Assembly: GCA_019155205.2 (NCBI GenBank)
Contig: JAHNZQ020000227.1
Coordinates: 294,053-354,235 of the forward strand
DNA: 60,183 nt
Direction of reading: 5' to 3'
DNA from: Gracilaria vermiculophylla
Taxonomy: Eukaryota > Rhodophyta > Florideophyceae > Gracilariales > Gracilariaceae
Under the pieces are notes generated by a model. It saw only the letters and a list, made by a program, of their open reading frames with translations. It was not told where the DNA came from and ran no database searches. Below are positions 1-60,183 of this stretch, piece after piece. Position 1 is the stretch's first letter. Each line of letters begins with the position of its first letter. The position numbers were made by a program, and so were the translations under genes.

Positions 1-1014
1 AGGGCCCTCATTGATCTTGAGTTTTCGCGCAAAGTCGAGAATGGAGAAGACCTGCTTCACTTCCTTGTACCCCCATTCGACTGACACTCGTACGCTTGCC
101 ATCTCCGTGTTAAAAGCCTCTTCTTCCCCGTTCAGAATCCCGACTGCGTCAGGTGGGAACGCCACTTGCATCCAAGGTCGAACCAGGTAAGCCTTATCGC
201 CAAACAGACAATACTGTACATCGCCTACTACCAGGCCTGAACCCAACATGTCGTCCATTCCCGATTCTCGGTAGAGCGTAATGTCGTGCCGCCTGCCCTC
301 GATGGGTCCGGCTAGGTGAAAAAGGAGCCCGTCTGGCGTCACCACGGACTGGAACTTTAGCATATGCTTGCGCTTATGGCCGCTGTATACGCTCCGCTGC
401 ATTGCATGCCCAGGCCGCGCAATAAAGATCCCTGTGCCGTTAATGAAGCCAACGCAGTTGTCAAGCGCTCCGCCCTTGTCCAGAACAGCTTTTGCATACA
501 TGGCCGCCCGCTCTTGCATCAAATCTCCCCTCCACTGGCACAAAGCATCCCTCCACCGCTCCATCATTAGCTCGATGGTCTCGTAGAAGATGTCGCATAA
601 TGCTGAGCTCGCCCGTCCTAATAGGTTTTCGAGGTCACGCCAGTGGGCAGGCGAGGATAGTCGACGAAGCACAATGCACAGGCGCTCCACGGAAGGTACT
701 CTATGTCGACGTTCAAAGGACCCTTCTGTCAGCTCCAATGCACCAGCAATGCGACCCGGATCCACAGACTTGAACCTGAAAAGAGACAAGGCGTCTTCAG
801 TGGAAAACCGGTTGACATTAAAGCATACGCTATACACCGCCCTCGTGCGGCAGAGCAGAGCTCTCAAATCACGCCGGACGAACAGAGAACGGCGCAGTAC
901 TGGCCCAAGCTCCATAAGACTCGCTCCCGATAAGTGTCGCATTAGCAACTCACGACGCAAGGGCCGTCGCATGTGGCGCAGCTGCATCAGGTTGTAGTGC
1001 TTGATTGCCACCAT
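1..1014 (-). CDS. PIF/Harbinger-type DDE transposase, 3' truncated by window edge
   Basis: A stop-free frame of 338 codons runs from the ATG at 1014 to base 1 and continues out of the window; an in-frame stop (TAG, near 1132) lies upstream, so the start is bounded. The C-terminal half matches the DDE superfamily endonuclease fold of Harbinger transposases (DDE_Tnp_4): FINGTG at residues 190-195, a YSGHKRKH block near 210, GRRHD at 240-244, FGDKAY at 271-276 and VEWGYKE from 312. Residues 99-140 form the usual helical N-terminal part. The second and third acidic residues of the catalytic triad would be D273 and E313. The first, normally Asp in a DGT motif, is Asn192, so cleavage activity is doubtful despite the intact frame. 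It could be a recently inactive transposase or a domesticated protein. Family assignment is confident; activity is not. Confidence 0.85.
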   Translation of the reverse strand, partial: MVAIKHYNLMQLRHMRRPLRRELLMRHLSGASLMELGPVLRRSLFVRRDLRALLCRTRAVYSVCFNVNRFSTEDALSLFRFKSVDPGRIAGALELTEGSFERRHRVPSVERLCIVLRRLSSPAHWRDLENLLGRASSALCDIFYETIELMMERWRDALCQWRGDLMQERAAMYAKAVLDKGGALDNCVGFINGTGIFIARPGHAMQRSVYSGHKRKHMLKFQSVVTPDGLLFHLAGPIEGRRHDITLYRESGMDDMLGSGLVVGDVQYCLFGDKAYLVRPWMQVAFPPDAVGILNGEEEAFNTEMASVRVSVEWGYKEVKQVFSILDFARKLKINEGP

Positions 1015-1432
1015 TGTTGGTATGCCGCCAGCGGCCGAGGCCAAGAAATGTACCAGGCTTGATGGCTCGATACAAGGACTGCGCGTGGGTTGAGGTGGTC
1101 CCTCGATGGCCGTTCCGTGACGCAGCGATGTCTATGCCGCAGCCTATCACGCATTGAACGAAAAGATCTAGTGCTGAAACTCTTCAGGACAATTTTCATT
1201 CAATTGTTTTTCCGGTACGTACAACCCATATTTTTCCCACGATTGTACCCACAATTGATTTGCTGAAACTCTCTACTAACGCTAATACAGCGTTTATGAA
1301 CTCAAGAGGACTATCGAATCATTTTCAATTATTTGTTGGCTCCCAGGAATGTAAACTTCTTACACGTGTTCACAAGGACACCGACGACTTCTCCTTGGTC
1401 GTCACCCGTGTTCAAGTACGCTGGCTGTCGTA
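1015..1432. other. Non-coding stretch with a short mariner-like scrap
   Basis: No gene is visible. Around 1275-1300 there is a short stretch (AACGCTAATACAGCGTTT) identical to the 3' coding end of the neighbouring mariner transposase at 1622-1639, so this is probably a scrap of a second mariner copy next to the full one. Confidence 0.4.
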
Positions 1433-2711
1433 CAGTCTGTTTCAAAATCATAACACGTTGGTGTCAAAGTAAAAAAATGATGATTTCGGTACTGTACGGC
1501 CACAAAATTGAGTTTCAAAATAAATTCAAGTCCAAAAACCGTTTCAAAAACACAACAACTTTATCAACTTGAAGTCTCTTTTGGCGACTCAGTAACTAAT
1601 TTTCCCACCTTTTTGCTGAATAACGCTAATACAGCGTTTAGGCATTGAATTGATGTAGCCATTAATTGTCGAAACTGAAATATTGTCCCAGCAATTCTTA
1701 ATACAGTTTTTTAAATCAAAAATTGTGCTGAATTGCCTGCCATGGCCATAAACAATTCTTGACAATAGACCCCATACATTTTCAATGGGATCCAAGTCTG
1801 GTGAGCGCGCTGGCCATTCCATGACATGAATGCTTGCTTTTTTGAGCCAGTCTGACACCAATTTAGAGTTGTGTACCGGTTCATTATCTTGTTGAACAAC
1901 AAAATTTTCTCAGTGTACACAATATCCAAACGGTAGCATGTAGTTATAAATAACTTCCTGATAGCGTGCAGAGTCTATATTTCCATCAATAAAAGCAATT
2001 TTGTTTTTCCATACTTTGATATACCACCCCATACCATTACAGAATCACCTCCAGAATGTCTTGCATAAAATTCTGAACGTTTCTTTCAATGATCATGCCA
2101 GTAATACTTAAAACAATCTGGACCATCCAAGTTAAACTTTTTTTCGTCAGAAATCATTTCTGTGTTCCTTTTATTTTTCCAATGCTCCATGTTTTCACAC
2201 CAAGAAGTTCTTTTTTGCTGGTGATGTTCTTCCTGGAAGAAAGTTTTTCCTCCTCGTTTTATACTTGAACAAATTTTTCTTATTAATTTCCCTCCATATT
2301 GTTGACGTAGATACATTAAGGTTTAAGTTTTTTGCAATATTCTTGCACGAAGCTTTTCCTCGACACAGTTCCCGTTTAATACCGCACGTATCTGCTGGAC
2401 TGAGAAGATTGGGACGCCCTGTAGATTTTTTTTCTCCATAATTTGCTGGGTTTTTAAGAAACCGGAGAATTGTGGCGGGATGACGCTTCAAATGTCGGCC
2501 AATTTCGGCATATAATTTTCCGTTAGCTTTCAATTGTACAACTTCTAGCTGTTCGGAACCCGACAGAGGTGATCCTCGAGCCATATTGATGGATGTTGAT
2601 GATGTATTGTTATGATTATGAAACGGTTTTTACTTACACGCTCTGCAAAAGGCGCACTACAGTACTACTTTGGCGCGGTTTTTAGGCGTGATATGATTTT
2701 GAAACGCACTG
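1433..2711 (-). mobile_element. Tc1/mariner element A (complete, inactive)
   Basis: The element is bounded by TA dinucleotides at 1431-1432 and 2712-2713, as expected for Tc1/mariner insertion. Its ends are inverted repeats: the left end reads CAGTCTGTTTCAAAATCATA and the right end, on the other strand, CAGTGCGTTTCAAAATCATA. The 1279 bp length is typical. It carries one transposase gene on the minus strand, broken by frameshifts. Related copies lie near 16.5, 56.9 and 58.6 kb. Confidence 0.85.
1589..2584 (-). pseudogene. Tc1/mariner transposase A, frameshifted
   Basis: The gene starts at the ATG at 2584 (MARGSPLSGSEQ) with a helix-turn-helix region over about 110 residues. The frame then shifts near 2200-2300. 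The DDE core appears in pieces: SDEKKFNLDGPD with the first catalytic Asp near 2120-2160, and SPDLDPIENVWG with the catalytic Glu near 1760-1800. The frame ends at 1589. Known family role: cut-and-paste transposition at TA sites. At least two frameshifts separate the parts, so no full-length enzyme can be made. Confidence 0.85.
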
Positions 2712-2713
2712 TA

Positions 2714-3546
2714 CCTTTCCAACACGTCCCACACAGAAAACGTAGAGTAACTCCTTGACTCCTTTCAACAGCCATACGGCTCTCCAACTTGTAGAATACT
2801 CCTTGACTCTACAACGGCCACACAGGCCCACTAAGCCAACCTTAGGCTTTGATCCTACTCGTACCCCCTGGGCGCTACTCGAGGTAGAGGACTAGACTTC
2901 ACAATGCGCTTCCCTTTTACGACCCAAAGTAGGCTACCTCCTATTCCTCATATAGACTCTCTATCCCAACATTTGTTCCGTCGTCCAGCAACACCAGCGA
3001 AGCAGGACAGCAACGCTACCACAGCAATTCAAATCCGACACCACGATATTGCTCGGATCAATCCTACGCGTGTATGTTGCCAATATCAACGTCACAAGAA
3101 TGCATACATCGTGCTGACATGATCCATGCTTTTTTGTACACGATTCTTCGGTGTCCGCCGATATGACACGCCAAATGTAACATATTCTTTTATTTCCAGA
3201 CATTTATCGTAAACGCAATTTTTTCAGAAAAAATAGGATTAATTATCGTGCTACGCTGAACAGACTTCTGAGAACTAAGGTTGAAAGTATAAACAAGACT
3301 CAGGTGTAAGTCGCTTGGATCGGCATTTTACCAAAAGCATTTGCAAGCACTCCGTTTATTTAGTCGTGCGAGCAAGACATAGATAAACTCATATACAGTA
3401 CATCAAATACATGTTATACAAGTACATTGCGTGGAAAAAATTCAACTAAGATGATTCATTGCTCTTCACATCCGTTGGACAGCTGACTGACGTACTCAAT
3501 GAATTGTCAGGCATAGTCAGTTTTCATCATTATCCTCTCTCTTTTT
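2714..3546 (-). repeat. Probable copia 3' LTR remnant and polypurine tract
   Basis: No gene is visible. On the minus strand, immediately after the copia RNase H frame that ends at 3547, there is a purine-rich run (AAAAAAAGAGAGAGGATAA) followed by TGAAAACTGAC. This is what the polypurine tract and start of a 3' LTR look like, so part of this stretch, extending left from about 3527, is probably a copia LTR. Its far end could not be placed. The remainder towards 2714 is unassigned. Confidence 0.4.
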
Positions 3547-4727
3547 TTAGCAATAATTCTTCTCTGAAAACTTCGTCTCGGACATTGTTTCATATGGAAA
3601 ATTCAATATTTCGTTGGATATCGTGAGCTGCAACATTTCCGTAACAGAGCTGTCTTGCTTTTTAAGTGCATCAGAGAGGTTGATTTTTCCAGGAATCCAA
3701 GTACTCTTTTCCACAGTCCTAACTTGGAACTCAAATCGTATAGACGCAATGTACCCACCAATGGATCGATCAATAGAGTTCCCTGGCGCAGATAAAGACG
3801 TAAACAGGTCTTTGGAGTGCACACACGGAATGTGGTATAACCAAAGCGGCTAAAAACCAAAGGGTGTTCGTGTGGACGCGTGGCAAGGGAGCGCGCGGTG
3901 GGCTCAACCTAGAAGGTGGGAAAAGGAAACCGGAGAGGTACGCGGTAGCACAACCACTGGGGGTGCGAGATAGCGGGCGCGCGGAATGCATTTAGACTGG
4001 TAGTGATAGAATGCAACGCACGGGCGCTAGTAGAACCGCTAGGTAATGGACGAGCCGTAATGGTCGACTGTAGAAACTAAAACGGGGTTAGAGTTGTCCA
4101 AGAGGTGCTTACCTTTACTCTGGTGACGGGGATGGTTCGCACAGTGAGCATATCCACTAGGCGAGGCCCCCGGGCCGACGCGGCCGGACGAGCCACGTGG
4201 CCAGGGGGAGGTGCATCTGAGGTGCACCACCGGCACTCTACAGTAAAATCTAAAATTGATCTAGCAATTAAGATTACCTCTAGGTCGCCCACGTGGCTGT
4301 TCTCCATGCGAACCGTACCCACTACCCTTGGTACCAAATACCAGAATTACCTCACGGTCACTATACTACACGGAAGAACACGAACATCGAGTGCCAATAT
4401 CTCTGAGTAAGCGTGTGCTACACATTTTGGCTTCATCATTTGCTTCATGTCAAACAAGTTTTTCGGCTGCCGGTACACTTTCCTCTGTCTCTTCGATTTA
4501 TAAGAGATCCATGAATCCGGGTGGTAGGCAGACTGGTTAGCAAATAGACCAGCGAGAAGCCCAGAGGGCGCACCGAGCTGACCATTCTCGTCTATTTTGG
4601 ATGCATCAGCAAACACCAGGACGAAGAGCTCATATTTTGAGGCATCAGTTGTACCAGGGTAGGTGATCGTGGTTCCAAGCTTTTTAAGCTTACGAACAAT
4701 TTGTTGTTGCTCAATCAGGTGGCACAA
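3547..4727 (-). pseudogene. Ty1/copia RNase H remnant, split by a solo LTR
   Basis: Two minus-strand frames form one copia RNase H domain. The upstream part (4371-4727) holds LVFADASKIDENGQLG, the region of the first catalytic Asp. The downstream part (3547-3830) holds SKDLFTSLSAPGNSIDRSI and STWIPGKINLSDAL. The same blocks occur in the copia element at 40.47-40.93 kb (SKDLFGTMSTCRNSVDRSI; VTWIPGRLNLTDPL). The two parts are separated by the solo LTR at 3831-4370, and the remnant lacks intact reverse transcriptase and integrase. It is an old truncated copy. Confidence 0.8.
3831..4370. repeat. Solo LTR (type E) with target-site duplication CGGAA
   Basis: A 540 bp unit begins TGTGGTATAACC and ends ACTATACTACA, giving short terminal inverted repeats of LTR type. 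It is flanked by perfect 5 bp direct repeats, CGGAA at 3826-3830 and 4371-4375. It interrupts the copia RNase H frame. The ends resemble those of the LTR A family below, so it is probably a solo LTR of a related Ty3/gypsy group left by LTR-LTR recombination. Confidence 0.8.
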
Positions 4728-5433
4728 CTTTGTTTCAAGAGCCTACTATTGCAAATAAAATGCGCAGAAAGAGCAGAGTGGGAAAACAGCTGTCCCAATC
4801 TAGCCCAGGGAGCTATTAGTAGAGGTAAAAAAGGACTTATAAATCTCATTGAGTGGCTATTTAAACTTCTTGCAACGGGTACGAGACATCGGATACTCCC
4901 TCATGGCATTCAGCTTGTCATCAGTATTAGTAGACTTATTGGGATCTTTATTCTGTCCTTTGTTGATGTCGAAGATCCTTTGTCCATTTGGTCCATTCGA
5001 TACGATATCGAGTTTGAAAGACTCTTCAGACTTCGTGTAGTGCAACGCCTCTCTGCGGGGGATTCGATGGACTTAGTCATATCGACCGGTGACGCGGGAA
5101 GTGTAGCTATGACTGGTAGAATCCCCACATGGTGGGTGGGACACGTGTGGTACGGACAGAGCTATGGTACAGGTGGCCATATTTTGGGAATATTTATTTA
5201 ATATTAGTAATTGCGGCGGCGCATTACAGTGCGCGCCACCCTACTTAGTGCGCCGGCGTCGCCGCCGCCGCACCAGTAAACGCCGGGGGGCAAGGGTACC
5301 CGACCTGGGGTTTGGCTCTAAATCGCTTCGCCTTCACGAGCTATACAACTTCACCTTGGAGGGATAGCGCTGAGCCTACGAACGGCTTATCCACCCTGCA
5401 CATCTTAAAGAACCCAATATTGGGATACTTATT
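4728..5433. other. Unassigned stretch, probable degraded copia pol
   Basis: No convincing gene. The minus-strand frame 4857-5045 is short and unrecognised but lies where the upstream part of the adjacent copia remnant would be. 5215-5285 is a short GC-rich patch with GCC/GCG repeats. Nothing else could be assigned. Confidence 0.3.
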
Positions 5434-6196
5434 TGTAGTGCAAAGCCAGAGGCGGGAAAACACCACGAAGACGTTCGGAATCTTCCCGTTCTAGGGTAGC
5501 AAATCAAACAGAGCCACTCTAGGCGTGCCACGGCGAAGCCGGTTTGTAAGATAGAGGGCAGCCCTTCAGGCGGTTACCGACAGTGTTGAGTATGAGATTC
5601 CTCCAATGTGGAGCGGCAGGAACTACGAGTAATCGGTACGGAGTCCCGCAAGCGAGCAGGAGTGAAGGGTACGGTAGGTACCCGGAGCGACAGCGTGTCC
5701 ACCGGTTTGTGGGCACGGGACGAAAAAAGCAACAAAAACAGGACCCAATACTGGGGCGAGTACACGAAAATGTCGGTAAAGGTTAGACACAAGTTGTGGT
5801 GACACTCTCTAAGTCTCGAGGGAGGATGAACTGCCGTTCAAACGGGTGCAAACACGCAGCAGCGGTAAGCGACGCCGGAGGCGGAAAGGTTCAGAGCCAC
5901 GACCCTCTTGGGGGCCGGAATAGGGTTTACTGGGCAGCCGCAGTAGCGGGGTATATATACTGTAGTCGGCACGCCACCCTGAAAGTGGGGCGCGCCGCCC
6001 AAAGTTATCTGAGTAAAATATCTAATTTGTCCAGCAATGCCATGCACCCCTACTGTACACATGAGTGTTACCCGGCAGTCCTGCGTGCACCTCAGCGGCC
6101 AACCGCTGTGGTAACCTTCATAAAATAACCATACCTCTTCGGAGTGCAGGTATCGACTAAGTCGTGAGAAATTCCCCGGAAGGGCGTTGCACTTCA
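5434..6196 (-). repeat. LTR B, 3' LTR of minus-strand gypsy element B
   Basis: A 763 bp unit with plus-strand ends TGTAGTGCAA and TTGCACTTCA, which are inverted copies apart from one base. A second copy, interrupted by an assembly gap, lies at 36258-36794. On the minus strand the LTR is directly preceded by a polypurine tract (6197-6207), and gypsy integrase and chromodomain sequences follow in the expected order and orientation. It is therefore the 3' LTR of the element whose pol lies at 8.5-11.2 kb. Confidence 0.8.
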
Positions 6197-6207
6197 TATC
6201 CCCCTCC
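6197..6207 (-). promoter_or_regulatory. Polypurine tract of gypsy element B
   Basis: On the minus strand the sequence GGAGGGGGATA sits immediately upstream of the LTR start TGAAGTGCAA. In LTR retrotransposons such a tract primes plus-strand DNA synthesis. The position supports the LTR boundary. Confidence 0.7.
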
Positions 6208-6280
6208 TTAGGAGCGAAACACCCTTGCGCAGCAGTGAGTTGAGCGCCAAAGATCGGGCGTAAAAGCGCTCTTTGTCAAC

Positions 6281-7288
6281 ATGCCGGACACCCGGGATCC
6301 TTCCACGCAAATTTGCGGTACACAGCAACGCACGCACAAGCCGTCTTCTCTTTCCAGCGTCAGTCTTCCGTCCCCAACGATCTTTCCTGCCTCCAGCAGC
6401 TCCCCTCTGATTCCTCGCATGACAAGCCCGATGAACGGGAACAAGAACAGCAACTACCCCAGCGGGGGATACTTCGGTGGCTTTTAGTCAGCGCCTCTCC
6501 CGCAAAGCGGGTACAACACTGTTCCGCAGGGACAAGGGACCCCCGTGGGTGGGGCTGCTCACGCCGCAGGCGATGAAGCGCAAGCCTCTGGCGGTATCTT
6601 TCACAATTGTGGCGGTCCCGGACAGGGTCACATCATACCTCCACAAGGTGCGTGGCCGTCGTACAACGACTTGGTCGGAGTGGATCCGCATCGTCATGCG
6701 ATGCTGTTCCGGTGGGCGCCGTGGTTTCATCCAACTGCCGTCTTCGACGAGGCGCTCATCACGTCGTACTCCAACGGAAACGACCGGCTTCTGGGTGAAC
6801 TTCCGGCAATTACTACCACCTCGTGGGATTGGCGACGCCAAATGGCGGTTCCCGAACACGCAATTATGTGGCGCAGTGGCGAATCGCGCGCAGCGCCTCA
6901 CGCAAACTTCGTGCGGATTGGATATTCCCGGATGAACAGTGCATTATTCCATTTCCCTCTCCCTGAGGAGCTTGGCTTCGACCTTCGGTTGTACCGGACT
7001 GAGGGCGAGATCGGTTATTGTGACCGTCTCGCTGACCTTAATGTCACCGCGTGGCGGGGCCAGGTAGCTCCACGTCAAGCGGCGCTTTGCTGGGTTCGTC
7101 CGATTATCCGCGCCGAGTTCCGGTATCTAAACCGAGAGGGTCGCTCCCGTTTCTTACAGGGCTTCATCCACGATGAGCGTTGGTCAAGGTCCCGTTTCGA
7201 GTTCCTCATCCCGTATCAAAATACGGAAGTGAACCGGATCCATTTGTTCCATCGGCTTGGCCGGTACGTTCCCCTTCCGTGGTGGTAG
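6281..7288 (+). pseudogene. Antisense ORF 1 of gypsy element B, one in-frame stop
   Basis: This frame lies on the strand opposite to the element's pol, between chromodomain and 3' LTR. It is one reading frame from the ATG at 6281 to the stop at 7286-7288, broken only by TAG at 6485-6487. The N-terminal 80 or so residues are Ser/Pro/Asn/Gln-rich. The rest (ATG at 6545, 247 residues) is a compact region rich in aromatic and charged residues, with FRWAPWFHP, HFPLPEELGFDLRLYR and LCWVRPIIRAEFRYLNREG. I recognise no known domain. Codon composition resembles the neighbouring pol, and the length without stops argues that it was once translated. Function unknown; see the antisense ORFs at 14.3-15.1, 47.8-48.5 and 55.6-56.3 kb. 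Confidence 0.5.
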
Positions 7289-7428
7289 TCCTCAGTAGAG
7301 GTATGCCGCGAATGATATGTGAATTGCCACCCATGGTCACCTATCTAGGGTCATAACTGTTACAGGATCCGATATCCGGCTTGTGGTTCGTGGTGATAAC
7401 GGAATAGGAAGCCCGCACGGCGGCGTTT

Positions 7429-8226
7429 ATGCTCTGGGAGGCCTACGACCAGTATCGACTGTGGTACCTCCCTCCGCGTTTGCGGGCTTGCATTCGAGAG
7501 CTCGACTCGCGCGTCCCCATTACGGGTGTGTACAACGCTGAGGAGGCTCAGGAACTCCTAGGTGTCGTCAACCGTGTAGATTAGAGCACCGTTCCGTTAC
7601 GGCAAAATGGCCGCGGTGAAGAACATGTGGGCAATGACCGGTCTCCGGGACGACGCACGCCATTGGCGGGAGATTACATCTTCTATGACCCTTGAGAGGG
7701 ACGCGAAATCTTCGAAGCGGAGGCCGCAGCGCTGCGCACCGCAAAGCGGGTTATTCCCCGGGGTCCCCCGCGTGGATTCGTCAATTGCGACGACTACCAC
7801 CCGGCGTACGACGACGACGTCCTCCTCGATGAGGCCTATGACGACGACGATGTAATCAGGGCCAACGGCGCCGAAGTGGATATCCTGGAGACAGGCTACA
7901 GTCCGGCCGGGCCGGCAACGGTACTGATTAGCAACGGCAATGTGGCGGGTCCTCCGGCAGTGCCGTTGAATGATACGGCTGCCGCGAACTTGCCTAACGA
8001 ACCGGAAGTTATCGAAGTGCCACCGCCATTGGCGAACGAAGCCTTAGTGGTGGCACAGTTCCTCCGTGGAGTCGGGTTGAGTGTACGCGAAACGAGCTGT
8101 AAAATTGCCTCATTGTGGGCTGTTCTAGCTGCGTGCCTGAACGACGGGAACAGTGGTTCTGGCCACGGTGCTGGCAACGGCGAGGCCGGAGATGACTACG
8201 GCGCGGTCAGTGCATCCAACGCGTGA
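7429..8226 (+). pseudogene. Antisense ORF 2 of gypsy element B, broken
   Basis: A second plus-strand frame starts at the ATG at 7429 (MLWEAYDQYRLWYLPP) and can be followed in one frame to the stop at 8226, interrupted by TAG at 7582-7584 and a TGA near 7693. The middle is Asp-rich (DDDVLLDEAYDDDD near 7815-7850) and the C-terminal part has hydrophobic stretches (EALVVAQFLRG, KIASLWAVLAACLN). It may have been continuous with the frame ending at 7288 through a frameshift between 7289 and 7428. No domain recognised. It converges on the element's pol gene. Confidence 0.4.
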
Positions 8227-8329
8227 GTTGGCGTCGGATTCCCCAGCGGGGGGTCCCACTTTCCGCGTGCACGAGCGTTATGTCGAGTTCTAGTAAACTG
8301 GTAGGTCCTGCTTCTCGCGTATGTTTGTG

Positions 8330-8520
8330 CATCTCGTTCCATCTTCTTTTTCTTCTACTTCTCTGTTCTTTTTCCCTTTCCTGGTCTTCATCATCTAGTT
8401 CTACTGTGTACCTTCCCCACTAGGGGCCACTTCTCCCGCAAACCTTCCCTCGCAGGGGTCACGAGGGCTTCCCCGCGATGGGTCAGCTAGTCTTCCCTGC
8501 GAGGGGTCAGCTACTCAACT
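8330..8520. repeat. Pyrimidine tract plus four quasi-palindromic repeats between convergent ORFs
   Basis: 8338-8410 is strongly C/T-rich on the plus strand. It is followed by four imperfect copies of a short unit of the form CTTCCCTGCGAGGGGTCA (near 8410, 8443, 8469 and 8492). Each has a near-palindromic CCC..GCGA..GGG core able to form a small hairpin. The block lies exactly between the 3' ends of the plus-strand antisense ORF and the minus-strand pol frame, so a transcript-ending role is possible (inference). Confidence 0.5.
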
Positions 8521-11217
8521 TGGGCGCGGTTGATTGTCGCCGGCAAAGCCGTAAGCGTTCTCTTATGGTATTGCACCACCTTGGAGCGGGGCAGATGTTC
8601 GATCGGCTCGTCCGAATCGGCTTCGGGTCCATACCCGTACTAACGGACCAAGTACTGAATGTACCTCAAAGGGTGATAGGAATGCTCCACAATGTGGTCA
8701 ACCACGTACTCCTGACGGTAAACCTGCAGGCCATGCCGTGTAACGACGACGTTTCGACAGCGGTTGGGGTTGGCTGCGCGTGAGCATCCCGACGTAAGCG
8801 TGCGGTTCTCCAGTTGTACCGTCGTGTTCCCCGCGACAGCGGCTTGCCATTGCGACGGCGCAGCCATTTCATGAATTCGCGATGACGCGGTTGAGCGTGC
8901 ATCATGCTGCGACTGCCGGTGTGCCGGGGTGACTTCCTCGGGAGAGGCCCGTATATCCCAAGCCGTGGGATCGATACTCACGTCTGTGACGGTCACGGGG
9001 GCTGACTGCGAAGGAAGGGATGCGTGAGCCGCTGCGCGCGGGTAGTCCGGCGTTCCGGACGGCGTATGGGGTGAGTGAAGCATGGATTCCAACGGCTTAG
9101 CCGGTGTTACGTCTTCCCGTGATGCGGCGAGTGTCCTGACGGCAGCAACTTGTGTTTTGCTCTGTACTGTAGGGTGGATGGGTGAAACGGACTTCTCTGA
9201 CTCTCCCTCACCGACTTGTATCTTCCGCCATTCGGGTGCGTTCATATCCGCTTCGGCGTGCCTTGCTGGCTCTGTCGTGTTGCGGGCCGACTTTTGCGAC
9301 GGAGATTCCGACTCTTGCGCAGTACGGTCTGACGTTTGCGACGGAATTGTTGACGTCTGCGACGGAAGGGACGGCCTAGCAAGTAATGTGCGACTTGGAT
9401 CGACTCTGTCTCGCGATGTGGCGACGTTTGTGACTGCCTCACTATCCGGAGAAACGGCTCGATTCTGCGATATCGCGGCACGATCACGACGGACTTTGTG
9501 CGCCTCCCCCTCCTTAGGCCGAGAGCCTTTTTGTGGGTGAGTCCAAACAGGCGGTAGGTCCAACAAGTCCAAACATCCCCGCGTCAGGTGCGGGAACTCC
9601 GATGGTCAAGACGTCGACGGTATAACCAGTTGCGTTGCGCGGGAGGGTCCCAACGGAATGTTCCCGGTTGCACCAGCTGTGGCGTCCAGCCGTGTAGGGG
9701 CGGGGATCATGCGGTCTCTGGAGACCCGTTCATGCATTCCGGCAATATCAAGTACGGCAGTGCCGGGGGCAAACGCAACGACGCGGGATGGCCCCTCCGC
9801 TATTGGAGATAGCTTGTGGCGCTTTTTCTTTTCGGGGTTCCAATACTCCTTTCGGAGGAACGCGTAACCATCGCAAACGAGTGATGGTTGCACGTGGCGG
9901 ACGTGGGCATCAAAGTCGCGTTTGTACGTGGCTTGGGCTCGGGCCATTGAACGACGCACTTGCGGTACCAACTTCGTGAGCCACGATTTCCAGTCATCCC
10001 GAAATCCTTTCGGCGACGGGAAAGCATCCAGCGTAGGCTGTGGTTCTAACGCCACACTATGTGGAGTGTGTGATAGCACTAGCTCGAATGGAGTGACGCC
10101 GGTTGTCCGGTGGACCTGCGTGTTGTACGCGAAGGTCAACGCGTCCGTGAAAGCATCCCATGTTTGGGGGTGATCTGCGACGTAAGAACGGAGTGCTGCT
10201 AGAAGAGTCCGGTTACACCGTTCCACTTGGCCATTGGCCTGAGGGTGGTACGTGGTCATGAACAGCTTCTTGATGTCAAGAATCCTGCACACATCCTCGA
10301 AGAACCGAGGGGCAAACTTTTTCCCGTTATCGGAGAGTAAGTTAACCGGCTGACCGTACACAAAAACGCAATGGGTAGCAAACGCCTGTGCGACGCTTGT
10401 AGCGCTAATTTGCTGTAACGGAACGGTCCAAACGAATTTCGAGAAACGATCCGTAATAACGAGTAAGAATTTGTTCCCACGTTTTGTGGTTAGGAAGGGC
10501 CCCAAAATATCGATGGCCACTAATTCCAGCGGCGCGCGCGCGGGGAAGAGCTTCAATTTGCTCGCGTGTCGGCGGAGCTTCACCCGATTTCGGCCGCATT
10601 CGGTGCAGAACCGCACTGTTGCGTCGCAATCTACCGCCATGGCGGGCCAGTAGAAAGTCCGCCTTAGCGTGAGGTAAAGCTTCCTTCCACCGGCATATCC
10701 ACTCAGCTTTGAGTAGTGGGATAAGTGAAGCACCCTGGTCTGCAGCGCATGCGGCACCACTACCTGTGGCGTGGGGTGCACTGTGCGCACTAGTTGCCCA
10801 GCATCGTTCACCCGGAAAGGCATTTCGGCTCCCTCGTTAAGTTGCGCTCTCACCTTCGCGCAAAACGGGTCCACAAACTGTTCTCGGACTAACTCTTCCG
10901 GTGTCACCGGCACGAAATTACCCGGAAGGGGCTCTTGCGTTCCGTCAGCAACGAGAAGTGTGTCCAACTTGGGGTCCCATTCCACAACTTCTAGCCATTC
11001 CTTCAAGTCTTCCTGGCCGACCTCGACTGTTGTCACTGCAAAGCAGGATATATCGCCGTCATCGACGGGTAGCGCTTCACCGTGCGTGGGTAACCGCGAC
11101 AAGGCATCGGCTTGCGTGTTGTAGATGCCCTTCGTGTACTTCACTTCAAAGTCAAACTCGGCGAGCCGGAGCCTCCATTGCATCAACCGACCGGAGGGTT
11201 CCGAGATCAACAGTAAC
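8511..11217 (-). pseudogene. Ty3/gypsy pol, 3' part: RNase H end, integrase, chromodomain (element B)
   Basis: One minus-strand frame runs from the LTR A junction at 11217 to a stop at 8511-8513, broken by TGA at 9606-9608 and TAG at 8640-8642. In order: the end of RNase H (RLRLAEFDFEVKYTKG, ADALSRLP); the H2C2 zinc finger of integrase (HLSHYSKLSGYAG, FCTECGRNR); the catalytic core with AIDILGPF, LLSDNGKKF and YHPQANGQVERCNR giving the D-D-E triad; a GPF/Y-like tail; a long Ser/Pro/Thr-rich linker; then a chromodomain (EYVVDHIVEHSYHP, EPIEHLPRSKVVQYH). The TAG falls where chromodomains usually have Trp after YLVR, one base from TGG. Reverse transcriptase and gag are missing because the copy stops abruptly at the LTR A start. 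A typical chromovirus pol. Confidence 0.9.
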
Positions 11218-11770
11218 TGTAGTACAGTGGCTCCTACGGAAATAGGGTGGTTTGGCCTTAAAGTATAATATTTCTAAAGAGGGTTCGTAATTTATTGGCT
11301 GGGCCACGTGGTGCATAGTCTCGCCCGCGTGCGCTACAGTATCCTTGAAAAAGGGTAGAATTTGTTATTTATTTTAGCTATTTTATGCAGGTAATTGGCA
11401 CAGTAGTGAGACCTGCCGAGGCGGGCTCCCGGCTAGATATTTAAGCTGCCGGTTGAGCTCCACCTCTGGGGAAGTAAAGACAAGCACCCTTGAGTCTTCT
11501 TCTACTTTTCCGGTTGGAGTCTCTTGTCTATCTACGCAGGTTTCTAAGCCACCAATCCCCAGGTCGCATCATAGCAGCGCCTGTAGGAGCATTGTCCGCC
11601 CAGTGAACCTCCCCCTCTGCTTGATGTTTGCGGATCCCTTTCAATATTCCCCGGGCTCGCGACAGCGGATACCGGAGACCACTTTTAGGAATACGCGCCT
11701 TTGGAGTCAACAAAAACTCCTAACAGACGTTGTGCTTTACTACCTCGACAGGAAGGCTGACAGTACCACA
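11218..11770 (+). repeat. LTR A, 5' copy
   Basis: 553 bp LTR, TG...CA ends. It is near identical to 15731-16282 and related to the copies at 35714-36807 (minus, interrupted), 42317-42868 (minus) and 56907-57460 (plus). A TATAATATT motif near 11265 may belong to its promoter. Confidence 0.85.
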
Positions 11771-11772
11771 AC

Positions 11773-11786
11773 TGGTCTCCCGACTT
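11773..11786 (+). promoter_or_regulatory. Primer binding site of element A
   Basis: TGGTCTCCCGACTT begins two bases after the LTR end. The leading TGG is complementary to the CCA end of a tRNA, as in most gypsy elements. The tRNA was not identified. Confidence 0.6.
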
Positions 11787-11926
11787 AGAAGGTCACAGTT
11801 CCTAAAGGATTCGCACAAGTCGCAGCAGTACTGCGTTTCTAGTTTGCAACGACCAACCCCCAAAAGTGAAATTCTTCCTCAAGGTGATCCGGAAAAGGAA
11901 GCAAATCACCCCCGACCTACTCCTCT

Positions 11927-13596
11927 ATGGACCCCTCAGAACATCCCATGGAAACCTCCTCACAGGATCCTCAAGCAACCAGCTCCGTTGGTGGCCGCAG
12001 CACGCGCGGCGCTTCCCAGGAGATGGCCGCCACCTTGGAGGACCCTTAAAGTCTCCTCCGGAATCCTGGCTCCTCTGTGGAGCCTTTCCGGAATCGCCTT
12101 AGGAGAATGCATGATCGGATACAGCCGGAATCACCCGCAGCACCTCTGGAGAACGCCGACGTGGAGGTTGAAGAACCGCACACGGCATCGCAGCCGCCAC
12201 CTCAGGAGCTACAGGGACGGGAACACCCGGAGGCTAACTCCCTTCTGGAGTCACTGGCCCTGCGCTTTACGGAGTGGCTCTCACAAGAGCTGGTCGAAAG
12301 AATTCCTGCAGGTGTTGAAGCCCACTTTGGAGCGCGCCGCCACGCCTTTGTGGAGGAGATCGCAACGGAGAGCGCTCACCGTGCTGTGGATGCTTTGCTG
12401 GATTCCGATCCCTTCCTGGAGGTGATCTCAGATGTTATCGGTGTGGAGGTTCGCTCCCAAACCGCGCAGCTGCTCCTCGCAGCGGCGTTTCAAAGTTATT
12501 CATCTGTACAGGACAGGTTCTCTCTATCAACACCTAAAGTGACCTCGAGCAGAGGAGGAAAGGATACTGCCATAAGGAGGCGGGACCACCTCAGGAATCT
12601 TGCTATGCATCGTCTGGACCTGACGCCCCGCGGAGGAGGACAGGATACCGGTCACGAAGAAGCCCACCTAAGGAGAGAAGGACAGGATACTCCTCGGGTG
12701 GATCGCGATAACGAAGGTATCGTCAGGAACCCAGACCACCTCAAGGAAAGAAGACGAAAGAAACGGAGGGAGAAAAGAAGAAAGCGATACACCGATTCGG
12801 AGGGAAGCTCAGACTCTGAATCCGTAAATAGCTCCAGCTCGGAGGACAGTACACCTCCCAAGGAGAAGAGCAGAAGGGTCAGGAAGATCGTCCCGCTTAA
12901 CGATCTCTTTGCCAAAGTGGTGGATTATGACACCTACAGGTTGAATGATCGCTCCACACTTTACGACACGTCGGTCGCTAAACGACTCACGAAGATGCAG
13001 TGCCGCATGGACATTCAAATGAAGAAGCACTCCTTTTCAGGCGAAGACCCCATCTCGGTGTTGAATTTTCTTACCGGCTTCCGTTCGGCGTGTAACACCA
13101 ATGGTGTCCATGAAGGTGCCGCCGTCTGGTGCTTTCAGTTCTACCTCACAGGTCAAGCGCACTCGCTGGTGCAGCCGCGCCTCACGGGGGAGAGCACCGT
13201 TGTGGATGATCCTGGAACGAAGATCTTGACGACGTACCCAGAGGTAGTCAATTTCCTCCTTAAAAAGTACGTCACGGACGAGATGCTATCCGATGCCGAT
13301 GCTGAAGTCACCTCCTACAGGCAAAACACCGGAATGACCGAGACGGAGTTCTCACAGAAGCTGTGAACGAAGGCCCTGCGGTGTGGGAATGTGTACTCCG
13401 AACGGCGGTTGAAGTCGCTGTTTGTCGAGGGACTCCTTCCCTCGATACGTGCGAGGGTGCGTAATCATTTGACCACGCACCCAAAGACCACCTATACGGA
13501 GTTAGCACGTTTCGCGGAATCCTACGGGGATACCCACCGTGCCGCTCGCCGCAGTCATGCTCCACTTTCGGATAAACCGGCCGCCTTAAGGACCCG
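11927..13596 (+). pseudogene. Gag polyprotein of element A, two in-frame stops
   Basis: A single frame from the ATG at 11927 (MDPSEHPMETSSQDPQ) to the N gap, broken by TAA at 12047-12049 and TGA at 13364-13366. It contains a very charged Arg/Lys/Glu/Ser-rich segment (12560-12880) followed by a retrotransposon gag domain: ISVLNFLTGFRSACN, TYPEVVNFLLKKY, TETEFSQKL and, after the TGA, TKALRCGNVYSERRLKSLFV and ARFAESYGDTHR. The TGA falls in the gag helix bundle and is one base from TGG. Gag packages the RNA genome in virus-like particles. The same motif (TYPQVVNDLL) recurs in the decayed element at 51.7-52.0 kb. Confidence 0.8.
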
Positions 13597-13696
13597 NNNN
13601 NNNNNNNNNNNNNNNNNNNNNNNNNNNNNNNNNNNNNNNNNNNNNNNNNNNNNNNNNNNNNNNNNNNNNNNNNNNNNNNNNNNNNNNNNNNNNNNN
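13597..13696. other. Assembly gap (100 N)
   Basis: Exactly 100 N, a placeholder of unknown true size. Gag is on its left and a chromodomain on its right, so protease, reverse transcriptase and integrase of element A could be missing here. Confidence 0.95.
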
Positions 13697-13737
13697 CCAT
13701 TTGAACTATCAACAGAATGCCCGCCACCCCACCTTAG

Positions 13738-14229
13738 GGACAACGCGCGGAGATTCCTCATCCAACCACCTCAGGCGCGACGACACCATGGGATACTGGG
13801 AACCGCATCACCGCTCTCGGTGAACCAATCCTGGAGGCTCCCGACGCCATCCTGAGCCCTGAAGGTGACATCCTCTACGCGGTGGACCATATCGTCTCGC
13901 ATCGACAAACCCCTGCAGGAGTACTGTACCGCGTCCGCTGGTATGTGTACACCTCGAAGGACGACACGGAAGAACCTCCGGAACATATCCCGGAGACCTT
14001 CCTTAGGCGATACCACGCCAATCTGGTGCGGAAACGCCACTCCACATGGGCACTTCCGTTTAGAAAAGGGGGAGGGGGCCCCCAATCGGAGATGTTTTTC
14101 GTCTTCGCCGTCTATCCCCCACCTGGAGTTATCTTTTTCGCCTCCAGGATACTATGCTCGCTTTTTCGCATGCTCATACGGCGGCACTTCGTGTCGCTGA
14201 GCTCGCAGGCACGGGCTATGCATGTTTGA
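13738..14229 (+). pseudogene. Chromodomain fragment of element A
   Basis: An open frame follows the gap and a TAG at 13735-13737. Residues 30-90 give a chromodomain: ILYAVDHIVSHRQTPAGVLY, VRWYVYTSKDDTEEPPEHIP and FLRRYHANLVRK. In chromoviruses this domain sits at the integrase C-terminus and guides insertion to marked chromatin. Here the integrase core is absent or lost in the gap. The frame runs past the domain to 14229 without further recognisable content. Confidence 0.75.
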
Positions 14230-14291
14230 ACTACCGTTCGTGGAGCTTCTGCTCCATCCGCAGGATCTTTTATTTGTCAGGGTCCTATCAC

Positions 14292-15146
14292 CTACAGGTC
14301 ACCGAATCGCATGGAATACTCCGCTTCGAAGCGCGCTTTTGCCGTGAGCGCTTGGCTATGAAAGAACTCCGACAGGCCTTCCTTGAGGGCCGCCATCGAG
14401 GCGCGGTCTGTCCGGGCCTTATGGAGCTCTAAGACCCAAGCACGCGTTTTGCGCAGAGCCTCTACAGGAGAAGCTAGAGCAAAACGGCCGGTCACCAGAC
14501 ACGTCTGTACCAACTTCTGGAAGGCAGCCTCCAGAGCCCCAGAGGATACTCCTCCCGACAATGCACCAGATGCCGTCACCTTCGTTGACAGCGCAACAAC
14601 CGCCACGGAAAGAGCCGCGGAAGGCGAACCAGCTGGGACAGGAGCGCCCCGACGAGATTTCGCTGGTTCCGCAGTGGAGGTCGGCAATGCTAAGGGCAGA
14701 GTCGGTGACGCCGGGGGTGACGGCGGCGCGGGAACTGGAACGCTCCGCAGGCGAGGCTGAGTGATTGGCGCAGGGACGCTCCGCAATCGGGGTTGCACCA
14801 CTGGGGCCGAAGGTACCGGGACGGGAACAATGTCGTCCTCTTCCATTGGAGACACCACGGCTACCACTGCGGGAGCACTCGGCACTGCGGCGGGCCGCGG
14901 AGTTATCACCTCAGGAGGTGCGCCCCTATCCTGGGACGGAACGATGCTCCGGTAGAGGTGTGATACTCCTCTGGATTTGAAGGGTATGTACGCGCCAGAT
15001 TCGGAGAAGACATTCCGAAGGCGTACGAAGCAGGATGGATGGCGACCAAACGCGTGGTTGCACCTGAGGATAGAGACCTGACACCACTCGCGGATCGATT
15101 CGAAGCTATATGCACCACCGCGGAGGGAGCCGTATCGAGCCGCCAC
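14292..15146 (-). CDS. Antisense ORF of element A, unknown function
   Basis: A 284-codon frame on the strand opposite gag, between chromodomain and 3' LTR. The N-terminal 70 residues are basic and aromatic. Residues about 75-190 are Pro/Ala/Val/Ser-rich, with a duplicated segment (QPRLRSVPAP and QPRLRSVPVP). The C-terminal 90 residues look folded and helical (EAAFQKLVQTCLVTGRF, EALRKTRAWVLELHKART). An overlapping frame on the same strand (14906-15202) contains YAFGMSSP, which recurs as YTFGMTSP in the minus-strand frame at 55.6-56.3 kb, so the region is shared between elements. No known domain. The position matches the antisense ORFs of element B. It could be an accessory retroelement gene. 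Confidence 0.45.
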   Translation of the reverse strand: MAARYGSLRGGAYSFESIREWCQVSILRCNHAFGRHPSCFVRLRNVFSESGAYIPFKSRGVSHLYRSIVPSQDRGAPPEVITPRPAAVPSAPAVVAVVSPMEEDDIVPVPVPSAPVVQPRLRSVPAPITQPRLRSVPVPAPPSPPASPTLPLALPTSTAEPAKSRRGAPVPAGSPSAALSVAVVALSTKVTASGALSGGVSSGALEAAFQKLVQTCLVTGRFALASPVEALRKTRAWVLELHKARTDRASMAALKEGLSEFFHSQALTAKARFEAEYSMRFGDL

Positions 15147-15730
15147 CGTGGAATCCGAGGCGAAGCCGGACGACCGGCATCGGGCGAGCTATGGAGCACC
15201 ATCGCGGAGCGCGCTCATATCCAACGGAGAACGACGGAGGTGCGCACGAGCAACTTATGAGTCCGGCGCCTTCACGGAGATAGGATGAACGGACGCGAAG
15301 AAGCGGGTGTTGCCAAAAGGAGTAACCTCGGAGGAGTCAGAGTGGCTAACGCCTCCAGGGGGTCGGTATCCTCGCGGGACTGACCTACGCTCCGTCTAGG
15401 GAAGTTGCGCGCTTGCACCGCGCGCGGTGCGCCGGAGGATGCGGGCAATCGCGCCGCCGACTGGCGCCGCAGCGCCGAAGGGTGACACGAAGAAGAAGCA
15501 AATGTAGCCGGGTGAAGGAGGAGCTGAGCCCACGAACGCCGCAAGGAGTGAAACGCGAGCCCGCGGGAACACGCCGCGCGGGAGTATGGAGAAAAGAAGG
15601 AGCGCCTGAACGAGAGAACGGGCGAACCGCCGGAGGCCGCACGTGCCGCAACACCGATAGGAGCCAACCCAGGGATCAAGAAAGCCGAGGATGCACCTCG
15701 AGGACGTGATGCAATTCAGGAAAGAAGGTA

Positions 15731-16282
15731 TGTAGTACAGTGGCTCCTACGGAAATAGGGTGGTTTGGCCTTGAGGTATAATATTCCTAAGGAGGGTTCG
15801 TATTTTACTAACTGGGCCACGTGGAGCATAATCGCGCCCGCGTGCGCTACAGTATCCTTGAGGCACGGTAGAATTATTTTTTATTTTAGATAATTTATGC
15901 AGGTAATTAGTACAGTAGCGAGACCTGCTGAGGCGGGCTCCCGGCTTGATACTTGATCGGCCGGTTGAACTCCACCTGTCGGGAAGTAAATACAAGCACC
16001 CTTGAGTCTTCTTCTACTTTTCCGGTTGGAGTCTCTTGTCTATCTACGCAGGTTTCTAAGCCGCCAATCCCCAGGTCGCATCATAGCAGCGCCTGTAGGA
16101 GCATTGTCCGCCCAGTGAACCTTCCCCTCCGCTTGGTGTTTGCGGATCCCTTTCAGAATTCTCCCGGCTCGCGACAGCGGATACCGGAGACCACCTTTAG
16201 AAATACGCGCCTTTGGAGTCAACAAAAACTCCTAACGGACGTTGTGCTTTACTACCTCGACAGGAGGGCTGACAGTACCACA
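15731..16282 (+). repeat. LTR A, 3' copy
   Basis: 552 bp copy of the left LTR, preceded by the purine tract AGGAAAGAAGGTA (15718-15730). It differs from the left LTR by scattered substitutions, so the insertion is not very recent. Confidence 0.85.
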
Positions 16283-16555
16283 ATTTTCAAGTGTTGCTGA
16301 ACAACTTTTCTTTCCCTGAAGCACCTTCTTGCATACGTATAAGACTGACATTTATATCTTATTGATCAAGTTACAGTACACTACGAACATGTCTGTGGCC
16401 TCCAGTAACCTGATCACGATAAAGACCTGCGAAATACAATTGAAGTCCAATTATGTTTTCTCTATCTCTCTCATAAAAATGCGCACTCTAAAGTAGTTCG
16501 AGTACCAGGATCATTTTATCTCAATACTTCTCACGTCTCCAAACAGAAAGAAGAA

Positions 16556-17548
16556 ATGGGACGTGGTAAACCCCTTTCCGATAAAAAAAGGAATGATATT
16601 GGCTGCCAAAGCTCACTGTTGCTCGCAGTGAGAAGTTGCTGACACTCTCAATGGCTCTCGAACTGTTGTACCGAACGTTTTAAAGAATTTGGGGAAGTAC
16701 AACATGCGTTTCAAAGGATCAAACAACAACATTTTGTCACCGACAACGAAAAGAGCTTTGCTTCGTGCAGCATCAAATTCAAATCAGTCTGCTAGGGAGC
16801 TTCGAAACGCTCTCTCTTTACCCGTTCCTGTCCGTAGAGTGCAGCAGATCCTGAAGGAAGACCCAAATTTGATATATAAGAAAATGAGATCCGTACCAAT
16901 GATGCCAGAACGCCACAAGAAAAAAAGGCAAGTTTGGGCTCGTCATAGAATGACGTGCTCATGAGAACAGTGGAAAAAAATTATCTTTTCTGATGTAAAG
17001 AAGTTTAATCGTGATGGTCCAGATGGTTTTGCATACTATTGGCATGACCTACGGAAGAAAGAAGTTGTTTTTTTCTAAAAGAAAAATGGTGGAAACTCTA
17101 TCATGTTATGGGCAGCATGTATGTATTATGGTCTAAGCAAGCTAGTGGTTTGCAAAAGAAATATGGAATCTAAGACGTATTGCAAAACATTACAGAAGAA
17201 AATGTTACCGTTTGCAGCGGACACATTTGAAGAATTTTTTACGTTTTAACACGATGGTGCCTCTATACATCGGTCCGTGTACACTACAAAGTGGTTAGAA
17301 GACCTCAACGTCGATTTGCTATCACGGCCGGCTAAGTCGCTAGACCTCAATAATACGGAAAACATTTGGGGGCTATTTACTCGCCGGGTGTACGCCAATC
17401 AGCGCCAATTTAAGGACGTTGGAACTTTGCTTGAAGTGGTGATTGATTGTTGGAACAAGCTGAAAATGAATACTTAGAAACGCTGTACAACTCTCTACAA
17501 GAGCGTTGTATTAAAGTGGTGGAAAAAAAGGGAGAAATGACGAAGTAT
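16556..17548 (+). pseudogene. Tc1/mariner transposase B, broken
   Basis: The frame begins at the ATG at 16556 (MGRGKPLSDKKRNDIG) and is interrupted by several stops and shifts. The longest intact part is 16689-16964, the DNA-binding region. Catalytic-core scraps follow: [20 protein letters not shown] near 16985-17045, HDGASIHRSVYTTKWLEDL near 17250-17300, and SLDLNNTENIWGLF near 17335-17385. It differs clearly from elements A, C and D, so it is a separate subfamily. Terminal inverted repeats were not placed with confidence. Confidence 0.75.
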
Positions 17549-18629
17549 TGAGTTAAGTAAAAGTGTTTCTTATTTTGGATTTTAATTAGATTTCGTCATC
17601 TCTTCTATGTTTTCTATCGCTTTTCGCAAAACGGAAAGAGTTGGCGTTTTACAAAGCTGCACATCTACAACTGTTGTTTAGTTGAAAAAACAGACTATGG
17701 TATAAAGAGTCTTTCTCTACCACAGATTGCGAGAATAAGAAAGAGGCCGGTGGCCTTCTTCAGGCTTCGCGCACTGTACCTGCTCACATACTATGCAACA
17801 ACTTAATCACCTTTCCATATAAAAAAATGAAGTATCGTATCTTTTCTTGCGTTTAGTCTTCAATCTTTGCCTAGATACAATGTAGTGAAAACTTTGTCTT
17901 CATATCAACAAACTTGAATTTTACTGAGACGCCAAAGTCATTTCAAATACTGTTCTCGCTTTCCTGTCCTCGCGATCAACTTTCGACTCCGATGAGAACA
18001 GTAGTGCGCTTAAGATGTATATGATCTAAGACTCAACCTGAAAGACACGGGATGACCTGTGCACCTAGAAATGCTTTAGCTGTACGTAAGTACTGCCATT
18101 CTTTAAAATTACGGCCGAGACTGAATGTGAGATGAAAAGTGGTGATGTAAATTGCTGCTCGCCTTTGCACAAGAACCATTTTTGGTAGGGGTTTTACCGT
18201 ACGAGCAGACTGAATGAAAGGATTCGTGTCATGCCCCGAGTGTGTAGCTGTACTCTTATGACAGTCTTTCATGTTCGACCTTATAATAGTCCCTGGAAAG
18301 ATACATGACGGCTATAATCTGTTGTTGAAAAGTCGAAACCTTGGAAACGATGAGAGGGGAATAGGAATAATACAGATGTACATGATGTATGCATTATAGT
18401 TGCAAAGTATTGCTCTCTAAAATGGGATTGCACGAGAAGGCAGCTCAAGTTATGTCAAAAGCGTCAAATTGAACATAGGTTATGGTGATCGTAATTTGCA
18501 AGCTTCAAATACATGCTTGATGAGCGTTCTCTTGTCCTGGGGTCGCACGTTTGCGTGCTCGCAAGGACACGCCAAGCATTTGTCTCGTCTGTAGACAAGA
18601 CATTCCGAGTAAGGCTCAATGGATTAGTA
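17549..18629. other. Intergenic, no gene seen
   Basis: AT-rich sequence with only short unrecognised frames. It contains the 3' flank of mariner B and the 3' flank of the DCC-family gene. Confidence 0.5.
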
Positions 18630-19196
18630 TCATTCCAGAAAACGATGTTCTTCTCCAGGCTCAACAAAACGACACTCGTCCCTCTTTCCAAACACAGAAT
18701 ATCTATACTTCGCGACAACGTCTGTGTACAAAAAGTCCCGAAGGCGCTTCGGCAAGGCCAACAAGGCTACTTGCGCAGGTAGAGAGAAGTACCACCCGAG
18801 TCGACGCCCGATCTTCAAGGGTGCATCTGATCGAATGAAAGCCTTGTCCCCTTCGATGTAGACCATCGTCGAAAGATCTGATGGACACCCAAACTTTTCG
18901 GTGAGCGCTTTCCCCGCTTCACTCTGCAGAGCCGCGAACTTGAACTGGCTTCTTGAGTCGTACTTGATGACGAAGTCGACGCCAGCATTGCACATTGCAC
19001 AATCGCCGTCAAACATGATCACGTTGTCCCCTTGACGATAACCTTTCCGCTGCAGCAGCGCATCGCGCGATTCGTTCCTCGTCGTGGGTGGCCCCATGCT
19101 ACAGACGTTCCTCCTCCAACACGTCTGAGGAGCCAAAGCGGCTCTGTTCCGCATTGCTACGCGTCCAAAGCCTTGAAAAACAAATCCCGGTTGCAT
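18630..19196 (-). CDS. DCC-family thiol-disulfide oxidoreductase-like protein (DUF393)
   Basis: 188 residues in a single exon. The family signature FDGDCAMC lies at residues 62-69, with the CxxC pair at C66 and C69. The family's C-terminal part follows: a hydrophobic GWYFSLPAQVALLALPKRLR stretch, then DFLYTDVVAKYRYSVFGKRD. Residues 1-45 are rich in Arg, Ala and Ser with no acidic residue until about 42, which looks like an organelle transit peptide; bacterial members start close to the DGDC motif. The predicted role, from family membership, is a thioredoxin-like redox protein; the substrate is unknown. Its codon use is moderate, unlike the GC-saturated genes at 28-34 kb. It stands alone between transposons. 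The start at 19196 is the first ATG; 19154 and 19097 are alternatives. Confidence 0.85.
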   Translation of the reverse strand: MQPGFVFQGFGRVAMRNRAALAPQTCWRRNVCSMGPPTTRNESRDALLQRKGYRQGDNVIMFDGDCAMCNAGVDFVIKYDSRSQFKFAALQSEAGKALTEKFGCPSDLSTMVYIEGDKAFIRSDAPLKIGRRLGWYFSLPAQVALLALPKRLRDFLYTDVVAKYRYSVFGKRDECRFVEPGEEHRFLE

Positions 19197-22100
19197 TTTG
19201 TGAATCGACGGTTAATGCTGCGTAGTCGTTCCTAATCGCACAGTTCGCCTGCGGCCGAGCTCGTGGCTACTTATGAACGGATCGAGCTCTGCAAACACAA
19301 AACGTACTCTCCCGAACGAAAATAACAGCGAAAGACTACTTCAGTGAAACCACTCGCAACCAGTCTCAGCGGTGTCAAATTCGTTCTGACGTATCCCGTC
19401 GATGTTTGAGGTCAAAAACGCTTGGATAGGATTCACAGCAGCCAGCAACGGTCCGTATTCCACCGTGCTGTACTGTACATAGGTCGGGACTAATAATTGT
19501 TTTTTCTAAATTATCTTTATTTTGGCTCCTGTAGTGTTGCTGGCCTTGCGGAGCCTTGAACTCCAGAACACTACTGCAGCGCATACTGCATTTCTTACTT
19601 CAGTATCTTCGATCACGAGAAGCGAAAGGAACTATGGCAACGTCCGAAACGCCACCAAGTTGTCATGGGTTGGAAAGCATTCAGAAAACCAGACCAATAT
19701 ACTTCAGAGAACCATATGAAATATTTTTTGCATACACAGCTTGTTATTCTTCTTTAACGTGATTTGTCACGCATATTGCTAGTATGACGAGAAAACGTCC
19801 TCTAGACGTACTTCTCTTCCTAAAGAAGAGACAAAAACTTCAGCGGCCACGTTTTCACCATGTCTATGAGCGAAATGCCCTGTATCTCTCTTGCTTGGCG
19901 GAAACAGTTCGGCACGTAGTGCTGCATTTGTTCAACGGACATCCCAAAACGACGTGTTCAACATCTTATTTGGCTGCCGCTCCACCCACACAGCGCGTAA
20001 CTATACTATACAACTGCAATCCTTATTAAAGATCTATTCTGACGGGTCTATGGTCGTTTGGTAGTTCCGCTTTACTAGATTTTGGAACAAGAATTGTACA
20101 TAAGTATACGGCTTTCCGCCCGTTCAGTTCTGTTAATTTCGATCAGACCAATCTTCAATTTCAATTACAAGCCAACTTGGCGTTCAATTTCATCTTTTCC
20201 CTCTGGACGTCTCATAGTGTCTTTTTCGATTCTTGACGCAACCTTTCATATTCAACAAATGTCACTGCGTTGTATATACCTTTGATGTTAGAACTAACGA
20301 GGAGTAGTGTCGGAACATGTCTGGCTGCATATTGCACTAGAGCAGCTTTTGTCTTGCGCGTATCTTCTTCGATCAAACTGGTCTTCCCGGTAACTTGAAC
20401 GTTCTTACTTTTCGACCGTTGAGCTTTTCGCGTCTGAGTGTGAATATATGGCAGAGGACTTTGAGGACATTATTTTCCACCAAGTTCACTGCCATATGAC
20501 CCAGTTCCGAACGTGATGACAAGGCCTAGTCAGTAATTGCACGAGAACACAGTGGTACTTTAACTCCATTTGGCTACTTTGTCTACCTCGCAGAATAAAC
20601 AAGTCGTTGCACTTCCTTTCAATGTATGCAAAAAGCAACTCTTTTGGAGCAAGCTGACGACTACCAATATCTCTTATCAGAATCCTAGCATCATGATACC
20701 TTTGAAGGCCTAAGTTTGTCACTTCGATAGCCATCGATCGTGTAGTGTCGTGACCATGCTTAAGGTGCAACAAAAGATCGAAATGTGATGTCGATACCTG
20801 ATGTATCTTACTGTTGTATTTCTATTTACGTCACTGGCAGAACTTCGTCAATGATTGCAGGCTAATATTGCAACTCAACATGATGGGGATTGGCACTATT
20901 CCTACTCGGAGACGTCCATGTACTGATTCTATGACGAGGCATTGCTTTTAAAATGTGATATCCTTAGTTACGCCTTGTAGTTGCCAGAGTGATGCCGGAT
21001 TTGCACGAGAAGCTGTGCTGTAGCTTAGGGTTGCGAAGCGGCCGATATTCTGACAATAACAGTCAGCCGAGCAGTAAGCACTCGCTATCACGACGTGTGT
21101 CCGACTCCTAAATTCTCGATCCACGGGAGGAAGCGAAACAAATCATGCAACTGAATCTTCATTGTGTACCAAATACAACAAGAGAAGGAAAAAGGGACAC
21201 TAACCTTGCTGAGTCATTCGCTGGGAGAAAACCGCCATTTTCGCTGCACATTTGTCTACAATGGTCTTCTTCGAGGCCATTTCGAAGGATTTGAAAATAT
21301 CGTTGTTTGACGTCCATCGTACTCAGCCATTCGAAGAGGACAGTGGCCTGTTTCTTTAAAAACTGAAAAAAAGCTTCACAAGACTCAAAATGGCTGGGTA
21401 GTTTTTCGGCACATACCCCACTTTGCAGTTTTGTTCTTCCATCGTATGACAGCCCAAGATTGCGTGATTCAAATATCGCACTGTTGCACGGTTGAAGCAT
21501 CTCCCCTTCGTTTTGCGAGAAGTGTTTCTCTTCATGCATTGTTTCTGAAGCGCCTTTTCTACTGGAAGACTCTGATTCATAGGCTGTCGGCTTATAGAAA
21601 AAGCTGGGAGTAGAATTTTTTTTTGGTAAGTTTCTCCTCGGGATTAAATGTCATGTCTTTTAGATTACGGTTCTATAAATGTAGCTATAGCTCGACTTCC
21701 CTCACAATATCCTTTAGAACAAGACCATTGCCGATATAAGAATAATAGTTCGCTGGAAAAGTGTTCAAATATACAAAATGAAGGTGCTTCTATGTTTCGC
21801 TTGTGGAAGTTGAGCGCAGACGTATGTAGCCTTCCCGTAGTTGAGATACAACAGCGGAAAATGAAGTCTGAACTTTTCTAGATGTTGGGGAAGGGCGCTG
21901 ACGCTCGTGTTACCCTAGATTTGCAGTGACTTGTTGAATACAACAATGACACACTACGGAAAGCTGTCTTTCCACCACATCAGCTACAAGTCGATGTCGG
22001 CGATTAGGTTTGCCGTGGCTTTTATTTGGGCTACTGTACCTGTAGCATTATATTCGCTCTTCCCTTTCTCTTGGCGTGCCATCAATTACAACTGACATAA

Positions 22101-22970
22101 AAAGAATACCATATGTGACGCGAGCGAGATAGAGCACACGTGCAGAAATGCCGGATAAAATATGGGACTGGCTCTCAACGCTGATATTCGGAGAATACAG
22201 CTGAGAGGTTAGTCCGTGCCCCTCTACCTTTCCATAATTACTAAAAGGACATATCCCGTGATGATATCCTTTTTGTGACACAATTGCTGAGGTAGAATGC
22301 TGTTTCAGCGAAGAGATTGAAGAGAGGTATGGCCCCTTGAAAAGGTGTGGGAAGCAAATGCAACCAAGGTCGGAGATACCACCCGTTAAGCTAGATTTGC
22401 CCTACAGAAACAATATACAAAATGTTCAAGGTACTGCATCTCAGGAGGACACAACATGTCAATCACTGTCTTTCTCTCACAGAATCGCTGTTCTTCGCTA
22501 GAGTTATTATTCGTTGTGTCGATTGCAGTGGTTGGCCATCACTGTTCTGTAAACTCTCATTTGATGTACAAACGTACCTCCGTTGAAGATGAAATCATAT
22601 GCATGGAGTTGAAAGGGTGAGGAATTGATAATAATGTATTATGCACGGACCTGTACGCAATGATGGAGGTGTTGTCGAGATTTCTGCGTTTCACGTACAC
22701 AGTGTGCTACACAGGTTGTCCTGCGGTAAGCCGATCACTGAAACATGAAAATTCAGCACAGAAAAGTGGAGAATTGGTCATCCGCGCACGCGTTTGCAAT
22801 ATCGAAAAGCAGCACAGACACAAATCTTGGTGACTCTATATTCAAGGGGTCAACTCCAAATTTACTCCATAGTTTATTAGTATCCCATTAGATGGTTGGG
22901 AATGAGAGACTTGGAACCACTCAATTCAAGAAAGGAATGGTACCAAATTCACTTGATGGCAGGAGACAAA
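19197..22970. other. Long region without a recognisable gene
   Basis: Only short frames occur; the longest is 126 codons on the minus strand (21159-21539), with another of 95 codons at 20486-20773, and neither matches a family I know. No tRNA, LTR end or transposase motif was recognised. Spliced genes with short exons or a long non-coding RNA cannot be excluded by eye. Confidence 0.4.
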
Positions 22971-23100
22971 TGCCGCCAGACTAGCAATCGCAAAACTTGA
23001 CCACGCGAAGACTCCCGAACGCATGTGAACACGCGAGGAAGTATACGGTGTTTCTTTTTTTTCCACAAACCATTGTTGAAAAGAGCTAAAACGAGAAAAT

Positions 23101-23232
23101 TTAGGCAACGGGGGAACCGGTGACGGCGCCAATGAGGTCCTTGATCTCCTGGGTAACCTGGGTGATGATGTCATTACCCATGGCGGCGGAGGCCAGAACG
23201 GCGACGACGGCGATAACGTAGGCGGTCTTCAT
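23101..23232 (-). CDS. Secreted micro-peptide, copy 1 (43 residues)
   Basis: ATG at 23232, stop TAA at 23101-23103. The first 19 residues are a signal peptide: Lys2, then a hydrophobic core (YVIAVVAVLA) and small residues (SAAMG) at the expected cleavage site. The predicted mature part is about 24 residues, beginning ND and ending in SPVA. Its core QEIKDLIGAVTG has hydrophobic residues spaced as in an amphipathic helix, with net negative charge and no cysteine. Against copy 2 the coding region has five substitutions, all synonymous, plus one in-frame codon (Asn20), while most flanking sequence cannot be aligned. That is the signature of a selected protein. A TATAAA on the minus strand lies about 120 bp upstream (23349-23354). 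Function unknown; antimicrobial, signalling or surface-active roles are guesses. Confidence 0.8.
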   Translation of the reverse strand: MKTAYVIAVVAVLASAAMGNDIITQVTQEIKDLIGAVTGSPVA

Positions 23233-23348
23233 TGCTGAGAGTGAGTGGCTTAATGAGATGCTAAAAGCTAAAGGAAACTTGGAGTTGTTGAAGAAGTTTT
23301 GGATTGCTGGTGCCTGGAAATGAATGAGATGGGGTGCTGTTTCGCCTC

Positions 23349-23354
23349 TTTATA
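23349..23354 (-). promoter_or_regulatory. TATA box of micro-peptide copy 1
   Basis: TATAAA on the minus strand, 117 bases upstream of the ATG at 23232, implying a 5' leader near 85-90 bases. At the same distance copies 2 and 3 have a weaker variant (TCTAAAAC). Confidence 0.55.
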
Positions 23355-25115
23355 GTGTTTGCTTCTCACGAGAAATGATGCCATGCTTTTTTATCCGTTA
23401 TCATGATGTGAATTGTTATGCTGTGGATGGGTTTGTCAATGGGCTCCGGTATGGCCTTGTGAATTTCTCAAACTATCGGACAGTGAAGTCAATGGCGTCC
23501 ATACTAGCCGTGGAAGTTTGAAATTATCAAATATTGTGCAAAAGCTGTGGCGCGTTTTTTGGGGCTCTGCGTGGGACAAACGATGCTGAAGTCTTGGTTT
23601 TGGCCCGTGGTTGACTGCCTTTCATTGTGCGTGTCCCCTCCCACTGTGTTCCTGCCTTTCGGAAGTACGAGTTTTCTAGACTGGTTCATGTGAGTAAGGC
23701 CCATGTAGCAGCCCGGAGAATGAGATATGTGAACACTGCCAGGACTGGACCCAGTGAGGTGTGCTGTACTTTTCGCGAGGGCACCCAGCGACCTTGGTCC
23801 ATGAGGCATTTGTGTCATGGTCATGGCCCTGTAATTTTTTGAACAATTCATGTCGGTTTGAAAGGTTTGGAGAATATTGAGGCGCAAAGGTCATCGAATC
23901 AAGGATTGCAAGGTCCATTGACACCAAAAGGCTGACGCAAGAGGTATTGCAAGAAACATGCTTCATTAGGATGGCAAGATGTTTCACTCCTTGGACGGCA
24001 GCTCTAGAATTTGCTTGGAAAGAATAGAGTTGGCGTTGGATTCTCGTGTACGGTTTGGAAGCACGTGAAAATTTTGAATCTAAAATTAAACGCGTATGCC
24101 AGTTGATGACACAATGATAATTCGAATAAAGTAGGCAAACAGAAGCCCAGGGTGTCCAATGCAAGGAGAAGGATGTCTAAGAAATGGTGGTCACGAAGAG
24201 CGCTTGCTTAATATGTTTGTGAGGCAGACCAGCCGTAGAACCCAGCTTTTACAAAAGAAGTGTTGCAAGCGCTACTACAAACGCTTTGGTGATGAGATAT
24301 CATGCAACTGCAGTAAAACAGTGGATTGCGACGCCATTGGTGTATATGTTAGTGGTTCCGAACCGTTTTCAGGGATCAGAATCGAAGTCAATGTACTTGG
24401 TGTCATTGTTTTAGGGTGCAAACCTTTGAAGGCTTGGTGTTGCAGAGTAGTATCTGGTTTTGCTGTGTTTCTTTTTGAAGGGGTTTAGATTTCAACAGTT
24501 GGAAATTGCTCCAAACTTTATGGTCGATGGAGGCACGCGTAGCAAAGAGGCTTTGACAAGGGAGATGGCACAAAAAGCGACACAGAGGCTAAGATAAGAA
24601 GCTGTTCGACCCGTTGAGAGAGGCGCCGGTTTTTGAGTGTGTATGCTGTGAAGAAGCACATTTGCGTATGCCTTTCAATTGCTATCTGACGGGTGGTCGC
24701 TTTCATTGCTAACAGCTATCACAAGAGAATAAACACAGCTTGAAACTCTGAGCCATGGTAAAAACGCTGGATACGCATCTATACAGCAGCGTGTAAACAG
24801 CTTGCCAGAAACTAGTGCTCGAGACGAAAGAGAAAGCGTCGCTTTCAATGCTGACCAAGGGGAGGCGAGAGTTCTGAGAAAAGAAGTGCGGTTTACTGTA
24901 AATGCACGTCAATTAATTAACAGAGCGCCAACCAAGGTGCGCAAGCAAGCCACTCGAAAGCAAGGCACGCAAGGAAATGACGAGAGCGATATATCGAAAA
25001 GCAAACAGCGCTGCCGCCAGACCAGCAATCTCCAAACCGTCAGCACGCAAAAGCGTGCCGACAAGCCAGCGGTGTTCTTTCCATGAGCCACAGTTAAAAT
25101 GAGTCCGGGGGAAAT

Positions 25116-25244
25116 TTAGGCAACCGGGGAACCGGTGACGGCGCCGATGAGGTCCTTGATCTCCTGGGTGACCTGGGTGATGATATCACCCATGGCGGCG
25201 GAGGCCAGCACGGCGACGACGGCGATAACGTAGGCGGTCTTCAT
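25116..25244 (-). CDS. Secreted micro-peptide, copy 2 (42 residues)
   Basis: ATG at 25244, stop TAA at 25116-25118. The protein equals copy 1 except that Asn20 is absent, so the predicted mature peptide starts directly with DIITQ. The signal peptide is the same. Relative to copy 3 there are four substitutions, all synonymous. The upstream 400 bp are almost identical to those of copy 3 because both lie in one recent duplication. The sequence 79-104 bases downstream of the stop matches the one downstream of copy 1 at 23 of 26 positions, suggesting a shared 3' UTR element. Neighbours on both sides are paralogues on the same strand. Confidence 0.8.
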   Translation of the reverse strand: MKTAYVIAVVAVLASAAMGDIITQVTQEIKDLIGAVTGSPVA

Positions 25245-25644
25245 TGCTGAGTGTGGGTTGGGTGGCTGTGAAGAACAGAGGGCTGTAGGAATGGGGTGGG
25301 GAGTGTTTTGAATAGCTGGTGGCTGGAAAAGAGTGTGGAGGCGGAGGAGCGCGGCGTTTTAGAGGCAACTCGAAGGCGCCGTCGGCGACGAACGGAGCTT
25401 GGGAGCGGGGCGCCAAACGGGCTACGAAAGGTGTGCGGTGTCGCGGCAACGCGGCGCGCGCCTCGGGCCAGACGATGGCGCGGCGCGTTGGGCGGGCCGC
25501 GGACGTATGACGCAAGTGGTCACAAGTGCATTGGGCCGCGCGAAAGGGCCAGAGGGCAGGGGCTCTAATTTGTGGCAGAAGAGTCGATACGGGGGCACGT
25601 GGAGCAGGGCGGGTGTGACTGTCAGACAAACGGCAGGTTGGTGT
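25120..25644 (-). repeat. Segmental duplication, left copy
   Basis: About 525 bp covering micro-peptide copy 2 and its upstream region. It matches 26366-26890 at a constant offset of 1246 bp with few substitutions, and diverges abruptly after 25644. Confidence 0.9.
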
Positions 25645-26361
25645 TCTAACGTGCGGGTGGGCAGGACAGTCTGGGACGTGAGGGAAGCGGCCCCCAGGAG
25701 GTGGAATCCTCTCGGGCTGCATGGAGCAAGGTTAATTTCAATCTGTTGCTCGGGTCGAAAACAAGTGGCGCCTAACTGTGATGTTGCGCGCACTTTGGCG
25801 TGTCGTTATGGAGACGACGTGCGGGGAGGAGCGACATGAACGGAGCAATTCGTTGCAACAGGTCGAAACATACAGAGCTACAGAGTTGAACAGCTGGCTC
25901 AAACCCGCAGCACGGGTTGTGCCACTCTCGAAAAGCTACGGGTGGCGCGGGGAAGAAAGGGAAGCGACGGTGGAGCAAGTGCGTTCCTCCCTAACTGTGG
26001 GAGCTACATGTGACGTACGGTGACGGACGCATGTGACGTGTGCTGAAGCGGCGTGACGTGACAAATCACATTTGCGCCGCTCACGGCGCGCGGATGTTGC
26101 AACAACGCGGGCGAGGGGCGACGGCGGAGCGACTCGCGCGAGAGATTCGGCTCTTCTTTGGGGACATTTGCTGAGGCTTTCTGTCAAGAACGCAAATCGG
26201 CGCGCAAGGTATGCGCGGCGCGACTCGCGCTTATGGAAACAGTGCGTGCTCAGCAGAGAAGCAGAACGTTTTGTTAAAAAGTTTTGTTTACAGAGTAGTA
26301 GCACAAGCTGCGACACGAATATACTGCAAAAGGAAGACGAGGAGATGGCGCGCGGAGGTGC

Positions 26362-26490
26362 TTAGGCGACGGGGGACCCGGTGACGGCGCCGATGAGGTC
26401 CTTGATCTCCTGGGTGACCTGGGTGATGATATCACCCATGGCGGCGGAGGCCAGCACGGCAACGACGGCGATAACGTAGGCGGTCTTCAT
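26362..26490 (-). CDS. Secreted micro-peptide, copy 3 (42 residues)
   Basis: ATG at 26490, stop TAA at 26362-26364. The protein is identical to copy 2, with only four silent changes. Its upstream region duplicates that of copy 2. Its downstream region (about 26020-26345) instead resembles the region downstream of copy 4 (about 27560-27850), for example the TCACATTTGCGCCGCTCACG block at 26068-26087 and its counterpart near 27611. The tandem array therefore grew by unequal crossing-over with staggered unit borders. The predicted mature peptide is 23 residues with no cysteine. Confidence 0.8.
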   Translation of the reverse strand: MKTAYVIAVVAVLASAAMGDIITQVTQEIKDLIGAVTGSPVA

Positions 26491-26890
26491 TGCTGAGTGT
26501 GGGTTGGGTGGCTGTGAAGAACAGAGGGCTGTAGGAATGGGGTGGGGAGTGTTTTGAATAGCTGGTGGCTGGAAAAGAGTGTGGAGGCGGAGGAGCGCGG
26601 CGTTTTAGAGGCAACTCGGAGGCGCCCTCGGCGACGAACGGAGCTTGGGAGCGGGGCGCCAAACGGGCTACGAAAGGCGTGCGGTGTCGCGGCGACGCGG
26701 CGCGCGCCTCGGGCCAGACGATGGCGCGGCGCGTTGGGCGGGCCGCGGACGTATGACGCAAGTGGTCACAAGTGCATTGGGCCGCGCGAAAGGGCCAGAG
26801 GGCAGGGGCTCGAATTTGTGGCAGAAGAGTCGATACGGGGGCATGTGGAGCAGGGCGGGTGTGACTGTCAGACAAACGGCAGGCTGGTGT
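26366..26890 (-). repeat. Segmental duplication, right copy
   Basis: Right copy of the same 525 bp block, containing micro-peptide copy 3 and its promoter region. The high identity of the non-coding part indicates recent duplication or gene conversion. Confidence 0.9.
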
Positions 26891-27877
26891 ACTTTCGTGT
26901 GGGTTGGCAGTTGATCAGCTGGTTGAATGGGGTGGGCGGCCGTAATGAGGTTTAGAACGGCTGGTATGGACTTGTGTATGTTGGTGAGAAGGTGTTGTGA
27001 TACGAAAGGGCGGGCAGTGTGATTTGGGAGGGCGGACATGACAGACTGGCGAGGCAACGGCTGGGCGGAGGTGGCACGTTGTTGAGATGTACGAAACTAG
27101 ATGTGTTTGAGACGACAGTTGTTGGCGTCTCTGCGGTGAAATTTGGTGGCAGAGAAAGATGAGCGGCGCGATGGCACTGGGAGAAGGGTTTTGCGGTTTG
27201 TTGCACTTGTCATAGAAAGCGCTTGAAGCTTCTTGGAAACAAGTGAAAACTGATGCTGTCTGGAAAGTTTTAAAATGTTTTGTAGAAGAACATGATTTGA
27301 ATTTGTAATGGTATATGATAGAAAACATATAGATATGCATGGTGTAGTAGAAATACAGTAGACTTGTGTAAAAAAAAAGCTTTTCGCATCGACTTGAAGA
27401 AGATTGAAAAACCCAAGTGTTCAAGATAAAAAAAAAGCGTTTAATTGAAGTGCTTCAAAGCGTCGTATAGAACAACGTACATGAGGAGTGGCGCGAGCAA
27501 CGAGAGCGAGCAAAGGAGAAGCACAGGGGTGCTTGCGTGACGGTGGGCGCTGAGGTGAGCGAGGGTGACGGGCGCGCGCGACGCGCGGTGACGCGGCGTG
27601 ACAGGGCTTGTCACATTTCCGCGGCTCACGGCGCACACGCGCTGCAACGACGCGGGCGGGGCGCAGCCGCGAGGCGCCTGGCGCGACACACTCGCCCCCC
27701 GCTTCGGCAACGTTTGCTGAAGCTGAGTGCCGCGGCGGCGATGCGGCGATGCGGCTTGTGCGTCGTCCAGGGCGAGCAACGTTTTCATATGTAAAAGATT
27801 GTTTACAGTGCACAAGCACAAGCGTCCGACGCCAACATGGCGACGAGGCGCGTCGAGGCAGTGGCGCGTGGCAGCGC

Positions 27878-28009
27878 TCAGGCGGCGCGCGACCCGGTGA
27901 CGGCGCCGATGAGGTCCTCGATCTCCTGCGTGAGCTGGGCGATGATATCATTACCCATGGCGGCGGGGGCCAGCACGGCGACGACGGCGATGACGTACGC
28001 GCTCTTCAT
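27878..28009 (-). CDS. Secreted micro-peptide, copy 4 (43 residues, divergent)
   Basis: ATG at 28009, stop TGA at 27878-27880. It retains the Asn20 of copy 1 and the same layout, with seven replacements: T3S, S15P, then in the mature part T to A, V to L, K to E, P to R and V to A. Most of these raise GC. The gene sits at the left edge of the GC-rich island. Frame length, signal peptide and the core DLIGAVTGS are kept. The K-to-E change makes the mature peptide more acidic. It is either a functional variant or a copy drifting under GC-biased mutation. Its homology to copies 1-3 ties the GC island to the surrounding chromosome. Confidence 0.75.
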   Translation of the reverse strand: MKSAYVIAVVAVLAPAAMGNDIIAQLTQEIEDLIGAVTGSRAA

Positions 28010-28262
28010 GGCGGGGCGGCGGCGAGCGGCGCGAGCGGAGGAGCTGCGCGCTGGCGCGCTGGCGGGCGTCCGAGCGGCTGCCGGCGCGGCGCGTGTTTTG
28101 TAGGCGGCGCCCCTCGCGCGTCTGCCGGCGCGCGCCGCGCCGCGCCCTGTGTAAGCGCGCTGTCAGCCGCGGCGGCGGCGGCGGCAGCAGCGGCGGCGGT
28201 GAGCAGCGCCGCGGCGCAGCGCACGTCGCGGGGCACGCGCGCGCGCGCGCGAGCGTGAGCGT

Positions 28263-28670
28263 ATGGCGGGCGCCACGCGCGCCGCGACGGCGCGCCGCAC
28301 GCGCGGCGGCGTCAGCGGCGGCGGCGGCGGCGACGGCGGCGGCAACGGCGGCGGCGACGGCGGCGGCGGCGGCGACGGCGGCGTCAGCGGCGGCGGGTGG
28401 CGCGCGCTGCGGCGCGGCGCGCGCGCGCGCGCGTGGCGGCGCGCGCGCGTGGCGGCGGCGCTGTGCGCGGCGCGCCCGCGGCGCGCCGCGCTGTCGGCGG
28501 CGCTGCTGCTGCTGGCGGCGGCGGCGGCGGCGGCGGCGCTGCTGCGGCGCCGCGCGGCGCGCGCGGGGGCGCGCGGCGCGCCGCCGCTGGAGGAGCGCTT
28601 CGACGCGCGGCGGCTGCGCGCGCTGCGCGGCTGCGGCGGCGGCGACGCGCGGCTGCTGTGCGGCGAGCTG

Positions 28671-28702
<32 letters not shown>

Positions 28703-29390
28703 GGCGACGGTGGTGCTGACGGGGGTGGCGGCGGCGGCGGCGCGCGCCGAGCAGCCGCGGCTGCACCGGCTGGACGCGGCGCTGCGCGCGCGCGGCGCGG
28801 CGCGCGCGGCGTTCGACACGTCGCTGACGGCGGCGCAGCTGCTCAACGCGACGACGCGGCGCAGCGCGGCCGCGGCGGCGCTGCGCGCGCTGGGGCGGCG
28901 GCGCGGGCTGGCGGGCGCGGCGGGCGGCGCGCACGTGCTGGGCACGGCGCTGGCGGGCGCGGCGCGGCGCGCGGCGCTGGTGCGCGGCGCGGCGCGCGAC
29001 GCGCCGTACGAGTGGCGCGCCGCGCTGCCGGGCGCGGCGCGCTGCAGGCGCCTCTTCGACGCGCGCTGCGGGCGGCTGGCCGACGCGCTCGTGCTGCTGT
29101 ACGTCGGCGGCTGCCGCCCGCTGGGCTCCGGCGACGCGTGGCTGGACGGCGACGGCGTCGGCGACGGCGGCGGCGATGGCGACGGCGACGGCGACGGCGC
29201 GGCGCTGACGGTGACGGGGCGGCGCTGCTTCCGGCGCGGGCGCAACGCGGTGGCGCGCGACCTGGCGCTGGCGTACGCGCGCGCGGCGCCGGCGGCGTGG
29301 CGACGGCGCTGGGCGCGCGCGCTGCGCGGCGCGCGCGCGCTGCGCTACGGCGTGGGCGAGCGCTGCGCCTGGCTGGCGGCCGCGCTGTGA
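28263..29390 (+). CDS. Hypothetical type II membrane protein, GC-saturated gene
   Basis: 375 residues in a single exon. Nearly every codon ends in G or C. The N-terminus is Gly/Arg/Ala-rich, partly from GGC repeats. A single membrane segment (ALSAALLLLAAAAAAAALL, residues about 77-95) follows Arg-rich sequence, suggesting a type II anchor with the C-terminus in the lumen. The lumenal part is not low complexity: AFDTSLTAAQLLNATTRR, DAPYEWRAALPGAARCRRLF, DARCGRLADALVLLYVGGC and GERCAWLAAAL, with several cysteines that may form disulfides. That makes coding likely. An NAT sequon is present. No family recognised; a Golgi enzyme or glycosyltransferase-like protein is possible but unproven. Its 3' end faces that of the EEP gene, 40 bp away. 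Confidence 0.6.
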
Positions 29391-29430
29391 GCAGCGCGCA
29401 GGGCGTGCGGTTGTTATTTTACAGCGGCGC

Positions 29431-30696
29431 TCAACGCCACGGCGGCACCATGACGCGGTCAAAGGCGACGGCGACCGGGCGGTGGTCGCTGAGCTTAAAG
29501 TCGGGCGGGAAGGTGTGCGTGGGCAGGTGCTCCGGGTAGATGCGGCTGTCGCGCGGCACGAGCGCGACCCACTGGTCGCTGTCGGCGGCGGGTTTGAGCT
29601 GCTGGAGCTCGGACGCGGCGGCGGCGGCAGCGGCAGCGGCGGCGTCGGGGTGGGCTTCGGGCGGCGGGTGCGCAGCGTCGGCGATGGCGACGGCGACGGC
29701 GACAACGTCGGGGGCGCGGCGCACAATGGAGACGGGCGACGGGGAGTTGCGCGGCTGGGCGCGGCCGTGGCGCAGAAACACATGGTCGACGGACACGTGC
29801 TGGCGGCGGTGGTTGAGGTGGGTGACGGGGGCGGCGGCGGCGGCGCCGTCGGCGCGGCGCAGCACGTGCACGCAGTCGACGAAGCGGTGGGCCAGCACGG
29901 TCTGGCACACGGGCGAGCGCAGGTCGCTGTTGAAGTCGCCCAGCAGCAGCGCGGCCAGCGGCTGGGCGCACGTCTTGGAGTACGAGTTGATAAAGGCGGT
30001 GAGGACGTTGGCCTGCATCTCGCGCAGCTTGGTGGGGATGAAGGAGTGCGGGAAGGTGAGGTGGGCGTTGACGATGAGCAGGCGCGAGCGCGGGCGGCGG
30101 GCGTCGGGCGGCACGAGCTCGGCGCTGACGGCGAGCCCGACGCGGTCGCACGGCGACGAGGACGCCGAGCGGTCCGACAGCAGAAAGGTGCGCTCGTGCG
30201 CGGCGTTGCGCAGGTGGCGCGCGTCGGACGCGACCAGCAGGGCGAGCCCGTCCTCCTTGTGCGGGCGGCGCGCGTAGAAGATGGTGTAGTGCGGGGCGAG
30301 CGCGGCCTCCAGGCGCGCCAGGAACGGCTGGTGGAACCACACCTCCTGCAGCGCGATGACGGTGGGCAGCGGGCGCAGGGCGCACAGCATGCGCAGCGTG
30401 GTGTCCAGGCGGGTGCGCCACAGGCCGTCGTGGTCGCGCTCGCGCTGGCGGCTGTCGCCGTTGAGGCGCTTGTAGGGCGGCGCCAGCAGGTTGAAGGTGA
30501 GCACGGTGAGCGGCGGCTGCGGCGGCGACGGCGGCGGCGGCGGCGGCGGCGGCGGCAGTGGCGATGTTGGCGATGTGGGCAGCGTTGGTGGTGGTGTTGG
30601 GGGTGTTGGTGGTGTTGGCGATGTGGTGTGCAGTGTTGGTGGTGTTGGAGGTGTTGATGGTGTTGGTGGTGCGGACGGAGGTGGCGCGGCGGCCAT
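29431..30696 (-). CDS. EEP-family protein (endonuclease/exonuclease/phosphatase), plant/algal type
   Basis: 421 residues from the ATG at 30696. Residues 1-62 are Pro/Thr-rich low complexity encoded by GGT/GTT repeats. The EEP fold follows: LTVLTFNLLAPPYKRLNGDS from 63; VIALQEVWF with the metal-binding Glu at 118; a GDFNSDLRS motif; LNHRRQHVSVDHVF with the catalytic Asp region; and LSDHRPV with the His at 405. This is the Mg-dependent phosphoesterase superfamily that includes CCR4-type nucleases, sphingomyelinases and AP endonucleases. The opening resembles plant EEP proteins described as calcium-binding. Substrate not deducible. An Ala/His/Pro-rich insertion lies in the C-terminal third. Third codon positions are almost all G or C. 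Longer upstream frames are GC-rich read-through without domains. Confidence 0.85.
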   Translation of the reverse strand: MAAAPPPSAPPTPSTPPTPPTLHTTSPTPPTPPTPPPTLPTSPTSPLPPPPPPPPPSPPQPPLTVLTFNLLAPPYKRLNGDSRQRERDHDGLWRTRLDTTLRMLCALRPLPTVIALQEVWFHQPFLARLEAALAPHYTIFYARRPHKEDGLALLVASDARHLRNAAHERTFLLSDRSASSSPCDRVGLAVSAELVPPDARRPRSRLLIVNAHLTFPHSFIPTKLREMQANVLTAFINSYSKTCAQPLAALLLGDFNSDLRSPVCQTVLAHRFVDCVHVLRRADGAAAAAPVTHLNHRRQHVSVDHVFLRHGRAQPRNSPSPVSIVRRAPDVVAVAVAIADAAHPPPEAHPDAAAAAAAAAASELQQLKPAADSDQWVALVPRDSRIYPEHLPTHTFPPDFKLSDHRPVAVAFDRVMVPPWR

Positions 30697-30955
30697 GGCG
30701 GGGGGCGTTATGGACAGGGGCGGGGGCGGCGACGGGTGGGGGGAGAGGGGGCTGGTTGTGTTTGTTATGTACAGCAGCGGGGGCGGCGGCGGCGGCGGCG
30801 GCGGCAGCGATGGGCGAAAAAGGGGCAGGCAGGCGGTGAGAAGGCGGGGACGGGGGGGGAGCGGAGCGGAACGGAGCGGAGCGGAGCGGAGGAAGGGGCG
30901 GGGAGGGGGAGGGGGGCGCGGCGTAGAAAGGGGGGGCGCCGAAGCGTGCGAGCAC

Positions 30956-30961
30956 TTTATA
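30956..30961 (-). promoter_or_regulatory. Possible TATA box of the EEP gene
   Basis: TATAAA on the minus strand, 260 bp upstream of the EEP start, conspicuous because the surrounding sequence is almost pure G/C. Confidence 0.4.
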
Positions 30962-31181
30962 CGGGCGGGGGGAGCGACAAGGGGGGCGTCCACGTGGGGG
31001 GCGCGCGTTGGGCGCGCGCGCTGCGCGCGCGCGCGGCGCGCGCGCGGCGGCGCGCGGCGAGGCGCGCGCGCGTTGCGACGGCGGAGAAACGCGCGGCGGC
31101 GTCCATGGCTGGGCGCAACGATGGGGCGCGGGGCGGCGGGGGGCGCGGCGGGGCGGCGCAGCGGGGGGGGGGCGTGACGGG

Positions 31182-31925
31182 TCAGCGGCGGTGCGGGCGG
31201 TGGAAGCGGGCGACGGCGGGGTCGGCGGCGAAGCCGAGCTGCGCAAAGGCGTGGGCGCGCACGATGCAGGCGTCGCAGCGCGCGCACGGGCGGCCGTCGC
31301 GCGGGCGCGGGTCGTAGCACGAGTGCGTGAGCGCGTAGTCGACGCCCAGCGCCAGGCCGGCGCGGATGATCTGCGGCTTGGACAGGTGCAGCAGCGGGGC
31401 GCGGATCTGCGGCGCGGCGCGGCGCTCGACGCCGGCGCGCGTGCCCAGGTCGGCCACGCGCTGGAAGGCGGCCAGGAAGGGGGCGCGGCAGTCGGGGTAG
31501 CCCGAGTAGTCCACGGCGGTGGCGCCGATGTAGATGGAGGCGGCGCGCAGCGACTCGGCCAGCGCCAGCGCGTGCGCCAGGAAGACGGTGTTGCGCGCCG
31601 GCACGTACGTGGGCGGGATGGCGCCGCGCATGGCGTCGGGCGCGCGGTCCTTGGGCACGGCCACGGCGCGGTGCGTGAGCGCGCTGGCGCCGAACACGGC
31701 CGCGTCGATGGCGCACTCGTGGTGGCGCGCGGCGCCCAGCGCGGCGGAGATGCGCGCCGCGGCGCGCAGCTCCAGCGCGTGGCGCTGCGCGTAGCGGAAC
31801 GACAGCGTGTGCACGCGCGCCCCGTCCGCCAGCGCCATGGCCAGCGTCGTCGCCGAGTCCAACCCGCCGGACAGCAGCACGACGGCGCGCGGCGCGGCGC
31901 CCATGGCGCGCGGCGCGACGCCCAT
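31182..31925 (-). CDS. queC: QueC-like 7-cyano-7-deazaguanine synthase
   Basis: 247 residues from the ATG at 31925, close to the usual QueC length. The PP-loop ATP-binding motif is SGGLDS at residues 19-24 in VVLLSGGLDSATT. YVPARNTVFLAHALALAE and GATAVDYSGYPDCRAPFL are family blocks. Four cysteines near the C-terminus (203, 214, 217, 220 in SCYDP...CARCDAC) match the zinc site. QueC converts 7-carboxy-7-deazaguanine with ammonia and ATP to preQ0, a precursor of queuosine and archaeosine. Most eukaryotes salvage queuine and lack this step, so the gene is unusual; a plastid-derived or transferred origin is possible. Codons are GC-saturated like its neighbours. A frame extension to 32042 runs into a tandem repeat and is probably leader, not protein; ATG 31904 is another possible start. 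Confidence 0.85.
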   Translation of the reverse strand: MGVAPRAMGAAPRAVVLLSGGLDSATTLAMALADGARVHTLSFRYAQRHALELRAAARISAALGAARHHECAIDAAVFGASALTHRAVAVPKDRAPDAMRGAIPPTYVPARNTVFLAHALALAESLRAASIYIGATAVDYSGYPDCRAPFLAAFQRVADLGTRAGVERRAAPQIRAPLLHLSKPQIIRAGLALGVDYALTHSCYDPRPRDGRPCARCDACIVRAHAFAQLGFAADPAVARFHRPHRR

Positions 31926-31964
31926 GGCGCGCGGCGCGCTGGCAGCGGCGGCGGCGGCGGCGGC

Positions 31965-32118
31965 GTGCAACCAACGCTCAACACAGCAAAGCGTTTGACG
32001 GCGGCGGCGGCGGCGGCGTGCAACCAACGCTCGACTCGGCAAAGCGTTTGACGGCGGCGGCGGCGGCGGCGTGCAACCAACGCTCGACTCGGCAAAGCGT
32101 TTGACGGCGGCGGCGCTG
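31965..32118. repeat. 53 bp tandem repeat, three units, upstream of queC
   Basis: Three copies of a unit starting GTGCAACCAACGCTC and ending in a GGC run begin at 31965, 32018 and 32071, an exact 53 bp period. The array fills the space between the queC start and the tRNA gene. Units 2 and 3 are nearly identical; unit 1 differs at a few bases. It is probably in the queC leader or promoter. Confidence 0.85.
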
Positions 32119-32147
32119 CCAAAAGAGCCGCGCCGCGCCGCGCCGCC

Positions 32148-32151
32148 AAAA
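32148..32151 (-). terminator. RNA polymerase III terminator of tRNA-Lys
   Basis: TTTT on the minus strand begins 14 bases after the last tRNA nucleotide (32165). In this extremely GC-rich setting a T run is unlikely by chance, so it supports a transcribed tRNA gene. Confidence 0.65.
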
Positions 32152-32164
32152 GTGCGCAGCGCGC

Positions 32165-32249
32165 CACCTCAGGCGGGGCTCGAACCCGCGGCCATTAGGT
32201 TAAAAGCCTAACGCTCTGAGTTGCGCCGAACCAACTGAGCTACTGAGGC
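32165..32249 (-). tRNA. tRNA-Lys(UUU) with an 11-12 nt insertion in the D-loop
   Basis: The minus strand folds as a complete cloverleaf: acceptor GCCTCAG with CTGAGGT (first pair G-U), anticodon stem TTAGG/CCTAA with loop CTTTTAA (anticodon TTT, Lys), T arm GCGGG-TTCGAGC-CCCGC, and discriminator G as in eukaryotic tRNA-Lys. Length is 85 instead of 73 because the D arm reads GCTCAGTTGGT, then an insert (TCGGCGCAACTC), then AGAGC. Removing 11-12 bases restores a standard D arm (GCTCAGTTGGTAGAGC or a TTAGAGC variant). The insert can pair with the D-loop (AGTTG with CAACT), reminiscent of splice structures of ectopic tRNA introns known in the red alga Cyanidioschyzon. There is no intron at the usual 37/38 site. 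A Pol III terminator follows. The alternative is a damaged tRNA copy, but all stems are intact. Confidence 0.85.
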
Positions 32250-32682
32250 CGTCTGCGCTGCTGCGCCCCGGGCGCGCTGCCTCGCTCCTTGCACGCTTCG
32301 CCGCTTCGCCGCTTGACTTTTGCTTGAAGCCGCCAACGTCCAAGCCGCCAACGTTCAAGCCGCCCACACCGCCGCCACCGCCCGAGTTCAACGCCGCCGC
32401 CGCCACTGCAAGCCGCCACGCGCCGACACCGCGCGCCCCGCCGCCACCGCCACTACAAGCCGCCATGTCGTCCACACCGCGCCAGCCACCACCGCCACCG
32501 CCGCCGCCGCCGTCGCCGCCGCCGCCGCCGCCGCGCCAGCCGCCGCGCCGCGCCGCCGCCTCTTGAGCGCGCCGCGCTGCGCGTCGTCGCCGCCCGCCCC
32601 CCCCCTCCCCCCCCCGCGTCGTCGCCGCCCGCCCCTGCCGCCATCCGCCGCCTGCGCCATCCGTCGCGCCCGCCGCACCGCC

Positions 32683-33756
32683 ATGTTCATCAGCGCCGCG
32701 CGCGCGCCGCTGCGCGCGCGCCTCGCCGCGCGCCGCCGCGCGCTGCCGCTGGCCGCCGCGCTCGCGCTCGCGCTGGCCGCCGCCCTCACGCTGGCGCTGG
32801 CGCCGTCGCCGCCGCCGCCGCTGCCGCCGCGCCGCGTGTTCGCCGCCGCGCGCCTGCCGCACTTTGCCGCGCGCCCGGGCCGCCTCTTCCCGCCGGGGCT
32901 GGGCGCCGCGCGCGCCGCGCACATGGTGCTGCTGGACGTGGGCGCCAACAACGGCGACGCCTACACGCTGGCCGCCTACCGCGCCGGCCACTCCGTCGTC
33001 GCCTTCGAGCCCAGCCCCGTGGTCGCCGCGCGCTTCGTGCGCCTCATGCGCCGCCACCGCGTGGCGCTGCGCGTGCACCGCCCGCGCCCCGACCACGCCG
33101 CCGCCTTCCGCTTCCGCCCCGCCGCGCCGCCGCTGCCGCCCGCGCCCAACGTCGTGCACCTCGTCGCCGCCGCCCTGTCCAACGTCACCGCCGTCGCCGC
33201 CTTGCACCAGTCGCCGTGCGCGCGCGCCGCCGCGTCGTGCGGCAAGAGCAACCGGCTGCTGCCCGCCGCCGCCCCCGCCGCCGCCGCCGCCTCGCGCGCC
33301 GCCGTGCACGTGCCCGTCTTCCGCCTGGACCACCTGTGGCTGCCGCTGCACGCGCGCCGCCTGTGGTTCATCAAGCTCGACGTGGAGGGCCTGGAGCTGC
33401 GCGTGCTGCAGGGCGCGCGCCGCCTCATCCGCCGCGCCGCCGCGCCGTACATTGCCGTGGAGTTCGCGGCGCACGGCCGCCGCGGCTGCGCGTGGGGCGT
33501 GCGCCTGCTGGACGAGCTGCGCCGCCAGCGCTACGCGTGCCACCACCTGCGCGGCTTTGGCGCGTGCCACCTGCCGCACCTGCGCTCGCCCAGCATGGCG
33601 TGCAACTTCCCGTTTGCGCTGCGCCGCCCCGCCGCCGCCCCCACCTTTGAGCAGTACGCGCGCACCTTCCAGCGCGCCGCCAACGCCAGCGCCGCCGCGC
33701 CGCCGCCGCCGCCGCGCATGGCCGACCTCATCTGCGTGCGTCACCCCGCCGCGTGA
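32683..33756 (+). CDS. FkbM-like SAM-dependent methyltransferase, type II membrane protein
   Basis: 357 residues from the ATG at 32683 (MFISAARAPLRARL). Arg-rich residues 8-20 precede a membrane segment at about 20-41, typical of Golgi type II enzymes, then a Pro-rich stem. The catalytic domain fits the FkbM family: LLDVGANNGDAYTLAA (SAM-binding motif I), VVAFEPSPVVAARF (acidic SAM-ribose residue), and WFIKLDVEGLELRVLQGARR. CGKSN and several Cys lie between. Family members O-methylate sugars and other small molecules; in an alga a cell-wall or secreted-glycan sugar is plausible (inference). The frame opens upstream to 32320, but that part is repetitive Ala/Pro coding without domain and was not used. 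Nearly all third positions are G or C. Confidence 0.8.
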   Translation: MFISAARAPLRARLAARRRALPLAAALALALAAALTLALAPSPPPPLPPRRVFAAARLPHFAARPGRLFPPGLGAARAAHMVLLDVGANNGDAYTLAAYRAGHSVVAFEPSPVVAARFVRLMRRHRVALRVHRPRPDHAAAFRFRPAAPPLPPAPNVVHLVAAALSNVTAVAALHQSPCARAAASCGKSNRLLPAAAPAAAAASRAAVHVPVFRLDHLWLPLHARRLWFIKLDVEGLELRVLQGARRLIRRAAAPYIAVEFAAHGRRGCAWGVRLLDELRRQRYACHHLRGFGACHLPHLRSPSMACNFPFALRRPAAAPTFEQYARTFQRAANASAAAPPPPPRMADLICVRHPAA

Positions 33757-34582
33757 CCGGCCCGCCCGCGCCGCACGCCGCACCCCCCCTTGCGCGCGCG
33801 GAGAAATGGGCGCCCACCCGTTTCTACTCGCGCGCGCTGCGCCCGCCGCGCGCCGCGCCGCGAGAAAATGGCGCACAACTCGTGCGCGCGCGCGCGCGCC
33901 GCCGCCTTTTCTCCGCGCGCGCCGCTTTGCGGAGGGGGGCGGTGCGCGGCGGTGCGTGGGCAGGGGGAGAGGACGTGCGGAGCGCGCGCGCGCACGGCGG
34001 CGCGCGTGGCGCGCTTGGCGCGCTTGCTGCTCGGTGCTGCGCGCTGGACGCGCCGCGCGCTTCGGGGCGCCCCGGCGCGCGCCGCCGCGGCCGCCCATTG
34101 CGCGCCCGCGCGCTGCTGCCGCTGCGCCGTCGCTGCCGCCGCGCCGCCTCGCCGTGAGGCGTCGCGTTTGCGGCAGCTTGCTGTCGGTGCGCTCCGCTAC
34201 ACGTGTCCGTGCTGTGCAAAATGAGTGCGCCACCCTGCCGGAACGCATCTCTTCGTCAACACGCTTTCCCTTTTTTTTTTTTTTATTCAACAAGAAACGC
34301 ATTACACTGCGCTGCTGCCCATGAGCAAATTGTGCGCTGCTTTACACAAGTGCACGCGCTTTTTCCTCGCTTGCAATAGCTACTGTAAAGCACACACGTG
34401 TTCCATGTGTCCGGTGCCCTGCGCAATCCTCACGGCGCTCTTTCCACACGTGGCGCAGCGCGTGACGTTCGCGCGCGTCACTCTCACACACGTGCTCGCT
34501 GCACATGCATGCACGCGCCACTCCTCGCCGCTGCAACCAAGCCGTAAATGGCGCCGCAGAATGCGGTGTAGGGCACTGTGCA
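33757..34582. other. Intergenic; right border of the GC-rich island
   Basis: Up to about 34200 the sequence is almost pure CG-rich repeats (CGCG runs) with no domain-bearing frame. Composition then falls abruptly: a run of T starts at 34269 and ordinary sequence follows until the copia LTR at 34583. No gene seen. Confidence 0.5.
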
Positions 34583-34832
34583 TGAAACTTGTGTTGCGAG
34601 TCACATGTCTGTCGAGACACATGTCTTGCGAGGATGACATTAGTCCTCCAGTTCACAATTCCCAGTTCTCAGTTCTCAGTTCCCAGTTCCCAGTTCCCAG
34701 TTCCCAGTTCCCAGTTCCCAGTTCCCAGTTCCCAGTTCCCAGTTCCCAGTTCCCAGTTCACTAGAGCTTTTATCTGTTCCGCTATCACTGCTAAATTGCC
34801 AAGTTCCTATCAGATCTCTGCCTATTGTTTCA
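34583..34832 (+). repeat. Copia 5' LTR (internally deleted)
   Basis: Starts TGAAACTTGTG and ends TTTCA. Contains a heptamer array (CCCAGTT repeats, 34649-34759). Compared with the 3' LTR it lacks about 170 bp between the CCTCC near 34648 and the array, and the array is roughly half as long. Confidence 0.8.
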
Positions 34833-34834
34833 TT

Positions 34835-34847
34835 GTTATGGGCCCAG
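34835..34847 (+). promoter_or_regulatory. Primer binding site complementary to the tRNA-iMet anticodon arm
   Basis: GTTATGGGCCCAG lies two bases after the 5' LTR. Its complement CTGGGCCCATAAC is the conserved anticodon stem-loop of eukaryotic initiator tRNA-Met. Some copia elements prime from a half-tRNA cut in that loop, with this kind of site. A full-length tRNA primer would need a TGG start instead. Confidence 0.8.
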
Positions 34848-35167
34848 ATTCATCATTTGGACTGCCGGCAAGGCCCCGTTTTCCGTGGAATAACAAGGAT
34901 GTCCCTTGAATAGATGGTAAAGGTAATCAAAAAGAATATGCGACGTCCGTTATGTTGTGGAATGCCTTCCACGACACGTTACCGCACTCGTACTCTAACA
35001 AGATCCTTGTTACTCTTCGTGGAATAATGCTATAATCACAGCTCTTATGGAAGAACACGTGATGTTTGCAAGTCCGTTTCAGATGCATATATACATTCTG
35101 ACAATGGCTCTCAAGTTATCGTAAACGCGATATATGTAAGCGTGATTCGCTTTCCGTCGTTAGTGTA

Positions 35168-35713
35168 GTGTACCAAAGCGTCACTAAGTTGCTTTCATTG
35201 AAGCGTGGAAGCCATGAAAGTGTGAAAAACTTTGAATCAAGGTTCATTGCTCAAGTTTCTAAATTTAATGCTTCATCAAGTTCATCAAAGTTACCCGTGT
35301 CACTAACCGCTTTTATCCTGCTCTCAAATGCTGCAGTCGACATTAGTCAAAAAGTTTTCCTGCTAGCCGCAGCCTCTAGTGCTACAGCGTCGGATGCCAA
35401 TGCCTCTACAGATCAATATCTGGATACTGTGTCTTACAAAAAAGTTGCTTCTATTCTAAGACAGTGTGACCAAGTCAAAAGTAATGCCTCCACTTCATTG
35501 AATGCCCGTTTTGCTAAAATATCCCCCAAAAAATATGGAGTCAGGACCAGTAATGGTAAAAACAATGGAAAAACCCTTACACCTTCCCAACTTGCTGATT
35601 TAAAAGAGAAAAGTAATTGCCATGATTGTCAAAAGTTTGGACATTGGAGTTATGATAAAAACTCGGATGGCTCTTTAAAACCTGGTGTTATCTCAACTGA
35701 GTCTCCACGTTCT
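35168..35713 (+). pseudogene. Copia gag
   Basis: An open frame with the copia gag character (LLSLKRGSHESVKNFESRF, TAFILLSNAAVDISQK, DQYLDTVSYKKVASILRQC) and a CCHC-like zinc knuckle CHDCQKFGHWSYD whose fourth ligand is Asp instead of Cys. The frame is interrupted at 35714 by the solo LTR A and continues in the same phase at 36813. The N-terminus upstream of 35168 is damaged. Confidence 0.75.
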
Positions 35714-36257
35714 TGTGGTACTGTCAGCCCTCATCTCGAGATAGTAAAGCACAACGTCCGTTAGGAGTTTTTGTTGACTCCAAAGGCGCGTATTCCTAAA
35801 GGTGGTCTCCGGTCCCCGCTGTCGCGAGCCGAGGGAATTCTGAAAGGGGATCCGCAAACACCAAGCGGAGGGGGAGGTTCACTGGGGGACAATGCTCCTA
35901 CAGGCGCTGCTATGATGCGACCTGGGAATCGGCGGCTTGGAAACCTGCGTTGATCGGCAAGAGACTTCAACCGGAAAAGTAGATGAAGACTCAAGGGTGC
36001 TTGTCTTTACTTCCCCAGAGGTGAAGCACAACCGGCAGATTAAATATCAAGCCGGGAGCCCGCCTCGGCAAATCTCGCTTATGTACTAACTACCTGCCTA
36101 AATTAACTAAAATAAATAATAATTCTACCGTACCTCAAGGATACAGTAGCGCACGTGGGCGGGATTATGCACAAGGTGGCCCAGCTAATAAAATACGAGC
36201 CCTCCTTAGTAATGTTATACCTTAAGGCCAAAACACCCTATTTCTGTAGGAGTCACT

Positions 36258-36794
36258 TGTAGTGCAACGCCAAAGGCGGGAAAACACCACGAAGACGTTC
36301 GGGATCTTCCCCTTCTAGGGTAGCAAAGCAAACAGAGCCACTCTGGGGGTGCCACGGCGAAGCCGACTTGTAAGATCGAGGGCAGCCCTTCAGGCGGTTA
36401 CCTAGAGTGTTGGATATGAGATTCTCCCAATGGAGCGACGGGAACCACGAGTGATCGGTACGGAGTCTCGCGAGCGAGCAAGAGTGAAGGGTACGGTAGG
36501 TACCCGGAGCGACAGCGTGTCCACCGGTGTGTGGGCACGGGACAAAAAGAGCAACAAAAACAGGGCCNNNNNNNNNNNNNNNNNNNNNNNNNNNNNNNNN
36601 NNNNNNNNNNNNNNNNNNNNNNNNNNNNNNNNNNNNNNNNNNNNNNNNNNNNNNNNNNNNNNNNNNNACCCGGCAGTCCGGCGTGCGCTTCAACGGCTAA
36701 CCGCTGCGCTAATCATCATAAAATAACCATACCTCTTCGGAGGGCAAGTACCGACTAAGTCGTGAGAAATCCCCCAGAAGGGCGTTGCACTTCA
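36258..36794 (-). repeat. Solo LTR B inside LTR A, TSD TCACT, with assembly gap
   Basis: Starts TGTAGTGCAAC and ends TTGCACTTCA like LTR B at 5434-6196. It is flanked by TCACT at 36253-36257 and 36795-36799. A gap of 100 N covers 36568-36667; the full copy predicts about 324 bases there. Confidence 0.9.
36568..36667. other. Assembly gap (100 N)
   Basis: Placeholder gap inside LTR B. By alignment to 5746-6069 of the intact LTR B the real length should be near 324 bases. Confidence 0.9.
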
Positions 36795-36812
36795 TCACTG
36801 TACTACAGTTCT

Positions 36813-37579
36813 GCAGATGAGAAAAATGGAGCACCATCAAAGAAAACTGTTCGATTTAATATGGTTCAACGAGCAGTGGAACACAACAACGAGACGGATG
36901 ATGAGTTCATCGGACCATTGCTTGATGATGGCGCACCATATTGTGGCATGGGTATTGAAGAATTAAATGTGTTACAACCGATATTGCTCCCAAATTGGAA
37001 GGGAAAACTGGATCCTCTGCCAGACCATATTGTTACTCGGCCATATTGGCAGTATGTAAATGGTGAGCCCTCAAGCTCAGCTAGAAAAATTATCGGTTCC
37101 ATATTCCTGGACGTCCGAACGGACAACCGCAACTGGGTTACTATTCGACACCTGATCATTGATGGTTCATCTCAGTGGGTAATTGGGAGGAGCGTTACAA
37201 AAACATGTGAAATTGTCCACATTGATGCTTATAAGATTCTGCTTTTATCAAAAGAAGATGCAATTGCTATTGTTGATGATGATTTGCACAGCTTTGTTCC
37301 CTCCAAGTCGTTCCTGCCAGATGTAATTGCTCAAACAACGGAAGCCGAAAAGAAGCTATTCTGTGCTACTGCAACTATCAATGAAGATTTTAAAGCCCGG
37401 CCGTGGAAAGTAATTTAGCATGTTATTGATAGGGTTCATAAGCATGTTCGTGTCCATTCTAATTTTTATGATATACGTTGTCTGTTTGAAAGAAACAAAC
37501 TTTGGAATGATGAAATTAAGAAGTATTTAACAGAAATACTCGATGAATATCCAAGCTTTATGACTACTTGTCAGCCAAA
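36813..37579 (+). pseudogene. Copia protease and integrase N-terminal region
   Basis: The frame to 37418 holds the protease-like block HLIIDGSSQWVIGRSVTKTC (DGS in place of the usual DSG/DTG). A stop at 37416-37418 follows, and scraps of the integrase zinc-finger region continue to 37579. Its phase matches the gag frame before the nested LTRs. Confidence 0.65.
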
Positions 37580-38195
37580 GAAGTCAAGGAAAGTCTCTCG
37601 AAGTTCCTTGAGCAGAAGTTTTAATGATGTGGTTTGTATTGATCACTTCCATCTTGAAGGTAATCGTGTATTGCATATGTGCTACTGTGGCATTGCAATG
37701 CCCCATTTGTATCAATCTGAATTCCTCAATGTCAGCATGCCGAACTTTATTTGAATTTCTGTATTTCCATTTACTTTATTCTATTGGTTAGTTTATATTT
37801 TTACGTTGGCTCAGCAATACTGTGCGTCGTTTTGCTGTGCCAGTCTATATAAACCTGACCTGGCAAACCTGACCTGGCCTCCTCGGTGAGGTAGCCAGCT
37901 ACAATCGTATAACCACTTCCCGCCTTCGCACTGAGGGTCGTAAGACACTGCCTACTGCACACTTAGTCAGTGTGGGAACGCGTGGATTTCCTGGATCCAG
38001 TCATCTGTATCCACAAGCTGAGTTCACTGGCACAAGCGACAAGTTCCGAGCCACGGTCTTCCCATCAACCACCGGCCTAGTGGTACAACACGCAACAGAA
38101 GTCAAGGAAAGTCTCTCGAAGTTCCTTGAGCAGAAGTTTTAATGATGTGGTTTGTATTGATCACTTCCATCTCGAAGGTAATCCTGTATTTCATA
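37580..38195. repeat. 98 bp direct duplication flanking solo LTR C
   Basis: 37580-37677 and 38098-38195 are the same copia integrase segment (three mismatches). Between them lies LTR C (37678-38097), with ends TGTGCTACTG and CGCAACA and a TATATAA near 37855. A normal LTR insertion duplicates about 5 bp, so the 98 bp duplication is abnormal. Confidence 0.75.
37678..38097 (+). repeat. Solo LTR C
   Basis: 420 bp, TG...CA ends. Related to the LTR that precedes gypsy element C (about 42114-42992), sharing the block around CATTTACTTTATTCTATTGG and the end ACACGCAACA. Confidence 0.65.
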
Positions 38196-38473
38196 TCAAG
38201 GATGCAGAGTCGAGGTGCTCCACTGGAGATGTTGTTGACAAAATGTCTATGAGTGATGCAATTAATATTTTCGAGTCTCTGTGGATAACACCGTTCTGGA
38301 CTCAAAAGACTGTTCTATGCGATCCTGCATTTGATAATACTGAGTTCACTGATTTTTTCAACGCTCACAATATTGAGCGTCGCCCGATTCCATCCAGAAG
38401 ACATAACGAAAATGTTATCGAGTCCAAACATCGTATTATACGTGACATATATCTTCGACTCAAACATGAATGA
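38126..38473 (+). pseudogene. Copia integrase core fragment
   Basis: VVCIDHFHLEG carries the first catalytic Asp, LCDPAFDNTEFTDFF the second, and HNENVIESKHRIIRDIYLRL the Glu. This is the copia integrase D-D-E arrangement. The frame stops at 38473; a related frame (38570-39163) continues with the post-integrase linker. Confidence 0.75.
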
Positions 38474-38569
38474 AATGAAGATAATGCTAGCAAGGAAAGG
38501 CTAATAGTTCAGCAAGCACTAAGGATTTCTAATGATCTCTACGGTTCTGATGTTTGCTCCGCTCAAGAA

Positions 38570-39163
38570 TTGGCTAAAGGCTACACAAGACTAGCTAGTG
38601 TTGGTTCTTATCCAGTAATCGTTCCACAAGATATTTTAGAAGCTCACGATGATCTTCTTGCAAAGAGAAAACTCACTCGTATCTTAAGATCGAAAAATAC
38701 AAGTGACATACCTGTCAAAGTAGGTGATCCCGTACAAATTTTTATACGTGAGCGAAAGGACATACGAAGAAAATGGTCCCCACCGAAAGTTATTCTTGAA
38801 TTCGACCGAAACAGTGGAACTGCTACAGTACCAGGAAAGCAGGGTAAGACTGTTAAAGCTGCTATCGAAGATGTTCGTCCAGCACTATCCGAGAATACAC
38901 TTGCTAATGCTGTACAAGAAGGCATTGATACACTATCTCAAAGTCTTGATGACGCCATTAATCAGATCGATTCTCGACCTCCCCATGAGAGCACTGAAGG
39001 TCTCGATATGAATAATGCTGGTCAACAGAAGTCTATGGATTACGCTGAAAATGTTCTTGATGATACTGAAGAAAACCTCACTTCGCTACCTAACGTGGTG
39101 ATTCAATTGAAGTTTATTGGCCTCTTCACGACGCTTTATACAAGGGAAAGGTCTCATCTATAA
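38570..39163 (+). pseudogene. Copia integrase C-terminal and linker region
   Basis: An open 197-codon frame between integrase core and reverse transcriptase. It contains DIPVKVGDPVQIFIRERKDI and KWSPPKVILEFDRNSGTATV, which look like the small beta-rich domain after the integrase core. The rest is acidic and Asn-rich. No independent function suggested. Confidence 0.55.
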
Positions 39164-39297
39164 ATGATGATGACAACGAGCATAATATTGATTATAATGA
39201 TGGTGACAAAGAAACACTGAACTTTTCTGATGAAGTCTGGAAGTACCGTCCACAAGATACCAGGGAATCGAATACTATAAACGCTTCAAGAGTTAAT

Positions 39298-40281
39298 ATG
39301 GAGAGCACAGAGCAAGAAGTGCTTACATCTTTTGCAGATACCTTTGGACACAAAGATTTTATGAAGTTTCAAGCTCAAGTTCTTCCGTCTTTTCCACTCT
39401 CAAACGCTTATGAGAAGGAAGAAGAGTCTTATAAAGACACTGTTGAAACTATACCGATCTCCAAAGTTCCAGAAAATGCCAATGTTATCTCAAGCCATGT
39501 GATATATAAGGTTAAGACAAATGCTGATGGCTCTTTTAAGATGAAAGCCAGAATAGCTCCACATGGCAACAAGAATTTGGACAGAGATCAGCTCAAAACA
39601 GATTCGGCTGTTTGTCCTCCACTTGGAATCAGATCACTACTGTCACTAGCTACCATCCTCATGTTGTGCTTAGCCAAGATTGATTCTAAGAGTGCATTCC
39701 TACAAACTGGTGATGCGAGACGGGATGCTTATGTCGTACCACTGAGAGAAAGCAATGACGAGAACCATCATTGGCTCTTACGTACTGCAGCGTATGGTCT
39801 TCTTAATGCCAATGCGAAGTGGCAGGAGCACAGTGACTATTTAATGAAGTCACTTGGGATGCAACAATTAACTCATGTTCCTCAGTTGTTTTATCAGTTT
39901 GATTCTCCTGGAGTCTTGCAAGTTGTTGCGGTGAAGAATGTTGATGATGTACTGCTTGCCGGTCCAAAAGAATTGTTGAAGGAACACGTCATCAAGATAC
40001 AGAAGAAATCTGAGCTTGGTACAGTTGTCTATGGACCAGGATCGTTCCTATTTTTTGGTTTACAAGTTTGTCAAGAGACTGACTACTCAAGTACTATACA
40101 AGTAGATGAGAAAATAAGTTCTCTGGAGTGTTATCCTATCAATCGCCAAAGAAGAAAAGAAAGATCTACATCTCTTAATGAAATGGAAATGAGCTCTTTC
40201 AGATCTGTTACCAGTTCCATTGGATGGCTCGGTACAGCTGCTTCACTGTTTTGTGCATTTTATGTAAGCCACCTTCAATAA
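39298..40281 (+). pseudogene. Copia reverse transcriptase (RVT_2)
   Basis: The frame encodes SSHVIYKVKTNADGSFKMKA, RIAPHGNKNLDRDQLKTDS, AKIDSKSAFLQTGDARRDAY, TAAYGLLNANAKWQEHSDYL and the active-site motif VDDVLLAG. This is the Ty1/copia reverse transcriptase. It copies the element RNA to DNA in virus-like particles. It is one long frame but is cut off by stops on both sides. Confidence 0.85.
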
Positions 40282-40471
40282 AAGGTTCTGCATACAACTG
40301 TTAATGACCTAGTCTCACAAATCAACTCAGTCCGACTGTTGAAGAAATTGGGAGCTACAATCAATTACAAAAGACCCCAAGACAAAAAGAGCTCCCCCTT
40401 TATCAATTCTTGTTTTTGCGGATGCAAGTCGCAACAAAAACTATGGACAACTTGGATGTGATGCTGGACTC

Positions 40472-40933
40472 TTGATCGGAGACTTTGAACTTGGGTCTCT
40501 TTTTCATATTATCCCTTGGTCTTCGCATAAGTCTAAAAAACCAGTGAAGTCTATTGGAGCTGCCGAAATATTAGCAGCTGGAGAAGCAATTGTAGAAGGA
40601 AAGCTTTTCACTAGAGCATACAAGAAGTTGCTTGGAATACATATTGATTTTATCATTGCACTTGATTCAAAAGACTTGTTTGGGACGATGTCAACCTGTC
40701 GTAACTCTGTTGATCGTTCTATACGTGGTGATGTAAGCGTGATAAGTTATGAGGTCGAGACACATAAGGTTAACCACGTTACTTGGATACCTGGAAGGCT
40801 AAACCTCACAGATCCGCTCACTAAGACCAATAGTCCGCTGACTGAACCACTTCAACTCACCATATTCAGTGGTGAACTACCGATCTCATTTGATGATGCA
40901 GAAGATCGAAGTACTACATTATCCACCGGATAA
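40472..40933 (+). pseudogene. Copia RNase H
   Basis: SIGAAEILAAGEAIVEGKLF, ALDSKDLFGTMSTCRNSVDR and VTWIPGRLNLTDPLTKTNS are RNase H blocks of copia elements. The same blocks occur in the remnant at 3.5-4.7 kb. The end of the frame meets the polypurine tract. Confidence 0.8.
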
Positions 40934-40940
40934 ATCCGTC

Positions 40941-40957
40941 AAAGAAAAGAGGAGGAG
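40941..40957 (+). promoter_or_regulatory. Copia polypurine tract
   Basis: AAAGAAAAGAGGAGGAG ends two bases before the 3' LTR start (TGAAACTTGTG at 40960). It primes second-strand DNA synthesis in LTR elements. Confidence 0.8.
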
Positions 40958-40959
40958 TA

Positions 40960-41487
40960 TGAAACTTGTGATGCGAGACACATGTCTTTCGAGACACATG
41001 TTTTGCGTGGAGGACACTAGTCCTCCCACGGTTGGAAGTAATCTTTACCAAGTAATTGTTGCGCGAGTTTCGATGTTTGAATGTTCGAATGTTTGAATGT
41101 TTTTATATTTGTATGTTTGTATGTTTTTATGTTAGTGCGTTTATATGGTTTTTGTTTGCCTATATAAGCAAATTTTTAAGTGCTAATATAGAAAATCACA
41201 GTTCCCAGTTCACAGTTCACAATTCCCAGTTCTCAGTTCTCAGTTCCCAGTTCACAGTTCCCAGTTCCCAGTTCCCAGTTCCCAGTTCCTAGTTCCCAGT
41301 TCCCAGTTCCTAGTTCCCAGTTCCCAGTTCCCAGTTCCCAGTTCCCAGTTCCCAGTTCCCAGTTCCCAGTTCCCAGTTCACAGTTCCCAGTTCCCAATTC
41401 CCAGTTCCCAGTTCACTAGAGCTTTTATCTGTTCCACTATCACTGCTAATTTGGTAAGTTCCTATCAGATTTCTGCCTATTGTTTTA
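40960..41487 (+). repeat. Copia 3' LTR with a long heptamer array
   Basis: 528 bp. It contains (CCCAGTT)n with variants at 41197-41415 (about 30 units), twice the array of the 5' LTR. It ends TGTTTTA where the 5' LTR has TGTTTCA. Confidence 0.8.
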
Positions 41488-42113
41488 TTCTGCGAGCGTA
41501 AAAAGTAGCACAGCCCATGACGGTGGCGATGGAGGTACACAGGGCAGCAGCCAGCATGCGCCACTAGCCCAACTCGCCGCTATTTATGGATACGAAATTT
41601 TAGTCTGCCATAGTGCCCGCATCAAATGCAGCCCATAAGTATGCGCGCTTGAAATGCAGTCTACTTTTTAATAATGCGCGATTGCAATGCTGAGCTAAAC
41701 CACTGTCTTTGCGATGTATAATGCACAAAACTTATACGCGGTGCAAACGCTGTGTATCACAATTTGTTGCTTTAGAAAAATAGCGCGTGTCCAATTTATT
41801 TCAAAATGTAAAGCAAAGTATTTCGCTAATCATCAAAAATTGAATTTTATCCAATGTTTTTTCAAAATCTTAGTGTCTATCTGATCAGCGACCTCACATG
41901 AGGTCAACCAAACTCATGTGAGATCCATTTTAATTGCTTTACAACTATGTGAAAACATTAAAACTTTTTCCAATTTCTTTTTCTGATATCCTGATCATGT
42001 TGTCGATCATATTGTCGACGCGGGCAGCGCTGAACTGTGTCCACAACAATCACGCGTCACTTTTAACTATTATATCAATCAAAGCCGTCAACAACTTTCG
42101 TACAACTATGCAT
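41488..42113. other. AT-rich intergenic stretch, nothing recognised
   Basis: No frame, repeat end or RNA gene was recognised between the copia 3' LTR and the LTR of gypsy element C. Confidence 0.4.
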
Positions 42114-42992
42114 TTTTGCTACGACGCAATAGGAATGTATCGTACGACTTTTTAAAACGCTTTAGTGTCAGTATCTTACTTAATTTTTAATTGGAAATTC
42201 TGTTTTTTCATTTACTATGATTTTATTGGATAGTTTGAATTCCGTTGCCAACTCAGCGGTTACACACTCTCTGAAACTTTCGAATTCTATGTAAACTGAA
42301 GTGGCGTCGACTTCTTTGTGGTACTGTCAGCCCTCCTGTCGAGGTAGTAAAGCACAACGTCCGTTAGGAGTTTTTGGTGACTCCAAAGGCACGTATTCCT
42401 AAAGGTGGTCTCCGGTATCCGCTGTCGCGAGCCGAGGGAATTCTGAAAGGGAACCCGCAAACACCAAGCGGAGGAGGAGGTTCACTGGGCGGAAAATGCT
42501 CCTACGGGCGCTGCAATGATGCGACATGGGGATCGGCGGCTTAGAAACCTGCATAGTCGACGAGAGACTCCAACCGGAAAAGTAGATGAAGACTCAAGGG
42601 ACCTTGTCTTTACTTCCCCAGAGGTGGAGCTCAACCGGCAGATTAAGTATCAAGCCGGGAGCCCGCCTCGGCAGGTCTCGCTACTGTGCTAATTACCTGC
42701 ATAAACTATCTAAAATAAATAGTAATTCTACCGTACCTCAAGGATACTGTAGCGCAAGCGGGCGACATTAAGCACCACGTGGCCCAGCTAATAAATTACG
42801 AACCCTCCTTAGGAATATTATACCTTAGGGCCAAACCACCCTATTTCCGTAGGAGCCACTGTACTACATTTTGCAGTCAGCCAGTGACTCACCCTCTCAC
42901 TTTTCTTGCTTCTCAGTCTATCTCCGCCATGACTTCTTGATTTGTCCTACTCATGGTTTAAACCACCGGACCTCTTGAAATAACACGCAACA
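42114..42992 (+). repeat. Probable 5' LTR (type C) of gypsy element C, interrupted
   Basis: Similarity to LTR C (37678-38097) in the block at about 42190-42260 and in the end ACACGCAACA at 42983-42992. A solo LTR A (42317-42868) sits inside. The start is approximate because the two copies are diverged. Confidence 0.5.
42317..42868 (-). repeat. Solo LTR A (minus orientation)
   Basis: 552 bp with ends TGTGGTACTGTCAGCC and CACTGTACTACA. Flanks TTCTT and TTTTG do not form a clean duplication, so the site has mutated or recombined. Confidence 0.85.
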
Positions 42993-43039
42993 GTTTAAAC
43001 TGACAAGCTGCGCGCAGTCCGTCGGGCCGGTCAACATTG

Positions 43040-46000
43040 ATGAACAAAGAAACAATGGTGGAGGCAATGCTAATCTTCTCGCACTAATTCAGGCTTCAAA
43101 AATCAAGTCGACATCACGGAAGGCTGTTCAAGAGTTTTTGGCTGCACGAGAATCATACAAAGTTGCTGTAAATGCACAACCTGGATCATCTGCTATTTTC
43201 TAGCGATCCCGCTTTTCATCTATGTACCTGAAACCACTGTTCATGCTTCGGTTGTTTGGCGCTGATATTATTCAAGTAGCAGAACTGACTGACGACATCA
43301 CTAAGGTCAAATTGGAAGAAATCTCTCTTCGATCCAGGTCTGTCTCTGTTCAATCCGCACTTGCAGACGTAGAGCGGAATGGCAAGCTATAGGAAAATGA
43401 GCCTGATTCTCGACTACGAATCGTTATGTTATCGGCATCTTCCCTTCATCTTTGCTGAAAGAGAGGTTGGAAAGTCCTTCAGAATGCTCCGAAAGCAGTT
43501 ATCAAGCACACCATTTTCGTCTTGCAGCCAGTTGGGCTGAAAACACGTGTCAATGATGCATTACAATTTGATAGAGCTGATATGAAATCTGATTAATTTG
43601 GTTCTATGGATTTTGTGGCAGAGAAAGCTGAAATCTTCGAAGAAGTACAGCCGCTTTGCGAGTACCTAGACAGTCGGAACGAGTGGAAGGCACCGTCTAG
43701 CAAGAGCCCAAAGAGAGGATCATCGGGTCCATTATCTGCGTCTGGGAAGAAACGAGATGCTTAGAAATATTCTAAGACATTTAATGGTGGGTGGGCATCC
43801 AAAACATAACCAGATTGCTTGAATTCTCAGTGTTCGGGAAAGAATAACATTAAGGATTGTCCTGATATTAGTGAAGAATAAGCAAAGAAGCTACTGAATG
43901 CTTTTCGTGATAAGGAAAAACGTGAGAAAGAGCAGAAACAGATTGTTGCTGCACCGACATAACCGAAACTCGGGATGAAGAAAATTTCGGTTTCGAAAAA
44001 CAAGAATGATTTTGCCGTCGTTAAAGCCGAGCTTGGTGGATTCAAAGTGGCGTGCCGTATTGACTATGGAGCTGATCAAGACGCTATCCCCGAGAATATT
44101 GTCAATTTTCTGGGTGATAATGGGGTTTACTTACCAACTCGATTTTTGTCACAACCTGAAATGCTTTTGGCTGTTTATCGGCATAAGGTGCATTCAAAGG
44201 GCACTGCACAAATTTGCCCGCTGATCCGGACAGTTTTTGGTCCGTGTCGACTTCGTATTGTGAATATCAAAATCATTGCTGATAATGACAATCATGTTGA
44301 TCGGGGCTATGCATGCGCCAGTGAGAGTATTCTGGGCGAAACGATCATTGTCGCTTCTGCCCTTAACGTGAAGGATTTCTTAGCTCATAACATCGATCGA
44401 CTAGCCTCTATTGATTCTGACGAAATCAAGACTCAAGATGAGTCAGCGAAAGGCGGTAAGCTTGGGTTAAAGTTTGCTGTCTCAGAAGATCAACGTTGCA
44501 GGACCCAAGCTCGATTCATCTCGCCTTTGCAGTATGATGTCCAATGATAACTTCCCACTGAAAGACAGTGATGAAATTGACTACAAGGATGTCGAAATTG
44601 GTGTGCAAGACGAAAAAGAATTTCAAACCAATATTGACGCAACGATATCGTGCTGCACCGCAATGGACAAAGATTCGAACGTTATCTTAATTAATCTGAT
44701 GTCCGAGTTCTAGAACATTTTTTGCATCAAACTTTGGAGTGACCCTCCTGTCGATGTCCAGCCAATGAAAATCGAGTTTGAAGAGACTGTCCGCTGAGTC
44801 AAGGTCCGACAGCGTACTTAATTCCAAGAAGAACTCTCGTTTCTGAAGAAAAAGGTTCAAGAACTTATAGACGCTGGATTCTTTACCCGTAATATTGCAT
44901 CTGAGTGGACATGCCCCCCCTTGATTAATCCAAAATCTGAGAAAGAAGGATTTCGATTCACTTTCGATCTCCGTCTCGTGATCTTGCAGACCAAAAACGC
45001 TGTTTGGTCAATGCCCTATCCTTATTTTATGCTGACTAAGCTGACTGGATCCAACAACTGGTTCATTCTTGGTTTAAACGTTTAGTGGCAGTTTCCTTTA
45101 GCTGAAGAATCTCGTGAATGCCAGTTGTTTCACTCACTGTTCGGAGTATATACACCAAACGGAGTGCCACATGGTGCGGCAAATGCCGTGTCATACTTCC
45201 AGTCTTCAATGAAATCTTTATTTGAACATCTAAAGCTTCTCATGTACTTAGATGATTTGTTAGGATATGCAATTAACATTCTTTTGCTCCTCGAAAAACT
45301 TCTTCTCGTGTTTAAAGTGTGTCAAAAAACGTAGACTGAAGCTGAATCCTGAAAAATGTCAAGTCGTCACAGATGAAGTTCAATTCCGCGGGCAAATTAT
45401 CAACGAGAAAGGTGTGAAATTTCACCCTTGTCAGTATGAAGCTCTGACGCATATGACCGCCCCAATAACTGTGGATTCATTAATGGAGTTAGTATTGGTG
45501 CTAACTGGATGAGCACTGCGATAACAAACTTTTCGCAACTCATCTCACCATTGTATGATCTTCTAGAATACAAGTACGCATCATACAAGACTCGCACAAA
45601 GACTCGTCTCATAAACCGCCCTATCTCGGCTAAGGGGGACGAGCATCAGAGCGCATTTCTAAGCCTCATTACTGCGATTGAGTACCCGGCTCTACTGACA
45701 ACTGTCGAGCCAAGTCAATGACGTTGTCTATTAACAGATGCATCCGAGCTTTCTTGGTTTGGAGAACTCCCTCAAGTGCCTATTGATGAGTTCAAACCTG
45801 GAAAGGCACCACAAAACTAGGAGCATTCACCAGTTTCATTTGTATCTGGATCTTTACGTCGCTCATCTAGTCGCTGGACTATGCCTGAAAAAGAGTCATA
45901 TGCTATTATTGCCTCTACTATTGACTCTCGCAAAGTCTTGTGGTTTGCCATGAATTCTCGTTGTTTACAGATCATAAGAACCTACTGTACACCCTATCGC

Positions 46001-47700
46001 TAAGCAAATTCAATGCAAATGTCTCGAGACGTGTGGTCAATAAGATACAAAGCTGGGCTTTGCGATTGGCTGAGTTCAACTTTACGATCGAGCACATTCC
46101 TGGTGAGAGCCATGTATGGGCGGATATACGTACCCTTTGGGCTGCTTCTGGCTACCACAAATCTCCTGCACGTCGTATGAGTGCTATCAAAGTTCCTTTT
46201 GTTACTGAGCACAAGCCGTACCTCCCTAAACTATCCGTTATTGCTAAACCTGAGAAAAATACCCTCCGACAGATGAAGTCAAATTTACCTTGTCCACTGA
46301 TGAGCCATCAGTCTTGACGAACAAAGATGATTTAATCTACATTCCTGGGAGCGACCAAGATTTGCAGTTACGCATTGCAGTTTCTGCCCATTGTGGACCA
46401 GGAGGTCATCGAGGCTACACCATGACCTGCTCAGTCATCAGAGAAAAAATGACATGGGAAACTATGGATGAAGATATCAAGGCATTTGTTGAAGGTTGTA
46501 TTTCTTTTCTAGTATCTTCAAGCGGTGACGAAATCCGACGACCTCTTGGGTCTCAAGTACATGCAGAAAATGTCAACAAGCTGTTGCATTTTGACTATCT
46601 ATCGATCGGTGAGTCATCCAGTGGAAATGAGTACATACCCATCCTCAAGGACGACTTCTCCCGGTATTGCTATCTACGCACTACTGGGAAGGCCGATGCT
46701 GAAATAACTGCAGAAGTTATGATCGAATACTTCACCACATTCGTACCGGTAATGTTGTGGTTTTCTGATCAAGTTTTGCACTTCAAAAATCCAGTCATGG
46801 AGATTCTTGCGAAGTCAGTGGATGATAAACACACCTTCACTACATCTTACGATCTTTGGTCAAACGGACCTGTTGAAGCAGTTTGTAAGCAGATTCTCCG
46901 TGTTATGCGCGCTCTAAGTTCTGAGTGTAATATTTCTGGATCTTAGTGGCCCACCACGATTCCAGCATTTCAGAGAATTGTCAACAATACTCCATCTCGT
47001 CGCCTTGGAAACCGAGCTCGAATAAAAGTACACTCTGGTATGGAGTCGTGCAATCCTATACAGGTAGCTCTTAACTCTATGAACGTTGTAGATGCAGTAT
47101 CCACTGATGAAGCACGTGTCTTACGCAAGCTGAGAAATTCCGAGCTACAAGAAGCGCTTTCCAAAATCCACCGATCTGTCGATACGAACTTGTCTTCCTC
47201 ACGCAGGAAAGCAGTTGAACTTCATTAGCTGAGAACAGGGTCCATTCGTGCAATCTTGTCATTGGTGACTGTGTCGTCGTCGCATGTACAAAAGGACCTA
47301 GAACAAAGATGTCTGCTAATTGGCTTGTACCTAGACGCCTTACTGAAGTTTTATCTGACTATATCTTCAAAATCGAGCACCTTCTTACGCAGAAAATAGA
47401 AAAAAATCCATATAACACATATTAAGCACTATGCTGAAGCTCTCGTTGGTACTCCGGCTCAAATGAAAGAAATTGCAGATTTCTCAGATCGCGTCTGGTA
47501 TTCCATTGACAAAATCAATGACATACGCGAAGCTGACGCTATTTTATGAGGCCCTAGAATTAGAGAGAATACCGGACGTCGCACTCTCCGAAGTGTAGAA
47601 ACCTATCCAGAAGTGGACGGTGTAGAACCAAAATACCAACCCTTTCGGTTGCTCCAGAAACGGATCATGAGGTAAACGGCCAATTGTATGAAAACAAAGA
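43040..47700 (+). pseudogene. Ty3/gypsy element C gag-pol, many stops
   Basis: Domains in gypsy order on the plus strand. Gag at about 43040-43870 has a poor CCHC region. Protease lies in 43975-44547 with CRIDYGADQDAIPENIV. Reverse transcriptase spans about 44800-45520 with FRFTFDLRLVILQTKN, YTPNGVPHGAANAVSYFQ and LMYLDDLLGY (YxDD variant). RNase H at 45940-46150 shows LFTDHKNLLYTLSLSKFN and ALRLAEFNFTIEHIPGESH. Integrase at 46290-46946 has GGHRGYTMT, LHFDYLSIGESSSGNEYIP, LWFSDQVLHFKN and WSNGPVEAV. After 47040 come an integrase tail (IGDCVVVACTKGPRTKMSAN) and a last segment to about 47570. Dozens of stops and shifts make it dead. The 3' LTR was not identified. Confidence 0.85.
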
Positions 47701-47808
47701 TGATGACGCCCCAGTGGTCAAAGTTGCAATGGTGCTTATACCTTCGAGAGTCGCCGACTCACCGGTGGTACTGGCTTCGATCCTGTATTTTCGACACTAT
47801 CCACAAAA

Positions 47809-48524
47809 GTGACTACGCCTAACGGTTCCGTTCTTCTCACCAGTCGGGATCTATCCCGAAGTCAAGTCCTGCCGGTCACTTCCGTAGGTCGCCGCACTGC
47901 TACCGGAAGGGCAACCAAAGTGGTCAATTTTTCTTCTCCCTTACGAGCGGTATCCAATCTCTCGGATATCAACGAAGCTCTGCGTCGTCTCTATCAAGGT
48001 TGTCTCCAATGTTTTCACTGGGCAGGACCTGTGGGTGCACCCTCCACGATTGAAGGAGTATCTCATTGCCTTCTCCAACTGGTCAATTTTGCTATTATGA
48101 ACGTAGAAATTTGGAATATCAGGTACTCGATTCAAGGACGTGCTCACCGTGTGGTGGTGTTATCCCTGCATGTTATCATGCGTCTAGAGGAAACAATCAA
48201 TCAGTGGGTTTGCTGGCCACATAAGATCCGGTCCTTTTGGATCCTTTGACTAGGTTCGGCGCTCCTGCTCCTCATGGTCACATCTGAGAATACATGACCG
48301 CTGCATCTGTAGTCCTCTCTGCCTCTCACCATTTAATGGGGATACGGTTCAATCCCTTCGAAGAGAAAGCAGGCAAGTACGTCGCGCATAACCACGCAGC
48401 GTCAGTGCGAACTTGGCATATAACCTGCAGTGGATTGCCTGTTCATCATCTAGGTCTGGGTGAGCTTCCCATTGCGGGGCCGATGGCTCTCCGCCCATGG
48501 CGTTGCAATTCATTTCAAGGCTAG
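47809..48524 (+). pseudogene. Antisense ORF region of decayed gypsy element D
   Basis: Plus-strand frames 47809-48249 and 48294-48524 lie opposite the minus-strand pol remnants at 48.8-52 kb, in the same relative place as the antisense ORFs of element B. The first has a stretch (NEALRRLYQGCLQCF, GVSHCLLQLVNFAI) with a helical pattern faintly like the C-terminal part of the element A antisense ORF. No known domain; homology is a weak impression. Confidence 0.3.
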
Positions 48525-48529
48525 CGTTG

Positions 48530-48720
48530 TTGTTGCTAATTAATTTCTTCAACTTCTTGCGATTCTTTGGGTTAATAGTCTTCGTTTTCTTTTTCCATCT
48601 TCTGTATTTCATTCTTCTTCTCTATCTTCATTATTGTTCTTCGTAGTCATCTTTTCTTCCTCTTCATCTTTTTCATTTTTATTCATAGTTTTCTTTTCTT
48701 TTCTTTCGCTAACCGAATTG
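48530..48720. repeat. Pyrimidine-rich tract
   Basis: A long C/T-rich run (TTCTTC-like) at the same position relative to the antisense ORF as the tract at 8338-8410 in element B. No coding content on either strand was recognised. Confidence 0.4.
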
Positions 48721-48849
48721 CAAAAAATGTGTTCTTCCCCCCCTCTATAGCGTGGCTGTTCCACCGGGACTCCCAATGCTGCAACTGGTGGACGTTTTCG
48801 CGACGGCACCAATACCTGAAAACCACGCTGCGTGAATTATGCCCCGGGG

Positions 48850-51800
48850 GTTTTAAAGTATCCAGTGCGGCATCAAGTCAGTACCATCGTACACGGTAGT
48901 GGATTTGTTGGTACTACACTCATGACCTACGATGGTTTTCACAACCACTGGGACGGTTTCCAGACCCTGTTGGAAATTATTCTCTTGTTCCCATAGGTCT
49001 GGTTGTGATGCATGGTCTTCTGCATTGTTAGTGTGTGTCGAACATACGTTTGATTTGAAGATACCAGATAGGGGACGAGTAGCTTTCGAGATTCGATCAA
49101 CGGATATAGTGTTGATAAGCCCCCGTTCCCTGATGGCTACCCTGGCTTCGCCTTATTGCATCACCTCAAATGGTCCAGCCAACTTCTTCAATATCTTTGA
49201 CCTTATAATGGCATCTTCTATTGGGTTTTTTTGGTTTTCTGCCGGGACTGGCTGGAAAAAACTAAGAGGCACATATTCATAAACAAAGTCTTCTGGTACC
49301 AATGAGACTATGTGCCTCACCTGTTTGTCGTGATACGGTCTGTACCTATTTTAAACAAATGTCAAATCTCTAACGCCACTCGGGCGTCTGTCGGACCCCC
49401 AAGTGGCGTTAGAGATTTGAAGTTTTCACCCGTGCAGATGTTTGAGTCCCCGCTGCCTTTTCTTTTGTACGGCCATTGTTTAAAATATTCCAAGAGATGA
49501 AATAACCCAATCCGGATCAAATGGTGTCGTACTCGAAACGATTCAAACCCGGCGGGACATAAAGGGATTCGAAGACATTTGAGTCCAGGTTGGATCCCTT
49601 GTTAGTAAGGGGGTAAAGAAGTGCGCCGTACAGATATACCCATTAGGTGCGGCATACGTCCACTAGGACGTACGAGGTTGTGCCCTTCAGAGGTACGGCT
49701 CTGGCCAACTTTGGAAACCCGTCTATGATAAGTAGCAAGTACTCGTAGCCCTTGACAGTTTCAGTTAATGGCCTTAGTTGGTCAATAGCGATGCTCTCTG
49801 GTAGACTGGCAGCTAAAAAAATGACGCAACTATTTCCTGTGCTTGTGCGACCCGCCTCGGGTGCTGAAAAAAGACAAACACTTATCCACACTGAAGGAAA
49901 CATCATGTGCCAACAAGGTCTAGTAGAACTCACGCCTCAAAGTTAATTAAATTCGTGTATCCCCTTAATGATCGGAGAGCACAAAATATGTCTTAGGTAA
50001 AGTACTTGTTGGCGTAATGACCTAGGGCCCACCGTTTGAAGAACACCTTTCAGAGTAGATCTCCGCACCAATTACCATTCGTGGTCGTCGTGAAACTGAC
50101 TCGCTTTCGGACATTCTTATGGAAGTGACTCCTTTCAGTACCTGTCGATCACCTAGTCCCGTAAAAATTTCTCTTTGGGTTTTGGCTCCGAAAGTTTTTA
50201 CGATAACGACAATACGGTTACAGTCTGGTCTTCTTAAACTTTTTCAATACAAAAAAAAAATTCCCGTGAGTTTCGTACCTGAGTGGTGTTCACTATTCTC
50301 CACTGAGCTTACCATGAAGCAAAAGTTTTCTTCCTCTATAGATTGCTGTTGAAACCCATCGATTTCCAGGCGTAACAGCGATTACGCAAAATTGTGCTCT
50401 ATTCCCAGAAGGTCCCGGAATTCATTATCATAATTTGACAAACGCAATCTCCATCTGGTTATCTAAATGCATTTGCATAGCCAAGAGTCCACCGTGGTTT
50501 ATCACGGTCCGACCGAAGTAGAAACGTAACTCTATACAGGAAGAACCTGAGTATCTGCATACTCCACACCATTGCAAGGCACTCATTTTCCATAACGGAA
50601 TAGTTCCATTCCATAGTTGTTAGAGCTGTGCTTAAACATCAGATTTGTAGATGCTTCCATTCTCCTGCTCCTTTATGCGGCCATGTCCTAAACGATTGGC
50701 TGATGCGTCAGTGTTCAACATGTACGGGCATCCAGAATTGGGGGGAGTAAAACAACGGTAGTGTAGAAAGCGCAGCATTTAGCGTCAGAAATGCCAGTAC
50801 AACATTCGTCTTCTAGGTAGTCGAAGCTTTCCAGTCAGCCTTTTCGTAGTCTTCTGTTAAGGAAGGTAGAATTCTTGGTAATTTCCTTGATAAACAGACA
50901 ATACAAGTTGTATGAGCCATTTCAGAAACGAATATTTGTCATTTTCGATATCCTCAATATTTGTACGGCTCGGTTGTTTTTCTTAGGACTCCCAATCGGC
51001 CAGGATTTATAATGTGCTACAAGTACTCTCCCTCCCGGTCTAAGAACACACAGTTCATCAGCTTCATAGTCCTTTCTCTCTTTTCAAGAAATTTACTTGC
51101 AGTTTTCGCATGGTTAAAGTGATGCCAAACGGTGCGGGAATAGAATAGTTTATCATGGATGTATACTGACGCAGTTTAAAATTCTACTTTTGAAATTATG
51201 ATGTCTAAAGCCATTTTGTAGGTCGTGGGTACGGTGCACAAATCCAAATGGCATCCGTCCAAAAAGATAGAGATCCAGGTAGCATGTGAACGTCATTTTG
51301 TCTCTGTTCTCTTCTAGGATGTTTGCTTTCTAATAGCCAGATTATGCACCCCAGGGAGTACACACTTTACATATCCTACTGATTCAATAGACATGTCCAT
51401 TTCGGATATCAAGTATTAATCCATTAGTTGGATAAGGCGCCAGCGATCTGGGGCTCGTTTATGTGTACCCAATGGATGGCTCGTAGAGTAGACTCTAAAA
51501 CGATTAGGTCTTCTTTTTGTGACGTAAATGACTGATCAATCGGCAAATAAAATCTTGGCTTTCGAGATCTTGGGAAAAGTAACACCTTAAGGAATCGTAG
51601 CGCGTCCCTGGGCTCCACGAGTGTTATTAATGTTTTATCCGTGTCGAAAATGCGCCTTGTAGTCCAGTTGACGATGTTTTGCCAGGTGGTTACGAACTTG
51701 TGCCCCGATTTCCATATTCAGGATGACGCTTTACAGCGAGTTCAACTGAGAGGTGCTGATCACAGTACTAAACCGGGAAGCCGTTGCAAACCGTGTTATT

Positions 51801-51958
51801 TCAAATTTCAACTCGGCTTGCCCTAGACGCTGGCAACAATTCAGTACTTTCTTATAGATCCCTTGTATTACCCCACGGGTGGGGTATGAGTGCAACAGAT
51901 CGTTCACTACTTGGGGATATGTGCGAAGCATCTTTGTGGCTTCCTTGTCTATCAGCAT
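48850..51958 (-). pseudogene. Decayed Ty3/gypsy element D (gag and pol scraps)
   Basis: On the minus strand the right end (51731-51958) holds a gag motif TKMLRTYPQVVNDLLHSY, the counterpart of TYPEVVNFLLKKY in element A. Towards the left are unreadable remains where reverse transcriptase should be, then an integrase piece at 49643-49933: ESIAIDQLRPLTETVKGYEY followed by a LLLIIDGFPKLARAVPLKGT block, the region of the first catalytic Asp. The left end is unreadable. The order gag to integrase from right to left fixes the orientation. No long frame remains. Confidence 0.65.
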
Positions 51959-51962
51959 GATT

Positions 51963-51988
51963 TTTTTCTACATACAGCTGTAGAAAAA
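51963..51988. repeat. Perfect 10 bp inverted repeat
   Basis: TTTTTCTACA at 51963-51972 and TGTAGAAAAA at 51979-51988 with a 6-base loop. It lies just upstream of the gag remnant of element D and may be an LTR-end remnant (TGTAGAA resembles the LTR A start at 56907). Confidence 0.5.
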
Positions 51989-52472
51989 CGTCCCTGGTGG
52001 TTCATTGAGTGAAACCGGAAACAACTACACGGATTCCTTTTCCGACAAACCATTATTTTCACGTGTTAGCTTTAAAATGTAAAGGAAATTGATTCTTTTG
52101 ATGAGTTCAGAATCATAAAAGGTAGTATTTACCATGTTGGATCTAAGGCAGTGGGACTGGTTTGTCAAATTTTATGCTACCTCTTCGGTATACGAAGCCT
52201 GTTGATAGGCCAATCTGTAGGGACGATAATCGACAGCCCTAGTGAATAGGGCATTCTAGGTGTGCAGTACCTCCAGGTTTTTCATTGTCTGAATCTGAAT
52301 CAAATGATGCGCGCTGATCAGCTTTTACTTTGCAACAAGGGTTTTCCTCAGGTTAAGACTCCCTCAAGTTTCTCCGTCTGCGGTTTTTCTTTTTTTAGTA
52401 CAGTGCATTAAGCCGCGAGGGTGCTGACCTCATATTCTGTCGAGGTGGCCAGCATGAGGACCCGTCCTAAAA
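51989..52472. other. Non-coding, nothing recognised
   Basis: No gene or repeat end recognised between gypsy D and the Harbinger element. Confidence 0.4.
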
Positions 52473-52778
52473 GCAACCCTATCAGTCGAGCCAAATAGCT
52501 AAATATCCATATTTTTGGCTTTAGCATACCTTTTTGCATCTCTATCAGAAGATGTAAAGCTAAAATTTTTGGCTTTCGAGCTAAACGGAATGTCAAATCG
52601 TAGAAGTTTTGGCAGACCGTTTAGCTTTCAGGCTACATGCTAGTGCGAATGAAATTAAGCTACGTCGCAGTACATGCTGGTCTTCGCGCCAATACTATCG
52701 TTGCGCACGACTTCGTTCCAAGACGACAACTCGTCCTGCTAGTTTCTTTGTGGAACGAGTTCCAATCCAGGTTCAGTC

Positions 52779-53441
52779 ATGACTGATGCAGTTGGAGAAA
52801 CCTCTACCAGAGGCCCAAACTTCAGTCCCGCGGAGAACCTTGCACTCGAAAGATCCTGCATACCGGCTACAAAAACCATTCTGGAGCAGAACGCTGATAC
52901 GTTTTGGACTAATGTACACGACAAATTTCGAACTCAACCGGAGTACCAATGCCTCCGTACTGCAATTAGCTTGCAATCTCGATGGAGTACTATTTCTCGC
53001 GTATGCCAGAAGTGTTTGGCAGCGGAAAAGCATTATCGCTCAGCCTTGCCTTCTGGGGAAACCGAAGAAAAAAATCTGCAGAATATAATGATTTTGTAAC
53101 GCACTAAGAACAAGTACATCAAGAATGAAGAGGAACAGAAGCCTGGTCCGATCCCCTTTCTATCTGCCGTTCGGCTTCTTTCCAGATGCCCAAAGTTTGC
53201 TGCCAATATTGGTGGTAGTTCTCACACAGCCGTGGGCTATCGCGCAATGGCAGGAGATAAGCCCAAAGGGAACGATACAGATGACAATACTATCTCACCA
53301 AAGAGACCAGGCACAGTTTCAATAGAAACGCCGTCCTTTTGCCACCCCAAGGGTGCTAAACGCCAGAAGGTCGAGAAGGCAATGGAGAATATCATTTTCA
53401 AAATTGCATGTATCGTGCAGGACATGAATAATACCCTTTAA
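52779..53441 (+). pseudogene. Myb/SANT-like DNA-binding partner of the Harbinger transposase
   Basis: The frame begins at the ATG at 52779. SPAENLALERSCIPAT, ADTFWTNVHDKF and LQSRWSTISRVCQKC form a Myb/SANT-like domain as found in Harbinger accessory proteins and NAM-associated plant proteins. The frame stops at 53097-53099. A second frame to 53441 continues with the typical downstream blocks (GYRAMAGDKPKGND, TPSFCHPKGAKRQKVEK). In this transposon class the protein binds the inverted repeats and helps import the transposase. Probably disabled by a frameshift near 53.1 kb. Confidence 0.7.
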
Positions 53442-53826
53442 TCGTCAGCAATATGCAAAAGCAGGGTGTCTCTATTTCCTTACAACTGGAGATCCTGCGC
53501 CACATGTCCCTTCCTACCCCCATCATGAACAACCGTTTGGAAAAATTAATGGAAAGAACTGCGCATCTTGCAGGCTTTCAGACGGGGGGTATGACGCGAA
53601 TGTAGACTTTTCTAGTTTGTGTGGTTCCGCTGCGCCATCTAACAACATTGCGATTATGGAGGACGGAAGTCAGTCTCACAACTCGTCAACCAATCTGACG
53701 AGTTTGATTATAAGCTCCGCTACGAGTACTGAACTCTGTTCATCAGCCAAAGTGGACGAAGCGCAACTCGAAACCCAGAATTCGCCGGAGGCGGCTTTGT
53801 GGCGTAAAACGCCCTGAAAACCGTGC

Positions 53827-55301
53827 CTAAATGGCAGATGTGGACGGTGAAAGGATGAAAACGATGGTATACGCGAGATCACAAAGCTTCGCCAAAAGAT
53901 GATGAGAAAGTGCGGTTGTGAGAGAGGTATGAGCCACCTCGTTGCAAATAATCTCCTTCTGTGCAAGTAAATCGTGCTGTACACCCATTGAATGTGATGC
54001 AGTATTAAATTCCACACTTGCTGTGACTTCATTATGACTCGATTGCCCTCGTTCATGTGCAAACTCCTCCATGATGCTAAAGTCCGATTCGTTTCCGGTC
54101 ACTTCGTTCTGAAAACCAACTCGCAAATCCATGTCGACCAGCATAATGTGCAGTATAACGCACACCTGACTTATCAAGATAATTAGTTCAGCACTCCACT
54201 CAAACCGTTGGTGACGGAGAATCTTGAACCGTCCCTGAACAGCACCGAACATTCTGTCGATGTCTTTTCTAATTGCCTCCTGCGCAGTTTTCATGTTTAT
54301 CTCTCTCTCATTTGCGGCAGCGTGATTCGTGCCGATAGGTATGGCCCAAGCAGGGTAAATACCGTCGACTAGATAGTAGAGCAGAGCGGTACAGTGACAT
54401 TGATTCACTGTGGAGCCTTCCGGTAATGGTATTCGACGTGTACTGGAGAAGATATCGATGAAAAGAGGACTGTTGTCGACAACTGTGATATCATTATTGG
54501 TTCCGCAGCGCTCGGGGAACCAGTGCCAACAGTGTAGGCTTCGATCGCACATCGCCTCACAGGACATCGTAGCCAACTTCCCATCTTTTCGGTTTTGTTA
54601 TTCCCCCTTCATCGAGTTCGGGCAGTTTTTCCAATGTATGCGCATACAATCGATTTACCCAATGCATCCCGGAAATCCTACTTTGTTATACTCCCCTTCA
54701 ATTCGCCTCAGTTCCTGCAGTGTAAGTTCACGATTTAGATATCGTCCTCCATACCTCTTGTATATGGCTTTCAAGACAATCGTAAAGTATTGGCGTTGAC
54801 TCTCAGGCGACATGCGACTATATCGTCCATCTGTTCGAAAGAGAGTGCGGTTGCTAGTCTTCGTAATGTTCCTAATACGTTTTGATGAGGTGTGTGCCCT
54901 ACAGCCTTAGTCGTGTTTTGCTGTTGGATGAGTAGGGGCTCGGTTTCAATTAAGTCCTTGAAAAGCACCCAGTACATGGTAAGTGGAATACGAAACAATT
55001 TTCGAAAGTACCATGCCGGATAGACGCAGTCGTTGGAAAGGTAGTCAGTATACCATCGACATTGACCTCGTTTGAGGGTTACACTGTACGTCTGTCTCCT
55101 CGTATACGTCATAGAAGACAAATAAGCTTCATGGAAAATATCAATCACAGTTGCGGCGTTTGGTAACGCGCATTGCCCGTCCTCTCTGAAGATTTCGAAG
55201 TCTTCGCCTGACGACCAGTCGCTCATGTCGCAAGTGGAAGTGGGTACGACTGGAAGGGGTGGAAAAGCTCGTACTCCAACTGTTTGGCAATCGTTTGGCA
55301 T
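53827..55301 (-). pseudogene. Harbinger transposase (plant transposon protein type), broken
   Basis: The N-terminal part 54771-55301 (TMYWVLFKDLIE, RLATALSFEQMDDIVACRLR) and the C-terminal part 53827-54576 (FPERCGTNNDITVVDNSPLF, YYLVDGIYPAWAIPI, RKDIDRMFGAVQGRFKILRH) belong to one transposase. The stretch between, read in the C-terminal frame, gives KAIYKRYGGRYLNRELTLQE and IDCMRIHWKNCPNS, with stops. The catalytic Asp of IDCM, that of GTNNDI/YLVDG and a Glu region are identifiable. One frameshift after LRLS plus stops at two or more positions inactivate it. It is a different subfamily from the transposase at 1-1014. Confidence 0.8.
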
Positions 55302-55611
55302 TGCACTGATAGAGGTGCGTTTCCAAAAGCCAAATCAGAATTTGGCTTTTACTCTTTTTAGCTTTCGGTTTTAGCTTGACTGATAGGGATGCTCTGAGGA
55401 GTCCTGTGGATCTAAAACCCCTCAAATATGGTACGCGAATGTGATTGGCGTCGACACACAGAGATGCGCAGGGACCCCATGATCCTTCCAGGAGTCTTTT
55501 ACATTGAGATGATGCTTCAGACGCTGCCCGGGAGGCATGTCATTGAACTTCGTGTTGTGCCAATCACAGAAGTATCCGAAGACAGTCCGCACTCGGGTTT
55601 CATTTACAAGG

Positions 55612-56277
55612 TTAGGCCCCCCATCGGTTGCGATTTAGCCAGGGAAGGCGAGCATAAGGGGAATTGAAGTGAAGCATCAAAAAAGGCGGAGCTTCCATCG
55701 GTGATGCTTCCAGACCCCCCCAGTCGCTAGCGAGTGCTTTCTCTATGCAGGAGAACTTAAAGTCGAGACTGAATCTCGCGCTATTCTTCGCATTGGAGTT
55801 AAGGAGTGTCGCAGTGCACCACCATGCTCGGATCATTGCCGCCGTGCACCTTAGTGTGGAGCCAGTGAGCACAAAAGGCATCCATCCAGGTTCGGTGCTT
55901 TTTCTTCCAAGCGACTTCCGGTACGGCACGGAATCGCATTGCTTGAAGGCCACAAAAACACGTGTTGCTCGATGGTCGACGTACTCTCCTGGGCGGCGCG
56001 GCGTGCCGGTGGTGGTGAGATATACCTTAGGATCAGACCGGAAAGCAGGATCTTGGGCCGGGGAAGTCATCCCGAAGGTGTATGTAGGCGGAAGAGCGAA
56101 AACCAAGTGTCTTATAGCCGCAGAGGAAAAGGACGACACATTACTAGAGCACCGACCCCTCGTTGTACATCCGGCGGTGGAGGGAGCCACGTCATGACGC
56201 CGTAGAAAAAAGTGCGGAAAGGACGGACAAGGAAACGAAAGAGAAGAAATGAGCTCCGTAGCGTGCAATGAGTTCAT
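55612..56277 (-). CDS. Antisense ORF fragment of an element A-like retroelement
   Basis: A 221-codon minus-strand frame. The segment LPPTYTFGMTSPAQDPAF followed by YLTTTGTPRRPGEY aligns with YAFGMSSPNLARTYP and YHTSTGASFRPR in the minus-strand frame 14906-15202 of element A. The rest (MIRAWWCTATLLNSN, ARFSLDFKFSC) is unrecognised. No flanking LTR of the same insertion is visible; the LTR at 56907 belongs to a separate event because it has its own target duplication. Probably a scrap of a related element that kept its antisense gene. Confidence 0.4.
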   Translation of the reverse strand: MNSLHATELISSLSFPCPSFPHFFLRRHDVAPSTAGCTTRGRCSSNVSSFSSAAIRHLVFALPPTYTFGMTSPAQDPAFRSDPKVYLTTTGTPRRPGEYVDHRATRVFVAFKQCDSVPYRKSLGRKSTEPGWMPFVLTGSTLRCTAAMIRAWWCTATLLNSNAKNSARFSLDFKFSCIEKALASDWGGLEASPMEAPPFLMLHFNSPYARLPWLNRNRWGA

Positions 56278-56852
56278 ACCAAACGGAGAATAATGGCATG
56301 GCAGGAGAGAAGAGAGAAGAGTAAGAATTCAGATGCCTCCAATGAGCATGAAAGAGCAGCCATGACAACTCGGGCGTTTCCCCAAGGGAATCCTCAAGCA
56401 AATCAGAGTGCCTGGTGCTGTAAAAGAGCCAGCGGGGCTGCACCACGAAGTAAAGCCAGCAAGCAGGCCAGAACAGCCTTCGCCCTGGCGGAGAACAGCA
56501 GGCCGCCTACACCTAGTGGGTGATACCCGGGTTGTACAAAAGAGGTCACCGCCGACTGACCCTATCGCACCAGCAGATCACACCAAAAAGGAATAGATGA
56601 AGTTGGGTGAAGAAGTACAGTGTCAGAGACCCAAAAAGGTGTTGAAGGAGATATGTGAACCAGCGGCCGGTCCGCTGCGCGAAAACGGAGAAGTTCGAGA
56701 GAATTCCTAGAGGAGAGCATTTGTCGCACGGGTGACTACAATAACATGATTGTGGACTACCCCACAAGGGCTGGAAATTTTAACCATTATCTTCGTTCGT
56801 AAATAAACGAACCTCCCTGAAAAATTGCCAAAATCTGATCAAACTGAACGTA
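56278..56852. other. Non-coding, nothing recognised
   Basis: Short frames only. It may still belong to the retroelement fragment on its left. Confidence 0.35.
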
Positions 56853-56906
56853 CAATGCGTTTCAAAATCCTATCACGCCTAAAACACGCGTCAAAGTAGT
56901 ACTGTA

Positions 56907-57460
56907 TGTAGAAGAGTGGCTCCTAAGGAAGTATGGTGGTGTGGCGTTATGGTACAATATTCCTAAGGAGGGCTCGTATTTTATTAGCTGGGCCACGTGG
57001 TGGATAGTTCCGCCCAAGTGCGCTACTGTATCCTTAAAGGACGGTATAATTATTACTTATTTTAGTAAATATATGCAGGTAATTAGTACAGTAGTGAGAC
57101 CTGCCGAGGCGGGCTCCCGGCTTGGTATTTAACCTGGCGGTTGAGCTTCACCTCTGGGGAAGTAAAGACAAGCACCCTTGAGTCTTCCTCTTCTTTTCGG
57201 GTTGGAGTCTCTTGTCGATCAACTCAGATGTCTAAGCCGCCGATCCCCAGATCACATCATAGCAGCGCCTGTAGGAACATTGTACGCCCAGTGAACCTCC
57301 CCCTCCGCTTGGTGTTTGCGTATCCCCCTTTAAGAATTCACCCGGCTCGCGACAGCGGATACCGGAGACCATCTTTAGAAAAACGCACATTTGGAGTCAA
57401 CAAAAACTCTTAAAGGACATTGTGCATTACTACCTCGAGAGGAAGGCTGACAGTACCACA
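56907..57460 (+). repeat. Solo LTR A inside mariner C, TSD CTGTA
   Basis: 554 bp with start TGTAGAAGAGTGGCTCC and end GACAGTACCACA. CTGTA at 56902-56906 and 57461-57465 is a perfect target duplication. The inserted site is the inner part of the mariner terminal repeat. Confidence 0.9.
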
Positions 57461-57539
57461 CTGTAGTGCGATTATTGCAGAACATATAAGTAAAAACCAT
57501 GTCATAATCACAACACTACATCATCAACATCCATCATTT

Positions 57540-58480
57540 TGGATCGAGGTTCAGCTCTTTCGCGTTCCGAACAGCTTGAAAGCATACAACTAAAAGCTAA
57601 TAGAAAATTGTATAATGAAATTTGCCTACGTTAAAAATTTTATCCAGTCACAATTCCCCGTATCCTTAAAAATCCAGGAACCTGTAGAACAAAAACATTT
57701 ACAAGGCGTTCACACCTTTTAGGTCCTGCAAATAAACGGAATACAAAACGGAAACTGGTTCAGCAAAGAGTTGCATGCAAACAATTGAAAAAACGTTACT
57801 CCTCAATGTTTCTAAATCAACAGTTTGACATATATTCAATAAAATAACATTTATTCAAGTATAAAAAATATTAAAACATTCCTTTTCGAAGACAAACATA
57901 AGCAAGAAACAATATATTTGTACGCAAACATGGCGTAATAATAAAACCAATGGGACACAGTTGGTGTTTCTGACGAAAAAATATTCAACTTGGATGTTAC
58001 AAATTGTTATAAATTTTGTGGACATGACCTAAAGAAAATACACTCTGAATTCCGGACAAGAAACTCTGAAGGCGGTTCTGTAATGGTCTGGGCTGGCATA
58101 TCATAATATGGGAAAACAGATATTGCATTTATTGACACACATATGGACTCTGCATGCCATCGAAAAGTTTTTTCTAACTAAAAGTTAGCCTACAGATATT
58201 GTGTACACGGCAGACATTGTGTTTTCTAGCGAGATAATTAACCGGTATACAAATCTAAACTAGTGTAAGATTGGCTACATTAAACAATTATTACGGTAAT
58301 GGATTGACCAGCACGCTCACCAGACTTAAACCCCATTAAGAATGGATGGGATTTATTATTAAGAATGATTTATGGCCACGGAAGGCAATTTAGCGCAGTT
58401 TTTGATTTGAAAAACTGTACTTAACATTGTTGGGACAACACTTTTATTTTGGCAATTATTGACTGCTGACTGTTTCAAAA
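57540..58480 (+). pseudogene. Tc1/mariner transposase C, heavily broken
   Basis: The start region gives LDRGSALSRSEQLESIQLKA, matching MARGSPLSGSEQLEVVQLKA of copy A with the ATG lost. DDE blocks are recognisable only as scraps, for example the region of DEKIFNLDV near 57975-58010 and a SPDLNPI-like block near 58315. No long frame remains. Confidence 0.7.
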
Positions 58481-58630
58481 ACATACGACATGCTGTGAAA
58501 TCTTAAAAAACCAACAAATGTATACTGTGCGCCTACCAAAATATGTTTCAGAAAAAAGTAAAGTCAAAAAAACGTTTTAAAAACATATGATCATCAATAA
58601 AAAATCTTTACTGCGCGACGATCAATAGTT

Positions 58631-59618
58631 TATTTTGCATTCTTTCTGCTGTATAACGCTAATGCAGCGTTTCGGCATCGAATTAATGTACTTTTCCACA
58701 CTTGAAACTGTTATAGATTTCCAGTAATTCTTAATACAGTTTTTGAGTTCAAAAACTGTCTGAAATTGCATTCTATGCGATTAAACCATCCTTGGCAGCA
58801 GTCTCCAATCGTTTTCGATTGGGTTCAAATCTGGTGAGCGCGCTGGCCACTCTAAAACAGATACCTCAGACTGCTGTAGCCAATTTCTGATTAGAAATGC
58901 AATGTGTACAGGCGCATTATCCTGTTGAAAAATGAAATTTTCTTCATGGAAACATAAACCAAAAGATAACAAATAGTTCTATAGAACTTCTTGATATTTT
59001 TCTGCATTCATGTTCGTTTCAATGAAGGCTATTTCCGTTAGAACTTTTTTAGAAATGCCCGTCCAGACCAATACAGACCCTCCACTAAAGTGCCTGGTAT
59101 AAAATTCATGACGTTCCTTGCGAAGATCGTGCCAATAATATTTGTGGCAATCTGGTCCGTCCAAATTGAACTTTTTTTCATCAGTAATAATAACATTTTC
59201 CCATTCTTTTTTCCACTAGGCTTTTCCAGCACACCAGTCAATCCTCTTGTGCTTGTGATGGTCTTGGACAAAGAAAGTTTTCTTCATTTTTTTATATTTA
59301 AATAAATTTGTGCTGTTTATCTGCCTCCCTATAGTTGATTTAGATACGTTGAGATTGAGATTAATTCCAATTTGTTTTGCACAATACTTTTCCATTGCAT
59401 AACTTTCTATTAATTACTATTTTATCTGCTGGGATGAGCTTCGTATGGCGTCCAGGAGATCGTATTATGCCATCAAGAGTCAGATATTGGAGAAAAGCAG
59501 CTATTGTGACCTTGGAACGCTTCAATGTTTTAGCAACAGCACTGTTAGAATGTTTCTTGGCGTTCAACTTAACGATTAAAAGCTGTTTTTGCTTGGAAAG
59601 TGGCGGACCTCGAGCCAT
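58631..59618 (-). pseudogene. Tc1/mariner transposase D, frameshifted
   Basis: The gene starts at the ATG at 59618 (MARGPPLSKQKQLLIVKLNA). The DNA-binding part runs to about 59361 before a shift. [20 protein letters not shown] near 59100-59164 and NFIFQQDNAPVHIAFLIRNW followed by ARSPDLNPIENDWRLL in 58781-58972 give the D-D-E core. Three or more frames are needed to read it. It lies tail to tail with copy C; its own terminal repeats were not placed. Confidence 0.8.
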
Positions 59619-60183
59619 TTTTACTAGAAAAAAGGCGGTGTACATATCTTTTTGAAACGATTTTACATAGACTATGTGCAAAATCTAGCGTACATTTATG
59701 AGATTTTGTGATAATGTCATCTTGCAATAATGGTGCTTGACACAATGGTAGGGAGTACACTATCAACAGGCAAATGAATGCGGGACAACTCGAGGGAACT
59801 TGCCCTTTTTCTTTTTTCACAATAGGTAGTCTATCTTTGTTTATATAGCTTTCGCTCGCGTCCCTTCAATGGTGACGGCGTGTGCCCTTTCTCATACGCA
59901 CTCACCGGTCGTGGCGGCGTTGTGATACTGATACACCGCTTTCTCTCTCGGTGTCGGCGGTGTATCAGCGATGGATCGCTCTCACCCTACACTGGTGGCG
60001 ATTCAACATCTTACGCTCGCACTTTACAGTAAAAGTGGCGTCTTAGATGCGTCGTGGCTGTTCGTTTATCAGTGTGCGCTAGATTGAACTAACCCACTGT
60101 CGGTGAAACCGATTCACCGTGTATAAGCCGTTTTAGTACGTATTTTAATATGGTGCATTCCGCTTATAAAGCTCAATGTCACA
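59619..60183. other. Right-edge non-coding region with a hairpin
   Basis: No gene. A perfect 12 bp inverted repeat lies at 59928-59939 (CTGATACACCGC) and 59957-59968 (GCGGTGTATCAG) around a 17-base loop. The surroundings (59.85-60.07 kb) repeat short motifs such as GGTGTC and CTCTCACC, as in LTR or satellite ends, but no second copy is in the window. Confidence 0.45.

Follow-up and report, generated by a model that had tools for sequence, protein, structure and literature searches.

What do four very short open reading frames, following one another in the DNA of the red alga Gracilaria vermiculophylla, encode, and what could their product do? In the window, meaning the whole analysed stretch of 60,183 nucleotides, ORF translation recovered all four on the minus strand, exactly where an earlier note had placed them, with lengths of 43, 42, 42 and 43 amino acids.

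23101..23232, minus strand: copy 1 coding sequence, 43 aa, with Asn20
25116..25244, minus strand: copy 2 coding sequence, 42 aa, a recombinant of copy-3-type and copy-1-type sequence
26362..26490, minus strand: copy 3 coding sequence, 42 aa, protein identical to that of copy 2
27878..28009, minus strand: copy 4 coding sequence, 43 aa, seven substitutions relative to copy 1, TGA stop, bordering a GC-rich island

These are four tandem copies of one gene (spacing 2015, 1246 and 1516 bp), encoding a single peptide of 42-43 residues. Protein searches of the alga's own assembly linked the copies at E-values of 3e-19 to 8e-13, beyond chance, and this, together with the synonymous-only differences among copies 1-3, confirmed a real tandem family. 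All four translations had the signal-like N-terminus and the tail of 23-24 residues described before, and none contained a cysteine, the mark of cysteine-stabilised, defensin-like peptides. The core sequence quoted for the family, QEIKDLIGAVTG, was exact in copies 1-3, but copy 4 reads QEIEDLIGAVTG. A DNA search of the assembly turned up the four copies of this 5-kb array and no others, as did the protein searches, in which the best candidates were scored (4/4 candidates each), and an origin from a transposon or dispersed repeat was dropped on these results. A tblastn search of the window for relic copies (E ≤ 50) gave significant E-values for the four copies alone.

The differences between copies are those of protein-coding genes. 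Over ~33 synonymous and ~93 nonsynonymous sites, no pair among copies 1-3 shows a nonsynonymous substitution, and the pairs differ by 5, 7 and 4 synonymous ones, apart from one in-frame codon. The probability of seven out of seven differences being synonymous by chance is 9e-5. For the three pairs involving copy 4, dN/dS was 0.20, 0.32 and 0.47. The synonymous changes among copies 1-3 span codon 10 to codon 42, all four copies have their stop codon in register, an in-frame stop lies upstream of the start, and no ATG occurs within the 95 nt before it. Together, these features make it unlikely that the ORF is part of a longer spliced frame, a danger raised in the earlier note; a single-exon structure is predicted. 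The flanks are mostly diverged while the copies stay nearly the same, which argues for selection on the frame, and the array is almost certainly a real, selected gene family. It is very improbable that it is no protein gene at all, consisting of chance ORFs or of the coding end of a larger spliced gene. Such a reading would suit the very short frames and the empty homologue search, but not the synonymous-only changes along the frame in copies 1-3, the four stops in register, or the TATA-like boxes and codon bias.

Candidate promoter elements were located upstream of every copy.

23350..23355, minus strand: copy 1 TATA box CTATAA, at -123 from the ATG
25358..25364, minus strand: copy 2 TATA-like box CTCTAAA, at -120
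26604..26610, minus strand: copy 3 TATA-like box CTCTAAA, at -120
28096..28102, minus strand: copy 4 weak TATA-like element TACAAAA, at -93

On contig C10, an actin gene carries CTATAA at -124, comparable to copy 1, and the C7 linker gene (a phycobilisome linker on the array's contig, ~46 kb from the window) showed no TATA-like match within 220 nt upstream. Codon adaptation was 0.89, 0.91 and 0.88 for copies 1-3 and 0.80 for copy 4. Among the sequences used for comparison, the C10 actin scored 0.85, two H3 genes 0.75-0.77, the linker 0.73 and three transposon frames 0.61-0.62. The measure gives only an approximate indication: its codon reference comprises four genes, two of which lie on further contigs of an assembly that is mixed, and genes not included in it, though expected to be well expressed, had lower values (0.71 for a second actin, 0.69-0.70 for two other histones). 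In 2000 recodings at the assumed local G+C, no sequence attained the scores of copies 1-3, and 0.15% attained that of copy 4. The mixed state of the assembly was apparent from four RuBisCO large-subunit loci. High expression of the peptide genes is predicted from the TATA-like boxes, the lack of a nearby upstream ATG and the actin-like codon bias of copies 1-3. The promoter-like boxes and the codon bias of these three copies also lend some support to the dosage-dependent role that had been suggested for the array.

Copy 2 is a chimera, with the promoter and most of the ORF resembling copy 3 and the final codons and 3' flank resembling copy 1. Its codons 12, 20, 21, 26 and 34 are copy-3-like, codons 10, 39 and 42 are copy-1-like, and codon 41 is like neither. 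The 3' flank is copy-1-like across 26 bp. Longer blocks of similarity were shared as follows.

25116..25664, minus strand: copy 2 block (promoter, 5' UTR and coding sequence), 549 bp, sharing 97% identity with the copy 3 block
26362..26910, minus strand: copy 3 block matching copy 2, 97% identity over 549 bp
25942..26178, minus strand: copy 3 3' flank block, 69% identical to the copy 4 3' flank
27488..27724, minus strand: copy 4 3' flank block, counterpart of the copy 3 3' flank block

Read from its sequence, this mosaic is a sign of gene conversion, and it reveals the exchange between copies that characterises concerted evolution. Gene conversion would keep the four copies alike, and together they would provide a higher dose of one product. 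Copy 4 would be diverging, having lost the only lysine of the helix. Its weak box at -93, the absence of any upstream BLAST match in common with copy 1, its altered charge and the position of its amino-acid changes (five of seven in the mature part) suggest that copy 4 may be subject to drift or have a different function.

The N-terminus of the peptide was evaluated by sequence rules and hydropathy.

23176..23232, minus strand: copy 1 predicted signal peptide, residues 1-19, with K2, a hydrophobic stretch at 4-17 and A17/G19 at -3/-1

The other copies have the same signal peptide part. K2, a 12-residue mean hydropathy of up to 2.8, and A17 and G19 gave a suitable n-region, h-region and -3/-1 pair, in support of the signal-peptide design reported before. 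Small residues at -3/-1 are typical of cleavable signals. The predicted cleavage after Gly19 agrees with this rule; sites after Ala16 or Ala17 are also possible, so that the mature length could be 23 to 27 residues. The lack of a propeptide, given in the earlier note, is likewise a prediction. On these features, export through the secretory pathway is very likely. We consider it unlikely that the product is an uncleaved membrane micropeptide, in which the hydrophobic stretch would act as an anchor and the acidic helix would be lumenal. That stretch (~14-16 residues) is preceded by Lys2, and in copies 1-3 the signal and mature parts are equally conserved, both as expected for an anchor, but the stretch is alanine-rich and short for a transmembrane helix, and the small -3/-1 residues are those of cleavable signals.

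23104..23175, minus strand: copy 1 predicted mature peptide, residues 20-43, amphipathic helix 22-38

The helical moment was 0.53, a value reached by 0.18% of 20,000 shuffles, with its maximum at 100 degrees; in copy 4 it was 0.49 (0.28% of shuffles). Each of the seven residues lying no more than 65 degrees from the hydrophobic direction was I, V or L (I22, I23, V26, I30, L33, I34 and V37), and copy 4 retained this face despite V26L. The aliphatic stripe has a/d heptad spacing (23-26-30-33-37); its 2.5 heptads are few for a stable coiled coil. AlphaFold modelled the full protein with two helices, residues 3-16 and 22-38, at modest confidence (mean pLDDT 69.7, pTM 0.39; four sequences, first Met missing). 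The net charge is about -2 in copies 1-3 (D21, E29 and D32 versus K31) and -3 in copy 4 (D21, E29, E31 and D32 versus R41). Helix prediction, one of the checks proposed earlier, returned an amphipathic helix with a one-sided face, and together with the negative charge it supports an acidic amphipathic core. The modelled mature part is thus probably an anionic amphipathic helix.

Of the defence, signalling and surface roles offered before, the negative charge counts against one form of the first, the classical cationic antimicrobial peptide. Cecropins, which are linear, helical and cationic, share with the array peptide a signal peptide followed by a short Cys-free amphipathic helix, as well as tandem copies, but the array peptide is anionic. 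It has the amphipathic alpha-helix of cationic antimicrobials, as predicted, and lacks their net positive charge. A secreted helix disrupting bacterial or epiphyte membranes would explain the small secreted design, the amphipathicity and the tandem copies, and anionic membrane-active peptides exist. Such a host-defence role is improbable, though slightly less so than the membrane micropeptide, given the net charge, the single basic residue of the mature part (lysine in copies 1-3, arginine in copy 4) and the lack of amino-acid substitutions among copies 1-3.

Relatives were searched for at the protein, profile and structure level. Among 5.8 billion proteins searched by word matching, no candidate had three words in common with copy 1, and an alignment of the four copies against the same collection gave 25 candidates, none with E ≤ 10. 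Pattern stretches in viral contigs (360) and prokaryote genomes (68) yielded no confirmed relative. Pfam, PHROGs and NCBIfam profiles gave nothing above cut-off (best PHROG E 0.073) for the three distinct proteins, copy 3 being represented by the identical copy 2 protein. Three PDB sequences matched copy 1 at E ≤ 10, the best (0.063) being designed helical repeats, taken as composition, and Foldseek against the PDB found 0 matches at E ≤ 10. For the linker gene, used as a control, at least 176 proteins reached E ≤ 1e-20 among the 7993 candidates with most shared words, which were the ones scored; the best of the 120 listed was from Gracilaria domingensis (75% identity). The linker match also points to a likely red-algal host close to Gracilariales. 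The control indicates that the database holds red algae; 43-residue ORFs are not necessarily called in those genomes. In these searches the peptide fell into no named family, in line with the earlier note. A weak match of copy 2 residues 6-37 to Inovirus coat protein B (PF05356; E 0.0041) scored 17.6 bits, below the curated cut-off of 23.5, and copies 1 and 4 did not match the profile. A phage-coat relationship was dropped, the match being sub-threshold in one of three copies scanned and read as signal-peptide composition.

A signalling peptide, whose short mature chain would be a receptor ligand in reproduction or development, would be consistent with the size, the secretion signal and a mature sequence constant in copies 1-3 save for Asn20. 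The bulk product predicted from codon bias and copy number, and the absence of cysteines and of a homologue, make this as unlikely as the membrane micropeptide; equal conservation of signal and mature parts carries little weight in such young duplicates.

Our tentative preference, ahead of antimicrobial, signalling and uncleaved micropeptide roles, is a self-associating surface peptide that is secreted in bulk. It would leave the cell as a chain of 23-24 residues, and its aliphatic stripe would make it bind to other molecules of its kind, to lipid or to an interface. It would then be an abundant anionic amphipathic helix that self-associates and works at the cell surface or within the wall matrix. 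The explanation as a whole (tandem-encoded, highly expressed, exported and self-associating at the surface or in the wall matrix) is plausible at rather less than an even chance.

Known systems offer partial parallels. Phenol-soluble modulins are short bacterial surfactant helices with several gene copies and surface activity; they have no signal peptide and use a dedicated exporter. The array peptide resembles them in its short chain, single amphipathic helix and multiple copies, with surface activity being predicted here, but differs in its negative charge and signal-type N-terminus, and thus in the predicted mode of export. The likeness is one of description, and no sequence relation is claimed. 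ApoC-I, a small exchangeable apolipoprotein with an amphipathic helix at the lipid surface, also combines a signal peptide with a short amphipathic helix, but is longer and has lipoprotein partners; no homology was found. Orphan small secreted peptide families are likewise homologue-less, with signal peptides and tandem duplication, whereas the array peptide is a single anionic helix without cysteine scaffold or evident propeptide.

More speculatively, and with some doubt, the array may represent an orphan, tandem-amplified and conversion-homogenised family whose 24-residue anionic helix assembles on the thallus or wall as a red-algal surfactant or film-former, which would make it the first secreted, gene-encoded amphipathic peptide from a red seaweed. 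No described red-algal secreted-peptide families were found in open-licence literature, among the matches listed. The array offers a compact natural example of gene conversion in a red alga, and the peptide, being short and exactly conserved, is cheap to synthesise and test. If it is abundant and extracellular, it would provide a handle on the non-polysaccharide surface of red algae, with a bearing on fouling, grazing and the microbiome.

An earlier note had claimed a four-copy tandem family of secreted peptides in this DNA, and open reading frames (ORFs) were indeed present on the minus strand at all four positions:

23101-23232, minus strand, copy 1 ORF, 43 codons
25116-25244, minus strand, copy 2 ORF, 42 codons
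26362-26490, minus strand, copy 3 ORF, 42 codons
27878-28009, minus strand, copy 4 ORF, 43 codons

Successive copies were spaced by 2015, 1246 and 1516 bp. The proteins of copies 2 and 3 are identical, and that of copy 1 is longer by one residue (Asn20); copy 4 carries seven substitutions relative to copy 1, two in the signal part (residues 1-19) and five in the mature part. Searching the 44.8-Mb assembly with copy 2, copy 4 and copy 2 DNA gave four matches each, all at 317149-322064 of C7, the contig holding the window. No fifth copy was found among the best-scoring candidates of this search, which very distant copies could escape.

Judged from sequence comparison, the four ORFs are a real gene family. 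Synonymous substitutions numbered 5, 7 and 4 between copies 1-2, 1-3 and 2-3, with no nonsynonymous substitution in any pair (site totals ~33 synonymous, ~93 nonsynonymous); the probability of seven of seven differences being synonymous by chance was 9e-5. These changes spanned codon 10 to codon 42. Copy 4 showed 10, 7 and 5 synonymous substitutions relative to copies 1, 2 and 3, and 7 nonsynonymous ones in each comparison. The stop codon was in register in all copies, the closest in-frame upstream stops were at -120, -117, -117 and -156 (copies 1-4), and ATG was absent from the 95 nt upstream of each start codon. Beyond the ORFs, the flanks aligned poorly among copies, shared blocks excepted.

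One such block, in copies 2 and 3, was 97% identical over 549 bp (25116-25664 vs 26362-26910), with identity dropping to background directly past the stop codon and ~420 bp upstream of the ATG. Copy 2 is of the copy 3 type at codons 12, 20, 21, 26 and 34, of the copy 1 type at codons 10, 39 and 42, and matches neither at codon 41; its 3' flank has a 26-bp stretch resembling copy 1 (88%). We infer that copy 2 is a mosaic whose breakpoint lies between codons 34 and 39, produced by gene conversion or unequal crossing-over, so that codon 10 would be a later change private to copy 3. Copies 3 and 4 have a common 3' block (239 columns, 69% identity, E 2e-21), and this block could have a regulatory function instead of being a UTR:

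25942-26178 and 27488-27724, 3' block common to copies 3 and 4, with several GTCAC-type motifs

C7 carries a 490-residue phycobilisome linker in a single frame, ~46 kb from the window edge. Its best two of 176 matches were Gracilaria domingensis (75% identity) and Gracilariopsis chorda (73%). Phycobilisome linkers are found in cyanobacteria, red algae and glaucophytes; by this identity and distribution, C7 probably belongs to a red alga near Gracilariales. The assembly is not clean, with four RuBisCO large-subunit loci (contigs C17, C20, C19 and, on the opposite strand, C2), and the red-algal assignment therefore draws exclusively on C7. The three loci compared (C17, C20 and C19) were mutually different, and we take C17 and C20 to be red-algal in appearance and C19 stramenopile-like. 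It seems that DNA of several algae is mixed in this assembly, or that it contains an inserted plastid; two different phycobilisome gene sets are present, one of them inside the 5.16-Mb C17 at 3.0-3.18 Mb.

Next to the array lies a GC-rich island with long open frames (28001-34000; 0.76-0.82 in 2-kb windows vs 0.38-0.59 elsewhere). Features in the island and elsewhere in the window were:

29434-30696, endonuclease/exonuclease/phosphatase frame, GC-rich island
31185-32168, QueC frame, GC-rich island, third-position G+C 1.00
32163-32242, tRNA-Lys (TTT)
32317-33753, FkbM methyltransferase frame, GC-rich island
9609-11273, minus strand, retrotransposon integrase frame (PF17921, PF00665)
39094-40278, plus strand, retrotransposon reverse transcriptase frame (PF07727)

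A full domain of QueC (queuosine pathway; 31185-31928, minus strand) sits on a likely red-algal nuclear contig. Its best 80 prokaryotic loci were 47-60% identical and spread over many phyla, so that a single donor was not visible among the matches listed. A 375-codon frame (28263-29390, plus strand; third-position G+C 0.995) had no Pfam match; it starts 254 bp from the copy 4 start in the opposite direction, and the two may possibly have a divergent promoter in common. A 7-bp unit (CCAGTTC / CAGTTCC) forms two arrays, at 34648-34759 (16 copies) and 41199-41414 (31 copies).

High expression of the family is predicted. Codon adaptation of copies 1-4 was 0.89, 0.91, 0.88 and 0.80, relative to a small reference of the C10 actin, the C7 linker and two H3 genes, two of these genes being from other contigs. 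The reference genes scored 0.85 (actin), 0.73 (linker) and 0.75-0.77 (H3); outside the reference, values were 0.75 for QueC, 0.71 for a second actin, 0.69-0.70 for two other histones and 0.61-0.62 for three transposon frames. Actin-like codon bias was limited to copies 1-3. When the same peptides were recoded 2000 times at an assumed local G+C, none of the recodings scored as high as copies 1-3, and 0.15% scored as high as copy 4. Third-position G+C of copy 1 was 0.80, with flanks at 0.43-0.45. Upstream, CTATAA occurs at -123 in copy 1 and at -124 in the C10 actin gene, CTCTAAA at -120 in copies 2 and 3, only TACAAAA (-93) in copy 4, and TTTAAA at -149 in the second actin gene; no TATA-like match was found in the 220 nt upstream of the linker.

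Residues 1-19 are signal-peptide-like, with Lys2, a hydrophobic stretch (12-residue hydropathy up to 2.8) and Ala17/Gly19 at -3/-1. Predicted cleavage after Gly19 would leave a mature chain of 23-24 residues, sites after Ala16 or Ala17 being possible; alternatively, the peptide may be an uncleaved membrane micropeptide. The mature part lacks cysteine and has a net charge of about -2 (-3 in copy 4). This negative charge contradicts a cationic antimicrobial peptide; the product may be an anionic membrane-active peptide. The 18-residue core had a helical moment of 0.53, maximal at 100 degrees and matched by 0.18% of 20,000 shuffles (copy 4: 0.49, 0.28%). All seven residues ≤65 degrees from the hydrophobic direction are I, V or L, and residues 23, 26, 30, 33 and 37 occupy a/d positions. 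An AlphaFold model without Met1 showed helices at residues 3-16 and 22-38, in full-protein numbering (mean pLDDT 69.7, pTM 0.39). Copy 4 may be a partner that has diverged or else a copy that is drifting, since V26L preserves the hydrophobic face and K31E removes the lysine.

Pfam gave one sub-threshold match (PF05356) in one of three copies scanned, PHROGs and NCBIfam gave no usable match, Foldseek against the PDB found no match to the peptide model, and sequence searches found no homologues. The protein-database search requires shared five-residue words, and short ORFs may lack annotation in Gracilaria genomes. As the database does contain Gracilaria proteins, the family is likely lineage-specific. 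No described secreted peptide family of red algae was found in the literature searched (listings, abstract openings). PMC10388701 gives 408-620 species-specific orthogroups or orphan genes for four Gracilaria species, so orphan genes in themselves are not unusual in Gracilaria.

We favour a surface role in which the peptide, secreted in bulk, would form an anionic amphipathic helix and either self-associate or cover an interface at the cell surface. Support for this reading comes from the predicted helix with its aliphatic residues on one side, and from the dosage features. The target of this helix may be itself, lipid, polysaccharide or an air-water film; alternatively, the peptide may act as a ligand. 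Plain in design, without a homologue found and predicted to be secreted, the family has a function that could be tested cheaply.
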